A stretch of 56,430 bases of DNA from Actinomycetota bacterium (GTDB lineage Bacteria > Actinomycetota > Acidimicrobiia > Acidimicrobiales > Ilumatobacteraceae). The notes beneath the pieces were generated by a model that did not search any database, was not told the DNA's origin, and worked only from the letters and a program-made list of their open reading frames with translations. Positions 1 through 56,430 of this stretch are shown here, in pieces. The position numbers and the translations under genes were made by a program. The stretch is from positions 1 through 56,430 of the forward strand of contig VGCD01000012.1 of NCBI GenBank assembly GCA_016870215.1, in the 5' to 3' direction. Position 1 is the first letter of the stretch; each line of letters starts with the position of its first letter.

Positions 1-1059
1 ATCACCTGGTTCGGTGTTGATGGGCACGACCGGGAAATCCCCTTCGCCACCCCAATGGATCCAGTGCTTGGTGTATCGATGTGATGCGGCCAGCACCAAG
101 ATCTGTCCATTTTCAGCGTTGGCATGGTCTAATTGGACACCGGCTTGAACAAGCGGGCACATCACTGAGTGGCCTCCACTTCCGTCGTCTGTGTGCCATC
201 GCAGATCACCATTCCTTTTGACAACCCAGGGATTCTTGATGAAGACCATCGGTCCGTCGAGACGGTCGCGACATGGAAGTAGGTCCTTGTCGACGAGACA
301 AGCAAATCGTGCCAGACGTGGATCACATGCAAGTTCGTCAAATATTGACGAGAAGCGCTCGAGATGATTGATGCGAGTGACCATCTCTTGTCCATCTCTG
401 TTTACTGACCACCACGAGAATCCGTCAGCCGGATGTGTTTGTCGCCGCGCCTCCTCGATGGCGTTTGAATATAGAGTGACTTCTTCGTCACTGAAGACAT
501 TCTTGATGTGCAGGTACCCTGCCGTCGCAAAAAAGTGCCGAAGATCATCAAGATCGTCGTCCACCGTAAATTGCTTGGTGAGATCAAGTGGTTGACCAGA
601 ACGATCAATCAGTGTCTTGCGAACGTCATTGCTGTAAATCTCTCGTCCTGTGAGGAGTGATTGAAAAGCAGGTTCCCATCGCTGCCAGCCGGAGAGTTCG
701 CCGGTGCTCACAACTGCGCGGCCAGTTTGAACCGCACCGCTAGGCGTCAATAACTCATTCATGATGTCAGAGAAGGCATGTTCACTCAGACGAACCACGG
801 TTGTTGCCTCGTTTATGCCCGAGGAGACGACAGGGAGAGCATTCAAGCCAGATGTGCAAGTGGACCAGGTGTATGAGATACCTGTGTCAGCTACGAACGC
901 GAGTGGTTCGGCACCTACAAGATCACGTGCAACAAGAGATCCACGGAGTTTGATGAGGTGAGGTGCTGTTGTTTGGTGAAAATGATCAAACGGGATGTGA
1001 GGGAAGCTCTCGGCAATTCGCTCTATCCACGGGAGAGTTCCTGAACTTTCTGTGGCCAT
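1..1059 (-). CDS. Phytanoyl-CoA dioxygenase (PhyH)-like protein, 3' end outside window
   Basis: I translated this by hand: an uninterrupted frame of 353 codons runs from the ATG at 1059 to the window edge without a stop. The C-terminal third looks like the Fe(II)/2-oxoglutarate oxygenase fold of the PhyH family. A metal-binding HTD (residues 289-291) is followed by a conserved stretch with ENG and SHR (near 316-328). The second metal His would lie beyond the edge. The N-terminal 150 residues match nothing I recognise. Such enzymes hydroxylate small organic substrates; the substrate here is unknown. It is divergent from hemQ. Confidence 0.7.
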   Translation of the reverse strand, partial: MATESSGTLPWIERIAESFPHIPFDHFHQTTAPHLIKLRGSLVARDLVGAEPLAFVADTGISYTWSTCTSGLNALPVVSSGINEATTVVRLSEHAFSDIMNELLTPSGAVQTGRAVVSTGELSGWQRWEPAFQSLLTGREIYSNDVRKTLIDRSGQPLDLTKQFTVDDDLDDLRHFFATAGYLHIKNVFSDEEVTLYSNAIEEARRQTHPADGFSWWSVNRDGQEMVTRINHLERFSSIFDELACDPRLARFACLVDKDLLPCRDRLDGPMVFIKNPWVVKRNGDLRWHTDDGSGGHSVMCPLVQAGVQLDHANAENGQILVLAASHRYTKHWIHWGGEGDFPVVPINTEPGD

Positions 1060-1107
1060 GGATCTACTCTTGGTTACTAAGTTGCTGGTTTCTACGCAGG
1101 TTAGTGG

Positions 1108-1129
1108 CGTTCTGAGACCTGACAGAACG
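1108..1129. promoter_or_regulatory. Inverted repeat in the divergent PhyH/hemQ promoter region
   Basis: CGTTCTG and CAGAACG form a perfect 7-bp inverted repeat with an 8-base spacer, 21-bp class, in the 118-bp gap between two divergent genes. No T-run follows, so it is not a terminator. It could be an operator for one or both genes. No regulator is identified. Confidence 0.3.
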
Positions 1130-1177
1130 AGTCCTCAGGTAATCGCTGCTTAGATTTTGCTGGGTAGCCTTCGCATC

Positions 1178-1861
1178 ATGAGCGCAAACAGCGAACCCAT
1201 GTCTCCATCCGCCGGTCTTGCCGTCATCCACTTGTTCTGCAAGACCACGCCGGCGTACGACCCCGAGGCTTTTGTTGGCGCGGTGAAGAACGCTGAGAAT
1301 GCCGGTGTCAGCGTGGTCACTGTCGCCATGCTCGGTCACAAGTCCGATGTCGCAGTTATGGCCACGTCGGCAGACATGCGTCCGCTGAAGTCGCTTCAGA
1401 CTGCACTGCAACATGCCGGGTTGTCCATCGCCGATTCGTATGTGTCGCTCACCGAAGTGAGTGAATATGCCAAGGGTGTGCCGCAAGAGATGTTGAATGC
1501 GCGGCTGTATCCGCAACTGCCGCCACCAGGCAAGAACGCATGGTGCTTCTATCCCATGTCCAAGCGTCGTGAGCCAGAGCAGAACTGGTTCACCTTGCCG
1601 TTCGAGAAGCGTTCCGAGCTCATGATGGAACACGGCAAGAGTGGTCGCACATTCGCAGGTCGAGTGGTGCAGGTGGTCACGGGGTCGGCTGGTCTTGATG
1701 ACTACGAGTGGGGAGTCACGTTGTTCGCAGTGAACCCTGTTGACTTGAAAGAAGTTGTGTACACCATGCGTTTCGACGAAGCGTCAGCGGTGTATGCCGA
1801 GTTCGGCCCGTTCTACACCGGCATGGTGACACCGGTCGAACAACTCGCCCAGCAGATCTGA
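1178..1861 (+). CDS. hemQ: Coproheme decarboxylase (chlorite dismutase family), HemQ/ChdC
   Basis: Predicted last step of the coproporphyrin-dependent heme pathway: oxidative decarboxylation of two propionates of coproheme to give protoheme, in the cytosol. The 227-residue protein has the family signature with YPMSKRR near the middle, the segment containing MEHG (the proximal heme His), GLDDYEWGVTLF, and the near-C-terminal MRFDEASAVYAEFGPF. The tyrosine in YPMSKRR fits the catalytic Tyr of the actinobacterial type. I start at ATG 1178; the frame is open to a TTG at 1157, and a second ATG lies at 1199. Ten bases separate it from the next gene, suggesting co-transcription. Confidence 0.93.
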   Translation: MSANSEPMSPSAGLAVIHLFCKTTPAYDPEAFVGAVKNAENAGVSVVTVAMLGHKSDVAVMATSADMRPLKSLQTALQHAGLSIADSYVSLTEVSEYAKGVPQEMLNARLYPQLPPPGKNAWCFYPMSKRREPEQNWFTLPFEKRSELMMEHGKSGRTFAGRVVQVVTGSAGLDDYEWGVTLFAVNPVDLKEVVYTMRFDEASAVYAEFGPFYTGMVTPVEQLAQQI

Positions 1862-1870
1862 TTCGTCGCC

Positions 1871-2578
1871 ATGGCCACCGACTTGGTGTTTCTTCGCGAT
1901 GCATACTTGCGAGAACTCGACGCCACCGTGGTTGAGGTGCGCGACAACGCTGTGGTTCTCGACCAAACGATTTTCTATCCAACCGGTGGTGGTCAACCAC
2001 ATGACACTGGTGTCATCGATGGACAGTTAGTGGTTGATGTGCGCAAGGACGGCGATGTTGTTTTGCACACCCTCATAGATGGTGCTGCTGTGCCGGCCGT
2101 CGGTGCGACGGTTCAGTGCCACGTGGACTGGGAGCGGCGCCACAAGTTGATGCGCACCCATACGGCAATGCACGTGTTGTGCGGTGTCATTTGGAATGAA
2201 TGGCACGTGCCTGTGACCGGCGGAAACATAGAGCCGTTGACCGCGCGGATGGACTTCGAGTTCAACCCGCTGCCCGATGATTTTGCCGCACGCGTTGAGC
2301 AGCTCGTGAACGAGGCGATTGCTCGCAACCATTCCATCGAAGTGTCATTCTTGCCCCGCGACACCGCCGTGATGGACGAAGACCTCATACGCACGAAGGT
2401 GTCGCTCATTCCTGAAACTGTCAAAGAGATTCGTGTGGTGGACATTGTGGGCCTCGACAAGCAAGCTGACGGCGGAACACATGTCGCTTCGACGCGCGAG
2501 GTGGGCACGTTCCGGGTGACCAAAGTGGAGAACAAAGGCAAAGGATTCCGGCGAGTTCGCGTGGAACTCACCGACTGA
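1871..2578 (+). CDS. AlaX-type alanyl-tRNA editing protein
   Basis: Stand-alone editing domain related to alanyl-tRNA synthetase, expected to hydrolyse Ser-tRNA(Ala) or Gly-tRNA(Ala) in trans. The protein (235 aa) has an N-terminal beta-barrel-like part with FYPTGGGQPHD (residues 36-46), then the zinc motif HTAMH. The second zinc motif reads DGGTH, whereas AlaRS has CGGTH, so one ligand position is Asp instead of Cys. I believe this substitution also occurs in other AlaX proteins. It directly follows hemQ and probably shares its transcript. Confidence 0.88.
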   Translation: MATDLVFLRDAYLRELDATVVEVRDNAVVLDQTIFYPTGGGQPHDTGVIDGQLVVDVRKDGDVVLHTLIDGAAVPAVGATVQCHVDWERRHKLMRTHTAMHVLCGVIWNEWHVPVTGGNIEPLTARMDFEFNPLPDDFAARVEQLVNEAIARNHSIEVSFLPRDTAVMDEDLIRTKVSLIPETVKEIRVVDIVGLDKQADGGTHVASTREVGTFRVTKVENKGKGFRRVRVELTD

Positions 2579-2639
2579 CTTTCATACACTGACTTCGGCG
2601 TGCCGGGAAGACGGGTCGGCGTATCGAAAAGGATCCGTC

Positions 2640-3560
2640 ATGTACATCTTCTGGCTCATCATTGGTGTTGCCTTAGCCGCCGTTGGCGGTTGCCGCTTCG
2701 TACGTGGAGTGGTTGAAATGTCCGCAGTACTGCGAATTCCGCCCGGCATCGTCGGTGCGACAATCGCGGCGTTTGCAACATCAAGCCCAGAGATGGTGGT
2801 GGCAGTGCTTGCTGCCACAGATGGGGCACCCGAGCTGGCGCTTGGAGATGCACTTGGCTCAAACATGGCAAATCTTGGGCTTGTTCTCGGAGTCACCGTG
2901 TCGCTTGCCAAAGTAACGGCACGGTGGGCAGACATTCGGCGTGACTTGCCCGCGGCACTTTTTACTCTCGGATTGCTTGCATTGTTGGTGATCGATGGAG
3001 AAATCAACAGAGTTGATGCTGTTGTCATGTTTGCGGTGTTTGCATCGTGGTTGACGTGGGTGACAGTTGACGCACGCCGAGAGGTAAGTGCTGTCGAAGT
3101 GTTGGAAGACGAGGGCCCTCGTCACTTCATCCGTGATGTAGTGACAGGAATTGTTGCGCTGGTTGCGGCTGGTCGATTGATTGTTTCTGCTGCCGAGTCA
3201 ATTGGAGACACACTCGGATGGGACAAGTTCATTGTTGGAACGGTGTTTGTTGCCATTGGCACATCAACACCAGAGCTCACCACCGCCATCGTCTCTGCGC
3301 GCAGGGGTCATGCTGAAGTGGGTGTTGGTGCGGTGTTGGGATCGAATGTGTTCAACACTCTCTTCATTGTCGGTATCGGCGCCATCATCCAACCAATTGA
3401 TGTGTCTCAACCTTCCACTTATGTGGCCATCGCATGTGGCGCTATGGCGACAGCGCTGGCGATGCCTCGTCGAAGTGGTGACCTGGTGTTTGCGCGGGGA
3501 CTGTTGTTGCTGATTGCTTACGTCGCTTACGTCACGGTCGTCATCAGCACACGAGCGTGA
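2640..3560 (+). CDS. Na+/Ca2+ exchanger, CaCA superfamily (YrbG type)
   Basis: Integral membrane antiporter of 306 aa with about ten hydrophobic segments. The two inverted alpha-repeats that form the cation site are clear: GATIAAFATSSPEM near residue 40 with GDALGSNMANLG following, and GTVFVAIGTSTPEL near residue 202 with GAVLGSNVFNTLF following. The acidic residue after each TS-P marks ion binding in this family. The ATG follows AAAAGGATCC, a good ribosome site. The heliorhodopsin gene starts 34 bp downstream, too close for a full independent promoter to be obvious. Confidence 0.92.
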   Translation: MYIFWLIIGVALAAVGGCRFVRGVVEMSAVLRIPPGIVGATIAAFATSSPEMVVAVLAATDGAPELALGDALGSNMANLGLVLGVTVSLAKVTARWADIRRDLPAALFTLGLLALLVIDGEINRVDAVVMFAVFASWLTWVTVDARREVSAVEVLEDEGPRHFIRDVVTGIVALVAAGRLIVSAAESIGDTLGWDKFIVGTVFVAIGTSTPELTTAIVSARRGHAEVGVGAVLGSNVFNTLFIVGIGAIIQPIDVSQPSTYVAIACGAMATALAMPRRSGDLVFARGLLLLIAYVAYVTVVISTRA

Positions 3561-3594
3561 CCTTGGCTCGTTGGCGTCCATTAGGGTCATTGAC

Positions 3595-4374
3595 ATGACA
3601 AGTCATCTGCAAACCGACACGTACGACATTGCTTCGTCAAGGTTCAAGAACCTGAAAACGTGGAACCTTGCACTGACTGTGTTGCACGCTGCTCAGGCCG
3701 TGATGATCTTTTTGATGGCAGGCAGTTTTTCCATCACCGTCACGTCGAATTTTCCGGTGGGCCCTCCAGGAACACGCCTCGAGATGCCGTCCTCTTTCTT
3801 CGAGTTGGCTATTGGTCCCGCGGTAGCGGTCTTTCTTTTGATGGCAGCTATCGACCATCTGCTGACGGCGACTGTCATGCGCGGTACCTATGAGGGCGAC
3901 TTGCGTCGTGGAATCAACCGTTTTCGCTGGGTCGAGTACTCGTTCAGCGCGACGTTGATGATGATTCTCATTGGCATGTACTCGGGCATCACCGACATCA
4001 CAGCTGTCGTCGCCATTATCGGTGCGAATGTCGCCATGATTCTGTTCGGGTGGTTGCAGGAAGTGATGAATCCGCCAGGGCGGACAACCACAACGATGAA
4101 ACCGTTCTGGTTTGGCACTCTTGCTGGCGTAGCACCGTGGGTTGGCATCTGGATCAACGTTGTCGGTGCAGACACTGTTCCGAATTTCGTATTGGTACTG
4201 GTCGTGCTCGAGCAAATCTTCTTCTTCAGCTTCGGACTGAACCAGTGGCTGCAATACAAGGGTGTCGGTAAGTGGACCGACTACGTATACGGCGAGAAGG
4301 TGTACTTGGTGCTCAGCTTGGTCGCGAAGTCGTATCTTGCCTGGCAAATTTACGGTGGTTCACTCGCCAACTAG
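3595..4374 (+). CDS. Heliorhodopsin
   Basis: Retinal protein of the heliorhodopsin family, which has inverted membrane topology and is not known to be a classical ion pump. The 259-aa frame carries the family signatures: RWVEYSFSAT in the third helix, where E114 is the Schiff-base counterion; His31 and His88 in the cytoplasmic-side cluster positions; a middle segment with E156 and NP; and SLVAKSYLAWQ in the last helix, where K245 is the retinal lysine. Helix-3 and helix-7 motifs differ from type-1 pumps and exclude proteorhodopsin. I chose ATG 3595 because it gives the usual length; the frame is open upstream to 3514 inside the exchanger gene. Confidence 0.93.
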   Translation: MTSHLQTDTYDIASSRFKNLKTWNLALTVLHAAQAVMIFLMAGSFSITVTSNFPVGPPGTRLEMPSSFFELAIGPAVAVFLLMAAIDHLLTATVMRGTYEGDLRRGINRFRWVEYSFSATLMMILIGMYSGITDITAVVAIIGANVAMILFGWLQEVMNPPGRTTTTMKPFWFGTLAGVAPWVGIWINVVGADTVPNFVLVLVVLEQIFFFSFGLNQWLQYKGVGKWTDYVYGEKVYLVLSLVAKSYLAWQIYGGSLAN

Positions 4375-4416
4375 CCCTAGTGTTGTGCCGTTCATACGGG
4401 CGGTGAAGGGAAGCGA

Positions 4417-4938
4417 ATGAATCTGAAGCGGGTTGATCCGCAGCAAGTAGCCGACGAGCGCACAGCCGTGCGTGAATGGCTCGAATATCATCGTGCCACG
4501 TTGCTCATGAAAATCAATGGGCTGAGCGATGCGCAGGCGCGCACGAGGGCAATTTCCAGCAGCAACCTGTCGCTTCTTGGCCTGCTGCGTCACATGGTGG
4601 TCGTTGAGTGTTACTGGTTCACGTGGGTCGTTGCTGGTGTTGACAGAGAGCCCCTTTTTGTGTCTGACGACGACCGTGACTTTGATTTCAACTTCGATGA
4701 TGCGGCGACGCTGGAGGAAGCGTTACTCGCTTTCGATGCGGAAGTGAACGAAAGTCGCCGTTTTGAAGCCGCATGTGAATCACTCGACTCACTCGCAGCG
4801 CGGACCGAGGTGCGCGATGGTGCCGACTTTCGACCTGATCTGCGTTGGGTGATGTTGCACATGATTGAGGAATATGCGCGTCACAACGGTCATGCCGATT
4901 TGTTGCGCGAAGCAATCGATGGGGAAGCAGGGGACTGA
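4417..4938 (+). CDS. DinB-fold protein (DUF664 type)
   Basis: Four-helix-bundle protein of 173 aa. The metal-site histidines are visible as LLRHMVVVE near residue 59 and, near the C-terminus, LHMIEEYARHNGHADLLRE (the RHNGHAD signature of DUF664). Family members are thiol-dependent transferases using mycothiol or bacillithiol; the substrate here is unknown. It starts 42 bp after the heliorhodopsin stop and ends one base before the next ATG, so it looks like part of the same transcript. Confidence 0.82.
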   Translation: MNLKRVDPQQVADERTAVREWLEYHRATLLMKINGLSDAQARTRAISSSNLSLLGLLRHMVVVECYWFTWVVAGVDREPLFVSDDDRDFDFNFDDAATLEEALLAFDAEVNESRRFEAACESLDSLAARTEVRDGADFRPDLRWVMLHMIEEYARHNGHADLLREAIDGEAGD

Positions 4939-4939
4939 T

Positions 4940-5578
4940 ATGCCAGAGCTGTCGAATCTCTTCGCATTCATCGGCGCCACCATCGTGCTCTTGCTCATTC
5001 CGGGGCCAGCCATCATCTACATCATCAGTCGTTCCTTAGCCGACGGTCGCACAGTTGGTCTCTCTGCCGTCGCTGGTCTTGAAGTCGGTGACACCATTCA
5101 GGCATTACTGGCTGCCCTGGGGCTCAGCGCTGTCATTGCTACCTCGGTGGAACTGTTCGAAGTCGTGAAGTGGGCTGGTGTCATCTATTTGGTCGTTTCC
5201 GGCGTGCGCACTTTGCTCACGCAACCAAGTGATCTGCATACCGATGCCTCTCACGTCACCAGCGGTGTGGCATTTCGTCAGGGAATTCTGGTGAATGCCC
5301 TCAACCCAAAGACGGCCCTGTTTTTCTTGTCAATCTTTCCTCAGTTCGTTGACACGTCGGCTGACAATGCCAAAGTGCAAGCATTGGTGCTGGCAGCAAT
5401 CTTCGTGGTGTTAGCCACATTGTTCAACGGCTCATATTCACTGATGGCTAGTGGGCTGCGGTCGGTGTTGCTGCGAGGTAAGTCGTTGTACATCATGCGA
5501 CGGTATGTCGCTGGCACAGCTTTCGTGCTGCTCGGGTTGTTCTCTGCCACTACATCGCGACCAATGACTGCAAAGTGA
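4940..5578 (+). CDS. LysE/RhtB family amino-acid exporter
   Basis: Membrane exporter of 212 aa. The N-terminal signature IGATIVLLLIPGPAIIYIIS matches the first helix of the RhtB/LysE family with its PGP, and GILVNALNPKTALFFLSIFP is the family's central motif. The frame extends upstream to 4865 inside the DinB gene, but ATG 4940, one base after that gene's TGA, gives the standard N-terminus. Substrate cannot be predicted; homoserine, threonine or another small metabolite are family options. Confidence 0.88.
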   Translation: MPELSNLFAFIGATIVLLLIPGPAIIYIISRSLADGRTVGLSAVAGLEVGDTIQALLAALGLSAVIATSVELFEVVKWAGVIYLVVSGVRTLLTQPSDLHTDASHVTSGVAFRQGILVNALNPKTALFFLSIFPQFVDTSADNAKVQALVLAAIFVVLATLFNGSYSLMASGLRSVLLRGKSLYIMRRYVAGTAFVLLGLFSATTSRPMTAK

Positions 5579-5618
5579 CCTAACGCCACATCAACGCAAC
5601 GTCGCACTTGCATTCTTT

Positions 5619-5996
5619 ATGCCGGCAATCGTGTACATGGCTGATGCAGTCGGCACCCAAACCGAAGTGTTGGTCGTGCGGTCACTTTCAGCAGGAATTC
5701 CGCTCAGGGACTTCTTCTTCAAGGAAGCAGCAGCTGGAGTATTGATTGGGGCGCTGATTGCTGTTGCTTTTTTCCCTTTCTGCTTCGTTTTGTATGACCA
5801 GGCAAACCTCGCCGTGACTGTGAGCCTCGCGCTCTTTGTAAGTGCGTCGGTGGCAGGGGTCATTGCACTCGTTCTGCCGTGGCTGTTGAGCCGAAGCGGT
5901 GCCGATCCTGCTTTTGGGTCGGGTCTGCTCGCAACGGTGATACAGGACCTGCTCTCGATCGTCATTTACTTGGCACTCGCGACCGTCATCATGTGA
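5619..5996 (+). CDS. MgtE-type divalent cation channel domain, N-terminally short
   Basis: A 125-aa hydrophobic protein matching the second part of the MgtE transmembrane domain: DAVGTQTEVLVVRSLS resembles the GNAGSQ..LVVRGL segment, and the end (GLLATVIQDLLSIVIYLALA) resembles the D-containing metal-site helix. Homology-like sequence continues upstream of the ATG in the same frame (codons reading NVALAFF directly before it) back to a TGA at 5565-5567, with no ATG, GTG or TTG. So the gene may be 5'-truncated, start at CTG 5568, or be a remnant. MgtE channels have five helices plus cytosolic CBS domains, absent here. Confidence 0.6.
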   Translation: MPAIVYMADAVGTQTEVLVVRSLSAGIPLRDFFFKEAAAGVLIGALIAVAFFPFCFVLYDQANLAVTVSLALFVSASVAGVIALVLPWLLSRSGADPAFGSGLLATVIQDLLSIVIYLALATVIM

Positions 5997-6062
5997 CCAG
6001 TTCACACAGAATTAATGGCCTGAACAAGACCATCGGGGCAAGTCATCGTTACCTTCGTTGAC

Positions 6063-6530
6063 GTGGCCGGAGACTTTCCCGACTATCCGCAACGATTACA
6101 CGATGCCGTCGTGGCCAATGTGCCGCGATGGATTGAGCGCATCACGTTGCTTGCATGTGAAGGGCAAAGTGTGGACAGGCGCGACGCTGTACAAGCAGTG
6201 TTGTCAAACGTAAAGGCAGACACGCAGGCATTTGTGCAGGAGCAACTTGGAGTGTTGCTATCCACCGATGTTGATCAACAGCGCACCAATCCACTCGAGG
6301 TGTTACGCGCGAGTACACGCTTTGCCACGGCTGCACTTCGCGATACCGGAGTACCCGCACCTGCACGCGACGAGTTTCAGCAGCGTCTCGACCCCGACGA
6401 TGAGTACCTACTTGGCCCCATGTCGTGGATGGATCTTGGCGAAGATGTGCACGAGGCAGGAATTGAATGGGGCGCTTGGAAGGCTGCAACCGTGCTCACA
6501 CGCCGTCGTGCTGAAGGAAAGCTCGACTGA
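6063..6530 (+). CDS. Conserved-looking hypothetical protein, 155 aa
   Basis: Soluble, acidic protein starting at GTG 6063. I do not recognise a domain. Notable features are PRWIERITLLACEG near the N-terminus, which resembles helical actinobacterial proteins of unknown function, and a C-terminal WGAWKAATVLTRRRAEG. Its TGA overlaps the glnD ATG by one base (TGATG), implying translational coupling, so a role linked to nitrogen signalling is possible but only by position. Confidence 0.75.
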   Translation: MAGDFPDYPQRLHDAVVANVPRWIERITLLACEGQSVDRRDAVQAVLSNVKADTQAFVQEQLGVLLSTDVDQQRTNPLEVLRASTRFATAALRDTGVPAPARDEFQQRLDPDDEYLLGPMSWMDLGEDVHEAGIEWGAWKAATVLTRRRAEGKLD

Positions 6531-8836
6531 TGCGTACACGAGCAGACGTCATTGCTGATGCGTCAGTAACAGGTGGTGCATTCTGTCGTGCGCTCTCAGA
6601 CGCGACTGATGACTGGATGCGCCAGCTGTTCACAGAAGCCATCACATTGGTGAAAGAACGCAAGCAATCAAACGTTGCACTCATCGCAGTCGGTGGATAC
6701 GGACGGCGTGAGCTTGCACCTTTCAGCGACCTTGATTTGTTGCTTGTCCACAAAGGTGTACGAAACATCGACGACGTTGCGTCGAAGCTGTGGTACCCAG
6801 TGTGGGATGCAGGTTTGAAGCTCGGTCACGCGGTCCGTACCCCGAAAGAGACGCTGTCATTGTGTGCAACAGATCTCGACACTGCGACGTCATTGGTGAC
6901 GGCGCGTTATGTAGCGGGAGATCAATCGCTTGCTGACGAGGTGATTCGCGGTGCTCGTGAGGCGTGGAAGAAACGTGGCCGCCAATGGTTGATTGAACTT
7001 CATGATCGCGTGAAGGAACGCCACGACTCGGCCGGAGAAGTGGCCTTTCGACTCGAGCCTGACCTGAAGGAAGGTTCCGGAGGCCTGCGTGACGTACACG
7101 CCTTGTGGTGGGCCTTGTCTGCCGGACTGCAGCTGGCATCTGGCGACGTCACATCGCTCGTGGAAGCACACGAAGTGTTGCTCGGTGTGCGCGTTGAATT
7201 ACATCGACAGGCCGCACGCGCAGGTGATGTGCTTCGCCTCGAAGATCAGGCAACTGTCGCAAGAGCAATTGGCTACTCGTCGGATGATTCATTGATGGCG
7301 GCAGTATCGGCCGCGGGACGCAAGATTGCGTGGGTTGCTGATGAAGCCTGGGCTCGGCTCGACCCACCAAGTGACGCCACATCTGAACCGCGCATGTTGT
7401 CTGCTGGTGTGATGGTGCGCGAAGGGGAAGTGCATCTTGCAGACGATGTCGACCCAGCACACGAAGTGTCAGTGGTGTTGCGAGTGGCGACGGCTGCGGC
7501 ACGTGAAGGACGTCGTATCGCCCGTGAATCGTTGAATCGACTTGGTGAGCGCACGCCACAATTTCCAAACCCTTGGCCTGCGGGTGCAAGTGATGAATTA
7601 GTTGCACTGTTGCTTGAAGGGGAACGCACCATTCCGGTGCTCGAGGCGCTCGACCAACGAAACCTTCTTGCAAAGGTGTTGCCAGAGTGGTCGTCGGTGC
7701 GTAGCAAGCCGCAACGAAACGCGTATCACCGCTTCACTGTTGATCGACACTTGTGGCAAGCGTGTGCGAACGCGGCGGCACTCGCTGATCGCGTCAAGCG
7801 ACCCGACCTTCTTGTGCTTGGCGCGCTGTTCCATGACATTGGCAAGGGCTACAAAGGGGACCACACGGAAGTTGGTGTGCAGTTGTTCGATGTCGTCGGT
7901 CGGCGTATGGGGCTCGTGGAGGATGATGTGCGCACCATCCAGACGATGATCGAGCATCACTTGTTGCTGGCCGATGTAGCAACACATCGCGATCTCTCCG
8001 ATGACGCAACCATCACGTACGTAGCTGAGCGTGCGGGTAACGTCACAACACTCGAGTTGTTGCATGCGCTCACTGAAGCCGACTCACTCGCAACGGGTCC
8101 GTCAGCGTGGAGCGCTTGGAAGTCTGACCTTGTCACTTCTCTCGCGCAGCGCGTGTCACATGTGTTGGGTGGTGGTGACGTCAGCGAAGCGATCTGGCGT
8201 TTGTTCCCCAGTGCCGATGTGCTACTTCTCATGAGCGAAGGTGGAACCTCAGTGACCTTTGGTGAAGGAAGCGTGACGGTTGTCAGCCCAGACCGCCCCG
8301 GAACGTTTGCAACGGTTGCGGGTGTGTTGTCATTGAACAATCTCGATGTCCTTGGTGCCGAGGCGTACTCAGACGAAGGAGGGGACACGCGAGCACCAAT
8401 GGCGGCGTCAGAGTTTCGTGTGGCGGCACCGACGTACTCGGATTTCGATTGGAACAAAGTTCGCTCTGAAGTCATCGGCTCACTTCTCGGTGAGTTCCCG
8501 CTCGACGAACGCTTGCGTGAGCGTGATAAATCTGCTCGCCCGCGCCGCGTACTTGCTGCTCGCACTCTTGAAGTGCCAGTGGTGCGCCTTGACAACTCTG
8601 TGTCATCCAACGCCACGTTCGTCGAGGTTCGGGCGCCAGATTCAGTGGGAATCCTTCACCGCATCACGCGAGTGCTTGCTGATGCAGGTCTCGACATTCG
8701 ACATGCCCGTGTTCAGACTCTTGGTAGCGAGGTGGTCGACACGTTTTATGTGCGTGACTCCAACGGCGAAAAAGTCGACATTGATCGCGACGGCGACGCA
8801 ATTCGTACCGCCGTGCTGAACGCACTTGCCGCGTAG
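6530..8836 (+). CDS. glnD: Bifunctional PII uridylyltransferase/uridylyl-removing enzyme
   Basis: Nitrogen sensor that uridylylates PII when glutamine is low and removes UMP when it is high. Domain order in 768 aa: nucleotidyltransferase with GGYGRRELAPFSDLDLLLVH near residue 58; a central helical part with EGSGGLRDVH; an HD domain with ALFHDIGKGYKGDH near residue 437; then two ACT domains, marked by VTVVSPDRPGTFATVAGVL and VEVRAPDSVGILHRITRVL. The substrate PII with an intact target tyrosine is encoded at 19.1-19.4 kb on the other strand, not beside glnD. Length is slightly below the roughly 800-900 aa usual in proteobacteria. Confidence 0.95.
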   Translation: MRTRADVIADASVTGGAFCRALSDATDDWMRQLFTEAITLVKERKQSNVALIAVGGYGRRELAPFSDLDLLLVHKGVRNIDDVASKLWYPVWDAGLKLGHAVRTPKETLSLCATDLDTATSLVTARYVAGDQSLADEVIRGAREAWKKRGRQWLIELHDRVKERHDSAGEVAFRLEPDLKEGSGGLRDVHALWWALSAGLQLASGDVTSLVEAHEVLLGVRVELHRQAARAGDVLRLEDQATVARAIGYSSDDSLMAAVSAAGRKIAWVADEAWARLDPPSDATSEPRMLSAGVMVREGEVHLADDVDPAHEVSVVLRVATAAAREGRRIARESLNRLGERTPQFPNPWPAGASDELVALLLEGERTIPVLEALDQRNLLAKVLPEWSSVRSKPQRNAYHRFTVDRHLWQACANAAALADRVKRPDLLVLGALFHDIGKGYKGDHTEVGVQLFDVVGRRMGLVEDDVRTIQTMIEHHLLLADVATHRDLSDDATITYVAERAGNVTTLELLHALTEADSLATGPSAWSAWKSDLVTSLAQRVSHVLGGGDVSEAIWRLFPSADVLLLMSEGGTSVTFGEGSVTVVSPDRPGTFATVAGVLSLNNLDVLGAEAYSDEGGDTRAPMAASEFRVAAPTYSDFDWNKVRSEVIGSLLGEFPLDERLRERDKSARPRRVLAARTLEVPVVRLDNSVSSNATFVEVRAPDSVGILHRITRVLADAGLDIRHARVQTLGSEVVDTFYVRDSNGEKVDIDRDGDAIRTAVLNALAA

Positions 8837-8854
8837 CGAACTAACATCATCGTT

Positions 8855-9547
8855 GTGTCAGTGCCAGAAGAGAGTGATTTCACCCACAATCTGGTGCGCT
8901 GGAGTGAAACCTTGGCAGCAATTGCCCGCACCGGTATGGCCTTTACGCAGAGCTTGTATGAAAAAGAGCGCTACGAAGAAGTATTGAAGGTTGCCGGCGA
9001 CATCAAAGCGTCGATGGAAGACGCCATTGAGACGCAACGTGAGCAGGATCACTTCGTTCAAGAGTGGATGGAGACCATTGGCGAAGGTGTTCCTGGCTAT
9101 GTCACACCGAAGGTTGCAGTCGGGGCAATTGTCGGCAACGACGATGGCGACATTCTGTTGATTCGACGTCGTGAGAGCGGCGTGTGGTTGTACCCCACCG
9201 GTTGGGCCGATGTCGGCTACTCACCAGCCGAAGTGGCGATGAAAGAAGTGGAAGAAGAAGCGGGCATCATCGCTGAGCCCGTGCAGTTACTCGGTGTCGT
9301 TGACGGCATGCGCATGGGCTTCTCACGGTTCGGCATGTACATGGTGGTGTTTCACTTGCACGCGGTTGGTGGCGAGCTCGCGGGACACCCGCTTGAAACA
9401 AGTGGTGTCGGATGGTTCAAACGCGATGCGTTGCCAGATCCGACAGCCGGAGTGCAATGGTGGGGCGACATGGCATTCAACGCCATTGCCGGACATCGTG
9501 GAGCTGCAACATTCGATGCACCACGCCCCGACATTTGGCGCGGTTGA
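8855..9547 (+). CDS. Nudix hydrolase with N-terminal helical domain
   Basis: Predicted hydrolase of nucleoside diphosphates linked to another group. The first 80 residues form a helical region like the Nudix_N domain, then a Nudix fold with box GWADVGYSPAEVAMKEVEEE. Compared with the consensus, the first Glu is Tyr and the Arg before the catalytic Glu pair is Lys; the EVEEE core that binds metal is kept. The frame starts at GTG 8855, with a second GTG at 8861. The gap to glnD is 18 bp, so it may be in the same operon. Confidence 0.85.
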   Translation: MSVPEESDFTHNLVRWSETLAAIARTGMAFTQSLYEKERYEEVLKVAGDIKASMEDAIETQREQDHFVQEWMETIGEGVPGYVTPKVAVGAIVGNDDGDILLIRRRESGVWLYPTGWADVGYSPAEVAMKEVEEEAGIIAEPVQLLGVVDGMRMGFSRFGMYMVVFHLHAVGGELAGHPLETSGVGWFKRDALPDPTAGVQWWGDMAFNAIAGHRGAATFDAPRPDIWRG

Positions 9548-9593
9548 GTGCAGGGTCGCGTGATGAGTGCGTGACGACGTGCTGAGTATCTAG

Positions 9594-10484
9594 TCAGCGA
9601 CCGTCTTGGTCGCGCAAGAACTGTTCGACTTCATCAACGAGTGAACTGCCGTCGTCTTCATTTTCATCAAAGTCAAGGGTCGTCTGGCGGTCATCTTCTT
9701 CGAACACGTTGTCACCCATGGTGTCGAGCCGCTCGACGTATTCGGCGAGGTCTTCGTCTTCGCTCACAAGTTCGTCGACTCGCGCTTCATATGTGTCGAT
9801 GGCTTCGCTGAGCGCCGCGACGGGCGCCGGCGTACCGATGATCTCGCAGGCGCGCTCAATGAGTGCAGCAGCCGCCTTGGGAGAAGGAATTTGCGAGGCA
9901 TATGCCGGTACGGCTGCCCACAAAGACGCCGCAGGCACGTCGGCGTGATGGCAGGCGTCTTGAAGAACACCAATGATTCCGGTGGGACCTTCGTATTGGC
10001 TCTTCTGTAAATCGAAACGGTCGATGACGGCTGGGTCAGACGCCGTGCCGATGAGCTGAATGGGCTTGGTGTGGGGCACATCGGCGAGCAGTGCGCCGAG
10101 CGTGATGACCATGGCCGCTTCGAAGTGCGCAGCGACGCTGATGACCTGTTCAGTGAACAGTCGCCACCGCAGACTTGGTTCGGGACCAAGTACGAAAATG
10201 ACATCGCTGCCTGGAGTTGTGGCATGCCACATGGAAACTGTTGGCCACACGATTTCGCGTGTGATGCCGTTGTTCAACTTCACCACCGGACGGATGGTTG
10301 CAAAATCGGTGAACACCTCAGGAACAATGTCGGCAAGTGGCTGTGCATTCCACGATGTGATGAGTGTGCGGACCGCGGTCGATGCTGCGTCGGCTGCGTC
10401 GTTCCAACCGGTGAATGCGGCGACGACAGTAGGGCGTCGCAACTGGGGCTGAGATTGCCACCGCACATGGTCGGGTGATGCCAT
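9594..10484 (-). CDS. PAC2 family protein
   Basis: Protein of 296 aa with the PAC2 (proteasome assembly chaperone 2-like) fold typical of actinobacteria. Marks are RPTVVAAFTGWNDAADAAS near residue 17, DVIFVLGPEPSLRW in the middle, and a Gly-rich segment GPTGIIGVLQDACHHADVP. The last 70 residues are strongly acidic and probably flexible. The ATG follows CGGGAGTCA, a good ribosome site. Function in bacteria is unknown; some members lie near proteasome or ATP-grasp genes, which is not the case here. Confidence 0.85.
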   Translation of the reverse strand: MASPDHVRWQSQPQLRRPTVVAAFTGWNDAADAASTAVRTLITSWNAQPLADIVPEVFTDFATIRPVVKLNNGITREIVWPTVSMWHATTPGSDVIFVLGPEPSLRWRLFTEQVISVAAHFEAAMVITLGALLADVPHTKPIQLIGTASDPAVIDRFDLQKSQYEGPTGIIGVLQDACHHADVPAASLWAAVPAYASQIPSPKAAAALIERACEIIGTPAPVAALSEAIDTYEARVDELVSEDEDLAEYVERLDTMGDNVFEEDDRQTTLDFDENEDDGSSLVDEVEQFLRDQDGR

Positions 10485-10517
10485 TGACTCCCGAATCTAC
10501 CGGTGTTTCAGAGACCT

Positions 10518-10546
10518 CGTGACGGCCGCGAGGGCGGTTCTATAGT
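10518..10546 (+). promoter_or_regulatory. Promoter for a probable leaderless acetyltransferase mRNA
   Basis: CGTGAC (10518-10523) and TATAGT (10541-10546) are separated by 17 bp. Transcription would begin about at the ATG at 10553, leaving no ribosome site, so the mRNA is probably leaderless, as is common in actinobacteria. Confidence 0.45.
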
Positions 10547-10552
10547 GAAATC

Positions 10553-10984
10553 ATGACCGTTCACATAACAATTGCATCGACTGTCGATGACGAATTGGTG
10601 AAGGCGTTCGAACGGCTCATTCCGCAGTTGTCCTCGTCGAATCCGCCTCCGAGCGCTGCCGAGTTGACGTCATTGGTTGAGTCTGACGCCAGCTCACTAT
10701 TCATCGCGCGTGTTGACGGCCAGATCATTGGTTCACTGACGTTGGCCATGTTCCGAATTCCCACCGGAATTCGTGCATGGATCGAAGATGTTGTTGTCGA
10801 CTCAAACGCTCGTGGTCACGGTGTCGGTGAGGCTCTCAACACCGCAGCACTTGAACATGCCAAGAAACACGGTGCCATCACAGTTGATCTCACGTCTCGT
10901 CCGTCACGCGAAGCGGCCAATCGTCTGTATCAGCGCATTGGCTTCAAGGCGCGCGAAACAAACGTGTACCGCTACGAACTCTGA
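10553..10984 (+). CDS. GNAT family N-acetyltransferase
   Basis: Acetyl-CoA-dependent acetyltransferase of 143 aa. Motif A is plain: WIEDVVVDSNARGHGVGEAL near residue 79, with R-G-H-G-V-G as the acetyl-CoA pyrophosphate loop, followed by helix alpha-3. Near the C-terminus NRLYQRIGFKARETNVYRYEL is the typical final GNAT segment. The substrate is unknown. The start ATG is the first codon after a promoter-like element. Confidence 0.9.
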   Translation: MTVHITIASTVDDELVKAFERLIPQLSSSNPPPSAAELTSLVESDASSLFIARVDGQIIGSLTLAMFRIPTGIRAWIEDVVVDSNARGHGVGEALNTAALEHAKKHGAITVDLTSRPSREAANRLYQRIGFKARETNVYRYEL

Positions 10985-11006
10985 CATTCAGGTTGGCGCG
11001 AGCGGT

Positions 11007-11843
11007 ATGACTTCACGCGATTATCTCTCTGTCAACTACCTGTCAGTCAACAAGGCCAACTGGAACTCACGAGTTCCGCACCATGTTCAGAACTACGGCA
11101 TCGAAAAGTTCCTTAATGATCCGACCCATCTGTCTGAAACGGTGAGGTTCGACATTCCGCGGTTAGGAGACATCTCCGGCAAAGTTGCTGTGCACCTGCA
11201 GTGCCACATCGGCACCGACACTTTGTCGTTACACCGACTCGGAGCAAAGGTGACAGGGCTCGACTTTTCTGCGCCCGCACTCGAAGTGGCACGCAACCTG
11301 GCTCGTGATATCGGTGCAGATGCACATTTCGTTGAAGCAGACACCTACTCAGCGCCAGATGTGCTGACAACTAGTTCGTTTGACTTGGTGTACACCGGAA
11401 TCGGCGCGTTGTGCTGGTTGCCAAGCGTTGCGCGGTGGGCCGAAGTGGTTGCCGCGTTGTTGAAACCCGGTGGTGAGTTGTTCATTCGAGAGGGCCACCC
11501 CATGTTGTGGACTCTGTGTGACCCTCGGCCCGATGGGCTTGTCACTGTCGACTACCCGTACTTCGAGACAGACGGTGAAGTGTTCAGCGAAAAACACAGC
11601 TACGTCGACCACGAGAGTGCTCTTAAAAGCCCCACTTTTGTTTCTTTCAACCACGGACTCGCAGAGATCTTCAATGCTCTCTGGAATGCAGGGCTCGAGG
11701 TCACGTACTTCGAAGAGGACGACTCAGTGCCGTGGAACGCCCTGGGGGATTCGATGGTTGAGGGGGATCTCGGGGAGTGGCGACTTCGCGAGCGACCCGA
11801 GCGACTAGCTGCCACGTACACGCTTCGCGCCGTGAAGCCCTAG
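11007..11843 (+). CDS. Class I SAM-dependent methyltransferase
   Basis: Rossmann-fold methyltransferase of 278 aa. Motif I appears in a variant form, VAVHLQCHIGTDTLSLHRLG, with the post-I acidic motif in VTGLDFSAPAL. FDLVYTGIGALCWLPSVARW and LLKPGGELFIREGHPM are motifs II-III. The HIGTD loop rather than GxGxG is typical of one methyltransferase 11/25 subgroup. The same frame is open upstream through the acetyltransferase gene; ATG 11007, 22 bp after that gene's stop, is the reasonable start. The substrate is not predictable. Confidence 0.85.
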   Translation: MTSRDYLSVNYLSVNKANWNSRVPHHVQNYGIEKFLNDPTHLSETVRFDIPRLGDISGKVAVHLQCHIGTDTLSLHRLGAKVTGLDFSAPALEVARNLARDIGADAHFVEADTYSAPDVLTTSSFDLVYTGIGALCWLPSVARWAEVVAALLKPGGELFIREGHPMLWTLCDPRPDGLVTVDYPYFETDGEVFSEKHSYVDHESALKSPTFVSFNHGLAEIFNALWNAGLEVTYFEEDDSVPWNALGDSMVEGDLGEWRLRERPERLAATYTLRAVKP

Positions 11844-11971
11844 TAACTAGGGGTTTACGACCATTCCATCTGTTGACGAGGCCCTGGCCTCCGGTATGTC
11901 CGGGGGGATGTCGCGGGATTGGTATTGTGACTGAGGACACATGTCCACGAATGCTTTGAAAGGCAGTTTTC

Positions 11972-12691
11972 ATGAACGAAGTAACTCTCACGGGCAATGA
12001 CTACACCTTGGTGTACAACGCCCTCTCATTTGGAACGGCGGTGATGCTCGGTGCTTTCGTGTACTTCCTCACCCAGGTGGGTGCAGTTGCGAAGGCGTAT
12101 CGATCGGGCGTCGCGGTCTCCGCAGTCGTCGTCGGTATTGCCGGCTACCACTACTTCCGAATTTGGTCGGGCTTCGCTGACGGAAAGATGAACGAGGGCT
12201 ACCGCTACGCGGACTGGCTCATCACGGTTCCTTTGCTCGTCATCGAACTTCTGATCGTGCTCGGCGTCGCTGATGACCTTCGTAAGAAGCTGATGTGGAG
12301 ACTCGTCCCCGCAACAGCGCTGATGATTGGTCTTGGTTACCCAGGTGAGATCTCAACTGACAATGGCACAAAATGGCTCTGGTGGGTCCTCGCCATGATT
12401 CCGTTCGTCTACATCCTCTGGGTGTTGTACGGCCAGCTGCAAGCGGCAGGAAAGCGCGAAACCGGCAAGGTTGCATCGGCAATCAAGAATGCAACTGGTG
12501 TGCTTCTTGTGACCTGGTGTTTCTATCCAATCGTGTACCTCTTCCCAGTGTTCAGCACTGATGGAGAAGTTTCGAGCGGTCTCGAAGTCGGACGTCAGAT
12601 TGGTTACACCATCGCAGATATCACAGCGAAGGCGTTGTACGGCCTCATGATTCTTGGAATCGCAAAGGCTCGATCAGGCGATCACCACTAA
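11972..12691 (+). CDS. Type-1 rhodopsin, predicted green-light outward proton pump
   Basis: Seven-helix retinal protein of 239 aa of the proteorhodopsin/actinorhodopsin/xanthorhodopsin group. In helix C, RYADWLITVPLLVIE places R78, the counterion D81, T85 and the proton donor E92 (DTE motif), predicting outward H+ pumping. L89 sits at the spectral-tuning site, where Leu gives green and Gln gives blue absorption. H60 matches the conserved His paired with the counterion. Helix G has D216 and the retinal lysine K220. Before GYPGE there is Leu rather than Gly, which argues against an antenna-carotenoid opening, if my alignment is right. A ribosome site AAAGG precedes the ATG. Confidence 0.95.
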   Translation: MNEVTLTGNDYTLVYNALSFGTAVMLGAFVYFLTQVGAVAKAYRSGVAVSAVVVGIAGYHYFRIWSGFADGKMNEGYRYADWLITVPLLVIELLIVLGVADDLRKKLMWRLVPATALMIGLGYPGEISTDNGTKWLWWVLAMIPFVYILWVLYGQLQAAGKRETGKVASAIKNATGVLLVTWCFYPIVYLFPVFSTDGEVSSGLEVGRQIGYTIADITAKALYGLMILGIAKARSGDHH

Positions 12692-12717
12692 TCAATTTTC
12701 ATAATTGAAAATCACGA

Positions 12718-12760
12718 ACTGCAGCCCAGGGTCCTTGCGACTCTGGGCTGCAGTCGTTTT
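12718..12760 (+). terminator. Rho-independent terminator of the proton-pump rhodopsin gene
   Basis: A 16-bp stem (12718-12733 with 12739-12754, one G-T pair) with a 5-base loop is followed by CGTTTTG. It lies 27 bp after the rhodopsin stop, so the pump is probably transcribed as a single gene and the small genes downstream have their own promoter. Confidence 0.85.
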
Positions 12761-12860
12761 GTCTCTTCAACACCATGACGTATGTATGTGTTACAGGAAT
12801 TTGTGCTCGCACATCTGAGTAGGAACAACATCGCAGAAAAACTGTGTTACGGTCACTTAT

Positions 12861-13049
12861 GTGAATCAGAAAATCATTTTTCAAGCCACTGTTCTTGTCT
12901 CAGCGGCAGCGAGTTTGGCACTGAGCATTTCTCTCTACTTTGCAGGAAATGATGACTCCGACAAGTTGAACGGCATTTATGTCGGAATCTGGGTTCCTTC
13001 AATTCTCGGACTTGGGGCGTTCATGCTGGCTGCAAGGAAGGACAAGTAG
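12861..13049 (+). CDS. Small two-helix membrane protein downstream of rhodopsin
   Basis: 62-aa protein starting at GTG 12861. Two hydrophobic segments (about residues 6-27 and 38-57) are joined by an acidic loop with NDDSDKLNG; the end is RKDK. I recognise no family. It is followed without a gap by another tiny membrane protein (its TAG is directly followed by ATG), so the two are surely co-translated. They lie after the rhodopsin terminator, so a shared function with the pump is only a positional idea. Confidence 0.65.
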   Translation: MNQKIIFQATVLVSAAASLALSISLYFAGNDDSDKLNGIYVGIWVPSILGLGAFMLAARKDK

Positions 13050-13163
13050 ATGTCTGAAACAACGCTTTTTTCGTTTGGTGCCGTGATTTTTCTGATTGTG
13101 TTCACGGGTGCGATTCTTTTTGGAATGGCATCAGTCAAGAGCATTCAAGACCGCGACGACTAG
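13050..13163 (+). CDS. 37-aa single-span membrane peptide
   Basis: The ATG immediately follows the TAG of the preceding small gene. The peptide has one transmembrane segment (about residues 8-29, FGAVIFLIVFTGAILFGMA) and a charged tail ending DRDD. Size, topology and tail resemble accessory subunits of membrane complexes, such as small oxidase subunits, but no homology is claimed. It ends 7 bp before the convergent amidase gene's stop. Confidence 0.6.
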   Translation: MSETTLFSFGAVIFLIVFTGAILFGMASVKSIQDRDD

Positions 13164-13170
13164 TTCCTGA

Positions 13171-14904
13171 TCAGAGCTCTGGCGTGCGTGGCGGCACAGT
13201 CCGACGCGGACGAAGTGCTTCGAACACAGTCGCGAGGCGGATGAGTTCTGCGTCGTCATAGGCGGCAGTTGCGAAGGTGAGCCCAAAGGGCATGCCAATG
13301 TCGCTTGCCGTTCCCATCGGCACCGTCATGGTCGGAATGCCGAGATGGCGGAACACGAGAGTTCCCGTCGACACCCAGACACCATTACTCCAGGCAATTG
13401 CGGCGGAAGCAGGGTTCTTGTCTGCATCAGACGGTGCGATATCTGTTTGAGTGGGCATGATGACCGCGTCGTAGTTGTTGGCGACGAGCCAGTCTTCAAA
13501 GTCGATTTTGCGCGTATGTTCGAGAGATTCGATGCCACGTCGAATGAGATTGGCTTCTGGCCCGCTGAACGGATCGATGATTCCTTGCTCTCGTGCGCGA
13601 GTGACATAGTCCGCAAGATCAATATCCATGTCTGTGGTCAATTGGTCCAATACGTCTTCGGGATGACGGGGAAAGATACGAGGCCCATCAGCAAGCGCCA
13701 GTCGGTCAAGTCCGGGTTGTGCGTTCAACTCCAAGAACAGATCCCAGCTCCACATTGACAATTCCCATAGCTCAACATCGAAGAACTCTGGAGGAACAAC
13801 TCCACGGTTGAAGATGCTCGGTGCGCCAGGGCGATCAGATTCATAGTAGGAGACAACTGGGAAGTCCGACTCGATGATTTCTGCACCAGCAGATACCAAG
13901 TCCTCACGCGCTGATTGCCATAAATCGAGCATCGAGGGCCGGGGAGTGATGCGTGCACCAAGTGATGTGCCAACACCAGTGCCAGTTCCCTGATCGGGAT
14001 CTGTTCCGATGAACATTCGCGGTACGGCGAGTCGAACACCAGCTAAAGGTCGCTTGGACGATGCTGCTGTGTGCGCCTCGGTGTGAAGCGCAGTGAATGA
14101 TGCGGGGCGCACCGATGTTGGGTTCGGAAGTTGTACCCAGGGTTGCATGCGCCAGAAATCGCCACGCACTTCTGGGTCAACCGCCATGAGTGCATCGAGC
14201 ACTGCGCACATGTCGGCCATGGTGCGTGTGTGTGGAGCGACAACGTCCATGGTGGGAATGAGGGGCCAGTTGCCACGAGTGGAAATGAGTCCACGGGATG
14301 GTGTGTATGCACAGAGCGCATTGCACGATGCAGGTGCACGACCGCTTGACCACGTTTCTTCTGCAAGGCCGAATGCAGCAAAGCTCGCGGCTGTTGCGGT
14401 ACCTGAGCCATTAGACGAACCCGACGCCCATGCTGACGTGAGAAAGTCAGCGTTATACGGCGACTCAGCACGACCGTAGAGACCACGCTGCATGCCTCCG
14501 TTTGCCATGGGTGGCATGTTGGTGAGACCGATGAACACACACCCGGCATCGCGTAATTTCTCGATTGAATACGCGTCACGAGTGGCCACGAGATGTTCGA
14601 AGGCAGGTGACCCGCATGCAACTGTCATGTCTTTCACCATGTACGAGTCTTTGGCCGTGAAAGGAATGCCCTCGAGAGGGCCACGAGAAGCACCGGTTGC
14701 GCGACGATTGTCAGACTCTTGTGCTTCTTCCAATGCATTGGGGTTCAACTCCACGATGGAATTCAGTCGTATGCCAGAGTGGTCGTATACCTCAATGCGA
14801 TGAAGGTATGACTTCACGAGATCAACACACGTGACGGCACCTGACTCGAGAGCCTCGCGAAGGTTTGCAATCGACTTGTCGACAACGGGGAAGTAATCAC
14901 TCAT
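13171..14904 (-). CDS. Amidase signature family hydrolase
   Basis: Hydrolase of C-N bonds with the Ser-cisSer-Lys triad. In the 577-aa protein the lysine is in GIPFTAKDSY near residue 86, and the Gly/Ser-rich signature is ASGSSNGSGTATAASFAAFG, holding both serines. Family members act on aryl or aliphatic amides, and related proteins are allophanate hydrolases and GatA. The context (coiled-coil protein behind, rhodopsin side ahead) gives no substrate. The frame reaches an upstream in-frame start at 14919; I prefer ATG 14904, which gives the N-terminus MSDYFPVVDKS. Confidence 0.88.
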   Translation of the reverse strand: MSDYFPVVDKSIANLREALESGAVTCVDLVKSYLHRIEVYDHSGIRLNSIVELNPNALEEAQESDNRRATGASRGPLEGIPFTAKDSYMVKDMTVACGSPAFEHLVATRDAYSIEKLRDAGCVFIGLTNMPPMANGGMQRGLYGRAESPYNADFLTSAWASGSSNGSGTATAASFAAFGLAEETWSSGRAPASCNALCAYTPSRGLISTRGNWPLIPTMDVVAPHTRTMADMCAVLDALMAVDPEVRGDFWRMQPWVQLPNPTSVRPASFTALHTEAHTAASSKRPLAGVRLAVPRMFIGTDPDQGTGTGVGTSLGARITPRPSMLDLWQSAREDLVSAGAEIIESDFPVVSYYESDRPGAPSIFNRGVVPPEFFDVELWELSMWSWDLFLELNAQPGLDRLALADGPRIFPRHPEDVLDQLTTDMDIDLADYVTRAREQGIIDPFSGPEANLIRRGIESLEHTRKIDFEDWLVANNYDAVIMPTQTDIAPSDADKNPASAAIAWSNGVWVSTGTLVFRHLGIPTMTVPMGTASDIGMPFGLTFATAAYDDAELIRLATVFEALRPRRTVPPRTPEL

Positions 14905-14958
14905 GGTTGATGCCCACAAGTTCAGTGTAGAGAACGCCAGAAATGGTGTCGGATTAGC

Positions 14959-15711
14959 TCAGCGTGGCAGACGTAGACATTGCAGACGCCGGAAGGGGTC
15001 GACGCTCAGCACGGTGTTGTATCGCGAGTCGGCATAACAGCCACCGAAGTCGACGTTGATCTTCGATGAATCGAGATAGTCGGTGGTGCGAGTGAGCGGC
15101 CAGTCACCCGCAATGTCACTCGGGCGCAACTGTGGCGAAATTTGGCTTGGAGCAAGCGGTCCGGTGTAGTTGCCGTCGTTGTTGATTTTGCTCAGCTTGC
15201 GTGCAACTTGGTCGGTGATGACGGTCAGACGTTCCAGCGCCCCGGCCACATCTTGTTTCATGCGAGTGATATCGCCGATGGTGCCTGCAAGGTCATCGCG
15301 GATGTTGGCGAGGTCTGCCGACACAGACTTTGCAATCGATTTCGCATCGCGAGCAATGTCGGCAGTGTCGTCGAGTGCGCCAGACAAAGTGTCGACCCGA
15401 GTGATCACTGAATCGAGCCGTTGGTCAAGATCTGCAATGGCGTCGCCCCAGTCGGGTGCTGCAGGCGGTGAATCTTTCGGATTGTCTTCGACAGGAGTGG
15501 TGACTCGTGGGGGTGTCGATGTCGTTGTTGATGAAGTGCCACTCGGCAGTGATGTGCTTGGTGACGTTGTAGTGCTGCTGGAACTGCTGACGGTTGCGTC
15601 AGGTGCGCCGGTGAGAGCGTTTGTGACGGGACGAACCACGCCAATAACACCAAGTGTCACAGCACCGCCGACGACGAGAAACAGAGTGAGTCGATTATTG
15701 AAACTGCCCAT
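14959..15711 (-). CDS. Membrane-anchored coiled-coil protein, Ser/Thr-rich linker
   Basis: 250-aa protein with an N-terminal signal anchor (about residues 8-27), a low-complexity Ser/Thr/Pro linker (about 38-85) that may be glycosylated, a heptad-like helical region (about 90-170, with DLDQRLDSVITRVDTLSG), and a C-terminal part with two cysteines (FGGCYADSRY and LQCLRLPR) that could form a disulfide outside the cell. No family recognised; probably an envelope protein. Confidence 0.7.
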   Translation of the reverse strand: MGSFNNRLTLFLVVGGAVTLGVIGVVRPVTNALTGAPDATVSSSSSTTTSPSTSLPSGTSSTTTSTPPRVTTPVEDNPKDSPPAAPDWGDAIADLDQRLDSVITRVDTLSGALDDTADIARDAKSIAKSVSADLANIRDDLAGTIGDITRMKQDVAGALERLTVITDQVARKLSKINNDGNYTGPLAPSQISPQLRPSDIAGDWPLTRTTDYLDSSKINVDFGGCYADSRYNTVLSVDPFRRLQCLRLPR

Positions 15712-15824
15712 GAAATCAAGGTAGACGAGGGGTGTGGGGAGGTTGCTCGGGCCTCTTTGGTGCCGCGATGATGGGTAGTAATGTCAGCCATTAGATGAGG
15801 CCCTAATTGCGGCCGGGAGGAATC

Positions 15825-17600
15825 ATGGCGAGGCTCACTTTCGAACAGGCTCAAGAGAAGTACCGCATCGAGCGCGAAAAGCGTTTGAACAAGCGGCCTG
15901 AAGGTAACGCCCAGTACAAAGAATTGAAGGGCGACTACGAAGAGTTCGATCGCGATCCGTTCGCCGATCCGAATTTCACTCGCGATGCGCGTATCGAAGA
16001 AGTTGATGTCGTCGTGGTCGGTGGCGGATTTGGTGGCATGTTGACCGGATCCTTCCTCACCAAGAAGGGCATTCGCAGTTTCCGCATCATCGAGAAGGCC
16101 GGCGACTTCGGCGGCACGTGGTACTGGAATCGCTATCCGAATTGCGCATGCGACGTTGAGTCGTACATTTACCTTCCACTTCTCGAAGAAACCGGCTACA
16201 TGCCGAAAGAGAAGTACTCGAAAGCAACAGAAATTTTTGCGTACTGCCAATTGCTCGGTCGTCACTTTGACCTCTACTCGAATGCACTGTTTCAAACTGA
16301 GTGCGAAGACATGCGCTGGGACGAAGCGTCGAAGCGATGGATCACGAAGACCTCACGCGGCGATGTGCTGACCTCGAAGTTCGTTGTTATCGCTGGTGGT
16401 GTTCTGCACAAGGCAAAGTTGCCGGGCATCACGGGCATCGAGAAGTTCAAGGGCCGTAAGTTCCACACCAGCCGTTGGGACTACTCGTACACCGGCGGCG
16501 CGCCGCAAGAGAAGATGGAGAAGCTCGCAGACAAGCGAGTTGGCATCATCGGAACTGGTGCGACCGCAGTTCAGGTTGTACCAAAACTTGGTGAGTCGGC
16601 CAAAGAGTTGTACGTGTTTCAACGCACTGCAGCAAGTGTTGGCATTCGCAACAACAAGGCGACAGACCCCGAGTGGTTCAAGTCATTGAAGCCTGGTTGG
16701 CAGATGGAGCGCATGCGCAACTTCACCCAGGTGGTTACGGGTGGTCAACCAGATGTCGACATGATCAATGATGCCTGGACGAAAATGTTGTGGATCGACA
16801 CCAAGGGTGTGCCAAAAGACGATGCAGATGCTGAGCGCATGGATCGCATCGATTACGAAAACATGGAAGGCATTCGTGCCCGCATCGAAGAAATCGTGAA
16901 AGATCCGGAGACCGCCGAAAAATTGAAGCCGTGGTACGGCCAAAGCTGCAAGCGCCCTTGTTTCCACGACGAGTACTTGCCAACGTTCAATCGCCCAAAT
17001 GTTCATCTCGTAGACACCGAAGGACAAGGTGTCGACGAAATCACCGAGACCGGCGTGGTGGTAAATGGTGTTGAGTACCCGTGTGATTTGTTGGTGTTCG
17101 CATCAGGTTTCGAAGTGACGTCTGAGTATCACCATCGTTTGGGGTTCGACCCGGTGGGTAAGGGTGCCGTTCCACTCAGCGAAGCATGGGCCGACGGTCC
17201 GGGCACATTGCACGGCGTGCTCGGCCGTGGGTTTCCCAACATGCTCATGATCAGCGCCACGCAAGGCGGCCAGGCAATCAACTTTGTGCACACCATCACA
17301 AAGACAGCAATTCACATCACACACCTCATTGAGCGTGCTCTGACTGAGAACATTGCCACTTTCGAGCCAACCGTTGAAGCGCAAGATGAGTGGTTCAACG
17401 TGCTCATCGGAACTGTGTGGGGCACTGCTCGTTACAACGCAGTGTGCACCCCCGGATACCTGAACAACGAGGGCGGCGTCGGCACCATTCGAAGTGGTAA
17501 GTCCTCGTCGTACATGACAAGCGCGCTTGAATTCATCGACATTCTTGAAGAGTGGCGTGCAGCAGGGAACTTCCCTGGGTACGAAGTTACGAAGAACTAG
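15825..17600 (+). CDS. Flavin-containing (Baeyer-Villiger-type) monooxygenase
   Basis: FAD/NADPH-dependent monooxygenase, 591 aa. Features in order: FAD site [15 protein letters not shown] near residue 66; [17 protein letters not shown], the signature that follows in class B flavoproteins; the Baeyer-Villiger fingerprint [12 protein letters not shown] near residue 213; and the NADPH site [15 protein letters not shown]. These enzymes insert oxygen into ketones or sulfides; steroid- and alkanone-type substrates are common in actinobacteria. ATG 15825 has an excellent site, GGGAGGAATC, upstream; the frame is open slightly further. Confidence 0.92.
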
Positions 17601-17667
17601 TTGCGTCGTCCGTCACATCGATAGTTTGACTTCACACCAAAGGTGATCTGAACGTACTTTTGAGTAC

Positions 17668-18351
17668 GTGGCCGACGTCGACCGAACGCGTTATCGCGAT
17701 CTGACGGAACCATTCTCGGTCGTCGCACTGGAAGTGCAGCGAGTGGGCAGCTGTTTTGTGCGCGTTCGCGCTCCGCAGCCGCCCAGCAATGGCGTGACAG
17801 TTGGCGACACCGTCGCAATAAACGTGGGTGTGGGTGAACTTCGCCGTTACACAGTCAGCGCGGCAGACGTGGCGACTTTCGAGTTCATTGGCTATCTCAC
17901 TCAACAGGGGCCCGCAACAGCATTCCTGGTGGCGCTGACTGCAGGTTCCACGTTGACTGGTCAGGCGCCTGAGCGCGCCGTAAAGATGCCCGACAATGAC
18001 GTGAGGTGGGCTGTGGTCGTTGGTGACGAGACTGTTGTGGGGTCGGCTCACGGTGTGGTCGCATCGATGCAAAATGAAGTACACGTCATCGTGAAGTCTG
18101 CTCATTCACTGAGCAAAGCGGCGACGCTTGTCGGTGCGACAACATTTTCACGATACGTATCTGATGATGAAGTGATTGCTGCAGTCACTTCTTGTGTCGA
18201 AGCTCACGGAACAGATGGTGCATGGGCACTTCTTGTGGGCGAACAGAGTGTCAACAACAAAGTTCGACAACATTTGTTTTTGTTGGGCTTCTCGAAGGAC
18301 CAAATTGCAACACGTACCTTCTGGAGACCAGACCGGGCAGGAATTGAATGA
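17668..18351 (+). CDS. Siderophore-interacting-protein-like flavin reductase domain protein
   Basis: 227-aa protein beginning at GTG 17668. The N-terminal half resembles the FAD-binding barrel of siderophore-interacting proteins (YRDLTEPFSVVALEVQRVG, with RRYTVSAAD as the flavin-contact part), and the C-terminal half their NAD(P)-binding part, including VRWAVVVGDET and the ending FWRPDRAGIE, which matches the YWR.G end of the family. The flavin motifs are degenerate, so activity is uncertain. Its stop overlaps the next gene's start by four bases (ATGA). Confidence 0.62.
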   Translation: MADVDRTRYRDLTEPFSVVALEVQRVGSCFVRVRAPQPPSNGVTVGDTVAINVGVGELRRYTVSAADVATFEFIGYLTQQGPATAFLVALTAGSTLTGQAPERAVKMPDNDVRWAVVVGDETVVGSAHGVVASMQNEVHVIVKSAHSLSKAATLVGATTFSRYVSDDEVIAAVTSCVEAHGTDGAWALLVGEQSVNNKVRQHLFLLGFSKDQIATRTFWRPDRAGIE

Positions 18352-19064
18352 GCAACGAGACAAAACTCAGCGGGCTTGGGGCAGCGGTCCCCACACTTCG
18401 TGACAACGACGGCGTGATTGACGTTCGAGCACACCAGCGTCTCACGGCTGTTCTTGCGGGCCAGGGCTGCGAGATCGTGCTCGTCTCGGGAACCACCGGT
18501 GGTGGCAAGGGCCTGCGTCATGAAGAGCGCGTGCAGTTGGCGCGAGCAAGTTTCGTGTTGCCGGTGATAGTTGGTGTTCCGCGAACGATTACTGATGTCG
18601 AGCTCGACGACTTTGCGCCTCACGCACGAGCAGTATTGATTGCTTTCGGTGATGATGTGCCGGTTGATGATGCAGTTGCGATGTCTGCTCGCGCACGCGC
18701 ACGTGGCATGGAACTGATTGCGTATCATCACCTGTCGCACTATCCGGCAATGCCGGCGTCGTGGTACGAACCCCTCGCACGTGTAGGTATCTCGGTCAAG
18801 AACTCTGACACCGACCCTGTTCGCCTAGAGGCAATGCGATCTGCAGGTTTAGACGTCTTCATCGCAGCCACTGATCGGCTCGGTGATGTCGGTAAGTGGG
18901 GTGCCGGCGTCTTGAGTGGAATCGCTTCGACACATTTTCCCGATGTTCGCCTTGCTGCCCTCGGAGACCTTGCTGCGCTTGAGCGACTTCAACAGTGGGA
19001 GCGCTCAACTATGGATAGAACGCAAACACTCACCGACGAGGCTCGTCGCCTCATCGGTGAGTGA
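18348..19064 (+). CDS. Dihydrodipicolinate synthase/N-acetylneuraminate lyase-like aldolase, short
   Basis: Class I aldolase-type TIM barrel, 238 aa against about 290 for the family. The pyruvate-carboxylate loop appears as VSGTTGGGKGLRHEERVQL, a Tyr as in the catalytic Tyr is in LIAYHHLSHYP, and the Schiff-base lysine would be in VGISVKNSDTD. The C-terminal helical extension is missing. It probably does a pyruvate-type aldol reaction, but the role is unknown. Overlap with the preceding flavin-type gene suggests a two-gene operon. Confidence 0.72.
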   Translation: MSNETKLSGLGAAVPTLRDNDGVIDVRAHQRLTAVLAGQGCEIVLVSGTTGGGKGLRHEERVQLARASFVLPVIVGVPRTITDVELDDFAPHARAVLIAFGDDVPVDDAVAMSARARARGMELIAYHHLSHYPAMPASWYEPLARVGISVKNSDTDPVRLEAMRSAGLDVFIAATDRLGDVGKWGAGVLSGIASTHFPDVRLAALGDLAALERLQQWERSTMDRTQTLTDEARRLIGE

Positions 19065-19096
19065 TGTTCGCGTGTAAGGGGAAAGTCGCGAGCTGA

Positions 19097-19456
<360 letters not shown>

Positions 19457-19459
19457 TTA

Positions 19460-20653
19460 TCAGCTGTGATACGCGGTCTCGCCGTGTTCGGCGAGGTCGA
19501 GGCCGTTGTATTCAGGCTCGTCAGAGACTCGTACTCCGATGGTGTTCTTCAACACCAACATGAGGATCAGCGTGATAACGAATGACCATACGATGGCCAC
19601 ACCGTTTGCCAGTGCCTGTTCAAGAAGCAGTCCGGTGTCGCCACCGAAGAAAAGGCCCTTTTCGAAACTTCCCTTGAAAAAGTCAGGATCCGAGAAGAAA
19701 CCGATAAGCAGCGAGCCAACAAGTCCGCCGAAGAAGTGCACTCCGACCACGTCGAGAGCATCGTCGTACCCGGCCTTGTTCTTCAACTTCACTGCGTAGC
19801 AACACACGACACCGGCGATGAGGCCGATGAAAATGGGAGAAGCTCCAGCGACGTAGCCAGCAGCGGGTGTGATGGCAACAAGACCAGCCACGATTCCTGA
19901 TGCAGCACCGAGGTTTGTGGGATGTCCGTCACGCAGCCACTCGACAATGACCCATGCCGAACCTGCCGCTGCTGCGGCGAGGAACGTGTTCATAAAAGCT
20001 TGAGCGCCCTGACCATTTGCTGCGAGTGCGGAGCCGGCATTGAATCCGAACCATCCGAACCACAGAATTCCGGTTCCGATCATGACGAGAGGCATCGAGT
20101 GCGGCGGGGCAGCACCGGCCTTGCGCTTCCCGAGAACAAGAACGGCAGCAAGAGCAGCGATTCCTGCATTCACGTGAATGGCAGTGCCACCGGCGAAGTC
20201 GATGGACCCGCGCTGGCCGAGCCATCCGCCGTAGACCCACTTGAAAATCGGCACGTAAGCCAAGAACAACCAGAACGGAACGAACAACGCCCACGCAGAG
20301 AATTTCATGCGATCTGCGACAGCACCCGAGATGAGTGCGGGAGTGATAGCCGCGAACATTCCGAGGAATGCCACGGTGGCCAGGGTTGATCCGTCACCTG
20401 CTTCGGTGATGTTCTTCAACATGAATGCGTCAAAGTTGCCGATGAAGTCGTTCTCGAACGGCACCTGCGAGAGCGAGTATCCGACAAGAACCCACAAGAT
20501 GGGCACGATGAGCACACAGTAAAAGTTCATCATCAGCATGTTGAGTACGTTCCGGCCTCGGTCCATGCCTCCGTAGAAGAAGGCCAGCCCCGGGGTCATG
20601 AACAGCACCAGCGCTGCCGAGATGAGGATCCAGGCAAGATTGCCGCTTTCCAT
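19460..20653 (-). CDS. amt: Ammonium transporter Amt
   Basis: Eleven-helix ammonium channel, 397 aa. Typical motifs: FMTPGLAFFYGGM near the N-terminus; DFAGGTAIHVNAGIAALAAVL, with the first pore His; WFGWFGFNAGSALAA; and DVVGVHFFGGLVGSLLIG, with the second pore His. A further upstream ATG at 20665 is in frame, but its own bases contain the GGAGG ribosome site of the ATG at 20653 (5-base spacing), so translation almost certainly starts at 20653. Followed by glnK. Confidence 0.96.
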   Translation of the reverse strand: MESGNLAWILISAALVLFMTPGLAFFYGGMDRGRNVLNMLMMNFYCVLIVPILWVLVGYSLSQVPFENDFIGNFDAFMLKNITEAGDGSTLATVAFLGMFAAITPALISGAVADRMKFSAWALFVPFWLFLAYVPIFKWVYGGWLGQRGSIDFAGGTAIHVNAGIAALAAVLVLGKRKAGAAPPHSMPLVMIGTGILWFGWFGFNAGSALAANGQGAQAFMNTFLAAAAAGSAWVIVEWLRDGHPTNLGAASGIVAGLVAITPAAGYVAGASPIFIGLIAGVVCCYAVKLKNKAGYDDALDVVGVHFFGGLVGSLLIGFFSDPDFFKGSFEKGLFFGGDTGLLLEQALANGVAIVWSFVITLILMLVLKNTIGVRVSDEPEYNGLDLAEHGETAYHS

Positions 20654-20682
20654 TAATTCCTCCATATTGGGTGGTTGATTGC

Positions 20683-20698
20683 GTTTCGGGTTGGTGAA
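20683..20698 (-). promoter_or_regulatory. GlnR-like operator upstream of amt-glnK
   Basis: Read on the minus strand the site is TTCAC-N6-GAAAC, fitting the actinobacterial GlnR consensus nTnAC-N6-GnAAC exactly. It sits about 30 bp upstream of the amt start, in front of an operon that GlnR is known to control in other actinobacteria. A single half-site pair is weak evidence, and I cannot see whether this genome has glnR. Confidence 0.35.
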
Positions 20699-20806
20699 AG
20701 CAAGTCAGAATTTAGGTGGCGACTATTTCCCGAGTGTTTCGAAAAAAATGCGATGGCGTGAATTGGCCCAGCTGGCCCTCGGCCTTGGGCTTGTACCGTG
20801 TGAGCC

Positions 20807-22294
20807 GTGGGGGACAGCGCGGACTGGAACGACACGAGGGCTGATTTGGCGGCGCGCCAGAAGGCAGCGCGCGAGATGGGCGGAGTTGACCGCCTTGCCA
20901 AGCAACGTCGCGATGGCCGTCTCGATGCCCGAGCCCGTGTTCACGTGTTGCTAGACGAAGGCAGTTTTCGCGAGATCGGCACACTGGTGGGCGAGGTGCC
21001 ATCCGACGCGATCATCACTGGAACGGGACTCATCAATGGTCGACCCGTCATGGTTGGCGCTGAAGATTTCACAGTGCTCGCTGGTTCCATTGGTGCGGGT
21101 AGCAATGCAAAGCGCTACCGCATTGCGGAGTTGGCGCTGCAAGAGAAGGTGCCGCTCGTCATGATGCTCGAAGGTGCCGGGCACCGAGCCGGTGAGCATG
21201 GTGTTCGCTCTCCAACAGATCTCATGATGCAGGCGAAGTGTTCCGGAGTTGTTCCGGTTGTCACGGCAATTGTTGGTCCATCCGCAGGCCATGGCGCATT
21301 GATTGCACCGATGAGTGACTTCACTTTGATGTCCCCGCATGGCGCAGTGTTCACTGCTGGCCCACCGGTAGTGAAGGACTCTTTGGGAGAGGACGTCACC
21401 AAAGAACAACTTGGTGGACCATCAGTTGCTCTTGCAAGTGGCCTCATTCACAACCTCGCAGAGTCTGACCGTGATGTCGCAGAACAGATTCGCAACTACT
21501 TGTCATTCTTTCCGTCAAGTGCGTGGTCGTACCCGAACGTGCGACCAACGAATGATCCGACAACCCGCAGTACCGAAGCAATTCTCGACATTGTGCCGCG
21601 CAATGGTCGTCAGGGATATGACATGAGTGAAGTCATCACGTGTGTCGTTGACGACGAGTCATGGTTTGAAGTGCAATCGAAGTTTGGTCGCGCCATCGTG
21701 TGTGCACTGGCGCGCATTGGTGGCCACCCTGTTGCGGTGATTGCAAATCAACCGATGGTGCTTGCTGGTTCGGTTGATGCTGACGCTGCAGACAAAGCTG
21801 CACACTTCATCGACGTTGCAGACGCATTTCATCTGCCCCTTGTTTTCCTCGCTGACAATCCCGGAATGTTGCCCGGATCTGCGTCAGAGCGAGCTGGGGT
21901 GTTGCGTAGCGGTGCGCGCATGTTCGCCGCACAAACACGCGCACGTGTGCCAAAGGTTCATCTCACCTTGCGCAAGGCGTACGGATTCGGTTCCATGGTC
22001 ATGTCGCTTCCAGCGTTCGATGGCCAAACCGCCACATTCGGGTATCCGGGCGCCACTCTTGGGGCAATGGGTGCAAGCGCATTCGCCGAGTCGCTCGGCT
22101 CTGACACAGATGAATCTGAGCGGCTTCGTCGCCTCGAGACCGATGCTTCGATGCGATCTGCCGAGAGGTTCGGTTTCGATGAACTCATCGACCCTGTCGA
22201 CACTCGGCGTCACATCGCTGGCGCGTTGTCCTTGGCCTTGAATAGGCGCCAAGTGCCAGCGGCACCTCGGCGGAGTTCTGCCGTCATGCCTTAA
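20807..22294 (+). CDS. Acyl-CoA carboxylase carboxyltransferase (beta subunit type)
   Basis: Biotin-dependent carboxyltransferase of the crotonase fold, 495 aa, starting at GTG 20807. It has both halves: an N-terminal domain with ARARVHVLLDEGSF, MMLEGAGHRAGEHG and GPSAGHGALIAPMSDF; and a C-terminal domain with FIDVADAFHLPLVFLADNPG and the stretch with RKAYGFGSMVM. The oxyanion-type glycine pairs are present. Substrate could be acetyl-, propionyl- or another acyl-CoA. The biotin carboxylase partner is not in the window. It is divergent from amt. Confidence 0.88.
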   Translation: MGDSADWNDTRADLAARQKAAREMGGVDRLAKQRRDGRLDARARVHVLLDEGSFREIGTLVGEVPSDAIITGTGLINGRPVMVGAEDFTVLAGSIGAGSNAKRYRIAELALQEKVPLVMMLEGAGHRAGEHGVRSPTDLMMQAKCSGVVPVVTAIVGPSAGHGALIAPMSDFTLMSPHGAVFTAGPPVVKDSLGEDVTKEQLGGPSVALASGLIHNLAESDRDVAEQIRNYLSFFPSSAWSYPNVRPTNDPTTRSTEAILDIVPRNGRQGYDMSEVITCVVDDESWFEVQSKFGRAIVCALARIGGHPVAVIANQPMVLAGSVDADAADKAAHFIDVADAFHLPLVFLADNPGMLPGSASERAGVLRSGARMFAAQTRARVPKVHLTLRKAYGFGSMVMSLPAFDGQTATFGYPGATLGAMGASAFAESLGSDTDESERLRRLETDASMRSAERFGFDELIDPVDTRRHIAGALSLALNRRQVPAAPRRSSAVMP

Positions 22295-22364
22295 ATTCTG
22301 TTCGACTCCCGCAGTATTCGACGGTTTTTGCGCTGGATGCGCCTCACCTGACACCCTATGAGCC

Positions 22365-22547
22365 ATGTGTAAAGAAGTCACGTGCGACAATTGCGGCAAA
22401 CCTGGCTGGGTTGGTTGTTGAGCCCACGTCGAGCAAGTGCTTGGTCATGTTCCAAAAAATGAACGGTGCAAGTGCGACGATGGCGACGCACCTTCAGACG
22501 CCGCCGGGGCAAAGAAAGGCTTCTTGTCGTCTTTGCTTGATCGCTAA
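22365..22547 (+). pseudogene. Small Cys-rich (zinc-ribbon-like) protein with an in-frame UGA
   Basis: A 61-codon frame starts at ATG 22365 and ends at TAA 22545-22547, interrupted only by TGA at 22419-22421 (codon 19). Before it: MCKEVTCDNCGKPGWVGC. After it: AHVEQVLGHVPKNERCKC, then a linker and GFLSSLLDR. Both sides look coding, and together they match from memory a small actinobacterial family with CxxCGK..W.GCG.HV..V...VP...C. The UGA falls where that family has Gly, so a single GGA-to-TGA change is the simplest explanation. The 16-18 residue upstream part alone is unlikely to fold. Confidence 0.6.
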
Positions 22548-22591
22548 AGATCACAATCGCTGACACTGGCAAACCGAGATAGGTTCGCGCC

Positions 22592-23506
22592 GTGCCACAC
22601 GGCGACTCGCTTCCCTCATATGACGAACTTGCGCAATATGCGCCAGATGCATCGTTGTACGCTGCTGCGCCATCGCCCACGTGGCTCAACGAACTTGATC
22701 TGAAGCCTGCACCACCACATTTGAAGATGGGCACACGTTCTCTTGACGTAGCCACCTGGTTGAGCCCCGATCATTTCCGTAATGGTGAACTGGACGTCAA
22801 ACGGCGATTGTTTGCTGATCGACCTGAGGCAGTGTTTGCGTGTCTGTCACACGCAGATGATGCGGCTCACGAGGCGGCTTATGTTGTAGCTGAGTGGATG
22901 CGCGTGCACGCCGGTGTCAATGTCGACTGGTCGGTGCACCCACACCCACTTGCAGCTGTGTCCCTGCACGTGCAAGAAGATTTGGCGCTCATGGTGTTCA
23001 GAGATGGTGACTGGCACCTCGACGCGCTGTCGTTGTGTTTTCCGAGTCTTTGGAGATTGTCCGACAAGATCGGCAAATCGACCGGTGCCGTGCACGGCCC
23101 GGTGCGTCACTACGAAAACGATTTGTCACGCAAGGTCGACAATTTCTTCTCACGCCTGAAGCCAGACACACCCGTGTGGCGACGCAACTTGACAGTGAAG
23201 CCGTACCCGTTTCTTCATTTACCAACTCCCACATTGCCGATGCCGCCGCACGGTATAGCAGTCACAGCCGATGGTTCGCCATTGTGGTTGCGGAGCGAAC
23301 GACAAACCTTGCGCGCACTGCCAAAATCCGGTGCGCTGCTCTTCACCATTCGAGTGCAGATGACCCCAGCCCGTCACTTACTTGAGCGTCGCGACATCGC
23401 TGCACAGATGCTTGCGATGTTTGACAGTTGGGGAGACCCCCACAGCATGCATACGCCAACGATGGTCGATGCATTCGTGCCCTGGTTGCGGTCAATCGCA
23501 GAGTGA
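22592..23506 (+). CDS. Heme-dependent oxidative N-demethylase-like protein (DUF3445)
   Basis: 304-aa soluble protein of the DUF3445/HDOD family, first described as the heme-binding alpha subunit of dimethylamine-type N-demethylases. Visible marks: the core LSLCFPSLWRLSDKIGKST near residue 147, directly followed by GAVHGPVRHYEND, and VWRRNLTVKPYPFLH near residue 196; a final HTPTMVDAFVPWL. The heme is usually held by a His in this core. It starts at GTG 22592. No electron-transfer partner subunits are beside it, so the amine substrate is open. Confidence 0.8.
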   Translation: MPHGDSLPSYDELAQYAPDASLYAAAPSPTWLNELDLKPAPPHLKMGTRSLDVATWLSPDHFRNGELDVKRRLFADRPEAVFACLSHADDAAHEAAYVVAEWMRVHAGVNVDWSVHPHPLAAVSLHVQEDLALMVFRDGDWHLDALSLCFPSLWRLSDKIGKSTGAVHGPVRHYENDLSRKVDNFFSRLKPDTPVWRRNLTVKPYPFLHLPTPTLPMPPHGIAVTADGSPLWLRSERQTLRALPKSGALLFTIRVQMTPARHLLERRDIAAQMLAMFDSWGDPHSMHTPTMVDAFVPWLRSIAE

Positions 23507-23523
23507 ACATGTGTTGAAAACGA

Positions 23524-23555
23524 CGAAAGCCGCCGGGTTTCCCCGGCGGCTTTCG
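23524..23555. terminator. Bidirectional terminator between convergent genes
   Basis: Perfect 14-bp stem (23524-23537 with 23542-23555) with loop TTTC, preceded by AAAA and containing AAAG/CTTT at its base. It lies between the convergent N-demethylase-like gene and the small membrane-protein gene and can serve both. Confidence 0.8.
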
Positions 23556-23574
23556 ATTGAAGTTGTGAGTGGTT

Positions 23575-23889
23575 CTAGGCCGCGAGGCGCAGACCGCGAT
23601 TGATCATCGAGACGGTGGCATCTTTCACCGGAATCATTCCGTAAATGATGAAACCGTTGGCCACGATGGTCATCCACTGATCGGTGAACTCAAGACCCCA
23701 ACCAGCGGCTGGCGAGATGTCGAGTACCCAAACCATGAGACAGCCGACGACGAGTCCCCAGTGGGCGCCGATGACCGGCAGGCCGTGGATGACTTTGTCT
23801 AGCTTGATTGTGTGAAGAATGCTGTCGATGACAGCGATGACTGCAGTCAGCAGAAGTGCGAACAGCAGCAATGCTCCGAGTGTGTACAT
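23575..23889 (-). CDS. Small membrane protein, 104 aa
   Basis: Predicted membrane protein with three hydrophobic stretches (about residues 3-22, 38-60, 70-88). No recognised family. The frame is open far upstream, but ATG 23889 has GGGGAAGGAATCACC ahead of it and directly precedes the first helix. Its neighbour upstream is a tetR gene in the same direction, 145 bp away, so it could be a target of that regulator, which is only inference. Confidence 0.7.
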   Translation of the reverse strand: MYTLGALLLFALLLTAVIAVIDSILHTIKLDKVIHGLPVIGAHWGLVVGCLMVWVLDISPAAGWGLEFTDQWMTIVANGFIIYGMIPVKDATVSMINRGLRLAA

Positions 23890-24034
23890 GGTGATTCCTT
23901 CCCCATTTCTGCAGGCGGGGGCCTGCATGTGGGAAAGTACGCCTACCCTGTGGAAAAAGTGTGGATTTCCGACGGAATCCTTGTGGAATACAGCGCAGAG
24001 CCTGTTGATGACCGATGGGTAACTCTGTGGAGAA

Positions 24035-24670
24035 TTAGTTACCGAAAAGTAGGTGTTCCACTGCAACCGAGACCACTTTGAACCAGTCGTCGTCGCTGGC
24101 ACGGTCTGGGTCGATGTCGACCAGTACGCGCCCCAATGAATAGGCCTGGATGAACGAGGCAACTGCGCGTGGGTTCACGTCTGTGCGAACCCAGCCTCGC
24201 TCTTGCGATTGACTCACCAAGTCGGAGATTTGATCGGTCACCAGCTTCTGCTCATCACCGAGTGCTCGCTCGAGGGTGGGCCGTCCGTAGGCGCTGGCGA
24301 GGATGCTGATGCGGAACAATCGCTGGTGTTTGCGTCCGATTGAGCCGACCGCTTCAGTAATGAGGCGGAGGCGTTTACGGAGCGCATCTTTCGAATGGGA
24401 GTCGAGGATGGCTTGGCGGAGCACCCCAATGTCTTTGTTGACGGATCGCGTGAACTGGGCAAGTCGTGCTGCTTCGATAAGTCCTTCGCGGCTTCCGAAG
24501 TGGTGGTACAGCGAGCCACGAGAAATTCCGGACACTCGCAACACTTCATCTAGACGAACTGCGGCTTCGCCGCCGTCTTCGAGCATCTGAATGGTGGCGT
24601 CAAGTACAGCCTGAACGGTGGGCATGGCGCGTTCTTGCGCCGGCTCGGGAATAACACCGCGCTCTTGCAC
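24035..24670 (-). CDS. TetR family transcriptional regulator
   Basis: DNA-binding repressor-type protein, 211 aa. The helix-turn-helix is clear: AAVRLDEVLRVSGISRGSLYHHFGSREGLI, of which VSGISRGSLYHHFGS carries the recognition helix. The rest is a helical ligand domain. I start at GTG 24670, because the segment PAQERAMPTVQAVLDA before the ATG at 24625 matches the family N-terminus. It is divergent from tag with 60 bp between, and upstream of a small membrane protein gene. Confidence 0.88.
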   Translation of the reverse strand: MQERGVIPEPAQERAMPTVQAVLDATIQMLEDGGEAAVRLDEVLRVSGISRGSLYHHFGSREGLIEAARLAQFTRSVNKDIGVLRQAILDSHSKDALRKRLRLITEAVGSIGRKHQRLFRISILASAYGRPTLERALGDEQKLVTDQISDLVSQSQERGWVRTDVNPRAVASFIQAYSLGRVLVDIDPDRASDDDWFKVVSVAVEHLLFGN

Positions 24671-24730
24671 GGAGTAAGTGTACGACAATACGACGCATGG
24701 TGACCCAGTCGACTTTGCGAGGATGAATGT

Positions 24731-25336
24731 ATGGGGGCCGAGAAGACGCAGTGGTTGACCGCGGGCGGTGATGGCCGTACCAGATGTTGGTGGTGCGGTG
24801 AAGACCCCTTGTACGTGGCGTATCACGACACCGAATGGGGGCGACCAGTGCATGACGACACACGCCTGTTCGAAAAGATCTGTCTCGAGGGGTTTCAGTC
24901 GGGTCTCAGTTGGTTGACAATTCTGCGCAAGCGCGAGAACTTTCGCCGGGCATTCGACCACTTCGACATCGAGAGAGTTGCGTCTTATTCGAGCGCAGAT
25001 ATCGAGCGACTTGTCGGCGATGCAGGCATCGTGCGACACCGCGGCAAGATCACCTCAGTTGTGAACAATGCCCAACGGTGTCTGGAACTCTCGGCAGACA
25101 AGGGCTCATTCGCCCAGTTCGTGTGGAGCTTCGCCCCCGTCGACATTGAGGGAGACAGGTCACGGCCACCTGGTATTCCTTCCCAGACACCGTCGTCGGT
25201 GCGCCTCTCGAAAGAGTTGAAGAAGCGTGGCTGGAGCTTTATGGGGCCGACCACGATCTATGCGTTTATGCAGTCGGTCGGAATGGTGAACGATCACCTT
25301 GACGGTTGCTTCGTGCGCAATGTCAGCGAGGCTTGA
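24731..25336 (+). CDS. tag: DNA-3-methyladenine glycosylase I
   Basis: Base-excision repair enzyme removing 3-methyladenine from alkylated DNA. The 201-aa protein carries CWWCGEDPLYVAYHDTEWG, FEKICLEGFQSGLSWLTIL with the catalytic acidic region, and the C-terminal zinc site MVNDHLDGCFVRN. The helix-hairpin-helix core FDIERVA...DAGIVRHRGKI is present. Length is typical. ATG 24731. Confidence 0.95.
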   Translation: MGAEKTQWLTAGGDGRTRCWWCGEDPLYVAYHDTEWGRPVHDDTRLFEKICLEGFQSGLSWLTILRKRENFRRAFDHFDIERVASYSSADIERLVGDAGIVRHRGKITSVVNNAQRCLELSADKGSFAQFVWSFAPVDIEGDRSRPPGIPSQTPSSVRLSKELKKRGWSFMGPTTIYAFMQSVGMVNDHLDGCFVRNVSEA

Positions 25337-25348
25337 CTGTGTTCTTGG

Positions 25349-25972
25349 TCAGCGAGGTTTGACCATGTCCTCGGCGTTCTGACGAACTTGCCAGTCGTTG
25401 TCGGTGAGTGCACGTTGCAGTGCTTCATCGACATCTGGCCCCTCAAACGGTGCGAGTGCTAGTACAGCTCGTCGACGCACGGCAGGTTTGTCGGTGCAGC
25501 CGGCCAAGATTGCTGGCAGACCGCGAACGTCGCCGATGGCACCAAGCGAGGCAACACATGCTTCTCGAACCAGTGCACGTTGGTCCTCGGTTGCTGATGC
25601 AATGAGCGCGGCCAATTCATCGTCGGTCACATGTGTTCGTTCGCCGAAAGCCCATGCGGCCATCTCGGCAACGTAGAGATCAGAATCGTGCAGCAGAACA
25701 GCAAGCGGAACGCTTGTACGACGTGCACCCAATTCGGCGACTCGGCGACGAACATGATTGCTTTCGTCGTCGACATGTGAGGACAAATCATCAGACGTGA
25801 GTGTTCCCATGCGCTCGAGGGCACGCAAAGCACTCGAGCGAGTCTTTCCATCGGAACTTGTCAGTGCTCGGCGGATGGTTGATTCGTCCCCAGAAAAACC
25901 AGCGAGAATCGCATCGAGTCGTTCGTTTTGCTCGAGTTGTTCGAACGGCTGGGGCTGTGTCGAGTCGGTCAT
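25349..25972 (-). CDS. HEAT-repeat protein
   Basis: 207-aa soluble protein of about four HEAT-like helical repeats, visible as recurring units such as SSDGKTRSSALRALERMG, DESNHVRRRVAELGA, RALVREACVASLGAIGD and KPAVRRRAVLALAPFEG. Such solenoids bind other proteins. Its ATG overlaps the upstream small gene's stop by four bases (ATGA), so the two are translated together. It converges with tag across a 12-bp gap. Confidence 0.85.
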   Translation of the reverse strand: MTDSTQPQPFEQLEQNERLDAILAGFSGDESTIRRALTSSDGKTRSSALRALERMGTLTSDDLSSHVDDESNHVRRRVAELGARRTSVPLAVLLHDSDLYVAEMAAWAFGERTHVTDDELAALIASATEDQRALVREACVASLGAIGDVRGLPAILAGCTDKPAVRRRAVLALAPFEGPDVDEALQRALTDNDWQVRQNAEDMVKPR

Positions 25973-26187
25973 CGCAACACGTTGTTCACGATGCCCACTG
26001 CGTATGCCGCTGCAAAGGACAGCACGACCGCGAGGACGACTCCGGTGACAATGGCGCCGAGACCCAACTGGCCAGCATTTTGCCAGCGGCGAGTGAATGT
26101 CGATTTTTGCTCGAGTGACGTGGGTTTGGCGACCACAGGAACGGGAGATTCCCGACGTGAAGTGGCAGGCTTAGTTCGCCCAGCCAC
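25969..26187 (-). CDS. Small single-span membrane protein coupled to HEAT protein
   Basis: About 72 aa with a basic N-terminus (RTKPATSRRE) and one C-terminal transmembrane helix (GLGAIVTGVVLAVVLSFAAAY region). The frame stays open to an ATG at 26268, which would overlap the divergent protease gene by 26 bp; GTG 26187 or GTG 26211 avoid this. Start uncertain. No family recognised. The HEAT protein probably works with it at the membrane. Confidence 0.5.
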   Translation of the reverse strand: MAGRTKPATSRRESPVPVVAKPTSLEQKSTFTRRWQNAGQLGLGAIVTGVVLAVVLSFAAAYAVGIVNNVLR

Positions 26188-26242
26188 AATGAGGGCAACG
26201 AATGCGCACACAACCGCAAACAACGATCGGATCGTCGAGTCG

Positions 26243-27487
26243 ATGATGGACGACAACACAGATATCACAGTGACTGACAGCGTACCGCTGGTGACTTCGC
26301 CATCTCTGTCGTCCTCATCCGACGTCTGGCCAGCGCCACAAGTGCAACCATCTGGTGCTCACGGAAGTGATGCTGTCGATGATGTGTCGGTGTTGCGTCG
26401 TCGTTTGTGCCGAGAGCGATTCGCTATTCCGCTCGTCACGATCTCGTGGCTCATCATCCTCACAGTGGTCGTCAGTTCGGTCATTCGTATCGAGCGATGG
26501 GAAGTGGCACCTGGTGAGGCATTGACCGTGTCAGATCGCATCGACGTCAATGCGAAGGAAGGCGGCGAGAAGGCGCCAGAGCGATTCAAGCCGAAGAACA
26601 GAATTCGCTTCGTCACGGCTTTTGCTGGTCAGCTCACCGCACTTGATGCGTTCGTCGGTTGGATCGACCCACATGTGCAAGTCGACACTTTTGTCGAGCA
26701 TTTCGGTGAGCAAGATCCTGCAGATCAACGACAAATTGCATTCCAATCCATGTTCGGTGCACAGCAAGTTGCTGAATACGTTGCGTTCTCGCGTCTCGGA
26801 TACGACGCCACTTTCAGTCAGGGTGCCGCGGTGGTGGAAGAGCCACTGTGCCTTGAGAACCCCGACCCGTTGAGCGCATGCAAGGTGTTGAACGTCGGCG
26901 ACACCATCACGTCGCTCGACGGAAAGCCAGTCAACAAGCTGACGGATATTTCACCGATCATGGCGGCCCGTGCAGCAGGTGATGTCGTTGACATCACGGT
27001 TCAGCCCCGTGATGGAAGCAAGAAGCAGAACAAGAAGGTGAAGCTGATCGCCAATCCAGATGATGCCGCGCAAACCCTTGTTGGTTTCACGCCTGCCGAT
27101 ACCCGCACCGTTGACTTGCCCATCGAAGTCACCATCGCCACTTCTGACATCGGAGGTCCGTCGGCTGGTCTCGCGTTCACGTTGGCACTGCTTGACGAGT
27201 TGAGCCCCGGCGAATTGATGGGGAAGCGAAAGGTTGCCGCCACCGGAACCATCAATGAGGACGGTGAGGTAGGTGCCATCGGCGCACTCGTTCAAAAGGC
27301 AGTCGCGGTGCGTGATTCGGGCGCCACGGTGTTCCTCGTTCCGAAGGACCAGTCCGAGGATGAAATCAAGGCTGCAAAGAAGGCCGCAGGCTCTGGGGTG
27401 CGCATCGTTGCTGTGGGCACACTCGATGAGGCGCTGCACGTGCTTGATGAATTGGGTGGGGACCCGCTTCCACGCATCAATACCTGA
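26243..27487 (+). CDS. PDZ-Lon serine protease, YlbL family
   Basis: Membrane-anchored ATP-independent protease of 414 aa. A transmembrane helix lies at about 62-82, a PDZ-like region at about 195-280 (with GDTITSLDGKPVNKLTDI), and a Lon-type catalytic domain follows, with Ser307 in GGPSAGLAF and Lys352 in VGAIGALVQK forming the dyad. The frame is open about 300 bp further upstream, but ATG 26243 fits the family's short N-terminus. The order PDZ-Lon then (after one gene) UPF0182 resembles the neighbourhood conserved in mycobacteria. Confidence 0.9.
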   Translation: MMDDNTDITVTDSVPLVTSPSLSSSSDVWPAPQVQPSGAHGSDAVDDVSVLRRRLCRERFAIPLVTISWLIILTVVVSSVIRIERWEVAPGEALTVSDRIDVNAKEGGEKAPERFKPKNRIRFVTAFAGQLTALDAFVGWIDPHVQVDTFVEHFGEQDPADQRQIAFQSMFGAQQVAEYVAFSRLGYDATFSQGAAVVEEPLCLENPDPLSACKVLNVGDTITSLDGKPVNKLTDISPIMAARAAGDVVDITVQPRDGSKKQNKKVKLIANPDDAAQTLVGFTPADTRTVDLPIEVTIATSDIGGPSAGLAFTLALLDELSPGELMGKRKVAATGTINEDGEVGAIGALVQKAVAVRDSGATVFLVPKDQSEDEIKAAKKAAGSGVRIVAVGTLDEALHVLDELGGDPLPRINT

Positions 27488-27549
27488 CGCGGTGTAGCCC
27501 ACCGATTGCCACCATCGCGACTGTCCACAGCCGTACTCTTGTTGTACTC

Positions 27550-29613
27550 ATGGCCATTTCGTTCTCCCGCCCGGACCCGGCCTCTCCTGCAGCAGTGGGA
27601 TCGGCCACGTTCCCCGTCAATCGACGGGGATACGACCCTGCCGAAGTGCGCGACTTCCTGCGCATGGTGGCGGCCGAACTGGCCCGTTTGCAGGAGAGAG
27701 AGCGATTTCTCGAGAGCGAACTTCGCTCTCTGCAGACCAAAGGCATGTCATCGCCTGGTCGTCTTGACGAAGAGACCGTCACCACATTGTTGGGTGAAGA
27801 AGCAGCACGAGTGTTGTCGACAGCACGCGACGCAAGTGTGCAGATCCGCAACAGGGCTGAAGAGTCTGCAACGCGACTCGTTCGCGAGGCCGCAGAAGAC
27901 GCAGCGCGCATTCGCGAGTCCGCTCAGGTTGAATCCAACCGCATTCGAAATGATGCAAACAGCGACGCGGAATCAGAAGTGGAACTCGCGAAACAACAAG
28001 GCCGTGACATGGTCTTTGAAGCACGCGAATACCGCGAGAAGGTGTTGTCAGAACTCGCGCGTCGTCGTGACGCAGCACGCGCACAGATCGAACAGTTGTT
28101 GCATGGTCGCGATCGTTTGCTGAATGCATTCGAACGTGCGCGCATCGCATCTGAAGATGTCATCAATGGCCTTGAGGCTGCGCATGACGAACCTGAGATG
28201 TTGGTGAATCTCTCGCCAGCTACTGGCCCGTTGCCGGCGGTGTTGCTATCTCGTCAACCTGACCCGACAGCACCTGCACCGTTTGATCATGAAACCGCAG
28301 TCGAGGTTGTATCCGAGCCTGCAGTTGAAAATGCGGCGGTGGAAACTGCTGAGGACTCGATTGAGGTGTTCGATGTCGAAGAGCACATCGTCGAAGAACC
28401 CATAGAAGTTGTGCCCGTCACAGAACTCGATTCGACTGCATCTGAAAGCAACGTTCCGTTTTACGACCACGCACTGAGCGATTCAGAGTTGCATGCCGTT
28501 GAGGATGCGGCGGTGCACCCTGAGGTGTCGAATCTGTCGAACATGCATCCGTCTTTGATGGATGGGAAAGATGCTTCTGAATCATCTGACGAAACTGGTC
28601 CCTTGGCGACGGTTGTGTCCTTGTTCGACGGACGTCGCAGCAAGAAAACGAAGAATGTTGAGCCGAGCACCGAAGAACCACACGAAGTGCCGACAGTTGA
28701 AGCTCCGGTGATTGAGCCAGTGGCTGACGTCGTGGTGGCACCGGTGGAATCCGACAATGGCACTTCTCCGAATCAGCAACTGAGCAAAACCGCAGTTGAC
28801 GACATCTTCAAGCGGCTGCGAGCCTCATCGCCCGCATCTGTCACGAAGGCTGTCGAGAAGAAGAAATCGGCTGAATCGTCTGGGGCCTCGGCAGAACCCG
28901 CAATGGCGCCGAGTGCCCGTAAGCCGCTTGCAGTGACATCCGTTGTTGAACCAGAGAAGTTCATTCATCGCGATGAAGTGCTCTCACCAATCATCGAGAC
29001 ATTGGCAAAGAAAATCAAACGAGTGCTGGCCGACGAGCAGAACGCAATCCTCGAAGTGTTGGAAAGCAAGAAGCGCAAGATTGATGTCGATGTGCTGCTT
29101 GGAAGCGAAAAGACGCACATTGCACGTCACACCGATGCATTGACAGACGCGGTGATGAAGGCCGCGATGGAAGGTGCTAAGACCACGAAGACTGCGCGTG
29201 GTTCAGTGAAGCGAGTCACGCCGGCTGCAGTGATGTCTGCGATGGGAGATGTGCTCGAAGAACACCTCGTGTCGTCGATGCGCGCAAAGCTTGAATCAAT
29301 CCTGTCTGACTGTGATGGCGATCGCAAAGCAATTTCTGAAGGTGTTCGCAATACTTATCGTGAATGGAAGATGCAGCGAGCAGACGATGCTGCAGCAGAT
29401 ATTGCGTGCGCATCTTTCGTGCGCGGAAGCGTCGAATCGCTCGAACCAGGTACAAAAGTATGTTGGATGGTCGACCCGAACGGGCCGGCATGTCCGGACG
29501 CTGAAGATAATTCATTGGCAGGACCATCTATGTGTGGAGAGCCTTTCCCAACGGGTCACACAATGCCACCAGCACATGTCGGCTGCCGTTGCATCATTAG
29601 CCCTGCGCACTAG
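27550..29613 (+). CDS. DivIVA-domain protein with phage head-morphogenesis-like C-terminus
   Basis: 687 aa, unusual layout. Residues about 15-60 are a DivIVA/Wag31-type domain (NRRGYDPAEVRDFLRMVA). A coiled coil follows (about 60-210, rich in Glu, Arg and Ala), then a long acidic low-complexity stretch (about 235-430), a helical region (about 470-630), and a C-terminal Cys/His cluster: C638, C648, C662, H670, H676, C679 and C681, ending PPAHVGCRC. That ending resembles phage Mu gpF/SPP1 gp7-type head proteins. DivIVA domains target curved or polar membranes. The role of the tail is unknown. Confidence 0.78.
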   Translation: MAISFSRPDPASPAAVGSATFPVNRRGYDPAEVRDFLRMVAAELARLQERERFLESELRSLQTKGMSSPGRLDEETVTTLLGEEAARVLSTARDASVQIRNRAEESATRLVREAAEDAARIRESAQVESNRIRNDANSDAESEVELAKQQGRDMVFEAREYREKVLSELARRRDAARAQIEQLLHGRDRLLNAFERARIASEDVINGLEAAHDEPEMLVNLSPATGPLPAVLLSRQPDPTAPAPFDHETAVEVVSEPAVENAAVETAEDSIEVFDVEEHIVEEPIEVVPVTELDSTASESNVPFYDHALSDSELHAVEDAAVHPEVSNLSNMHPSLMDGKDASESSDETGPLATVVSLFDGRRSKKTKNVEPSTEEPHEVPTVEAPVIEPVADVVVAPVESDNGTSPNQQLSKTAVDDIFKRLRASSPASVTKAVEKKKSAESSGASAEPAMAPSARKPLAVTSVVEPEKFIHRDEVLSPIIETLAKKIKRVLADEQNAILEVLESKKRKIDVDVLLGSEKTHIARHTDALTDAVMKAAMEGAKTTKTARGSVKRVTPAAVMSAMGDVLEEHLVSSMRAKLESILSDCDGDRKAISEGVRNTYREWKMQRADDAAADIACASFVRGSVESLEPGTKVCWMVDPNGPACPDAEDNSLAGPSMCGEPFPTGHTMPPAHVGCRCIISPAH

Positions 29614-29627
29614 TAACGTCAGCTCGA

Positions 29628-32585
29628 GTGCGCAACCCCTCTGATCTCCCCCCGAGCGGACCTGGCGGACAACCGCCCTTCCGCATTCCGCAGTTGAAGT
29701 TCGGCCGACCAAGCAAAGGTCGGTTTCTTGTTTCCATCATCGTTGGGCTGTTGCTCGTACTGGCCTTCAGTGCGCGCAGTCTGTCCACGTTTTTCGTGAA
29801 CATTCTCTGGTTCCGCGGACTTGGCCAAAGCGATGTCTACTTCGGCGTTCTCAGCGCAAAGGTGCAGCTGGTTGCGGTCTTTACGTTGGGCTTTGCGATC
29901 GTCGCGTGGATCAACCTGTTCATTACTGATCGGCTAGCTCCGCTCGTGCTGCCACACACATCGGAAGACCGAGCCATTCTGCGTGTGCAACAGGCAATCA
30001 GTAAACGTCGCGGCACGATTCGCGCCGGCGTTGCTCTTGGGCTCGGGTTGATTGCCGGATTGCCGGCGGCCACGCAATGGCAAGAATGGATTTTGTTCCG
30101 TCATCGTCAAGCGTTCGCTGATGGCGACCCACAATTCAAAGCAAACGTGGGTTTCTACATCTTCCGTTTGCCCTTCGCAGAGTTCGTCGTGAACTGGGCA
30201 TTTGGTGCGCTCATCTTCATCGTTCTGCTCGTGTTGTTCGCGCATTTCATCAATGGTGGAATTCGCCCTCAGGCACGCACGAACCGGATGACACCTCAGT
30301 CCAAGGTGCACATATCAGTGTTGTTGGCAGCTGCGGCGTTGTTACGTGCTACCGGTTACTGGTTGGCACGCTTCGACCTCACACGCTCACAGCGAGGTGT
30401 GGTGCAGGGTGCTTTGTACACCGACGTGAACGCACAACTTCCTGCCATCAACCTCATGATTCTCGTGTCGGTGGCCGTAGCTGCTCTTCTGCTGTGGAAC
30501 GTGCGTCAACGCGGATGGCGAATTCCTGTACTTGCTGTTGGCTTGTGGGTGGTCGTAGCAGTCACAGCGGGCACTTTGTACCCGACGCTCGTTCAACGTT
30601 TTGTGGTGCAGCCCAACGTGAGCACTCGCGAGTTGCCATTTATCGAGCGGAATATCGGCGCCACGAAAGCAGCACTTGGCCTCGAGAATGTCGAACGGAA
30701 GCAGATTTCCTTTGGCGAAGTCAACATTGAAGAGGCAAAGGCCAACGACCTTCCGCTGCGCGATGTTCGCCAGCTCGACGCTGTGCAAATGCGCAATCGC
30801 TTCGGTCTTGACCAAGGATTGACCTCGTTCTATGCGGTTCGCGACCTCGACGTCGACAGGTATTCGATTGACGGACGCATGCAGCAGGTGATGGTTGCAT
30901 CTCGCGAGCTGAATACCGCCGGCATTCCGAACAGAACTTGGGTGTCGCGACATCTCATCTACACGCACGGTTGTGGTGTCATCGCGGCTCCAGCGAGCAT
31001 GGTTACTTCTGACGGTCGACCCTCGTACGTCGACTTGAAGGTGACAAAACCGCAGCTGTACTTCGGAGACCAACTCGATGGATACAGCGTGGTGAACACC
31101 GACCAAGATGAACAAGCGTGCCCAAGCACAACAGCTGGTGAGTACACCGGTGAGCGGGGAGTGCGTGTCGACAGCGTGCTACGCCGTTTGGCTCTCGCCA
31201 TCAACTTCGGCGAATACAACCTGTTCGGGTCACGCCTCATCACCGAAGATTCTCAACTGCTCTGGGTGCGTGATGTGCGTGAGCGCGTACAGAAAATTGC
31301 GCCATTCCTGCACTTCGACAGTGATCCGTACCCAGTGGTGGTGAAGGGTGAAGTGAAGTGGATCATTGATGCCTACACCACTACAGATCGTTACCCGTAC
31401 GCACAAAACGCAAACACTGGTCAGCTAACAGCAAATAGCGGGCTAGCTCATTCATTTAATTACGTGCGTAACAGCGTGAAAGCTGTTGTTGACGCATACT
31501 CGGGTGATGTCACCATGTACGTGGTCGACACCAAAGACCCCATCATTCGCGCATGGCGCTCTGCGTTCCCGAAGTTGTTCACTCCAAAGAGTGAAGCGCC
31601 AGAAGAGCTGGTAGCCCACTTCCGTTACCCGGAAGACCTGTTCCGCGTGCAATCGAATGTGTTTGGTAAGTATCAATTCGACGAAGCGAATTTGTTCTTC
31701 AACCGAGATGCGGCATGGAGCGTGGCCCAAGCGCCGCCAAGCGAACCCGAGGGTGCGACCTCGGCGCCAGCTGTTGCGACAGGGCCAGGCACATTGCAAG
31801 TTGACTCAGTCGATGTTGCTGATGCCAACGTGCTTCGCTTCACGCCGTACTACACCATCTTCCACGCACCAGATGGAAGTGGCGATGCGGGAACCTTCTC
31901 GATGTTGCGGCCGTATGTTCCGTTCTCCTCTGATGACAGTCGTAAAGAATTGCGCGCCATGATGGTGGTGTCATCTGATCCCGACACGTACGGAAAGATC
32001 ACTGTCTACGAAATGTCAACACCTCTGCCGCCAGGTCCCGCAACAATTGCAGCTGAGTTTGAAAGTGACCCTGTGGTCAGTGAAATCATCACTCCGCTCG
32101 ACCTGCGCGGAAGTCGCGTCACTTATGGCGACCTGCAGATCGTTCCGATTGCCAAGGGAGTCGTGTACCTGCGCCCGATGTTCGTGCAACCGCAAGACGC
32201 CGATGCCAAGCAAGTGTTCGTGCGCAAAATTCTCGGTTGGTACAACGGTCGCACAGTGATCGCAGACAGCGTGACTCAAGCAGTGTCGCGACTGTTGCCA
32301 GGCTTCACCACGAATTTGGGTGACCGGGTTGGTTCAGCAACGTCTGCATCGACTGTTCCCGCGACGACAATTCCAGAGGGAAGTGCGCCGTCGCCGTCGA
32401 CTACCGCACCGATGTCCACCTCTGAGAACGGGTCTCCACGACAACTACTCGCCAAGGCGGATGAGTTGTTTGCGGAAGCTGATGCTGCACTCGCCCAGAC
32501 GCCACCAGACTTCGCCACCTACCAGGCCAAGCAAAGTCAGGCACGAGACTTGGTACAGCGGGCCCTGCAATTGTTGAACGGCTAA
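29628..32585 (+). CDS. UPF0182 family large membrane protein
   Basis: 985 aa starting at GTG 29628, 15 bp after the DivIVA-like gene. The first 330 residues hold about seven transmembrane helices (for example LVSIIVGLLLVLAFSAR); the following extracytoplasmic part contains family segments such as PFIERNIGATKAALGL and HLIYTHGCGVIAAP. The last 100 residues include a Thr/Ser/Pro-rich stretch and a helical tail. Function of UPF0182 is unknown; it is widespread in actinobacteria beside PDZ-Lon proteases. Confidence 0.93.
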   Translation: MRNPSDLPPSGPGGQPPFRIPQLKFGRPSKGRFLVSIIVGLLLVLAFSARSLSTFFVNILWFRGLGQSDVYFGVLSAKVQLVAVFTLGFAIVAWINLFITDRLAPLVLPHTSEDRAILRVQQAISKRRGTIRAGVALGLGLIAGLPAATQWQEWILFRHRQAFADGDPQFKANVGFYIFRLPFAEFVVNWAFGALIFIVLLVLFAHFINGGIRPQARTNRMTPQSKVHISVLLAAAALLRATGYWLARFDLTRSQRGVVQGALYTDVNAQLPAINLMILVSVAVAALLLWNVRQRGWRIPVLAVGLWVVVAVTAGTLYPTLVQRFVVQPNVSTRELPFIERNIGATKAALGLENVERKQISFGEVNIEEAKANDLPLRDVRQLDAVQMRNRFGLDQGLTSFYAVRDLDVDRYSIDGRMQQVMVASRELNTAGIPNRTWVSRHLIYTHGCGVIAAPASMVTSDGRPSYVDLKVTKPQLYFGDQLDGYSVVNTDQDEQACPSTTAGEYTGERGVRVDSVLRRLALAINFGEYNLFGSRLITEDSQLLWVRDVRERVQKIAPFLHFDSDPYPVVVKGEVKWIIDAYTTTDRYPYAQNANTGQLTANSGLAHSFNYVRNSVKAVVDAYSGDVTMYVVDTKDPIIRAWRSAFPKLFTPKSEAPEELVAHFRYPEDLFRVQSNVFGKYQFDEANLFFNRDAAWSVAQAPPSEPEGATSAPAVATGPGTLQVDSVDVADANVLRFTPYYTIFHAPDGSGDAGTFSMLRPYVPFSSDDSRKELRAMMVVSSDPDTYGKITVYEMSTPLPPGPATIAAEFESDPVVSEIITPLDLRGSRVTYGDLQIVPIAKGVVYLRPMFVQPQDADAKQVFVRKILGWYNGRTVIADSVTQAVSRLLPGFTTNLGDRVGSATSASTVPATTIPEGSAPSPSTTAPMSTSENGSPRQLLAKADELFAEADAALAQTPPDFATYQAKQSQARDLVQRALQLLNG

Positions 32586-32590
32586 GCGTC

Positions 32591-32995
32591 CTAGCCGCGG
32601 TTTTGGCGGCGAATCTCTTCAGCGAGTCCGGCAAGATCTTGACGGAAAGCAATTTCGTAGCGCGCCTGTTCACTTGCAAGTCGTACTTGGGAAGCGCGAA
32701 TCTGTTCGATAGTGGCACTCATGTCGTCTTCTGACGAGTGCGACAAGTTCTCGATGTCACTTCCAAGTTCGTGAAGTTGGCGGGACAATTCGGAACCCAA
32801 ATTGCTGACTGATGTCTCGATTGAACTGACGCGAGCAAGAAGTGCAGATGTGGTTCCGGTGGCAGATGCGACGTCGGAGACCTGTTGTGTGAGTTGTTGT
32901 CGCAAGGACTCGATTTCGGCGGTGAGAGCAGCAAGCGATGCAGCCATTTGCTCCCGTTCGCGTTTTCTGCGTCCCATTGTGTCTGCCAAATTCAT
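32591..32995 (-). CDS. Small coiled-coil protein
   Basis: 134-aa, almost wholly helical protein with heptads (LAALTAEIESLRQQLTQQ and IETSVSNLGSELSRQLHEL) and a basic start (GRRKREREQ). The frame continues upstream through the tRNA gene, which is an artefact; ATG 32995 or ATG 32977 are realistic starts. It is convergent with UPF0182 and divergent from tRNA-fMet. No family recognised. Confidence 0.65.
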   Translation of the reverse strand: MNLADTMGRRKREREQMAASLAALTAEIESLRQQLTQQVSDVASATGTTSALLARVSSIETSVSNLGSELSRQLHELGSDIENLSHSSEDDMSATIEQIRASQVRLASEQARYEIAFRQDLAGLAEEIRRQNRG

Positions 32996-33053
32996 CGAGG
33001 TGGCAGGTTGTGTACCTGCACTGTCGCTCGCTACGGTAGTGCTCCTACTACGA

Positions 33054-33127
<74 letters not shown>

Positions 33128-33161
33128 CTATTGGATCCGTCGCAGATCTAGCGTCGTCTCC

Positions 33162-33785
33162 GTGACATTGCTTGAAGTTCTCGGCGTCATCGCCTTTGCA
33201 TTGTCGGGCGGCGCAGTTGCTGTCCGATCCGGTATGGACTGGCTCGGAGTCATCGTGCTTGCGATTGTCAGTTCGGTAGGCGGCGGAACTTTGCGCGACG
33301 TCCTTCTTGGCAACACACCTGTGTGGTGGGTGAACGAGTCGTCGCCCATCGCTCTCGCGGTGGCGGTCGCCATTGTCGTCATCGCTGTCGGACATCGTGT
33401 GCCTCATGTGTCGCTCGATTCGCCACGCGCAGTTCTCATCGCAGACGCAGGCGGTCTTGCGGCGTTCTCAGTCAGTGGTGCGTTGGCCGCACATGCTGCT
33501 GGTCTTCCGGCATGGAGCGCAGTGGTGTTCGGAGTGATGACTGGTGCTGGCGGAGGAGTGATTCGTGATCTGCTCGCGACGCGACGCCCGCTCATCTTCG
33601 GTGGGCAGATTTATGCAATTGCAGCGTTGGCAGGTTCGGCGACGACAGTTCTTTTTGCCGAGATTGAGAGCCCCGTTGAAGTCACACGGTGGGCCGGTGT
33701 CGCAGTCACCTTCGCGATGCGATTAGTAGCGATGAAAGTGAATTGGCAGTTGCCCTCGTTCGACGCGATGGCAGACGACGAGTAG
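33162..33785 (+). CDS. TRIC-type/UPF0126 cation channel membrane protein
   Basis: 207-aa membrane protein with seven hydrophobic segments in two repeats. Each repeat carries the family motif: SSVGGGTLRDVLLGNTPVWW near residue 46 and TGAGGGVIRDLLATRRPLIF near residue 128. These GGGxxRD segments define the prokaryotic trimeric intracellular cation channel family, thought to conduct K+ or Na+. It starts at GTG 33162. It is alone in its direction between the tRNA and a convergent MFS gene. Confidence 0.92.
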   Translation: MTLLEVLGVIAFALSGGAVAVRSGMDWLGVIVLAIVSSVGGGTLRDVLLGNTPVWWVNESSPIALAVAVAIVVIAVGHRVPHVSLDSPRAVLIADAGGLAAFSVSGALAAHAAGLPAWSAVVFGVMTGAGGGVIRDLLATRRPLIFGGQIYAIAALAGSATTVLFAEIESPVEVTRWAGVAVTFAMRLVAMKVNWQLPSFDAMADDE

Positions 33786-33800
33786 TTCTGAATCGTCGAA

Positions 33801-35237
33801 TTAACTGGTGCGTCGTTGATGGGCCAGCAGTGCCGCGAGAATGGCGGCCACGGCTCCGCACAATCCCGAGGCAATGAAGATTCGGTCAAAGTGTCCGACT
33901 GTTGTTTGCCCAACCGTGTCGCCAAGAAGAACTGCAGCAATTGCCACACCGAGAGCCGTGCTCATTCGTTGGATGGTTTGGTTCAACCCGCTCGCAGCTG
34001 CGTATTGGTTCGCAGAAACCTCCGCCACGACACCGGCGTAAAGGCATGGCCACGCAACTCCCGATCCGATTCCAGTCAGAAGTATCGACGGCAACCACAC
34101 ACCAAGAATGTTTGGCTCATCGCCCGCAACAAAAAACATGATGAGCGCGCCAGCTGTGAAGAACACGCCACCTGGAATGAGGAGCGTCTGTGTTCCGCGT
34201 GTGCGGAGGAGTCGCGCGGTGATGGGGGCCATGATTGCGCCACACAACGCGAGTGGTGTGAGAAGAACGCCGGCATCGCGAGCGCTGTAGTCCCACACAT
34301 CGGTGAGAAAAAGTACATACCCAAAGAACACGATGAAGAAGCCAGTTCCGAACACGAGTGTGCCGACATTCGATGAACGGAAAGTCGCAAACTTGAAGAG
34401 TGAGAGGTCGAAAATGGGGAATTCTCGGTTGCGACTGCGCTGCACCAAGTACGCGATGAATACGGCGCCGAGAAGGATTCCGAGAATCACGCGCGGATCA
34501 CTCCAGCCCCACGGACGACTTTGCACGAGGCCACCGATGATCAGGCTCATTGACACCATGATGAGTGCAGCACCGGGAATGTCAGGGCGGGCATCGATCA
34601 TTGCGCGCCGGTCTTCCTTCACAAATTTCAAAATGAGCAACATGCCGATGCTGCCGCTTGGTGCCATCGCAAAAAATGCCCAGCGCCAACCGCCGGCATC
34701 AACCAAGAAACCACCGAGAGATGGGCCCAACGCCGCAGCTATCTGCCCGGCGGCGGTGTAACCCGTCACGGCAGTTGCCCGATGTGAGTCGGGAAATGCT
34801 GCCACCAACAAAGCAATGCCAGCAGGCGTGGATAGAGCAGAACCAAACGCTTGGAATACTCGCGCGACAAGCAACAAAGGAATGTTCGGTGCAAGTCCGC
34901 AGCCGAGCGCAGATACCGCGAAGAGTCCGGCACCAACCAGCAACATGCGTCGTGGTCCGTATTTGGTGACGATTACGCCACTGACAATCAGTGATGCACC
35001 AGCCATGATCGTGTACAGATTGATCACCCACGACAGTGTCGATGTACTGATGGTGGGGAAGTCGTCGCGGATGCTGGGGAATGCAACATTCGTTATCGAG
35101 AGCGCCAACCCGGACTGGGACATACAGAGTGCGCTCGCAAAGAGTACCACCCATGCCTCACGGGGGACTGATTTCGACGACTCTGGCACGTTGTCGACAC
35201 TATGTTGAGTGGGTGGCTCGTTCTGACCATTCGACAT
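33801..35237 (-). CDS. MFS drug/multidrug exporter, DHA2 (14-helix) family
   Basis: 478-aa exporter of the EmrB/QacA type. Visible: the first helix GLALSITNVAFPSI, the motif-A segment VTKYGPRRMLLVGAGLFA, and motif C as ALSTPAGIALLVAAF with GYTAAGQIAAALGPSLGGFL. Fourteen hydrophobic segments can be counted. ATG 35237 is chosen; a GTG at 35252 is also in frame. Its 5' end lies against or overlaps the divergent FMN dehydrogenase gene. Substrate unknown. Confidence 0.9.
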   Translation of the reverse strand: MSNGQNEPPTQHSVDNVPESSKSVPREAWVVLFASALCMSQSGLALSITNVAFPSIRDDFPTISTSTLSWVINLYTIMAGASLIVSGVIVTKYGPRRMLLVGAGLFAVSALGCGLAPNIPLLLVARVFQAFGSALSTPAGIALLVAAFPDSHRATAVTGYTAAGQIAAALGPSLGGFLVDAGGWRWAFFAMAPSGSIGMLLILKFVKEDRRAMIDARPDIPGAALIMVSMSLIIGGLVQSRPWGWSDPRVILGILLGAVFIAYLVQRSRNREFPIFDLSLFKFATFRSSNVGTLVFGTGFFIVFFGYVLFLTDVWDYSARDAGVLLTPLALCGAIMAPITARLLRTRGTQTLLIPGGVFFTAGALIMFFVAGDEPNILGVWLPSILLTGIGSGVAWPCLYAGVVAEVSANQYAAASGLNQTIQRMSTALGVAIAAVLLGDTVGQTTVGHFDRIFIASGLCGAVAAILAALLAHQRRTS

Positions 35238-36379
35238 TGCATCGTCGCGCACAATTTCTGAGTATCGATGACGCCCGCGAACGTGCGAGGCGGCACTTGC
35301 CCCGCATGGTGTTTGACTACGTGGACGGTGGGTCTGGTGCTGAAATCACCATGAATGCAAACAGGGCTGCATTCGATGAAGTCACTTTCCGACCACGTAT
35401 GGGCGAGCCACCAGCATCTATCTCCCTAAATATCACTGTTCTCGGACAAGAGCTACGTAGTCCGTTGCTGTTTGCGCCGTGCGGTCTGATGGGAACCATA
35501 CATCCCGATGCTGAGTCCGGCACAGTGCGCGTAGCCGAGGCAAAGGGCACTATTGCTGCCATCAGCTCGTACTCGAGCAAGTCGCTCGAACACATTGCGG
35601 CAGCGTCATCGGCGACGAAATGGTTCCAGTTGTATTTCCTCGGTGGTCGTGCCGGAGCGATGAGTCTGGTCGAACGTGCCGAGGCCTGTGGTTACGGCGC
35701 CATTGTGCTCACACTCGACACGAACGTTCCGGCAAGCCGCGAGCGCGACACACGTAACCGTGTGATTTTTCCGCTCGCGTTGAATCTCACCAGTATCAAG
35801 CGCTTTGGCCCGATGTCGCTTGCTCGACCACTTTGGCTGTGGCGTTTCTTGCGCGCCGGAATGCCGTTTCACGTGGCAAACGTGATCGAAGCACGAACCC
35901 TCTCTGAGGTTGACACTCATGCATCGATCTTTAACAGTCCGCCCGGATGGAACGATGTCGAATGGATTCGGCAACGGTTCAGCGGCAAAGTGGTGGTGAA
36001 GGGAATACTCACTGGTGAAGATGCGCGTCGCGCAGTAGAAGTTGGCGCTGATGCCATCATTGTGTCGAATCATGGCGGTCGACAACTAGACGGTGCACCT
36101 GCGACATTGCGAGCGCTTCCAGAAGTTGTTGAAGCGGTCGGTGGACGGGTTGAGGTGTACATGGACGGCGGTATTCGCCGAGGCTCAGACATTGCGAAAG
36201 CGATGGCACTCGGAGCTCGCGCAGTCTTCATCGGACGTCCTTACCTTTATGGTCTTGCCCTTGCAGGCGACACCGGTGTCGTAGCGGTTCACGACATGTT
36301 GACGGCACAATTGACTGAGACGATGCATTTGCTTGGTTGCGATGACGTGCGCAAGCTTGACTCGTCGTGGTTGTGGTGA
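35213..36379 (+). CDS. FMN-dependent alpha-hydroxy-acid dehydrogenase (LldD-like)
   Basis: TIM-barrel flavoprotein oxidising lactate or another 2-hydroxy acid. Typical elements: the N-terminal ARRHLPRMVFDYVDGGSG; the central KWFQLYF; VVVKGILTGEDA with the FMN-binding Lys; the catalytic VSNHGGRQLDGAP with His and Arg; and DGGIRRGSDIAKAMALGA with IGRPYLYGL for the phosphate. GTG 35213 gives 388 aa but overlaps the divergent MFS gene by about 25 bp; TTG 35237 is the alternative. The next gene overlaps its stop by four bases. Confidence 0.9.
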   Translation: MARSDHSTLHRRAQFLSIDDARERARRHLPRMVFDYVDGGSGAEITMNANRAAFDEVTFRPRMGEPPASISLNITVLGQELRSPLLFAPCGLMGTIHPDAESGTVRVAEAKGTIAAISSYSSKSLEHIAAASSATKWFQLYFLGGRAGAMSLVERAEACGYGAIVLTLDTNVPASRERDTRNRVIFPLALNLTSIKRFGPMSLARPLWLWRFLRAGMPFHVANVIEARTLSEVDTHASIFNSPPGWNDVEWIRQRFSGKVVVKGILTGEDARRAVEVGADAIIVSNHGGRQLDGAPATLRALPEVVEAVGGRVEVYMDGGIRRGSDIAKAMALGARAVFIGRPYLYGLALAGDTGVVAVHDMLTAQLTETMHLLGCDDVRKLDSSWLW

Positions 36380-37125
36380 ACGATATGGATGCCGACTTGG
36401 ACGATGTCGGGTACTCAGAGCGGTCATTTCTCGGTGGCCCTCGTACGCGTTTGCGGGAATTCGGAACAGTCACGCGAGTGACGCGCGAATTGATCAATGG
36501 GTTTCGACGTCTGCATTTCGTAGGGCCATGCGTGACGGTGTTTGGCTCGGCGCGCATTGTTGAGGGAACCCCTGATTACGAGCTTGCACGGCGTGTCGGA
36601 ACCGAGATGAGTCGCCTTGGGTTCACAGTGATGACCGGTGGAGGCCCAGGCATCATGCAGGCCGCAAACCGGGGAGCAAAAGAGGCAGGTGGTTTCAGTG
36701 TCGGTTGCACCATCAACCTGCCCCGCGAAAAACATGCCAATCCGTATCTCGATGTGTCTGTCAACTTCAGGTATTTCTTCGTGCGAAAAGTGATGCTGGT
36801 GAAGTATTCATATGCATTCATCGTGATGCCTGGTGGTTTCGGCACGCTCGATGAATTGTTCGAGGCGTTGACTCTCATTCAGACTGCGAAGATCCACGAT
36901 TTCCCGATGGTGGTAATGGGCACGCAGTATTGGTCAGCACTTGTGGCGCAGCTAGATGACATGGTCACGCACGGCACCATCAATCGTGAAGACCTCAACT
37001 TGTTGCTCGTCACTGACAGTGTCGATGAGGCAGTTGCTCACGTGCAACGCTGTGCTGTCGAACGATTCAAGTTGCACCGTCGACTAAAGCCCATTCGGGC
37101 ACTCGGAGAACACGCCCGACCCTGA
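36376..37125 (+). CDS. LOG family protein (cytokinin riboside phosphate hydrolase type)
   Basis: Rossmann-fold protein of the TIGR00730/LOG family, about 249 aa. The signature PGGFGTLDELFEAL is near residue 158, with TGGGPGIMQAANRGAKEAGG before it. Enzymes of this group remove ribose phosphate from nucleoside monophosphates such as cytokinin precursors; the bacterial substrate is often unknown. Translation probably starts at GTG 36376, overlapping the stop of the dehydrogenase gene; ATG 36385 is next. Its last codons (from 37084) are part of a repeat found again at 38807. Confidence 0.9.
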   Translation: MNDMDADLDDVGYSERSFLGGPRTRLREFGTVTRVTRELINGFRRLHFVGPCVTVFGSARIVEGTPDYELARRVGTEMSRLGFTVMTGGGPGIMQAANRGAKEAGGFSVGCTINLPREKHANPYLDVSVNFRYFFVRKVMLVKYSYAFIVMPGGFGTLDELFEALTLIQTAKIHDFPMVVMGTQYWSALVAQLDDMVTHGTINREDLNLLLVTDSVDEAVAHVQRCAVERFKLHRRLKPIRALGEHARP

Positions 37126-37211
37126 CTGGCCGGTCTATGTGGACACCGACACGTACACCGCAGTTGCCTCTGCAACCACGGTTTCAATGTGAAGACTTCG
37201 ACGCTTGCAAG
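37084..37211 (+). repeat. Direct repeat A, copy 1: gene-end junction LOG/thioesterase
   Basis: About 128 bp resembling 38807-38935 in the same orientation. The best part (37113-37170 against 38836-38893) differs at three positions only, two of them adjacent; outside it similarity drops but reading-frame matches persist. It contains the intact end of the LOG gene (ending GEHARP) and, 9 bp on, the converging 3' end of a thioesterase remnant. Confidence 0.85.
37135..37211 (-). pseudogene. Remnant of a thioesterase 3' end
   Basis: On the minus strand this encodes HIETVVAEATAVYVSVST and a stop, against HVDTVVAEATAVYVSVHT and stop in the intact thioesterase gene at 38858. Upstream of about 37211 the similarity ends. 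The stop codon stands at the same distance from the LOG stop (9 bp between) as in the other copy. It is therefore a truncated homologue, not chance. Confidence 0.8.
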
Positions 37212-37212
37212 G

Positions 37213-37233
37213 AGGCGGAGCTCAAGTCCACAG
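37213..37233 (+). repeat. Short direct repeat B, copy 1
   Basis: AGGCGGAGCTCAAGTCCACAG, 18 of 21 bases identical to 38761-38781. Together the two copies bracket the GNAT-AAA gene just inside repeat A. The following 37234-37510 hold no gene I can recognise apart from the unresolved 5' end of the fusion gene. Confidence 0.5.
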
Positions 37234-37512
37234 ACCTTGGTGGTGCAGCATGAAGGCTCCGGCCAATTCTGCGTTTGGGTGATTTTGATTGGGGATGACG
37301 GCGATACGGGGCCTTGTAGCGATGTAAACGCTTCGCCGGGGGTAGCCACCTGAGGGCAAGTAAGCACAGTATCGAGACCAGATCATGGCGTGCCCTACCC
37401 AATGTTGCCCCTGTCTCCGAAGACTAATTCTCGTGAATGAAGCAAACCTCGGGTACATTTCGGTATCGACTTTGAAATTTCTGACCTTGCGCCCCGAGAC
37501 CTTGGGGCTGCC

Positions 37513-38736
37513 GTGAGGTTGCTTGAGGAGTTGCGCTCTTTCCCGGACAGCGCTCCCATCGAAATCGCTCAGTTCATTGCAGACGTGAATGATGGGGCGG
37601 TGGTTGTGACGGCCCATGCGAAGGGAACTCTCATCGGACTTGTCGGTGCACGACTCGCAGGAGACCATGCTTGGACTCAGTTGGTCGCGATACATCCCGA
37701 ATGGCGAAATCTGGGAATTGGCTCGGCTCTATCGGCAGGACTTGAGAATCGACTCCTCCATCTCGGAGTGCGTCGTGTCTCCGCTCTCATAGGACCGGGT
37801 CAGGTCGGTGAGCAAGCACTCGTGAACCGGGGATTTGTTCCCGTTGAAGGATTGAAACTGTACGAGAAGTGCTTGTCGCTTGAACCAAGTGAAGTTCGCA
37901 TCATCGACAAGTGGGGTGGCGAGGTCTTCGACGACCATCGGTGGGCACTACTCACGGGGATGACGAGAGAACGTGAGTTGGTTAATCAACGGATAGTCGC
38001 GCCTTTGTCCGATCCCGGTCTTGCGTATTCAGTCGGTCTCCGACTTCCGAGCACTGTGCTCATGTTCGGTCCTCCAGGTACCGGCAAGACGACCTTTGCC
38101 AAGGCTCTGGCCAGCAAATTGCGGTGGCCCTTCATCGAGTTGCTGCCCTCAAAACTCTCCGGTGGCAATGGCACTCTTGCAAACGAACTTCGTGAGGCGT
38201 TCTCCGAGTTGAGCAGACTTGAGCATGTGGTGATTTTCATCGACGAGTTCGACGAAATCGCTCCGGCGCGAGACTCACGACCGTCCGCAGCCGGGGTCGT
38301 CAACGAACTCTTGAAGTCAATCCCCGAATTTCGTCAACAGTCTGGAAAATTGCTGATCTGCGCGACGAATTTTGTGGGCACTATCGATCCGGCTGTTCTG
38401 CGTCCGGGACGATTCGATTTTCTCATCGGCATCGGCCCACCGGACTTGGTCGCTCTCACCGCACTGTGGTCACAAGCACTCACCCTCATGAATTTTGATG
38501 GCACAAAGATTGCTGAGACTTTGGCCAAGCAATCCATCGGCTACACCCCGGGCGACGTCGACCTTGCCGCGCAGCGTGCTGCAGCTTCAGCGTTCTCGCG
38601 TGCTCAAATCGACGGCAGTGTGCCCGTGGTATCGGAAGACGACCTCCTTAACGCCATCGGCAGAACCCAACCTTCGATCTCCCCCGACATGGTTGAGGAC
38701 TTCAACGCCGAAGTCATCAAGTTCGAACGCATCTGA
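37513..38736 (+). CDS. GNAT acetyltransferase-AAA+ ATPase fusion protein
   Basis: One polypeptide of at least 407 aa. Residues 1-120 are a GNAT domain with the acetyl-CoA loop in HPEWRNLGIGSAL (61-73) and a C-terminal GFVPVEGLKLYEK. Residues about 150-405 are a single classical AAA+ domain: Walker A GPPGTGKT (186-193), Walker B VVIFIDEFDE (239-248), sensor-1 ATN (284-286), and arginine fingers in LRPGRFD (296-302). GTG 37513 is the first usual start, but coding-like sequence (FEISDLAPRDLGAA) precedes it in frame without a start codon, and a GTG 37433 frame runs into it with a different phase, so a frameshift or rare start is possible. It lies between direct repeats and has no family-typical neighbours. 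Confidence 0.85.
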   Translation: MRLLEELRSFPDSAPIEIAQFIADVNDGAVVVTAHAKGTLIGLVGARLAGDHAWTQLVAIHPEWRNLGIGSALSAGLENRLLHLGVRRVSALIGPGQVGEQALVNRGFVPVEGLKLYEKCLSLEPSEVRIIDKWGGEVFDDHRWALLTGMTRERELVNQRIVAPLSDPGLAYSVGLRLPSTVLMFGPPGTGKTTFAKALASKLRWPFIELLPSKLSGGNGTLANELREAFSELSRLEHVVIFIDEFDEIAPARDSRPSAAGVVNELLKSIPEFRQQSGKLLICATNFVGTIDPAVLRPGRFDFLIGIGPPDLVALTALWSQALTLMNFDGTKIAETLAKQSIGYTPGDVDLAAQRAAASAFSRAQIDGSVPVVSEDDLLNAIGRTQPSISPDMVEDFNAEVIKFERI

Positions 38737-38760
38737 GTCTCTGCCCCCGGAGTCTTCAGT

Positions 38761-38781
38761 AGGCGGAGCAAAAGTCCCCAG
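38761..38781 (+). repeat. Short direct repeat B, copy 2
   Basis: AGGCGGAGCAAAAGTCCCCAG, located 24 bp after the GNAT-AAA stop; matches 37213-37233 at 18 of 21 positions. Confidence 0.5.
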
Positions 38782-38806
38782 CATCGCCGAATCTGCGAAT
38801 TCTTCG

Positions 38807-38848
38807 ATGAAGAGCTATCTCGCTCGGGGTGAGTGCGCCCAACCCTGA
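38807..38848 (+). pseudogene. Remnant of a LOG-gene 3' end
   Basis: Fourteen codons ending in TGA at 38846-38848 align with the last fourteen codons of the LOG gene (7 identical positions including the stop, and the same spacing to the facing thioesterase stop). No start or LOG core precedes it. Confidence 0.65.
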
Positions 38849-38935
38849 CTGGCCGGTCTATGTGTGCACCGACACGTACACCGCAGTTGCCTCCGCGACC
38901 ACCGTGTCGACGTGGCGAACTTCACCGCTCGCAAA
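38807..38935 (+). repeat. Direct repeat A, copy 2: gene-end junction LOG/thioesterase
   Basis: Counterpart of 37084-37211. Its left part (38807-38848) translates as MKSYLARGECAQP and stop, aligning with LKPIRALGEHARP and stop at the intact LOG end. Its right part is the genuine 3' end of the thioesterase gene. The two copies are thus reciprocal: each has one intact and one remnant gene end. Confidence 0.85.
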
Positions 38936-39526
38936 GCTCTTGCGCCCATCAACACCAGTGCCGCGCGCAGTAACTGTCAGAGGAGCACCAAGTGGTGTGC
39001 CGGCACGGAAGCGGATATTTAGTGCAACGGTGAGGCCACTCGCGCCTGCTGCTGTTGAGGCGACGCCAAGTACTTCGTCGAGCATTGTCGCGACAATTCC
39101 GCCGTGTGCTTTGTCGGGTGGCCCCGACATCGAGGCATCAAGCACAGCATGTGCCGTGACCTCTACAGGTTCGTAAGTGTCGCCAGGAACCGGCACGGGG
39201 TCAAACGACAGGATTGGTGCGCGAGGGTTGAGTGGGCCAGAACCTGCTTGAGTGACATTTTCAATGCGACCATTGAGGTGGCGCACGATAGTGATGTACG
39301 GATGGCGCACCTTGGTACGCAGTCGGTCATTCACCATTTTGATGTCGGTTGCAATGGCGGACTTCGCCGCATCGTCGATGTCTGTGCGTATCACGGCATC
39401 AAGAAGTTCACGAACAACCGCAATGAGTTCATGTGATTCTGTAGAAATCGAATCGGGTGACGGAATTGAGTCGCCCATCGACTTCGCAAGTTCCATTGCA
39501 GAACGTGGTGCTGGTTCTGTACTCAT
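38858..39526 (-). CDS. Hotdog-fold thioesterase (PaaI type)
   Basis: 222 aa. The hotdog domain lies in the C-terminal half: the family motif DKAHGGIVATMLDEVLG near residue 138, then TVALNIRFRAGTPLG and a final strand EATAVYVSVHT. The Asp/Glu in LDEVLG is where the catalytic acid sits. The N-terminal 75 residues are helical and extra to a minimal PaaI protein. Expected to hydrolyse acyl-CoA thioesters. Its 3' end is part of repeat A. Confidence 0.88.
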   Translation of the reverse strand: MSTEPAPRSAMELAKSMGDSIPSPDSISTESHELIAVVRELLDAVIRTDIDDAAKSAIATDIKMVNDRLRTKVRHPYITIVRHLNGRIENVTQAGSGPLNPRAPILSFDPVPVPGDTYEPVEVTAHAVLDASMSGPPDKAHGGIVATMLDEVLGVASTAAGASGLTVALNIRFRAGTPLGAPLTVTARGTGVDGRKSFASGEVRHVDTVVAEATAVYVSVHT

Positions 39527-39604
39527 CGGGAAGGCAAAGTATCACCTGCGATAGATGTTGTGCTGTGCTTCGTTCGCGCAATCAGAGTTGGCTACTGTGC
39601 AGCA

Positions 39605-39976
39605 ATGAGTTCAAAGCCCGATGTCGCAATTCCTGCTGGTGAGCTGCCGGCCGATCTTCTCATTGAAGACTTGGTGGTAGGAACAGGCGATGAAGCAGTA
39701 AAAGGTCGCAATGTTGATGTTCACTATGTGGGTGTTGCGTGGAGCACGCAGCGCCAGTTCGATGCATCGTGGGACCGCAATGACACATTCGAATTTCGTC
39801 TTGGTGCCGGACAGGTCATTTCCGGATGGGACGAGGGTATTGCAGGTATGAAGGTGGGGGGTCGTCGTCGCCTCACCATTCCGCCTCATATGGGATACGG
39901 AAGTCACGGAGCTGGTGGTGTCATCAAAGGCGGGGAGACACTTGTTTTTGTAGTTGACCTCCTCAACGTTTTCTGA
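39605..39976 (+). CDS. FKBP-type peptidyl-prolyl isomerase
   Basis: 123-aa minimal FKBP domain without signal peptide, so probably cytosolic. Core features: VDVHYVGVAW, FDASWDRNDTFEFRLGAGQV, ISGWDEGIAGMKVGGRRRL and PPHMGYGSHGAG, ending ETLVFVVDLLNVF. The active-site W/Y/D/F positions are kept. The frame is open upstream, but ATG 39605 gives the typical short start. Its stop is 18 bp before a putative leader ORF. Confidence 0.94.
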   Translation: MSSKPDVAIPAGELPADLLIEDLVVGTGDEAVKGRNVDVHYVGVAWSTQRQFDASWDRNDTFEFRLGAGQVISGWDEGIAGMKVGGRRRLTIPPHMGYGSHGAGGVIKGGETLVFVVDLLNVF

Positions 39977-39994
39977 CCCTGTTACGATGTAACC

Positions 39995-40057
39995 ATGATT
40001 CAATGCGATTGCATTGAATTTCACAAAGAAAGCATGAGCGGGGTGCGCCTCGCATAG
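39995..40057 (+). CDS. Putative 20-aa leader peptide, leaderless
   Basis: ATG 39995 to TAG 40057 encodes MIQCDCIEFHKESMSGVRLA. A -10-like TACGAT (39983-39988) stands six bases before the ATG, so transcription could start at the ATG itself. The peptide has Cys-Asp-Cys early on and contains the inverted repeat 39998-40019 within its codons, the layout of a ribosome-mediated attenuator. The gene 12 bp downstream is the saccharopine-dehydrogenase-like gene. Expression is unproven. Confidence 0.4.
   Translation: MIQCDCIEFHKESMSGVRLA
39998..40019. promoter_or_regulatory. Perfect inverted repeat upstream of saccharopine-dehydrogenase-like gene
   Basis: ATTCAATGC-GATT-GCATTGAAT: 9-bp perfect arms and a 4-base loop. 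No T-run follows, so it is not a simple terminator. It could be an operator just downstream of the -10 element or an RNA hairpin within the leader ORF. Confidence 0.5.
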
Positions 40058-40069
40058 CAGTGGTGAATC

Positions 40070-41356
40070 ATGAATATCCTCGTAGTAGGAGCAGGCGGTG
40101 TGGGAGCCTCAATGGCGTCCATCGCAGAGACCAGGTCGTTCTTCGACTCGTTTGTCCTCGCTGACATCAGCAAGGAGAGCGCGGAACAGGCCATCGCCGC
40201 ATTGGACGACCCAGGAAAGTTTTCAGCCGCGCAGGTTGATGCGCGTAGCGAAACTGAGTTGGTACGACTCATCCAGTCGGTGAAGGCCGATGTGGTGGTG
40301 AATGCGTGCGACCCACGCCTCAACGAAGTCATCTTCAATGCGTGCTTCACAGCTGGCGCCAACTACGTGGATATGGCCATGAACTTGAGTGAGCCACACC
40401 CCACAAATCCCTATGAAGAAGTGGGCAAACCACTTGGTGCTGATCAAATCTCTCGTGATGATGCATGGCACGAGAAGGGTCTGTTGGCGCTAACCGGCAT
40501 GGGTGTGGAGCCAGGCTTGAGTGATGTGTTCGCGCGATATGCAGCCGACCACTTGTTCGACACCATCGACGAAATTGGCGTGCGTGACGGTTCGAACCTG
40601 TCGATTGATGGTCTCGACTTCGCGCCGACGTTTTCCATTTGGACAACCATCGAAGAGTGTTTGAACCCACCGATTGTGTGGGACAAACACCGCGGGCTGT
40701 ATACCACCGACTGTTTCAGCGAGCCGGAAGTGTTTCACTTTCCCGCAGGAATCGGCCCGGTTGAGTGCGTCAACGTGGAGCACGAAGAAGTGATTCTCAT
40801 TCCGCGTGAGATTGACTGTCAACGAGTCACTTTCAAGTACGGACTTGGCGCAGAGTTCATCGACTGGTTGAAGACCTTCGCGTATTTGGGTCTCGACAGC
40901 AAAGAGCGCATCAAAGTGGGCGATGTTCATGTAGCCCCACGTGACGTTTTGGCCTCGGTGTTACCGAACCCGTCCAAGCTCGGTCACCTCATGCATGGCA
41001 AAACATGTGCAGGTACGTGGGTGAAAGGCACGTACGACGGCGAGCACCGCGAGGTGTACCTGTATCACGTGGCTGACAACGAAACCACAATGCGGGAGTG
41101 GGGATCACAAGCTGTGTTGTGGCAAACAGCAATTTGCCCAGTGGTGGCAATCGAGTTGTTGTCGAATGGCAGTTGGAAAGGAAAAGGAGTTCGCGGACCA
41201 GAAGCATTCGACGCGGTGCCGTTCCTCAACTTGCTCGGTGACTACAGCACGCACCACGGAATGGTCGAAATGGGCCCTGGCCTGTGGCCACGTCCCAAAG
41301 CAACAGGTCAACCCGGTTGGGACCGCCCTGTGCGCCGTGCAGTAGTGCCTGCCTGA
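40070..41356 (+). CDS. Saccharopine dehydrogenase family oxidoreductase
   Basis: 428-aa NAD(P)-dependent enzyme. Rossmann motif NILVVGAGGVGASMASIA at the N-terminus, then ADVVVNACDPRLNEVIFNAC and ANYVDMAMNL, typical of saccharopine reductases and carboxynorspermidine dehydrogenases. The middle holds GLLALTGMGVEPGLSDVFARY, another family block. Lysine metabolism or polyamine synthesis are possible; an agmatine deiminase in the window (48 kb) makes polyamines slightly attractive, but this is inference. Confidence 0.85.
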   Translation: MNILVVGAGGVGASMASIAETRSFFDSFVLADISKESAEQAIAALDDPGKFSAAQVDARSETELVRLIQSVKADVVVNACDPRLNEVIFNACFTAGANYVDMAMNLSEPHPTNPYEEVGKPLGADQISRDDAWHEKGLLALTGMGVEPGLSDVFARYAADHLFDTIDEIGVRDGSNLSIDGLDFAPTFSIWTTIEECLNPPIVWDKHRGLYTTDCFSEPEVFHFPAGIGPVECVNVEHEEVILIPREIDCQRVTFKYGLGAEFIDWLKTFAYLGLDSKERIKVGDVHVAPRDVLASVLPNPSKLGHLMHGKTCAGTWVKGTYDGEHREVYLYHVADNETTMREWGSQAVLWQTAICPVVAIELLSNGSWKGKGVRGPEAFDAVPFLNLLGDYSTHHGMVEMGPGLWPRPKATGQPGWDRPVRRAVVPA

Positions 41357-41391
41357 CACACTTGCCCAACGAACAACAGTTGTAACGCTCG

Positions 41392-41988
41392 TCAGCGAAG
41401 CACGACGCCTTGAGGCAGCATCTTGCGTCGCCTCCACCATCTGCGCACTGGTTCAGTTGCGTACTTGCTCGTCGCACCGACGAACAATGTGGAGATGAGA
41501 ACACGTGGAAGCAAATCAAGATTGCCGATGTACGGCGCAACTATCACTGTGAAGCCGAGTGCAGCGGGGTACACCCAGGCAGTGTCGGCGAGAAACTTGC
41601 GTGTGCGGGACTTGTGAGGCTGCGCCTCTGACTGAGCATTGAAGAACTGGTCGGTTCCTGGCGTCACAGTGATGCGTTCACTCTTGATGATGTCATCAAC
41701 AAGTCCGAGCAATTCTTCGCGCTGAGGTGATCGTTCCCATCGTCGGAGATGAATGACATCGACGAAGCGAAACACCATGTGGTATTCGTCGCTGTCGGTT
41801 CCGGGGCGAAGAGTCATGGCGCCAAGGCAACCATCGGCGGTCTGCACGGCGGTCAACATCTCGTCGCTCCAGGCGAGGAAGCGTGCGTCGTGGCCCGGCT
41901 CGACGGTGCGCGCGATGGTCACCGTGACCGAACCCTGTGCGATGCGAGGCAATTTGCCCGTGTCGAAGTTGCCCGTCAACTCTGGCAT
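41392..41988 (-). CDS. Antibiotic-biosynthesis-monooxygenase-like domain with two membrane helices
   Basis: 198 aa. Residues about 15-105 resemble a ferredoxin-like ABM domain (VTVTIARTVEPGHDARFLAW, FRFVDVIHLRRWERSPQREELL). The C-terminal part has two hydrophobic helices (about 135-175) and a strongly basic end with RRWWRRRK. Such ABM-plus-membrane proteins are known in bacteria without assigned function. I start at ATG 41988; the frame is open to 42036, which would reach into the divergent promoter of the ferritin-like gene. Confidence 0.75.
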   Translation of the reverse strand: MPELTGNFDTGKLPRIAQGSVTVTIARTVEPGHDARFLAWSDEMLTAVQTADGCLGAMTLRPGTDSDEYHMVFRFVDVIHLRRWERSPQREELLGLVDDIIKSERITVTPGTDQFFNAQSEAQPHKSRTRKFLADTAWVYPAALGFTVIVAPYIGNLDLLPRVLISTLFVGATSKYATEPVRRWWRRRKMLPQGVVLR

Positions 41989-42040
41989 GACTCCACCGTA
42001 GTAGTACGCACGGTGTGAAAATCGGTGATAGGACAAAGGA

Positions 42041-42508
42041 ATGACAGAACGCGATTTTTACAACGCCGGAGCAGCGTTGGCCGGGGTGACGCAGCTTGAT
42101 GTGCCTGCAATGGAAGTCATCTATCAACTCGAAGTGTCCGGTGAGGCGTTCTACGAGAAAGTGGCAGCCATCGTGGGAGATGAGCAAGCAGCCGAACTGT
42201 TGCTTCGCAATGGTCGTGAAGAACGCGCACATGCGCGTCGAATTGCAAAGGCCATCAGCATCAAATTGGGGCATGAATGGCAGCCGAGCCCCGAAGTCGA
42301 GAGCATCCTTCCGATTCCCATGCCACCGACCCTTGATGTTGAAGCATTCAAGGGAATGATCAAAGGTGAAATCAGTGGTGATGCGGGCTATCAGTTTTGG
42401 GCCGATAATGAACCAAATGAAGAAGTGGCCAAGTTGCTTCGTCTGAATGGTCGCGAAGAGTCAATACATGCAGAGCGCCTGAACGAGGTCATCGCACTTC
42501 TGTCCTGA
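42041..42508 (+). CDS. Ferritin-like (rubrerythrin-type) di-iron protein
   Basis: 155-aa four-helix bundle. Two internally related halves each carry E..H metal motifs: NGREERAHARRI near residue 63 and NGREESIHAERL near residue 136, with partner glutamates in MEVIYQLEVSGEAFYEK and IKGEISGDAGY. There is no rubredoxin domain. It probably binds a di-iron centre and handles peroxide or iron. The ATG follows ACAAAGGA. It is divergent from the ABM-like gene. Confidence 0.82.
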   Translation: MTERDFYNAGAALAGVTQLDVPAMEVIYQLEVSGEAFYEKVAAIVGDEQAAELLLRNGREERAHARRIAKAISIKLGHEWQPSPEVESILPIPMPPTLDVEAFKGMIKGEISGDAGYQFWADNEPNEEVAKLLRLNGREESIHAERLNEVIALLS

Positions 42509-42550
42509 ACAGACCAATTGCAGTAGCTCGTTGCAACCTAGTGTGACCTC

Positions 42551-43138
42551 ATGCGTGTGCTGGTGATTCACTCTCACCCGGTCATCGACAGTTTTTCTGG
42601 TGCGCTTCGCGACGCAGCGAGTGAAGGTGCCCGCGCCGCTGGCCACGATGTGCGTGTGCTCGACCTTGGCGCAATGAATTTCAACCCGGTGATGTCTGCA
42701 GATGAACTACGCGGGTACAAGGCAGTCTCGTCGATCACAAGTGATGACCTCACGATGCACATTGATTCAGTGAAGTGGGCAGATGTGCTGGTGTTCGTGT
42801 ATCCGACGTGGTGGTCGACGCTGCCGGCGCAGTTGAAGGGTTGGCTCGAACGAGTGATGCGGCCTGGGGTGGCGTTTGTGTTCGATGAGGACAACAAAGT
42901 GCGTCCCGGCCTACGGCAGGTGCGCACGATCGTGGGCATCACCACGTATGGGTCGAAATGGCCGTATGTGAAGCTGATGAAAGATTCCGGGCGTCGAACA
43001 CTTCTTCGCGCGTTGAAGTTGAATACGTCGTGGCGAACGAGATCAAAATGGCTTGCGTTCTACGGCATAGATGGCGCAAGTGAAGCGCGGCGTGCTCAAT
43101 TTCTTGGTCAGGTGCGAAAGAGCATGGAAACATTGTGA
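42551..43138 (+). CDS. Flavodoxin-like NAD(P)H-quinone reductase, copy 1
   Basis: 195-aa flavodoxin_2-fold protein of the KefF/YwrO/DT-diaphorase group: VLVIHSHPVIDSFSGALRD at the start, VLVFVYPTWWSTLPAQLKGW in the centre and GITTYGS before the C-terminal helix. Binds FMN or FAD and reduces quinones by two electrons. The next gene is a diverged copy overlapping it by four bases (GTGA). Confidence 0.87.
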   Translation: MRVLVIHSHPVIDSFSGALRDAASEGARAAGHDVRVLDLGAMNFNPVMSADELRGYKAVSSITSDDLTMHIDSVKWADVLVFVYPTWWSTLPAQLKGWLERVMRPGVAFVFDEDNKVRPGLRQVRTIVGITTYGSKWPYVKLMKDSGRRTLLRALKLNTSWRTRSKWLAFYGIDGASEARRAQFLGQVRKSMETL

Positions 43139-43740
43139 ATGTCCTCGTGCTGTTTGCGCATCCACTTGCTGACTCGTATGGTCGAGCAATCTGCGATCAA
43201 GTGATGACATCACTGGAAGTTGATGGTCATGAAGTCCGGTCACATGACCTGTGGCAAGAGAACTTCGACCCAGTGCTTTCTGCGGGGGAGAAGCGTGAAC
43301 ACTTTGCTGCTCCCGAAACAAAGACCGCCAATGATTCACTTCTTGCAACACACGTTGCTGATCTTTGGTGGTGCGAAGCGATTGTGTTCGTGTACCCAAG
43401 TTGGTGGTCAGCACCCCCTGCCATCATGAAGGGCTGGTTCGACAGGGTGCTGATGCAAGGAGTGGCGTGGACATTCCCTGAAGGCGCCACTCGCTTGCAT
43501 GCGGGCCTCACTCACGTGCGGCGACTTATTGCCGTCACCACCTATGGCTCGTCCCGGTGGGTGAACGCACTTGAAGGTGAGCCTGGGAAGGCCGCCATTC
43601 GTCGGGGGCTACGGGTGCTGTGCAATGTGCGGTGTCGAAGCACGTGGATTGCGCACTATGGAGTGGATCGCGCAAGTCGCGAGACCTGCTCGCATTTCTT
43701 GGCAAAGTTGCCGAGGCGTCTACATCGCGCATTGCGCTAA
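43135..43740 (+). CDS. Flavodoxin-like NAD(P)H-quinone reductase, copy 2
   Basis: 201 aa, same fold and order of motifs as the preceding gene: VLVLFAHPLADSYGRAI, IVFVYPSWWSAPPAIMKGW, VAWTFPEGATRLHAGLTHV and AVTTYGSS. Start GTG 43135 overlaps the previous stop. The sequences are similar enough to imply tandem duplication, but clearly diverged, so it is old. Likely co-translated, perhaps as a heterodimer. Confidence 0.87.
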   Translation: MNVLVLFAHPLADSYGRAICDQVMTSLEVDGHEVRSHDLWQENFDPVLSAGEKREHFAAPETKTANDSLLATHVADLWWCEAIVFVYPSWWSAPPAIMKGWFDRVLMQGVAWTFPEGATRLHAGLTHVRRLIAVTTYGSSRWVNALEGEPGKAAIRRGLRVLCNVRCRSTWIAHYGVDRASRETCSHFLAKLPRRLHRALR

Positions 43741-43789
43741 TCGTTCGCCGACTGTCACCTGGGACCAACCCAGAAGTACTGTCGAGAAT

Positions 43790-44758
43790 GTGCAAACACT
43801 GGTGTGCAAACAATTCGGACCACTCGATGACCTCGTGATGGAGGACCAACCGTCACCACCACTTGGAGATGGCGATGTACGAATTTCGGTGACGGCCTGT
43901 GGCATCAACTTTGTCGATGCCCTGCTGTGTGAAGGCAAGTATCAGATCAAGCCACCGTTGCCGTTTCGTCCCGGGTCAGAAGTAGTGGGACGTATCACAG
44001 AAATTGGCACTGGTGTCACAGCGGTGGCGGTTGGTGACAGGGTGTTTGCACCTGTCGGGTTCGGTGGGTTTTCCGATGAAGTCGTGACGAGTTCGATGCG
44101 CGTCTTGCGTCTTCCTGATGCGATGAGTGATGGCCAAGGAGCCACGTTCACGCAGAGCTACCTCACTGGATGGTTCGCATTGGTGACCAGAGCAAAAGTC
44201 GAAGCAGGAAAGACCATGCTCGTTCTTGGTGCAGGTGGCGGAGTTGGCCTTGCAGCTGTCGACCTTGGTCGCGCTCTCGGTCTTCGAGTCATTGCCGCAG
44301 CGTCATCGGCGGACAAGCGAGAGCTTGCTTCAAGCAAGGGCGCTTTCGCCACCATTGATTCTTCGACTGAAGATGTGAAAGAACGCGCGAAAGAGCTCGC
44401 TGGTGGTTCGATCGACTACTTGTACGACCCTGTCGGTGGCGACTTGGGCGTGGCGTGTCTTCGTGCACTGGGTGAAGACGGTCAGTATCTCGTTGTGGGT
44501 TTTGTCGGTGGCATTCAATCACTGCCCGCAAACCAAGTGCTCTTGCGCAATCGTCGTGTGACCGGAGTGGATTGGGGTGCGTGGGTGGGCCGTCATCCAA
44601 AAGAGAATCAGCAGATGTTGATGTCTGTGCTCGAGTGGATTGCTGACGGCCGACTCAACCCAGTGGAGCCCGCCGCGTATCCGTTATCGCAGGCAGTTCA
44701 AGCTCTGAAAGACATGCAGAACCGCAAGGTCGCGGGCAAAGTCATTCTTGTTCCGTAG
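43790..44758 (+). CDS. Quinone oxidoreductase, zinc-free medium-chain dehydrogenase family
   Basis: 322 aa. GroES-like part with GINFVDALLCEGKYQIKPP and FRPGSEVVG, then a Rossmann part with LVLGAGGGVGLAAVDLGRAL. The zinc-ligand positions of alcohol dehydrogenases are absent, as in zeta-crystallin-type quinone reductases (QOR) or zinc-free enoyl reductases. GTG 43790 gives a normal N-terminus; the frame stays open upstream over the previous gene. It follows two other quinone-reductase-type genes by 49 bp, suggesting a redox operon. Confidence 0.87.
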   Translation: MQTLVCKQFGPLDDLVMEDQPSPPLGDGDVRISVTACGINFVDALLCEGKYQIKPPLPFRPGSEVVGRITEIGTGVTAVAVGDRVFAPVGFGGFSDEVVTSSMRVLRLPDAMSDGQGATFTQSYLTGWFALVTRAKVEAGKTMLVLGAGGGVGLAAVDLGRALGLRVIAAASSADKRELASSKGAFATIDSSTEDVKERAKELAGGSIDYLYDPVGGDLGVACLRALGEDGQYLVVGFVGGIQSLPANQVLLRNRRVTGVDWGAWVGRHPKENQQMLMSVLEWIADGRLNPVEPAAYPLSQAVQALKDMQNRKVAGKVILVP

Positions 44759-44781
44759 CGCGTAGGTCGCTGTTGTCTTTG

Positions 44782-45369
44782 TCAGTCTTTGGCGCGTTCT
44801 AGGTCATACAACGCGAGACCGACTTTTCGGCTCACCCACATACCTGCACCTACTTGCACGAAGTATTGACCGAGGTTCTTGCGGTACCACTGAGCACTTC
44901 GGGCGTGCACGTTCATGTCAGTGGCGCGTTTGTCGACCACGTGCTCTAGATCGTGTGTGGTGGGTGCTTCCACATAGAGCACTCCACGACATGCGGCGGC
45001 GAGGTGTTTGATGGCAATTTTTGCTCCTGCATCGGTGAGATAGTGCAACACGCCGTGGCAGATGACGAGGTCGTATGTGCGCTCGGGGCGCCAGGTAGTG
45101 ATGTCACGAAGTTCATGACCGAATTTCTTGCAGGCGTGTTCGCTGACGTCTGTCGAGTGCACTGTCACTCGTGGACGATTCTCTTTGTACCAGTCGCGCC
45201 AATAACCCGGACCAGCCCCAACATCGAGGACACTACGAACCGGCAAGTCCCACCATTGGCAGAACGAATCGACAGCTTGTGCCAGTTGCGCAATCTTGCG
45301 ATTCGTGTGCACAGGTTTGTCTGAGTAGAAGCGGCGGTAATAGTCGTCGTCAAAGACTGTTCGAGCCAT
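44782..45369 (-). CDS. SAM-dependent methyltransferase
   Basis: 195 aa. Motif I VLDVGAGPGYWRDWY near residue 47, acidic HSTDVSEHACKKFG after it, and YDLVICHGVLHYL as motif II. A short DDDYYRRFY precedes the fold. The substrate is unknown. It is convergent with the quinone oxidoreductase and follows the RCC1 protein gene by 9 bp in the same direction, so they may be co-transcribed. Confidence 0.87.
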   Translation of the reverse strand: MARTVFDDDYYRRFYSDKPVHTNRKIAQLAQAVDSFCQWWDLPVRSVLDVGAGPGYWRDWYKENRPRVTVHSTDVSEHACKKFGHELRDITTWRPERTYDLVICHGVLHYLTDAGAKIAIKHLAAACRGVLYVEAPTTHDLEHVVDKRATDMNVHARSAQWYRKNLGQYFVQVGAGMWVSRKVGLALYDLERAKD

Positions 45370-45378
45370 AGGTCATTG

Positions 45379-47499
45379 CTAACAGGTCGCAGTACCCGAG
45401 TCGACAATCGACGCATCGAGTGAATTGACGAACGACCATGAGTAGGACCGCTCCGTGAATGTGAGGTCGAGGACTCCGTGGTTTGCGCGGTAGCGGAACT
45501 CACTTCCTGGGGCTGTCGAGATGAAGTTATGCGCAGGTGCGCCACCGAGGCCACTGATGAAAAAGCGTGGTCCACCATCGCGAGGTCGACCGTCGTTGCC
45601 TAATGGCGCAAAACGCTCATAAATGTGATCGTGTGCTGCCAACAACAAGTCGGCACCGCCATCGACTGCGATGCGCCACAAATCCGAGCTCGTGACAGTG
45701 CCATAGCGACCGCTGGACACCAGTGGGTGATGCATCGCCACAACAGCGCATTTGCCTTCAGTGGCTGCAATGCGAAGTTGTGCGGCAAGCCACAGTGCTT
45801 GAGGCGATGTGGCCGAACAGCCGTCAAAGAGTTGACCGAGGCACCATGTGTCCACGATAAGTGCTCTCCACGGGCCGAAGTCGGTGGAGTAGTAGGACTG
45901 TGAGTTGGGTCCGAAGAAACGCGTGTAGCCGTATGCACCAGGTACGCCGTATTCGTGGTTTCCTCGCACGGGGTATGTCTTGTTGGCGAAGGTTCCCCAT
46001 GTGTCGCGGTAGTAATAGTCGAAGTTCTCCCACTCTCCATCTGGATATTGGAGGTCGCCCAATGCGAGCACGGCATCTGACGTCATGGTGGCAATCAGGC
46101 CGGCAGTCGATGGTGCACCACACTGGTTGCCAGCAGCTCCGGTGCCACTGTTGACGTATTGGCTGTCGCCACAAGAGATATCGCCGGCAGCAATGATGCG
46201 CGCCGATGTTGCCGTACCCACGCCTTGACGGTGAACGCCATCGGGCCACACACCGGTGCCTTCACGCCGAGTAACCGCGCTTGCATCTCCCAATTCGCCG
46301 AATAAGTTGCGACCCCAGCACCACAATCCTCGTTGCACGGAGAGAATGGCGCACGCATGAGTGAGGCCGACTGACACCTGTGTTGTTGTACCGAGTGTCT
46401 CGGGAATGGTGATGATGTGCGGTGAGTGTTGAGACGTGCTCGTGCCATCGGCAAGTTGACCGTGTGTGTTGTTGCCCCAACACCACACAGACCCGTCGGC
46501 GATGTTGGCGCACGTGAACTCTTCACCTGCGTGAACACTGACCGCATCAGCCAATTTCACATTTACCGTTGCCTGACGGGCCTTGCCTTTGGCAATTCCC
46601 AGTTGCCCCGAGTTGTTGCGACCGAAACACAGAACCTTGTCGTCGTCTGGTGACTTAGGGTTCGTGCTCACAACACAGGTGAAGCCGTTGCCTGCACTAA
46701 CTGACTTCACCAGGAAAGATCCGACACGTGCTGGTGAGAGACGTGCTGCAACTCCACTCACGCCCAGCTGCTTCGTGCCATTGGCCCCCCAGCACCAGAG
46801 TCGTTTGTCCTTGGTGACGGCGCATGTATGCGTGGTGCCGACACTCACAGAGATCACGCCGCGAAGTTTCGTGTCGACGGGCACGATCGAATCATTTCGT
46901 GTGCCGATACCTAACTGCCCGCGGCCGTTGGAACCCCAGCACCATAGAGAGCCGTTGGTCTTGATGGCACAGATGTGCGATGGCCCCACTGCAATGTTTG
47001 CGACACCACCGATGGGAAGTTGTGTCGGTGCAAGAACCGCAGTGCGAGTCGCAACCGCGCGAGCCGTCGAAGCAGGAGCGGTCTGTTCATATGCAGTCTC
47101 TAATTGCCCCCAGCACCACAGCGACTTATTGAGCAACGTCGCACATGTGCGCATACCGCCGGCATACACAGCGGTAGCTCCTGTGAAGAGAGATGGCTGG
47201 AAGGTGAGCGACATCGTGGTGGCTCCGGTTCCCAATTGGCCATTGTCATTGAGGCCGGTACACCACACTGCGGTAGATCGCAGGAGGCACGAATGAAAAC
47301 TGCCGGTGGCTACCTGAGAGATTGCAAACACATCAGAGGGGGCGGAAGGCGTCGTTGTCGAAAGCGATGTGGTTGAAAGCGGCATCACTGCTGCCGACGC
47401 CTGGGCCATCGGCGAGTAGAGGAATCCACCGACGGCCGCGAGAGCGACCATCGCAGAAGCAAGAGGCATGCGGAACTGTCGACGCATCAAGTACTTCAC
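45379..47499 (-). CDS. Secreted RCC1-propeller/metallophosphoesterase fusion
   Basis: 706 aa. Signal peptide at about 1-35 (LASAMVALAAVGGFLYSPMAQASA). Then about seven RCC1-like blades, each with a Cys pair around GxxHTCAVxxxxxLWCWGxN, likely disulfides, and GQLG repeats (about 58-440). From about 448 a calcineurin-like phosphoesterase: AAGDISCGD, LALGDLQYPDG, RGNHEYG, MHHPLVS and AAHDHIYERF supply the metal ligands. Together an extracellular phosphatase with a propeller, perhaps for binding substrate or surface. I do not recall this combination as a described family. Confidence 0.87.
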   Translation of the reverse strand: MKYLMRRQFRMPLASAMVALAAVGGFLYSPMAQASAAVMPLSTTSLSTTTPSAPSDVFAISQVATGSFHSCLLRSTAVWCTGLNDNGQLGTGATTMSLTFQPSLFTGATAVYAGGMRTCATLLNKSLWCWGQLETAYEQTAPASTARAVATRTAVLAPTQLPIGGVANIAVGPSHICAIKTNGSLWCWGSNGRGQLGIGTRNDSIVPVDTKLRGVISVSVGTTHTCAVTKDKRLWCWGANGTKQLGVSGVAARLSPARVGSFLVKSVSAGNGFTCVVSTNPKSPDDDKVLCFGRNNSGQLGIAKGKARQATVNVKLADAVSVHAGEEFTCANIADGSVWCWGNNTHGQLADGTSTSQHSPHIITIPETLGTTTQVSVGLTHACAILSVQRGLWCWGRNLFGELGDASAVTRREGTGVWPDGVHRQGVGTATSARIIAAGDISCGDSQYVNSGTGAAGNQCGAPSTAGLIATMTSDAVLALGDLQYPDGEWENFDYYYRDTWGTFANKTYPVRGNHEYGVPGAYGYTRFFGPNSQSYYSTDFGPWRALIVDTWCLGQLFDGCSATSPQALWLAAQLRIAATEGKCAVVAMHHPLVSSGRYGTVTSSDLWRIAVDGGADLLLAAHDHIYERFAPLGNDGRPRDGGPRFFISGLGGAPAHNFISTAPGSEFRYRANHGVLDLTFTERSYSWSFVNSLDASIVDSGTATC

Positions 47500-47569
47500 C
47501 GTACCGAGTGTTCTTGCTCATGAAGCGTCAGTGCAATGGAGGGTCCAACTTGGTGGTTGAATTGGGCTC

Positions 47570-48052
47570 ATGAACATCTATTCACAGCAACTCTCGTCAC
47601 TCGATGGCCAGCCCGGTGTACTTGCACAGGTCAAGGACAAAGTCACGCTCGTCGTGAACGTCGCCAGCAAGTGTGGCCTCACGCCACAATATGAAGCGCT
47701 CGAGGCGATTCATAAGAAGTATTCATCGCGCGGTTTCAGCGTGCTCGGTATTCCGTGCAATCAGTTCATGGGTCAAGAGCCCGGTACCGCAGATGAAATT
47801 CGCACGTTCTGCAGCAGCACATACGGCGTCACCTTTCCGTTGTCTGAGAAGATCGAAGTCAACGGTGATGGCCGTCATTCGCTGTACAGCGAACTCACCG
47901 CTCATGCAGATGCTGATGGTGTCGACGGTGACATTCGGTGGAACTTCGAGAAGTTCTTGGTGAATCGTCAGGGTGAAGTCGTCGCTCGATTTGGGCCACA
48001 GGTTGTGCCCGATGCAGACGCGGTTGTTTCGGCCATCGAAGCCGCGTTGTAG
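47570..48052 (+). CDS. Glutathione peroxidase family (thiol peroxidase)
   Basis: 160 aa, typical length. The peroxidatic Cys35 is in VNVASKCGLTPQY and is encoded by TGT, not UGA. The other active-site residues are in LGIPCNQFMGQEPG (Gln) and IRWNFEKFLV (Trp and Asn). Such bacterial proteins usually use thioredoxin. Reduces H2O2 and lipid peroxides. The ATG is 70 bp from the divergent RCC1 gene, and agmatine deiminase follows by 5 bp. Confidence 0.94.
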   Translation: MNIYSQQLSSLDGQPGVLAQVKDKVTLVVNVASKCGLTPQYEALEAIHKKYSSRGFSVLGIPCNQFMGQEPGTADEIRTFCSSTYGVTFPLSEKIEVNGDGRHSLYSELTAHADADGVDGDIRWNFEKFLVNRQGEVVARFGPQVVPDADAVVSAIEAAL

Positions 48053-48057
48053 TCAAC

Positions 48058-49095
48058 ATGAACTCCGTGCCGCGCCACGGCGCGGTAATGCCAGCTGAAT
48101 TCTTTCCACACGAGCGAACGGTTCTGTGTTGGCCGGCGCGTGAAGAGTTGTACGGCGACCTGTTCGCCGAGGCTGAACGCGCGCACACAGAAGTGGCCCG
48201 AACCATCGCACAGTTTGAACCCGTCACGGTAATTGCAGATCAACGTCACATTGAGCGTGCTGCAAACATCGCTGGTGATGGAGTCGAAGTTGTCGAGATG
48301 CCTATTGACGATTCGTGGTTTCGAGACTCTGGCCCCATCTACGTGCATGACGAGAGTGGTGCTGTGGTGGCCACATCGTGGACGTTCAACGGGTGGGGAG
48401 GAAAGTTCTTACCTATTGAAAAAGACATCGAGATTGCCTCGCGTTATGCACGGTCGCTCGGTCACGCTGTACGTGAAGTCCCGATGGTGTTGGAAGGTGG
48501 TTCATTGACTGTGAACGGCGACGGTGTGCTCGCCACAACCATGCAATGTCTCTTGCACCCAAATCGCAATCCACACTTGTCGAAGCGGGACATCGAAGAT
48601 CGACTCCGCGATGAACTGGGTGCTCGCTCAATCATGTGGTTGCCGCACGGTCTCGAGCTCGACGATGACACCGACGGACATGTCGACAACGTTGCTGCGT
48701 TTGCATCGAGTGACCACCTTCTTTTGCAGGGTTGTGATGACCCAGGCAGGGCCGACCACGCCCGCATGGCAATCAACGCGAAGATTGCCGAAGATTTCCG
48801 AACTCACGATGGCAATTCGATTCGAACCACGGTCGTTCCAGTGCTTCCGTTCACCGAGGTGAATGGCATGGAAGTTGTCGTGCCGTATCTCAACTTCTAT
48901 GTGGGGAATGGCTTTGTGCTCGTACCGACATGTGGCCATGAGGCCGACGACGACATGGTTGCATTCATCGGTGAGCAATTTCCTGGTCGCACAGCACTAG
49001 GGCTTGATGTTGGTGCAGTGCTTGCTGTTGGGGGTGGAGGTATTCACTGCATCACGCAGCAGGTGCCAGCCGTTGGGGTGGCATCACCGCGTTGA
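48058..49095 (+). CDS. aguA: Agmatine deiminase
   Basis: Guanidino-modifying enzyme of the porphyromonas-type deiminase family, converting agmatine to N-carbamoylputrescine and ammonia. 345 aa. Active-site pieces: DDSWFRDSGPIYV near residue 84, VLEGGSLTVNGDG, HGLELDDDTDGHVDNVAAF with catalytic His/Asp, and the nucleophile Cys331 in GGGGIHCITQQVP. It follows the peroxidase gene in the same direction. N-carbamoylputrescine amidase is not in the window. Confidence 0.93.
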   Translation: MNSVPRHGAVMPAEFFPHERTVLCWPAREELYGDLFAEAERAHTEVARTIAQFEPVTVIADQRHIERAANIAGDGVEVVEMPIDDSWFRDSGPIYVHDESGAVVATSWTFNGWGGKFLPIEKDIEIASRYARSLGHAVREVPMVLEGGSLTVNGDGVLATTMQCLLHPNRNPHLSKRDIEDRLRDELGARSIMWLPHGLELDDDTDGHVDNVAAFASSDHLLLQGCDDPGRADHARMAINAKIAEDFRTHDGNSIRTTVVPVLPFTEVNGMEVVVPYLNFYVGNGFVLVPTCGHEADDDMVAFIGEQFPGRTALGLDVGAVLAVGGGGIHCITQQVPAVGVASPR

Positions 49096-49112
49096 TTGCG
49101 GCACAGCGCTGG

Positions 49113-50681
49113 TTAGACTGGAGCGTCGCAGGTGCGCAGTGGCATCACCGTGCGCGGCAGATTGTCTCGCAAGTCACTGAGCAGGTCGCTCTTCAACGAT
49201 TGGTGTGAGGGGTCGTCCCACAAGTTCACCTGTTGTAACGGGTCATTTCGATGGTCGTACAACTCGCCTTCGGTTCCGTCGTGCAGCGTTCCGCGACCCA
49301 TGGTGGTGCAGGTGAAACCGTCGCGATGAATAGTGCGCGACCGCACGACTTTGTCGAAGAGCACACTGTCCCATTCGGTGAGGACTCGTTCGAAGCCGCG
49401 CGAGCGCGCATCGTCGTTCGACACGGGAAGCGAGGGCGCTTCGACATATTCAGGCGTAGGCAAGCCGGCGATCGCCGCAAATGTGGCAGCCAACGACACA
49501 AGCCCAACAGGTGCATCGACGACGCTCGGTGCGACGTGTGCAGAGTTTGCCGGTTTCCAAATGAGCGGTAAGCGCATCAGTCCATCCACGTGGTACGGAC
49601 CTTTGAAGAGGAAACCGAATTCGCCTTGCATCTCGCCGTGGTCGGTGGTGAACACGATGTCCACGTCGTCCTGCCAGCCCCGAGCACGAATTGCAGTGAG
49701 CACTCGTCCGATGGCCTCATCGATGAGTTCATTTTCGATGTGGGTCATTGCATTCACTTCGCGAACTTGGTCTGCAGTGAGCGTTGCCGGAATCCACTTC
49801 GCGGGGGCTTCATAGTTTGAGACGAAGCTGCCGTCGTACCAGCCCATCCAGTGCGCAGGCTTGTTTCGCAACACCTCTTCGCGTCGAGCTGAATCAGCGA
49901 TGTAACCGGCGGGAAGATCGAGGTCACGCCAATTGACGCGGCCCAATTCAGACTGTGGCGGGTCCCATGGGTGATGTGGGTCGGGAAATGACATCCAGCA
50001 GAACCAATCGTCATCGGTTGAGAGTGAATCAAGCCAGTTGATTGTTCGATCAGCAACCCAATCTGTGTGGTACCACTCCTTGTTGATGGGGTTGTGATGC
50101 ACCTGTGGGGCGTTCGTGTCGCCACCGCCCTTTGAGTTCACTTCAAGGTCCATGTCGAGATTCGGCAAGAACATGCCAAGGGCCTCTGGGTGATTCTCAC
50201 GAATCCATGCTGAATAATGCAGCGAAGCCGCAGGCGAGTGGGTGGCAAATTCAAGATGGTCAAAGCCACGGTGCGGCACCCGGCTGCCGTCAGGCATGAC
50301 ATGGAACGCAGTCTCGTCACCCGATGCTGCGACCTTGTTCTCCACGAACCGACCGAAGGGGTCGACCACCGGTTCGAAATGAGCCTTGCCGATGAGCGCT
50401 GTTTTGTATCCGGCTGTTCGAAGTGTCGCCGCGATGCTCGAAGCGTCATCTGGAAGAGGCACGCCATTCATCCACACACCGTGTGTGGCGACATGTTGCC
50501 CGGTGATCATCGTGCTTCGCGACGGCATGCACACCACGTTCTGCGGGTGTGCGCGTGTGTAGTTGATTCCGTGTGAAGCGAGTGCATCGATGTTCGGAGT
50601 TCGGGCGATGGTGCCGCCGTTGCAGCCGAGTGAATCGAACCGTTGTTGATCGGTGGTGATGAAAAGGATGCGCCTACCCAT
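49113..50681 (-). CDS. Type I sulfatase
   Basis: Sulfate ester hydrolase of the alkaline phosphatase superfamily, 522 aa. Metal-binding DQQ at residues 11-13; the sulfatase signature C51-M-P-S-R, whose Cys is converted to formylglycine by an FGE enzyme (not in the window); YKTALIGKAHFEP with Lys/His; and TTDHGEMQGEFGF for the second metal pair. No signal peptide is seen, so it may act in the cytosol. Choline sulfatases and aryl sulfatases are the nearest types. The SRPBCC gene's stop overlaps its ATG by one base (TGATG). Confidence 0.92.
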   Translation of the reverse strand: MGRRILFITTDQQRFDSLGCNGGTIARTPNIDALASHGINYTRAHPQNVVCMPSRSTMITGQHVATHGVWMNGVPLPDDASSIAATLRTAGYKTALIGKAHFEPVVDPFGRFVENKVAASGDETAFHVMPDGSRVPHRGFDHLEFATHSPAASLHYSAWIRENHPEALGMFLPNLDMDLEVNSKGGGDTNAPQVHHNPINKEWYHTDWVADRTINWLDSLSTDDDWFCWMSFPDPHHPWDPPQSELGRVNWRDLDLPAGYIADSARREEVLRNKPAHWMGWYDGSFVSNYEAPAKWIPATLTADQVREVNAMTHIENELIDEAIGRVLTAIRARGWQDDVDIVFTTDHGEMQGEFGFLFKGPYHVDGLMRLPLIWKPANSAHVAPSVVDAPVGLVSLAATFAAIAGLPTPEYVEAPSLPVSNDDARSRGFERVLTEWDSVLFDKVVRSRTIHRDGFTCTTMGRGTLHDGTEGELYDHRNDPLQQVNLWDDPSHQSLKSDLLSDLRDNLPRTVMPLRTCDAPV

Positions 50682-51073
50682 CAGACAGTTCCCTCCAGGA
50701 TTGACTTTGCTTTCTTCAATCCCACTCCGGCTGCGCCACCAATGACGAGAGCGAGTACGTCTGGCTTCATTGTTGTGCTGTACACCGCCAACGTATGGCC
50801 GTGTCCGTCGTCCATGACATCGAGTGTGCCGAGATGTCCAGTGACGAGTGGGTTGTTGACGATGGTGTACTGAAAACGACGGAGCTCATGATCGAGCAGC
50901 ACGATGTCCTCTTCGAAAGTCAGACCAGTCGATGTGGTTACCCATCGCTTCTTGCCGTCCACACGGCAATCGGTGAGTGGAAACCATTCGTGAAGACGTG
51001 CTGGATCTCCGATGAAATCCCAGGTGGTGGCAGGTGAGCACTCAATGTGCTGTTCGCGACGCACTGTGCCCAT
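50681..51073 (-). CDS. SRPBCC/polyketide-cyclase-like lipid-binding protein
   Basis: 130-aa START-like helix-grip domain: REQHIECSPATTWDFIGDPARLHEWFP at the start (its second half marks the family), TGLTFEEDIVLLDHELRRFQY and a C-terminal long helix GLKKAKSILE. It binds a hydrophobic ligand in related proteins. I start at ATG 51073; the frame is open to 51109. Translationally coupled to the sulfatase. Confidence 0.82.
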   Translation of the reverse strand: MGTVRREQHIECSPATTWDFIGDPARLHEWFPLTDCRVDGKKRWVTTSTGLTFEEDIVLLDHELRRFQYTIVNNPLVTGHLGTLDVMDDGHGHTLAVYSTTMKPDVLALVIGGAAGVGLKKAKSILEGTV

Positions 51074-51139
51074 CGGCGCGACGCTACTGGTGGGCTTTCT
51101 CGCTGTCAACAGTCGGCGACTGTCCGAGCGAGCACCCCG

Positions 51140-51835
51140 CTACAAGTTCCAGTCGATGGGGTCGCGACCGGCAGCCACGAGGGCATTGTTGGCTTGGGAG
51201 AAGGGTTTGCTGCCGAAAAAGCCATTGTGGGCGGACAGGGGCGAGGGGTGTGGGGCCTCCAGCACCACATGGTGGGTGCCGGTGATAAGGGTTCGCTTAC
51301 GTCGGGCTGATGCTCCCCACAAGATGAAGACAACCGGGTCGGCCTTTGCCGCCACAGCGGTGATGACTTCGTCGGTGAAGCGTTCCCAACCCTTCCCTTG
51401 GTGACTTCCAGCTTGTCCTGCACGAACGGTGAGTGTTGTGTTCAACAACAGCACACCACGCTGTGCCCAAGCGGTGAGACAACCATGTGCCGGAGTGTTG
51501 ACACCAATATCTTCGCGAAGTTCTGCGTAGATGTTTCGAAGAGAAGGTGGAATGGCGACACCTTGTTGTACGGAGAATGCGAGTCCGTGTGCTTGTCCCT
51601 CGCCGTGATACGGATCTTGTCCGAGTATCAGAACTTTTGTGTCGGCATATGAAGTGGTGTGCAGCGCGGCGAACACATTGTGTTCGGCAGGGTACACGTG
51701 GTGTTTGCGACGCTCGGCGGCGACGAAAGTTTGAAGCTCGGTGAAATACGGTTTGGACAGTTCCGCCTTCAAAACAGGGTTCCAATCCGTCGTCACATGC
51801 ACGAATATACGCAGTTCGTATAGCAACTCGCCCAT
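51140..51835 (-). CDS. ung: Uracil-DNA glycosylase
   Basis: Family-1 uracil-DNA glycosylase excising uracil from DNA. 231 aa. Water-activating loop VLILGQDPYHGEGQAHGLAF, the segment RGVLLLNTTLTV, and the DNA-intercalating HPSPLSAHNGFFGSKPFS are all intact. Start ATG 51835 is the first after the divergent region; a GTG about ten codons in would remove a non-conserved N-terminal segment. Confidence 0.95.
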   Translation of the reverse strand: MGELLYELRIFVHVTTDWNPVLKAELSKPYFTELQTFVAAERRKHHVYPAEHNVFAALHTTSYADTKVLILGQDPYHGEGQAHGLAFSVQQGVAIPPSLRNIYAELREDIGVNTPAHGCLTAWAQRGVLLLNTTLTVRAGQAGSHQGKGWERFTDEVITAVAAKADPVVFILWGASARRKRTLITGTHHVVLEAPHPSPLSAHNGFFGSKPFSQANNALVAAGRDPIDWNL

Positions 51836-51878
51836 GTTGGGTGGCGACACACAAAAGCGCTGGCACACTTATTACCTA

Positions 51879-52757
51879 ATGGAAGCGGCACTTGCCATCG
51901 ACATCGGAGCCACGAAACTCGCAGTGGGCATTGTTTCTCGCAGTGGCGAGTTGGTTGACCGTGCTCTCGTTCGTATCGATCACAAGTGGAGCGGCGAGCA
52001 GTTGTTCGATGAGTTGTCACTAGCAGTCAAAGAGCAGATGAATCGTGCGCGTGGACATCATGGCGCCGATGTCGTTGTGGTCGGAGTCGGAAGCGCTGGG
52101 CCGATAGCGCGCAATGTCGAAACCATCTCACCGCTCAACATTGAACAGTGGCGCAACTTTCCACTTCGTGAACGACTCGTTACTTTGACCTCGCTTCCGG
52201 TGTTCGGTGACGGTGATGCCAAGGCGTTGGCCCTCGCCGAGGGCTGGTTGGGGGCGGCCAAAGGGGTGGACAATTTCATGGCCATGGTGGTGTCCACGGG
52301 GGTGGGCGGAGGCATCGTGCTGAACGGCGAGCTGCTCGATGGGGCCACGGGCAACGCCGGCCATGTGGGCCATGTGGTGGTTGAACCCAATGGCCGTCGG
52401 TGTTCGTGTGGGGGGAGAGGGTGTCTCGAGGCTGAGGCATCGGGGCCTGCCATCGAGGCCATCACCGGTCGGCCGCCAACCCAACCGACCTACGAGACCA
52501 TGGTGCGCACAGGTCGCCTTGTTGGGCGAGCAGTGGCGTCGGTGAGCAATGTGCTCGACCTGAAACTCACTGTGGTCGGTGGAAGCGTGGCACTCGGGTT
52601 TGGCGCCACGTTCTTCACCGCGGCACAGAAAACGCTCGACGAGTTGTGTCAGATCGAGTTTGCACGCGGAGCCCGAATCGTTCCGGCTCGACTTGCAGAT
52701 GAGGGACCACTTGTCGGTGCTGCGGCGGTTGGCTGGCGCGGTTTCAATCGCAGCTGA
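51879..52757 (+). CDS. ROK family sugar kinase (glucokinase-like)
   Basis: 292 aa. ATP motif LAIDIGATKLAVGIV at the start; VSTGVGGGIVLNGELLDGATGNAGHVGH with the catalytic region; and the ROK zinc site CSCGGRGCLEAEASG (three Cys plus the upstream His). Likely phosphorylates glucose or another hexose. The frame is open upstream over ung, but ATG 51879 sits directly before the ATP motif as usual. Confidence 0.93.
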   Translation: MEAALAIDIGATKLAVGIVSRSGELVDRALVRIDHKWSGEQLFDELSLAVKEQMNRARGHHGADVVVVGVGSAGPIARNVETISPLNIEQWRNFPLRERLVTLTSLPVFGDGDAKALALAEGWLGAAKGVDNFMAMVVSTGVGGGIVLNGELLDGATGNAGHVGHVVVEPNGRRCSCGGRGCLEAEASGPAIEAITGRPPTQPTYETMVRTGRLVGRAVASVSNVLDLKLTVVGGSVALGFGATFFTAAQKTLDELCQIEFARGARIVPARLADEGPLVGAAAVGWRGFNRS

Positions 52758-52784
52758 TTCACGTCACACTCACGTGACAGCAGT

Positions 52785-53915
52785 TCACGGCGCGAGCAGT
52801 CGATAGAGACGCTCGAGCGGACCCTGTCCGATGAACCTGGTCCACCACAGAATGAAAGTGCTCGCCAACGCGATGCAGATGACAGACAAGACAAGTGCTG
52901 TGTCAAGTCCGGTTGCTGATGCCGCGCCAAAGACTTCGACAACCACCTCATAGAAGATGACGTGGAACATGTAGAACGTGAGACTTGTTTGGCCGATGCG
53001 TGCGAGTGATGCGACCACTGATGACTGTGACCATTTGTCAGAGAAAATTGAAATGACGACAATGCACACCAGGGTTGAGCCCACGGTCCCTACTGTGTAC
53101 GGCACGCCAGCAGACTTCGGATCAGTTGACGACACCATCAACATGAACGCCGCATTGTCCGCCTCGGCTGCATGGTGGTACACGAGATCTCGTGCGACAT
53201 ACGCAATGGCCACAAGCGAAACGCCAAGACCGAGGAAACGGAGTTGATAGTGCAGGAAGGTGTCGATATTTCTTCCGATAACTATTCCGACGCAGAGAAA
53301 CACAAGCCACGGGAATACCGGGTGGGTGTAGGAGACAAAGGTGCGCACCATAAGGTCGGTGAGCGATGTGATGGACGCAGGGTCGAGCCATGAGGTGTAC
53401 TCGCCATCTGCCAGTCGTTCCGCGCGTACTCCTTGAATGACAGCGGCAACGAGCGCAATCGGAGCACATAGTGCAAGAAGTTGTCGGGACGTCAGATGAA
53501 TGAGAAGCGCTGCAAGCATGAAGTAGGCGCCGTAATAGAAGATGATCGTGCCGGGCCAGATCCACTCCAACGCAAAGCCAGCGGCATACAGCACGAATCC
53601 GCGTCGTAAGAGTCGCGCAGACAATGCACGCGTCGCACCGCCCCATGAACGTTCCATGAGTGCGATGGCTATTCCCGCAACACATACGAAGACCGCGGCG
53701 AATCGGGTGCTGAGGGGCCCGGTGTTGGGGTTGAAGAGCCGCTCCCACACAGAGGCAGCTATGGGGCTCGAGGCACCGCTGCCATTCAAGTAGGTATGGA
53801 AATTCATCGCCACGACGCCAGAAAGCGCGAGAGCGCGGATGACGTCGGGCCACGTGTGGCGAGGGCGGCCATCGGAGGTGAGGCCTGATGAGCGAGAGAG
53901 TGTCAGGCCGTCCAC
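52785..53915 (-). CDS. Multi-span membrane protein, DUF418/acyltransferase-like
   Basis: 376 aa with about ten hydrophobic helices. It resembles the DUF418/heparan-N-acetyltransferase-like group: RHTWPDVIRALALSGVVAMNFHTYL at the start carries the R-x-LAL..V..MN pattern, and the end has QTSLTFYMFHVIFYEV and GQGPLERLYRLL. GTG 53915 overlaps the upstream alanine-racemase-like gene by 13 bp; the frame itself is open to ATG 53966. Probably a transferase or permease for an acylated envelope component; function not known. Confidence 0.75.
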   Translation of the reverse strand: MDGLTLSRSSGLTSDGRPRHTWPDVIRALALSGVVAMNFHTYLNGSGASSPIAASVWERLFNPNTGPLSTRFAAVFVCVAGIAIALMERSWGGATRALSARLLRRGFVLYAAGFALEWIWPGTIIFYYGAYFMLAALLIHLTSRQLLALCAPIALVAAVIQGVRAERLADGEYTSWLDPASITSLTDLMVRTFVSYTHPVFPWLVFLCVGIVIGRNIDTFLHYQLRFLGLGVSLVAIAYVARDLVYHHAAEADNAAFMLMVSSTDPKSAGVPYTVGTVGSTLVCIVVISIFSDKWSQSSVVASLARIGQTSLTFYMFHVIFYEVVVEVFGAASATGLDTALVLSVICIALASTFILWWTRFIGQGPLERLYRLLAP

Positions 53916-54859
53916 TGCAGTAGGTCTACTTGCACCTGAGTGAGTGGACGTTGCACGTCGATCCACTCGCCCACGGCGGGAATAGCCCGACCGCGAGCCA
54001 CGAACAACATGGAGGTGTGCATGTGAGGTGGCTCAAGCAGGTTCAAGCGGCTGTGTTTATAGTGAAACGGGCTTCTCCCATCGTCGAGTGCAGTGACACC
54101 GTGTGCACTGCCCGCACCAACGAGCACTACTTGTCCTGGACCGTTTGTTGCCGTCAGGCGATAGCCCGCGCGCTCACCAGCTTCAAGACTGTGAGTTCCG
54201 AGCACGTCGGCGGTCAAGTGCATCATCGACTTGTCACCGTGCCAGAGAGATGTGCCGAGACGAACACGGAAAGTTCTTTGTGGGTGTGATGCACACAGAC
54301 GTTCATATGTTGCTGCATCAAGATGGCTGACATACACAGGTGCATCGACCGGCAACATGTCGAGCCACTTTGTGATGTCATCAAGGTGAAGTGTCATGTC
54401 ACCGTCGAGTGGTGGATGAATAGAGAATCCGTGAACAGTGAGTGATGTTCGATCGATGTACGACATCAACTTCTTGAAATCAGTTGGCGCAACACCGTGG
54501 CGTTTCATCGAAGATTGAAGCTTCACCATGATGCGACCAGACCATCCGAATCGGGACAGTGCAGCAATTTGGTCGACGGATGCCACTGTCAGCACTGTCG
54601 CCAACGGCAGTGTCGAAGGTGGTTGTGTCATGGTTGGGGTAAGGACAATTGGCGTGACGCCAGAAGGAATGTCACGCGCCTCGAACACTGTTCCGACAGC
54701 AATCTCATCTGAAAGTTGCCCGGCCAGAGGCATGAGATTCCATCGACGAAATCCATAACCGTTTCCCTTGACGACTGGAACAATTCTGGGAAATGACCTC
54801 GCAACCGATTGAACGTGTTGCTTCCAAGCAACTTCATTCACGGTGAGGCGGAGGGTCAC
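53903..54859 (-). CDS. Alanine racemase-like PLP protein
   Basis: 318 aa, fold type III PLP protein. VPVVKGNGYGFRRWN holds the PLP Lys31. A TIM barrel follows (including IMVKLQSSMKRHGV, where alanine racemase has its K..TGM.R.G) and a short C-terminal beta domain. It is 40-60 residues shorter than Alr, and the catalytic Tyr region of Alr is not obvious, so it may be a paralogue with another amino-acid substrate. It lies 9 bp behind mftF. Confidence 0.72.
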   Translation of the reverse strand: MTLRLTVNEVAWKQHVQSVARSFPRIVPVVKGNGYGFRRWNLMPLAGQLSDEIAVGTVFEARDIPSGVTPIVLTPTMTQPPSTLPLATVLTVASVDQIAALSRFGWSGRIMVKLQSSMKRHGVAPTDFKKLMSYIDRTSLTVHGFSIHPPLDGDMTLHLDDITKWLDMLPVDAPVYVSHLDAATYERLCASHPQRTFRVRLGTSLWHGDKSMMHLTADVLGTHSLEAGERAGYRLTATNGPGQVVLVGAGSAHGVTALDDGRSPFHYKHSRLNLLEPPHMHTSMLFVARGRAIPAVGEWIDVQRPLTQVQVDLLQWTA

Positions 54860-54868
54860 CCCGTCACG

Positions 54869-56236
54869 CTATCCCGAGACTGAAGAGTTGCTCATCGAGA
54901 GGAATCGTGGACGAAGAGCGTTCAGATTATGGACTGAAAAACCTTTCACCCAGACTCCAGCACCGTATGCAAACTTCTCGAGCGTGCGAAGGAAGAGAAA
55001 ACTGAATGGATCAAGAGTTGGTCGACGGGCGTAGGCGATGAGTCCGGGGATCACAATGCATAGGGCCAGGAGACTGCTCACAGCGTCGGAGAGTGTCGCG
55101 GTGACAACGATGACTGGCCACCACACTTTGACGATGGCGTCGGCGAAGTGTTGCCCCGTGTTAAGGAAATTTTTTCCGAACATCTTGAGCATCAGGCGGG
55201 TACTGATGTTTCGCTCACGGAATTGCAATGACATAAATGCGAAGTCAAGAAGTAAGAACGCGAGCGCAATCACATGCAATCCGATGCCGAGCAGCAACCA
55301 CGTTGCAACGCTCGTTGGTCGACTACGTAAAGGTGACAACCGTCCGGGATGGCGCGACTCCAAGTCGACCGAGCTCGAGCCGTAGTTGAATCGTTGGCGA
55401 AGAAACGGCACGAGGCCACGGCGAGTGTCGTGTTGACAGTTGATGGAAGGTTCGTAGCGAACGGTGATTTCGTTGTTGAGAAGTCGCCACACCAAGTCGA
55501 CATCTTCTCCGCAACGAAGTGTGACGTCGAATCCACCAGCGTCTCGAAGCGTCGCAGTGTCGCACACCAACACAGCACTTGCAAGATACGACACACGCGA
55601 ATCATGCGTCACTTTCGCTGGCTGCTGACCCATGTCGAGTGGAGCCGAATTACGTTCGTATTGCGCAAGAAGACTTCGTCGCTTTGAAGCAACTATTCGC
55701 GGCGCAACAATTTTTGTCTGATCATCGATCTGTGCTGCAAGCTTGCAGATGTCATCACGAGTGATGTGAACGTCACAGTCGACGAAAGCAACAAGTGGAG
55801 TTGATGCCAGCTCGAGTCCTCGATTGCGAGCAGCGGCAGGCCCACTGTTTGTGTCTAGACGAACAACTTTCGCATCCATGAGTTCGATAGCGGAGGGGGA
55901 AGCGTCGTCGATGATGATGACGGACAGCCCTTCCAGGCCAGAAATCAATTCCCGAAGTTGTTTCCTCTGGTGAGCCTCGGCGAGATATGCGGGGATGACG
56001 ACAGTGATCTGGGACGGGTCCGCCAACGCCGCGCGATAGGGGTGCAGTGCGCCGGCCGCGATCAGACGATCGGCGAGGGGGGCATGTTTGGGTGCTGTCG
56101 AAGCCCCAGTTTCAAGGGCTTTCGCGGCCTCCACGCCATTTTCAGTGAGCCGGAAGAACCGAGCGGGCGACCCGGCAATCAGTTGGTCACCCTGACGACT
56201 CCAGAGCGCGTCACATCGAAGAAGTGGTGTCGTCAT
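54869..56236 (-). CDS. mftF: Mycofactocin biosynthesis glycosyltransferase MftF
   Basis: 455-aa family-2 glycosyltransferase that adds glucose units to the redox cofactor mycofactocin. A small N-terminal domain (GDQLIAGSPARFFRLTENG) precedes the GT-A fold: TVVIPAYLAEAHQR, IIIDDASPSAIEL, VAFVDCDVHITRDD (DxD-like) and GGFDVTLRCGEDVDLVWRL. Then FLRQRFNYGSSSVDLESRHP and about four C-terminal membrane helices. This domain order and the neighbouring mftE-like gene, overlapping by four bases, support MftF rather than a general glycosyltransferase. Confidence 0.88.
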   Translation of the reverse strand: MTTPLLRCDALWSRQGDQLIAGSPARFFRLTENGVEAAKALETGASTAPKHAPLADRLIAAGALHPYRAALADPSQITVVIPAYLAEAHQRKQLRELISGLEGLSVIIIDDASPSAIELMDAKVVRLDTNSGPAAARNRGLELASTPLVAFVDCDVHITRDDICKLAAQIDDQTKIVAPRIVASKRRSLLAQYERNSAPLDMGQQPAKVTHDSRVSYLASAVLVCDTATLRDAGGFDVTLRCGEDVDLVWRLLNNEITVRYEPSINCQHDTRRGLVPFLRQRFNYGSSSVDLESRHPGRLSPLRSRPTSVATWLLLGIGLHVIALAFLLLDFAFMSLQFRERNISTRLMLKMFGKNFLNTGQHFADAIVKVWWPVIVVTATLSDAVSSLLALCIVIPGLIAYARRPTLDPFSFLFLRTLEKFAYGAGVWVKGFSVHNLNALRPRFLSMSNSSVSG

Positions 56237-56430
56237 GGTGACGGTGTCGCGGAACGGCTGTCTTCAGACACGTCAGCGAGCCACGTCGCCATGCAGGACC
56301 GAACGGTGTGAACAAGATCAGTCGTCCAACGAGCGAGGACATCGTTTCCATATGTTGCATCTGCTGATGAAGCATCACCAATCACTCCATTCGGTGACAC
56401 GTGGTGTACACCGTGTTCGCGCATCTCGGA
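56233..56430 (-). CDS. mftE: Creatininase-family MftE, C-terminal part, 5' end outside window
   Basis: 66 codons from the window edge to the TGA at 56233-56235. The sequence MREHGVHHVSPNGVIGDAS, then SADATYGNDVLARWTTDLV, matches the C-terminus of creatininase-type peptidases, where the SPNG.lGDp motif is followed by a G..ll..l..dl helix. In mycofactocin clusters MftE releases the terminal Val-Tyr product and sits beside MftF, as here. The catalytic metal residues lie outside the window. Confidence 0.78.
   Translation of the reverse strand, partial: SEMREHGVHHVSPNGVIGDASSADATYGNDVLARWTTDLVHTVRSCMATWLADVSEDSRSATPSP

Follow-up and report, generated by a model that had tools for sequence, protein, structure and literature searches.

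A lone GNAT-AAA gene between two copies of a gene-end junction, next to a conserved end found on cassettes at tRNA-Lys in Acidimicrobiia

In a 56,430-nucleotide stretch of Ilumatobacteraceae DNA (the window), a 126-bp junction formed by the ends of a LOG gene and a thioesterase gene is present twice, 1,723 bp apart, flanking a GNAT-AAA gene, and a 79-bp sequence starting at 37211, directly at the edge of the first junction copy, corresponds to the 84-bp end shared by a family of cassettes. The duplicated junction around this gene, which an earlier note had pointed out, is thus confirmed, and the interpretation offered there is partly supported. We propose that the insert is probably a mobile cassette, devoid of an integrase, sitting at a secondary site. 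The features of the locus are as follows.

36367-37125, + strand: intact LOG gene (TIGR00730 / PF03641), left neighbour; 93% amino acid identity to G009 and G030
37084-37210, + strand: junction copy 1, with the LOG end to 37125, the spacer at 37126-37134 and a thioesterase remnant at 37135-37208
37211-37289, + strand: complete copy of the cassette end ("right arm"); profile E=6.9e-10, 75% identity to G024 and 74% to G028
37454-37459, + strand: possible -10 box (TACATT), assigned by eye, 5 nt upstream of the ATC start
37465-38736, + strand: GNAT-AAA+ gene (PF00583 and PF00004) with a probable ATC start, from start comparison
38730-38759, + strand: possible decayed left arm of the type found upstream at tRNA-Lys, a weak match
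38760-38782, + strand: second copy of the cassette end, cut down to its first 23 nt; profile E=0.0025
38807-38933, + strand: junction copy 2, with a LOG remnant at 38807-38848, the spacer at 38849-38857 and the intact thioesterase end
38858-39526, - strand: intact thioesterase gene (4HBT, PF03061), right neighbour; 86% and 85% amino acid identity to G030 and G009

The repeat search reported the junction as the sole direct repeat of at least 40 nt within 10 kb across the 56-kb window, with its core at 37113-37191 and 38836-38914 (79 nt, 89% identity, spacing 1723). Local alignment of the two junctions scored 68, while none of 1000 shuffles exceeded 16, BLAST paired them over 98 bp at 85%, and the facing stop codons are separated by an identical 9-nt spacer in both. 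The copies are reciprocal: copy 1 joins the intact LOG end to a thioesterase remnant carrying a 1-nt deletion, its homology to copy 2 stopping at 37209/37210, and copy 2 joins a LOG remnant to the last 25 thioesterase codons, intact and with their stop. Changes fall at third codon positions in 9 of 9 cases on the intact-gene branches versus 6 of 21 on the remnant branches (Fisher p=7e-4). The earlier note was therefore right about the direct orientation with equal stop spacing and about the reciprocity, and the junction coordinates 37084-37209 and 38807-38933 hold to within a few bases. The similarity between the junctions is significant in the core and weaker in the outer arms. Beyond the core, the thioesterase-side arm gave p=0.003 when anchored and p=0.09 when not; on the LOG side, beyond the last 13 bp, gapped tests were not significant (p=0.83 and p=0.32), and significance appeared only in fixed register, where 14 of 29 positions match the window's own LOG gene (p=0.004) and 18 of 29 match relative L003 (p=0.0004), each the best of five lengths tried, the other four giving p from 0.01 to 0.07 against the own LOG gene. 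Six sites carry derived states common to both copies against both relatives (G009 and G030), indicating that the copies diverged within, or close to, the window lineage, which weakens the idea of a diverged junction brought from elsewhere. The junction centre, with 2 differences in 52 positions versus 28 in 74 outside (permutation p=1.5e-4, the width of the centre having been chosen after the fact), is too alike for uniform decay.

That the segment is an insertion is borne out by relatives: two same-genus genomes (L003 and L004) lack it and have an empty LOG/thioesterase site. They are the only two, besides the window's own genome, to yield the LOG gene, which at E<=1e-60 is present in just 3 of 32 genomes of the genus, a set with several incomplete members. 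The insert carries no integrase or transposase gene, as the earlier note stated; the missing transposase also led us to reject a transposon or IS. The cargo is 89% identical at the amino acid level to a gene in another genus, whereas the UPF0182 protein of that same genus is only 62% identical, which marks the cargo as foreign and transferred between genera.

The open reading frame listing starts the cargo gene at GTG 37513, the ATC being the alternative; by eye, GGG(G)TANNNT precedes the ATC in G032 and G009 too. The earlier note's description of the fusion as unusual is not supported: such proteins already appear in annotated plasmid records, under the name "bifunctional GNAT family N-acetyltransferase/ATP-binding protein", and a full-length relative with >=52% identity is present in 9 of the 60 relatives searched. 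The plasmid proteins differ from the window protein only in sequence and in its putative ATC start; 19 of the 20 plasmid matches listed align at 38-44% identity over >=92% of the query, the remaining one covering 77%. None of the 1187 plasmid records reaches 60% identity, so no close plasmid carrier was seen, none of the 107 phage records covers 80% of the query, and no carrier was confirmed among viral contigs. A description of function was not found under the plasmid annotation name, nor did our literature search return a paper treating the GNAT/AAA ATPase fusion under it. Two family assignments were rejected: CDC48-type AAA+ (TIGR01243; 113 bits versus a cut-off of 803, the likeness lying in the AAA part only) and the IetA anti-phage ATPase (NF042959; 92 bits versus 510, again in the AAA part only; PADLOC IetA E 7e-29). 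Among 12 GNAT-AAA loci including the window, bracketing repeats are clear only in the window (next best 15 nt, E 0.008), and the 84-bp end was not detected at the 11 others (best E 0.44), some of which end near the gene. Locus L065 matches one left arm over 17 nt (E 0.002), more than 5 kb from its GNAT-AAA gene.

A profile of the cassette end, built from 14 other arms with the window excluded, matches the window just twice, at the two edges of the insert and both times on the + strand. At one mismatch or fewer, the first 23 nt have only two sites in G000. The repeat D4, at first taken for a possible chance repeat and then for the left half of R, is instead the start of the right half of R. Just before the truncated end, positions 38730-38759 resemble the 20 left arms compared (mean 13.15 of 30 matches, p=0.012; best 16 of 30, p=0.021), and junction copy 1, used as a control, does not (mean 5.8, p=0.79). 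Taken by itself, the short core pattern marks the arm poorly: of its 8 matches in relatives at one mismatch or fewer, 4 have the extended arm and 4 lack it, and the reversed control gave 4 matches. Four patterns of the end searched in viral contigs gave one match of 21 nt (E 1.7e-4) lacking the rest of the arm, which is taken as chance.

Ten of the 221 family genomes, spread over 5 genera, carry the 84-bp end, whose commonest site is nt 10/11 of tRNA-Lys(TTT). At occupied sites in the genus it follows directly after nt 10 of the tRNA, which is uninterrupted in other genomes; over 400 bp, the flanks of occupied sites agree with those of empty ones (G028/G013 95.5%, G027c36/G027c49 94.5%). These cassettes lie between target copies, sometimes in tandem, and one resembles a diversity-generating retroelement. 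Six of the 8 boundaries between left arm and end have a downstream left-arm copy of 53-83 bp at 82-100% (G028, G031 twice, G008, G119 and G131), while for the other two the available contig sequence stops 2,003 and 45 bp away. In G028 the downstream copy travels with the element, being closer to that of G024 (96%) than to its own upstream copy (82%). These loci were found by a left-arm query, so that their shared layout is partly a product of selection; four further tRNA-Lys left-arm matches (G016, G006, G023 and G014) fall outside the loci read. Tandem arrays occur in G031 and G119, together with two boundaries in G131, and a Rieske/TetR unit is common to G119 and G031 (90% and 74% amino acid identity); comparison refuted the supposition that G028 and G119 have one in common. 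Among the 29 longer ORFs scanned within the cassettes, no recombinase or integrase scored above the family cut-off, and one ORF gave a weak sub-threshold DDE_Tnp_1 match. At the five testable sites where the end follows something other than the tRNA-Lys left arm (G147, G119b, G102, G118 and G024) no copy of the left flank was seen downstream within the available 2.1-8.3 kb, which means that not every site has a target copy. Elements with this end do have a hotspot that takes varied cargo, but it lies at tRNA-Lys; at the LOG/thioesterase junction, where the earlier note had suggested one, no relative was seen with other cargo.

The window shares with this family the conserved 84-bp end, starting GGAGGCGGAGC, at the boundary and a target copy on both sides (the 98-bp BLAST pair at 85%). 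Its site is the 3' end of the thioesterase gene rather than nt 10/11 of tRNA-Lys, the only tRNA found in the window being tRNA-Met at 33054, and the junction bears no resemblance to the tRNA-Lys left arm (best E 0.48). The data show that foreign cargo was inserted, that the junction copies decayed reciprocally and that the end recurs with a like target-copy layout at tRNA-Lys; from this we propose a unit running from the conserved end (37211) through the GNAT-AAA gene and the truncated second end (38760) to the 126-bp target copy. A site-specific recombinase, presumably acting in trans, would have joined it to the secondary site about 25 codons from the thioesterase end, and the element-borne target copy would have restored the thioesterase 3' end and kept the gene whole, much as element-borne left arms would keep tRNA-Lys whole at the usual site, where recombination would join GCGCCTTTA to GGAGG. 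On the model of the arrays in G031, G119 and G131, an earlier and now gutted element at this spot may have received the GNAT-AAA unit in front of it. Because both junction copies share derived states, the element-borne copy must stem from the window lineage or one near it.

The junction can also be explained without any site-specific recombinase, by a staggered break or slippage that doubled the 126 bp, capture of foreign DNA between the copies and decay of the displaced ends. Such a local duplication accounts fully for the junction, including the shared derived states and the excess of third-position changes in the intact genes; it leaves unexplained that the insert starts exactly with a cassette end and ends with a truncated second one, and that a like layout recurs at tRNA-Lys, and we consider it improbable, though the strongest competitor. 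The near-identical centre would suit the crossover or conversion tract of a Campbell-type homologous recombination with a circle carrying a conspecific junction copy. That circle would already have to carry the junction, no such donor was seen, and the cassette end at the exact edge again goes unexplained; this route is the less likely of the two.

The 79-bp match might also be an unrelated interspersed repeat or regulatory RNA lying beside the insertion by chance, as the sequence occurs in varied contexts in its 10 genomes and 6 of the 14 copies read have no tRNA-Lys left arm. Against this, its position agrees with the junction edge to the very base, the other end holds a further partial copy, and no Rfam match was found in 36900-39200 up to E 0.1, so that we give this very little weight. 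The adjacency of the homology stop at 37209/37210 and the conserved end at 37211 was counted in favor of a cassette at a secondary site. A broader proposal, which we advance only tentatively and think rather doubtful, is that Acidimicrobiia harbor a cassette system whose units, some 1.5-6 kb long, have one 84-bp end each, lack a recombinase of their own and are moved by one in trans; their normal target would be the 5' part of tRNA-Lys, with the promoter and first ten nucleotides borne by the element, and a unit could settle at a new site, in this case a protein gene, if it brought along a copy of the end of that gene. If the insert is indeed a cassette of this family, that would tie a puzzling insertion of a single gene to a hotspot and a DNA end that are both defined, offer a handle on how small-genome actinobacteria gain single accessory genes, and a DGR-like unit, without visible integrases, and make the 84-bp end a ready probe for the missing recombinase.

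Integron gene cassettes are small, hold one or a few genes apiece together with a single recombination-site-like sequence, and occur in arrays; the R' core motif of attC is GTTRRRY. The present cassettes resemble them as small units with one site-like end that form arrays; an integron cassette was nevertheless rejected, as by eye the GTTRRRY core is absent at the boundary and no IntI or other integrase was found among the 29 ORFs scanned. In Dehalococcoides, according to PMC3146451, tandem islands at ssrA occupy one site and are bracketed by copies of the RNA gene end, and 15 islands without an integration module were suggested to be cis-mobilizable elements. Those islands use the ssrA 3' end, 20-bp repeats and a putative serine recombinase; the cassettes described here sit at nt 10/11, towards the 5' end of tRNA-Lys, have a 53-83 bp target copy, span a few kb, reveal no recombinase among the ORFs scanned and have one member in a protein gene. 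Cis-mobilizable elements (CIMEs) and accretion, as treated in PMC5704250, likewise involve elements that lack integration genes, keep att-like ends and are placed in tandem. The window insert fits this description in having an empty site in L003 and L004 and no integration or transfer genes (GNAT-AAA being the sole gene between the ends). The sequences at its edges are candidate att-like sites, with an E of 7e-10 for the full end at 37211 and of 0.0025 for the 23 nt at 38760; an intact parent element was not found. Additive flexible islands and tycheposons of Methylophilaceae also include a tRNA-Lys island marked by recurring tRNA-fragment repeats, in another bacterial group and at the other end of the tRNA, with the last 20 bp of tRNA-Lys(ctt) and tycheposons carrying xerD (PMC10872708). 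A search for Acidimicrobiia genomic islands with a tRNA and an integrase returned a genome encyclopedia as its only match among the papers searched (PMC9903846). Within the literature searched, the link between a lone-gene insertion and the 84-bp cassette end is new here.

The convergent ends of the LOG and thioesterase genes occur twice in the window, in direct orientation and 1,723 bp apart, with the gene of a foreign fusion protein (GNAT-AAA) between the two junction copies. The two genes are as follows:

36367-37125, + strand, LOG gene
38858-39526, - strand, thioesterase gene

No other direct repeat of 40 nt or longer, within 10 kb, is reported by the repeat finder in the window, and the similarity of the two junction copies is far beyond chance; the LOG-side arm is significant in fixed register only, gapped tests not being significant. 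In copy 1 the LOG end is preserved and the thioesterase tail broken; in copy 2 the LOG tail is broken and the thioesterase end preserved. The 9-nt spacer is identical in both, and the homology ends at 37209/37210. A direct repeat about 1.72 kb apart with the same spacer, as claimed in the earlier note, is borne out by the repeat search and the test against chance, and the reciprocal layout of intact ends and remnants holds as well. The empty site that the note predicted also exists: LOG and thioesterase are directly convergent, with 10 nt between the facing stops, in Acidimicrobiaceae bacterium UBA2093 (locus L003) and an Actinomycetota MAG (locus L004). These two are the only other genomes with the LOG gene (E<=1e-60) among the 32 of the genus, many of which are incomplete (G009, the source of L004, 62%; G030, the source of L003, 63%).

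With L003 and L004 as outgroups, every change on the intact branches (4/4 in LOG, 5/5 in the thioesterase) is at a third codon position, against 2/12 for the LOG remnant and 4/9 for the thioesterase remnant, which also carries a 1-nt deletion (Fisher p=7e-4 for the contrast); a longer-tail run left the trend unchanged. Six derived states are common to both copies against both outgroups, so the copies are nearer each other than to either relative. They differ at 30 of 126 sites, the best 52 bp having only 2 differences (permutation p=1.5e-4; widths of 30, 40 and 60 gave 0.03, 0.008 and 2.5e-4). This uneven divergence suggests recombination or conversion in the junction centre, where selection may be an alternative cause of the low divergence.

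The cargo protein, already named 'bifunctional GNAT family N-acetyltransferase/ATP-binding protein', combines GNAT (PF00583) and AAA+ (PF00004) domains, the latter nearest by sequence to CDC48/VCP-like ATPases; its domains suggest a solitary AAA+ remodeller headed by an acetyltransferase. Its closest relative lies in a different genus (G032; 88.7% aa, 4-fold-site difference 0.352). For the core UPF0182 protein, the window's genome stands at 62% aa (4-fold 0.648) to G032 and at 91% aa to G009 and G030, and core or neighbouring genes show 4-fold-site differences of 0.48-0.72 to G009 or G030. Judged from these comparisons, the gene was most simply transferred after the split from G009/G030. GNAT-AAA genes stand at other loci in G009 (75%) and in G024 (70%), and gene neighbours differ in the three closest relatives.

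The GNAT-AAA start is apparently ATC in three genomes (window 37465, G032 L065:6953, G009 L066:7346), with ATG at or near the same point in seven other loci (L067-L073), L074 being ambiguous. The stretch after ATC looks translated, because 7/9 differences between window and G032 over 15 codons are at third positions (hand count). GGG(G)TANNNT lies 5-6 nt upstream of ATC in all three (by eye), as for leaderless mRNA. A second, more distant relative (54%) lies in the window's own genome (L075, G000:C16:656-1810), matched in three pieces only, with a stop inside one. L073 (G021:C16, 430-7128) contains a second GNAT-AAA copy in a tandem 3.34-kb duplication, 99.2% identical, which is close to a contig end and may be an assembly effect. 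In L067 (G024:C123, 3070-4489) the gene directly follows tRNA-Glu(CTC) and is perhaps another tRNA-linked insertion.

The DNA that follows directly on junction copy 1 has matches of about 77 bp in two relatives, G024 and G028. In G028 this is the right half of a longer sequence, matched in some part by 20/32 genus genomes, the window's included, whose left half stands alone in many genomes and comprises the region upstream of tRNA-Lys(TTT) and the tRNA's first ten nucleotides (tRNA verified by ARAGORN in loci L136-L138, L142, L143, L147 and L164). The left arm runs uninterrupted into the tRNA at 11 places read (G013, G012, G017, G020, G026, G021, G011, G022, G025, G004 and one G027 contig), with no right arm within the stretch fetched; at 8 places (G028, G031 twice, G008, another G027 contig, G119 and G131 twice) it is followed by an 84-bp end. 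In two pairs of an occupied and an empty site, the flanks agree at 94-96% over 400 bp. The 84-bp end, which always begins at the boundary, was found in 10/221 genomes of the family (5 genera) by a query that missed G000 and G027, both shown by other searches to have it.

At 6/8 left-arm boundaries a further left-arm copy (53-83 bp, 82-100%) lies downstream, placing the cassette between target copies, a layout partly selected for, the loci having been found by left arms; at the other two the sequence ends 2,003 bp (G027) and 45 bp (second of G131) on. The downstream copy in G028 seems to travel with the element, because it is nearer G024's (96%) than its own upstream copy (82%); G031 differs only slightly (91% against 89%), and G008 fits either. 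G031 and G119 carry cassette arrays and G131 two boundaries; in G119 a second end directly follows the cargo, as at 38760 in the window. In L137 (G008:C40, 129-3427) a diversity-generating-retroelement-like unit (RVT_1, bAvd and Lcl_C proteins) sits as a cassette between 84-bp end and tRNA-Lys, and L164 and L136, from two genera, share a Rieske/TetR unit (90% and 74% aa) directly upstream of tRNA-Lys.

A profile built from 14 arms, the window left out, has just two matches in the 56-kb window, at 37211-37289 (E 6.9e-10) and at 38760-38782 (E 0.0025), against a best E of 0.024 in control loci totalling 158 kb; the 30 nt leading up to 38760 bear a weak likeness to the left arm (p=0.012). The window's cargo lies between junction copies as the tRNA-Lys cassettes lie between target copies. 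The locus is an insertion with foreign cargo, reciprocal decay and a common conserved end. Plain duplication of the junction with captured DNA would account for the junction, as would Campbell integration, but neither explains why the conserved end lies exactly at the junction's edge. We propose instead that site-specific recombination in trans would put the cassette at a secondary site, that an element-borne target copy would restore the thioesterase, and that accretion would have occurred onto an older gutted element. Weighing against this, 6/14 arms have something other than the tRNA-Lys left arm before them, and a downstream copy of the left flank was found in 0/5 testable cases of this kind (G106 being outside the five) within the 2.1-8.3 kb available. 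The junction has no similarity to the left arm, which was not detected in G000 at E<=0.001; 11 GNAT-AAA loci elsewhere, some on contigs that stop close to the gene, lack the 84-bp end. Among the 29 cassette ORFs scanned, all but a few of those present, no recombinase family scored above cut-off, one ORF giving a weak, sub-threshold DDE_Tnp_1 match.

These cassettes share the logic of cis-mobilizable elements with tandem accretion (PMC5704250), of the Dehalococcoides ssrA islands, 15 of which are without an integration module (PMC3146451), and of the Methylophilaceae, where an additive island occupies a tRNA-Lys site (PMC10872708). They differ in using the 5' part of the tRNA, in their longer target copies, in being without a known recombinase and in having one member in a protein gene; since the logic is common and these features differ, they are a variation on an already known kind of element.
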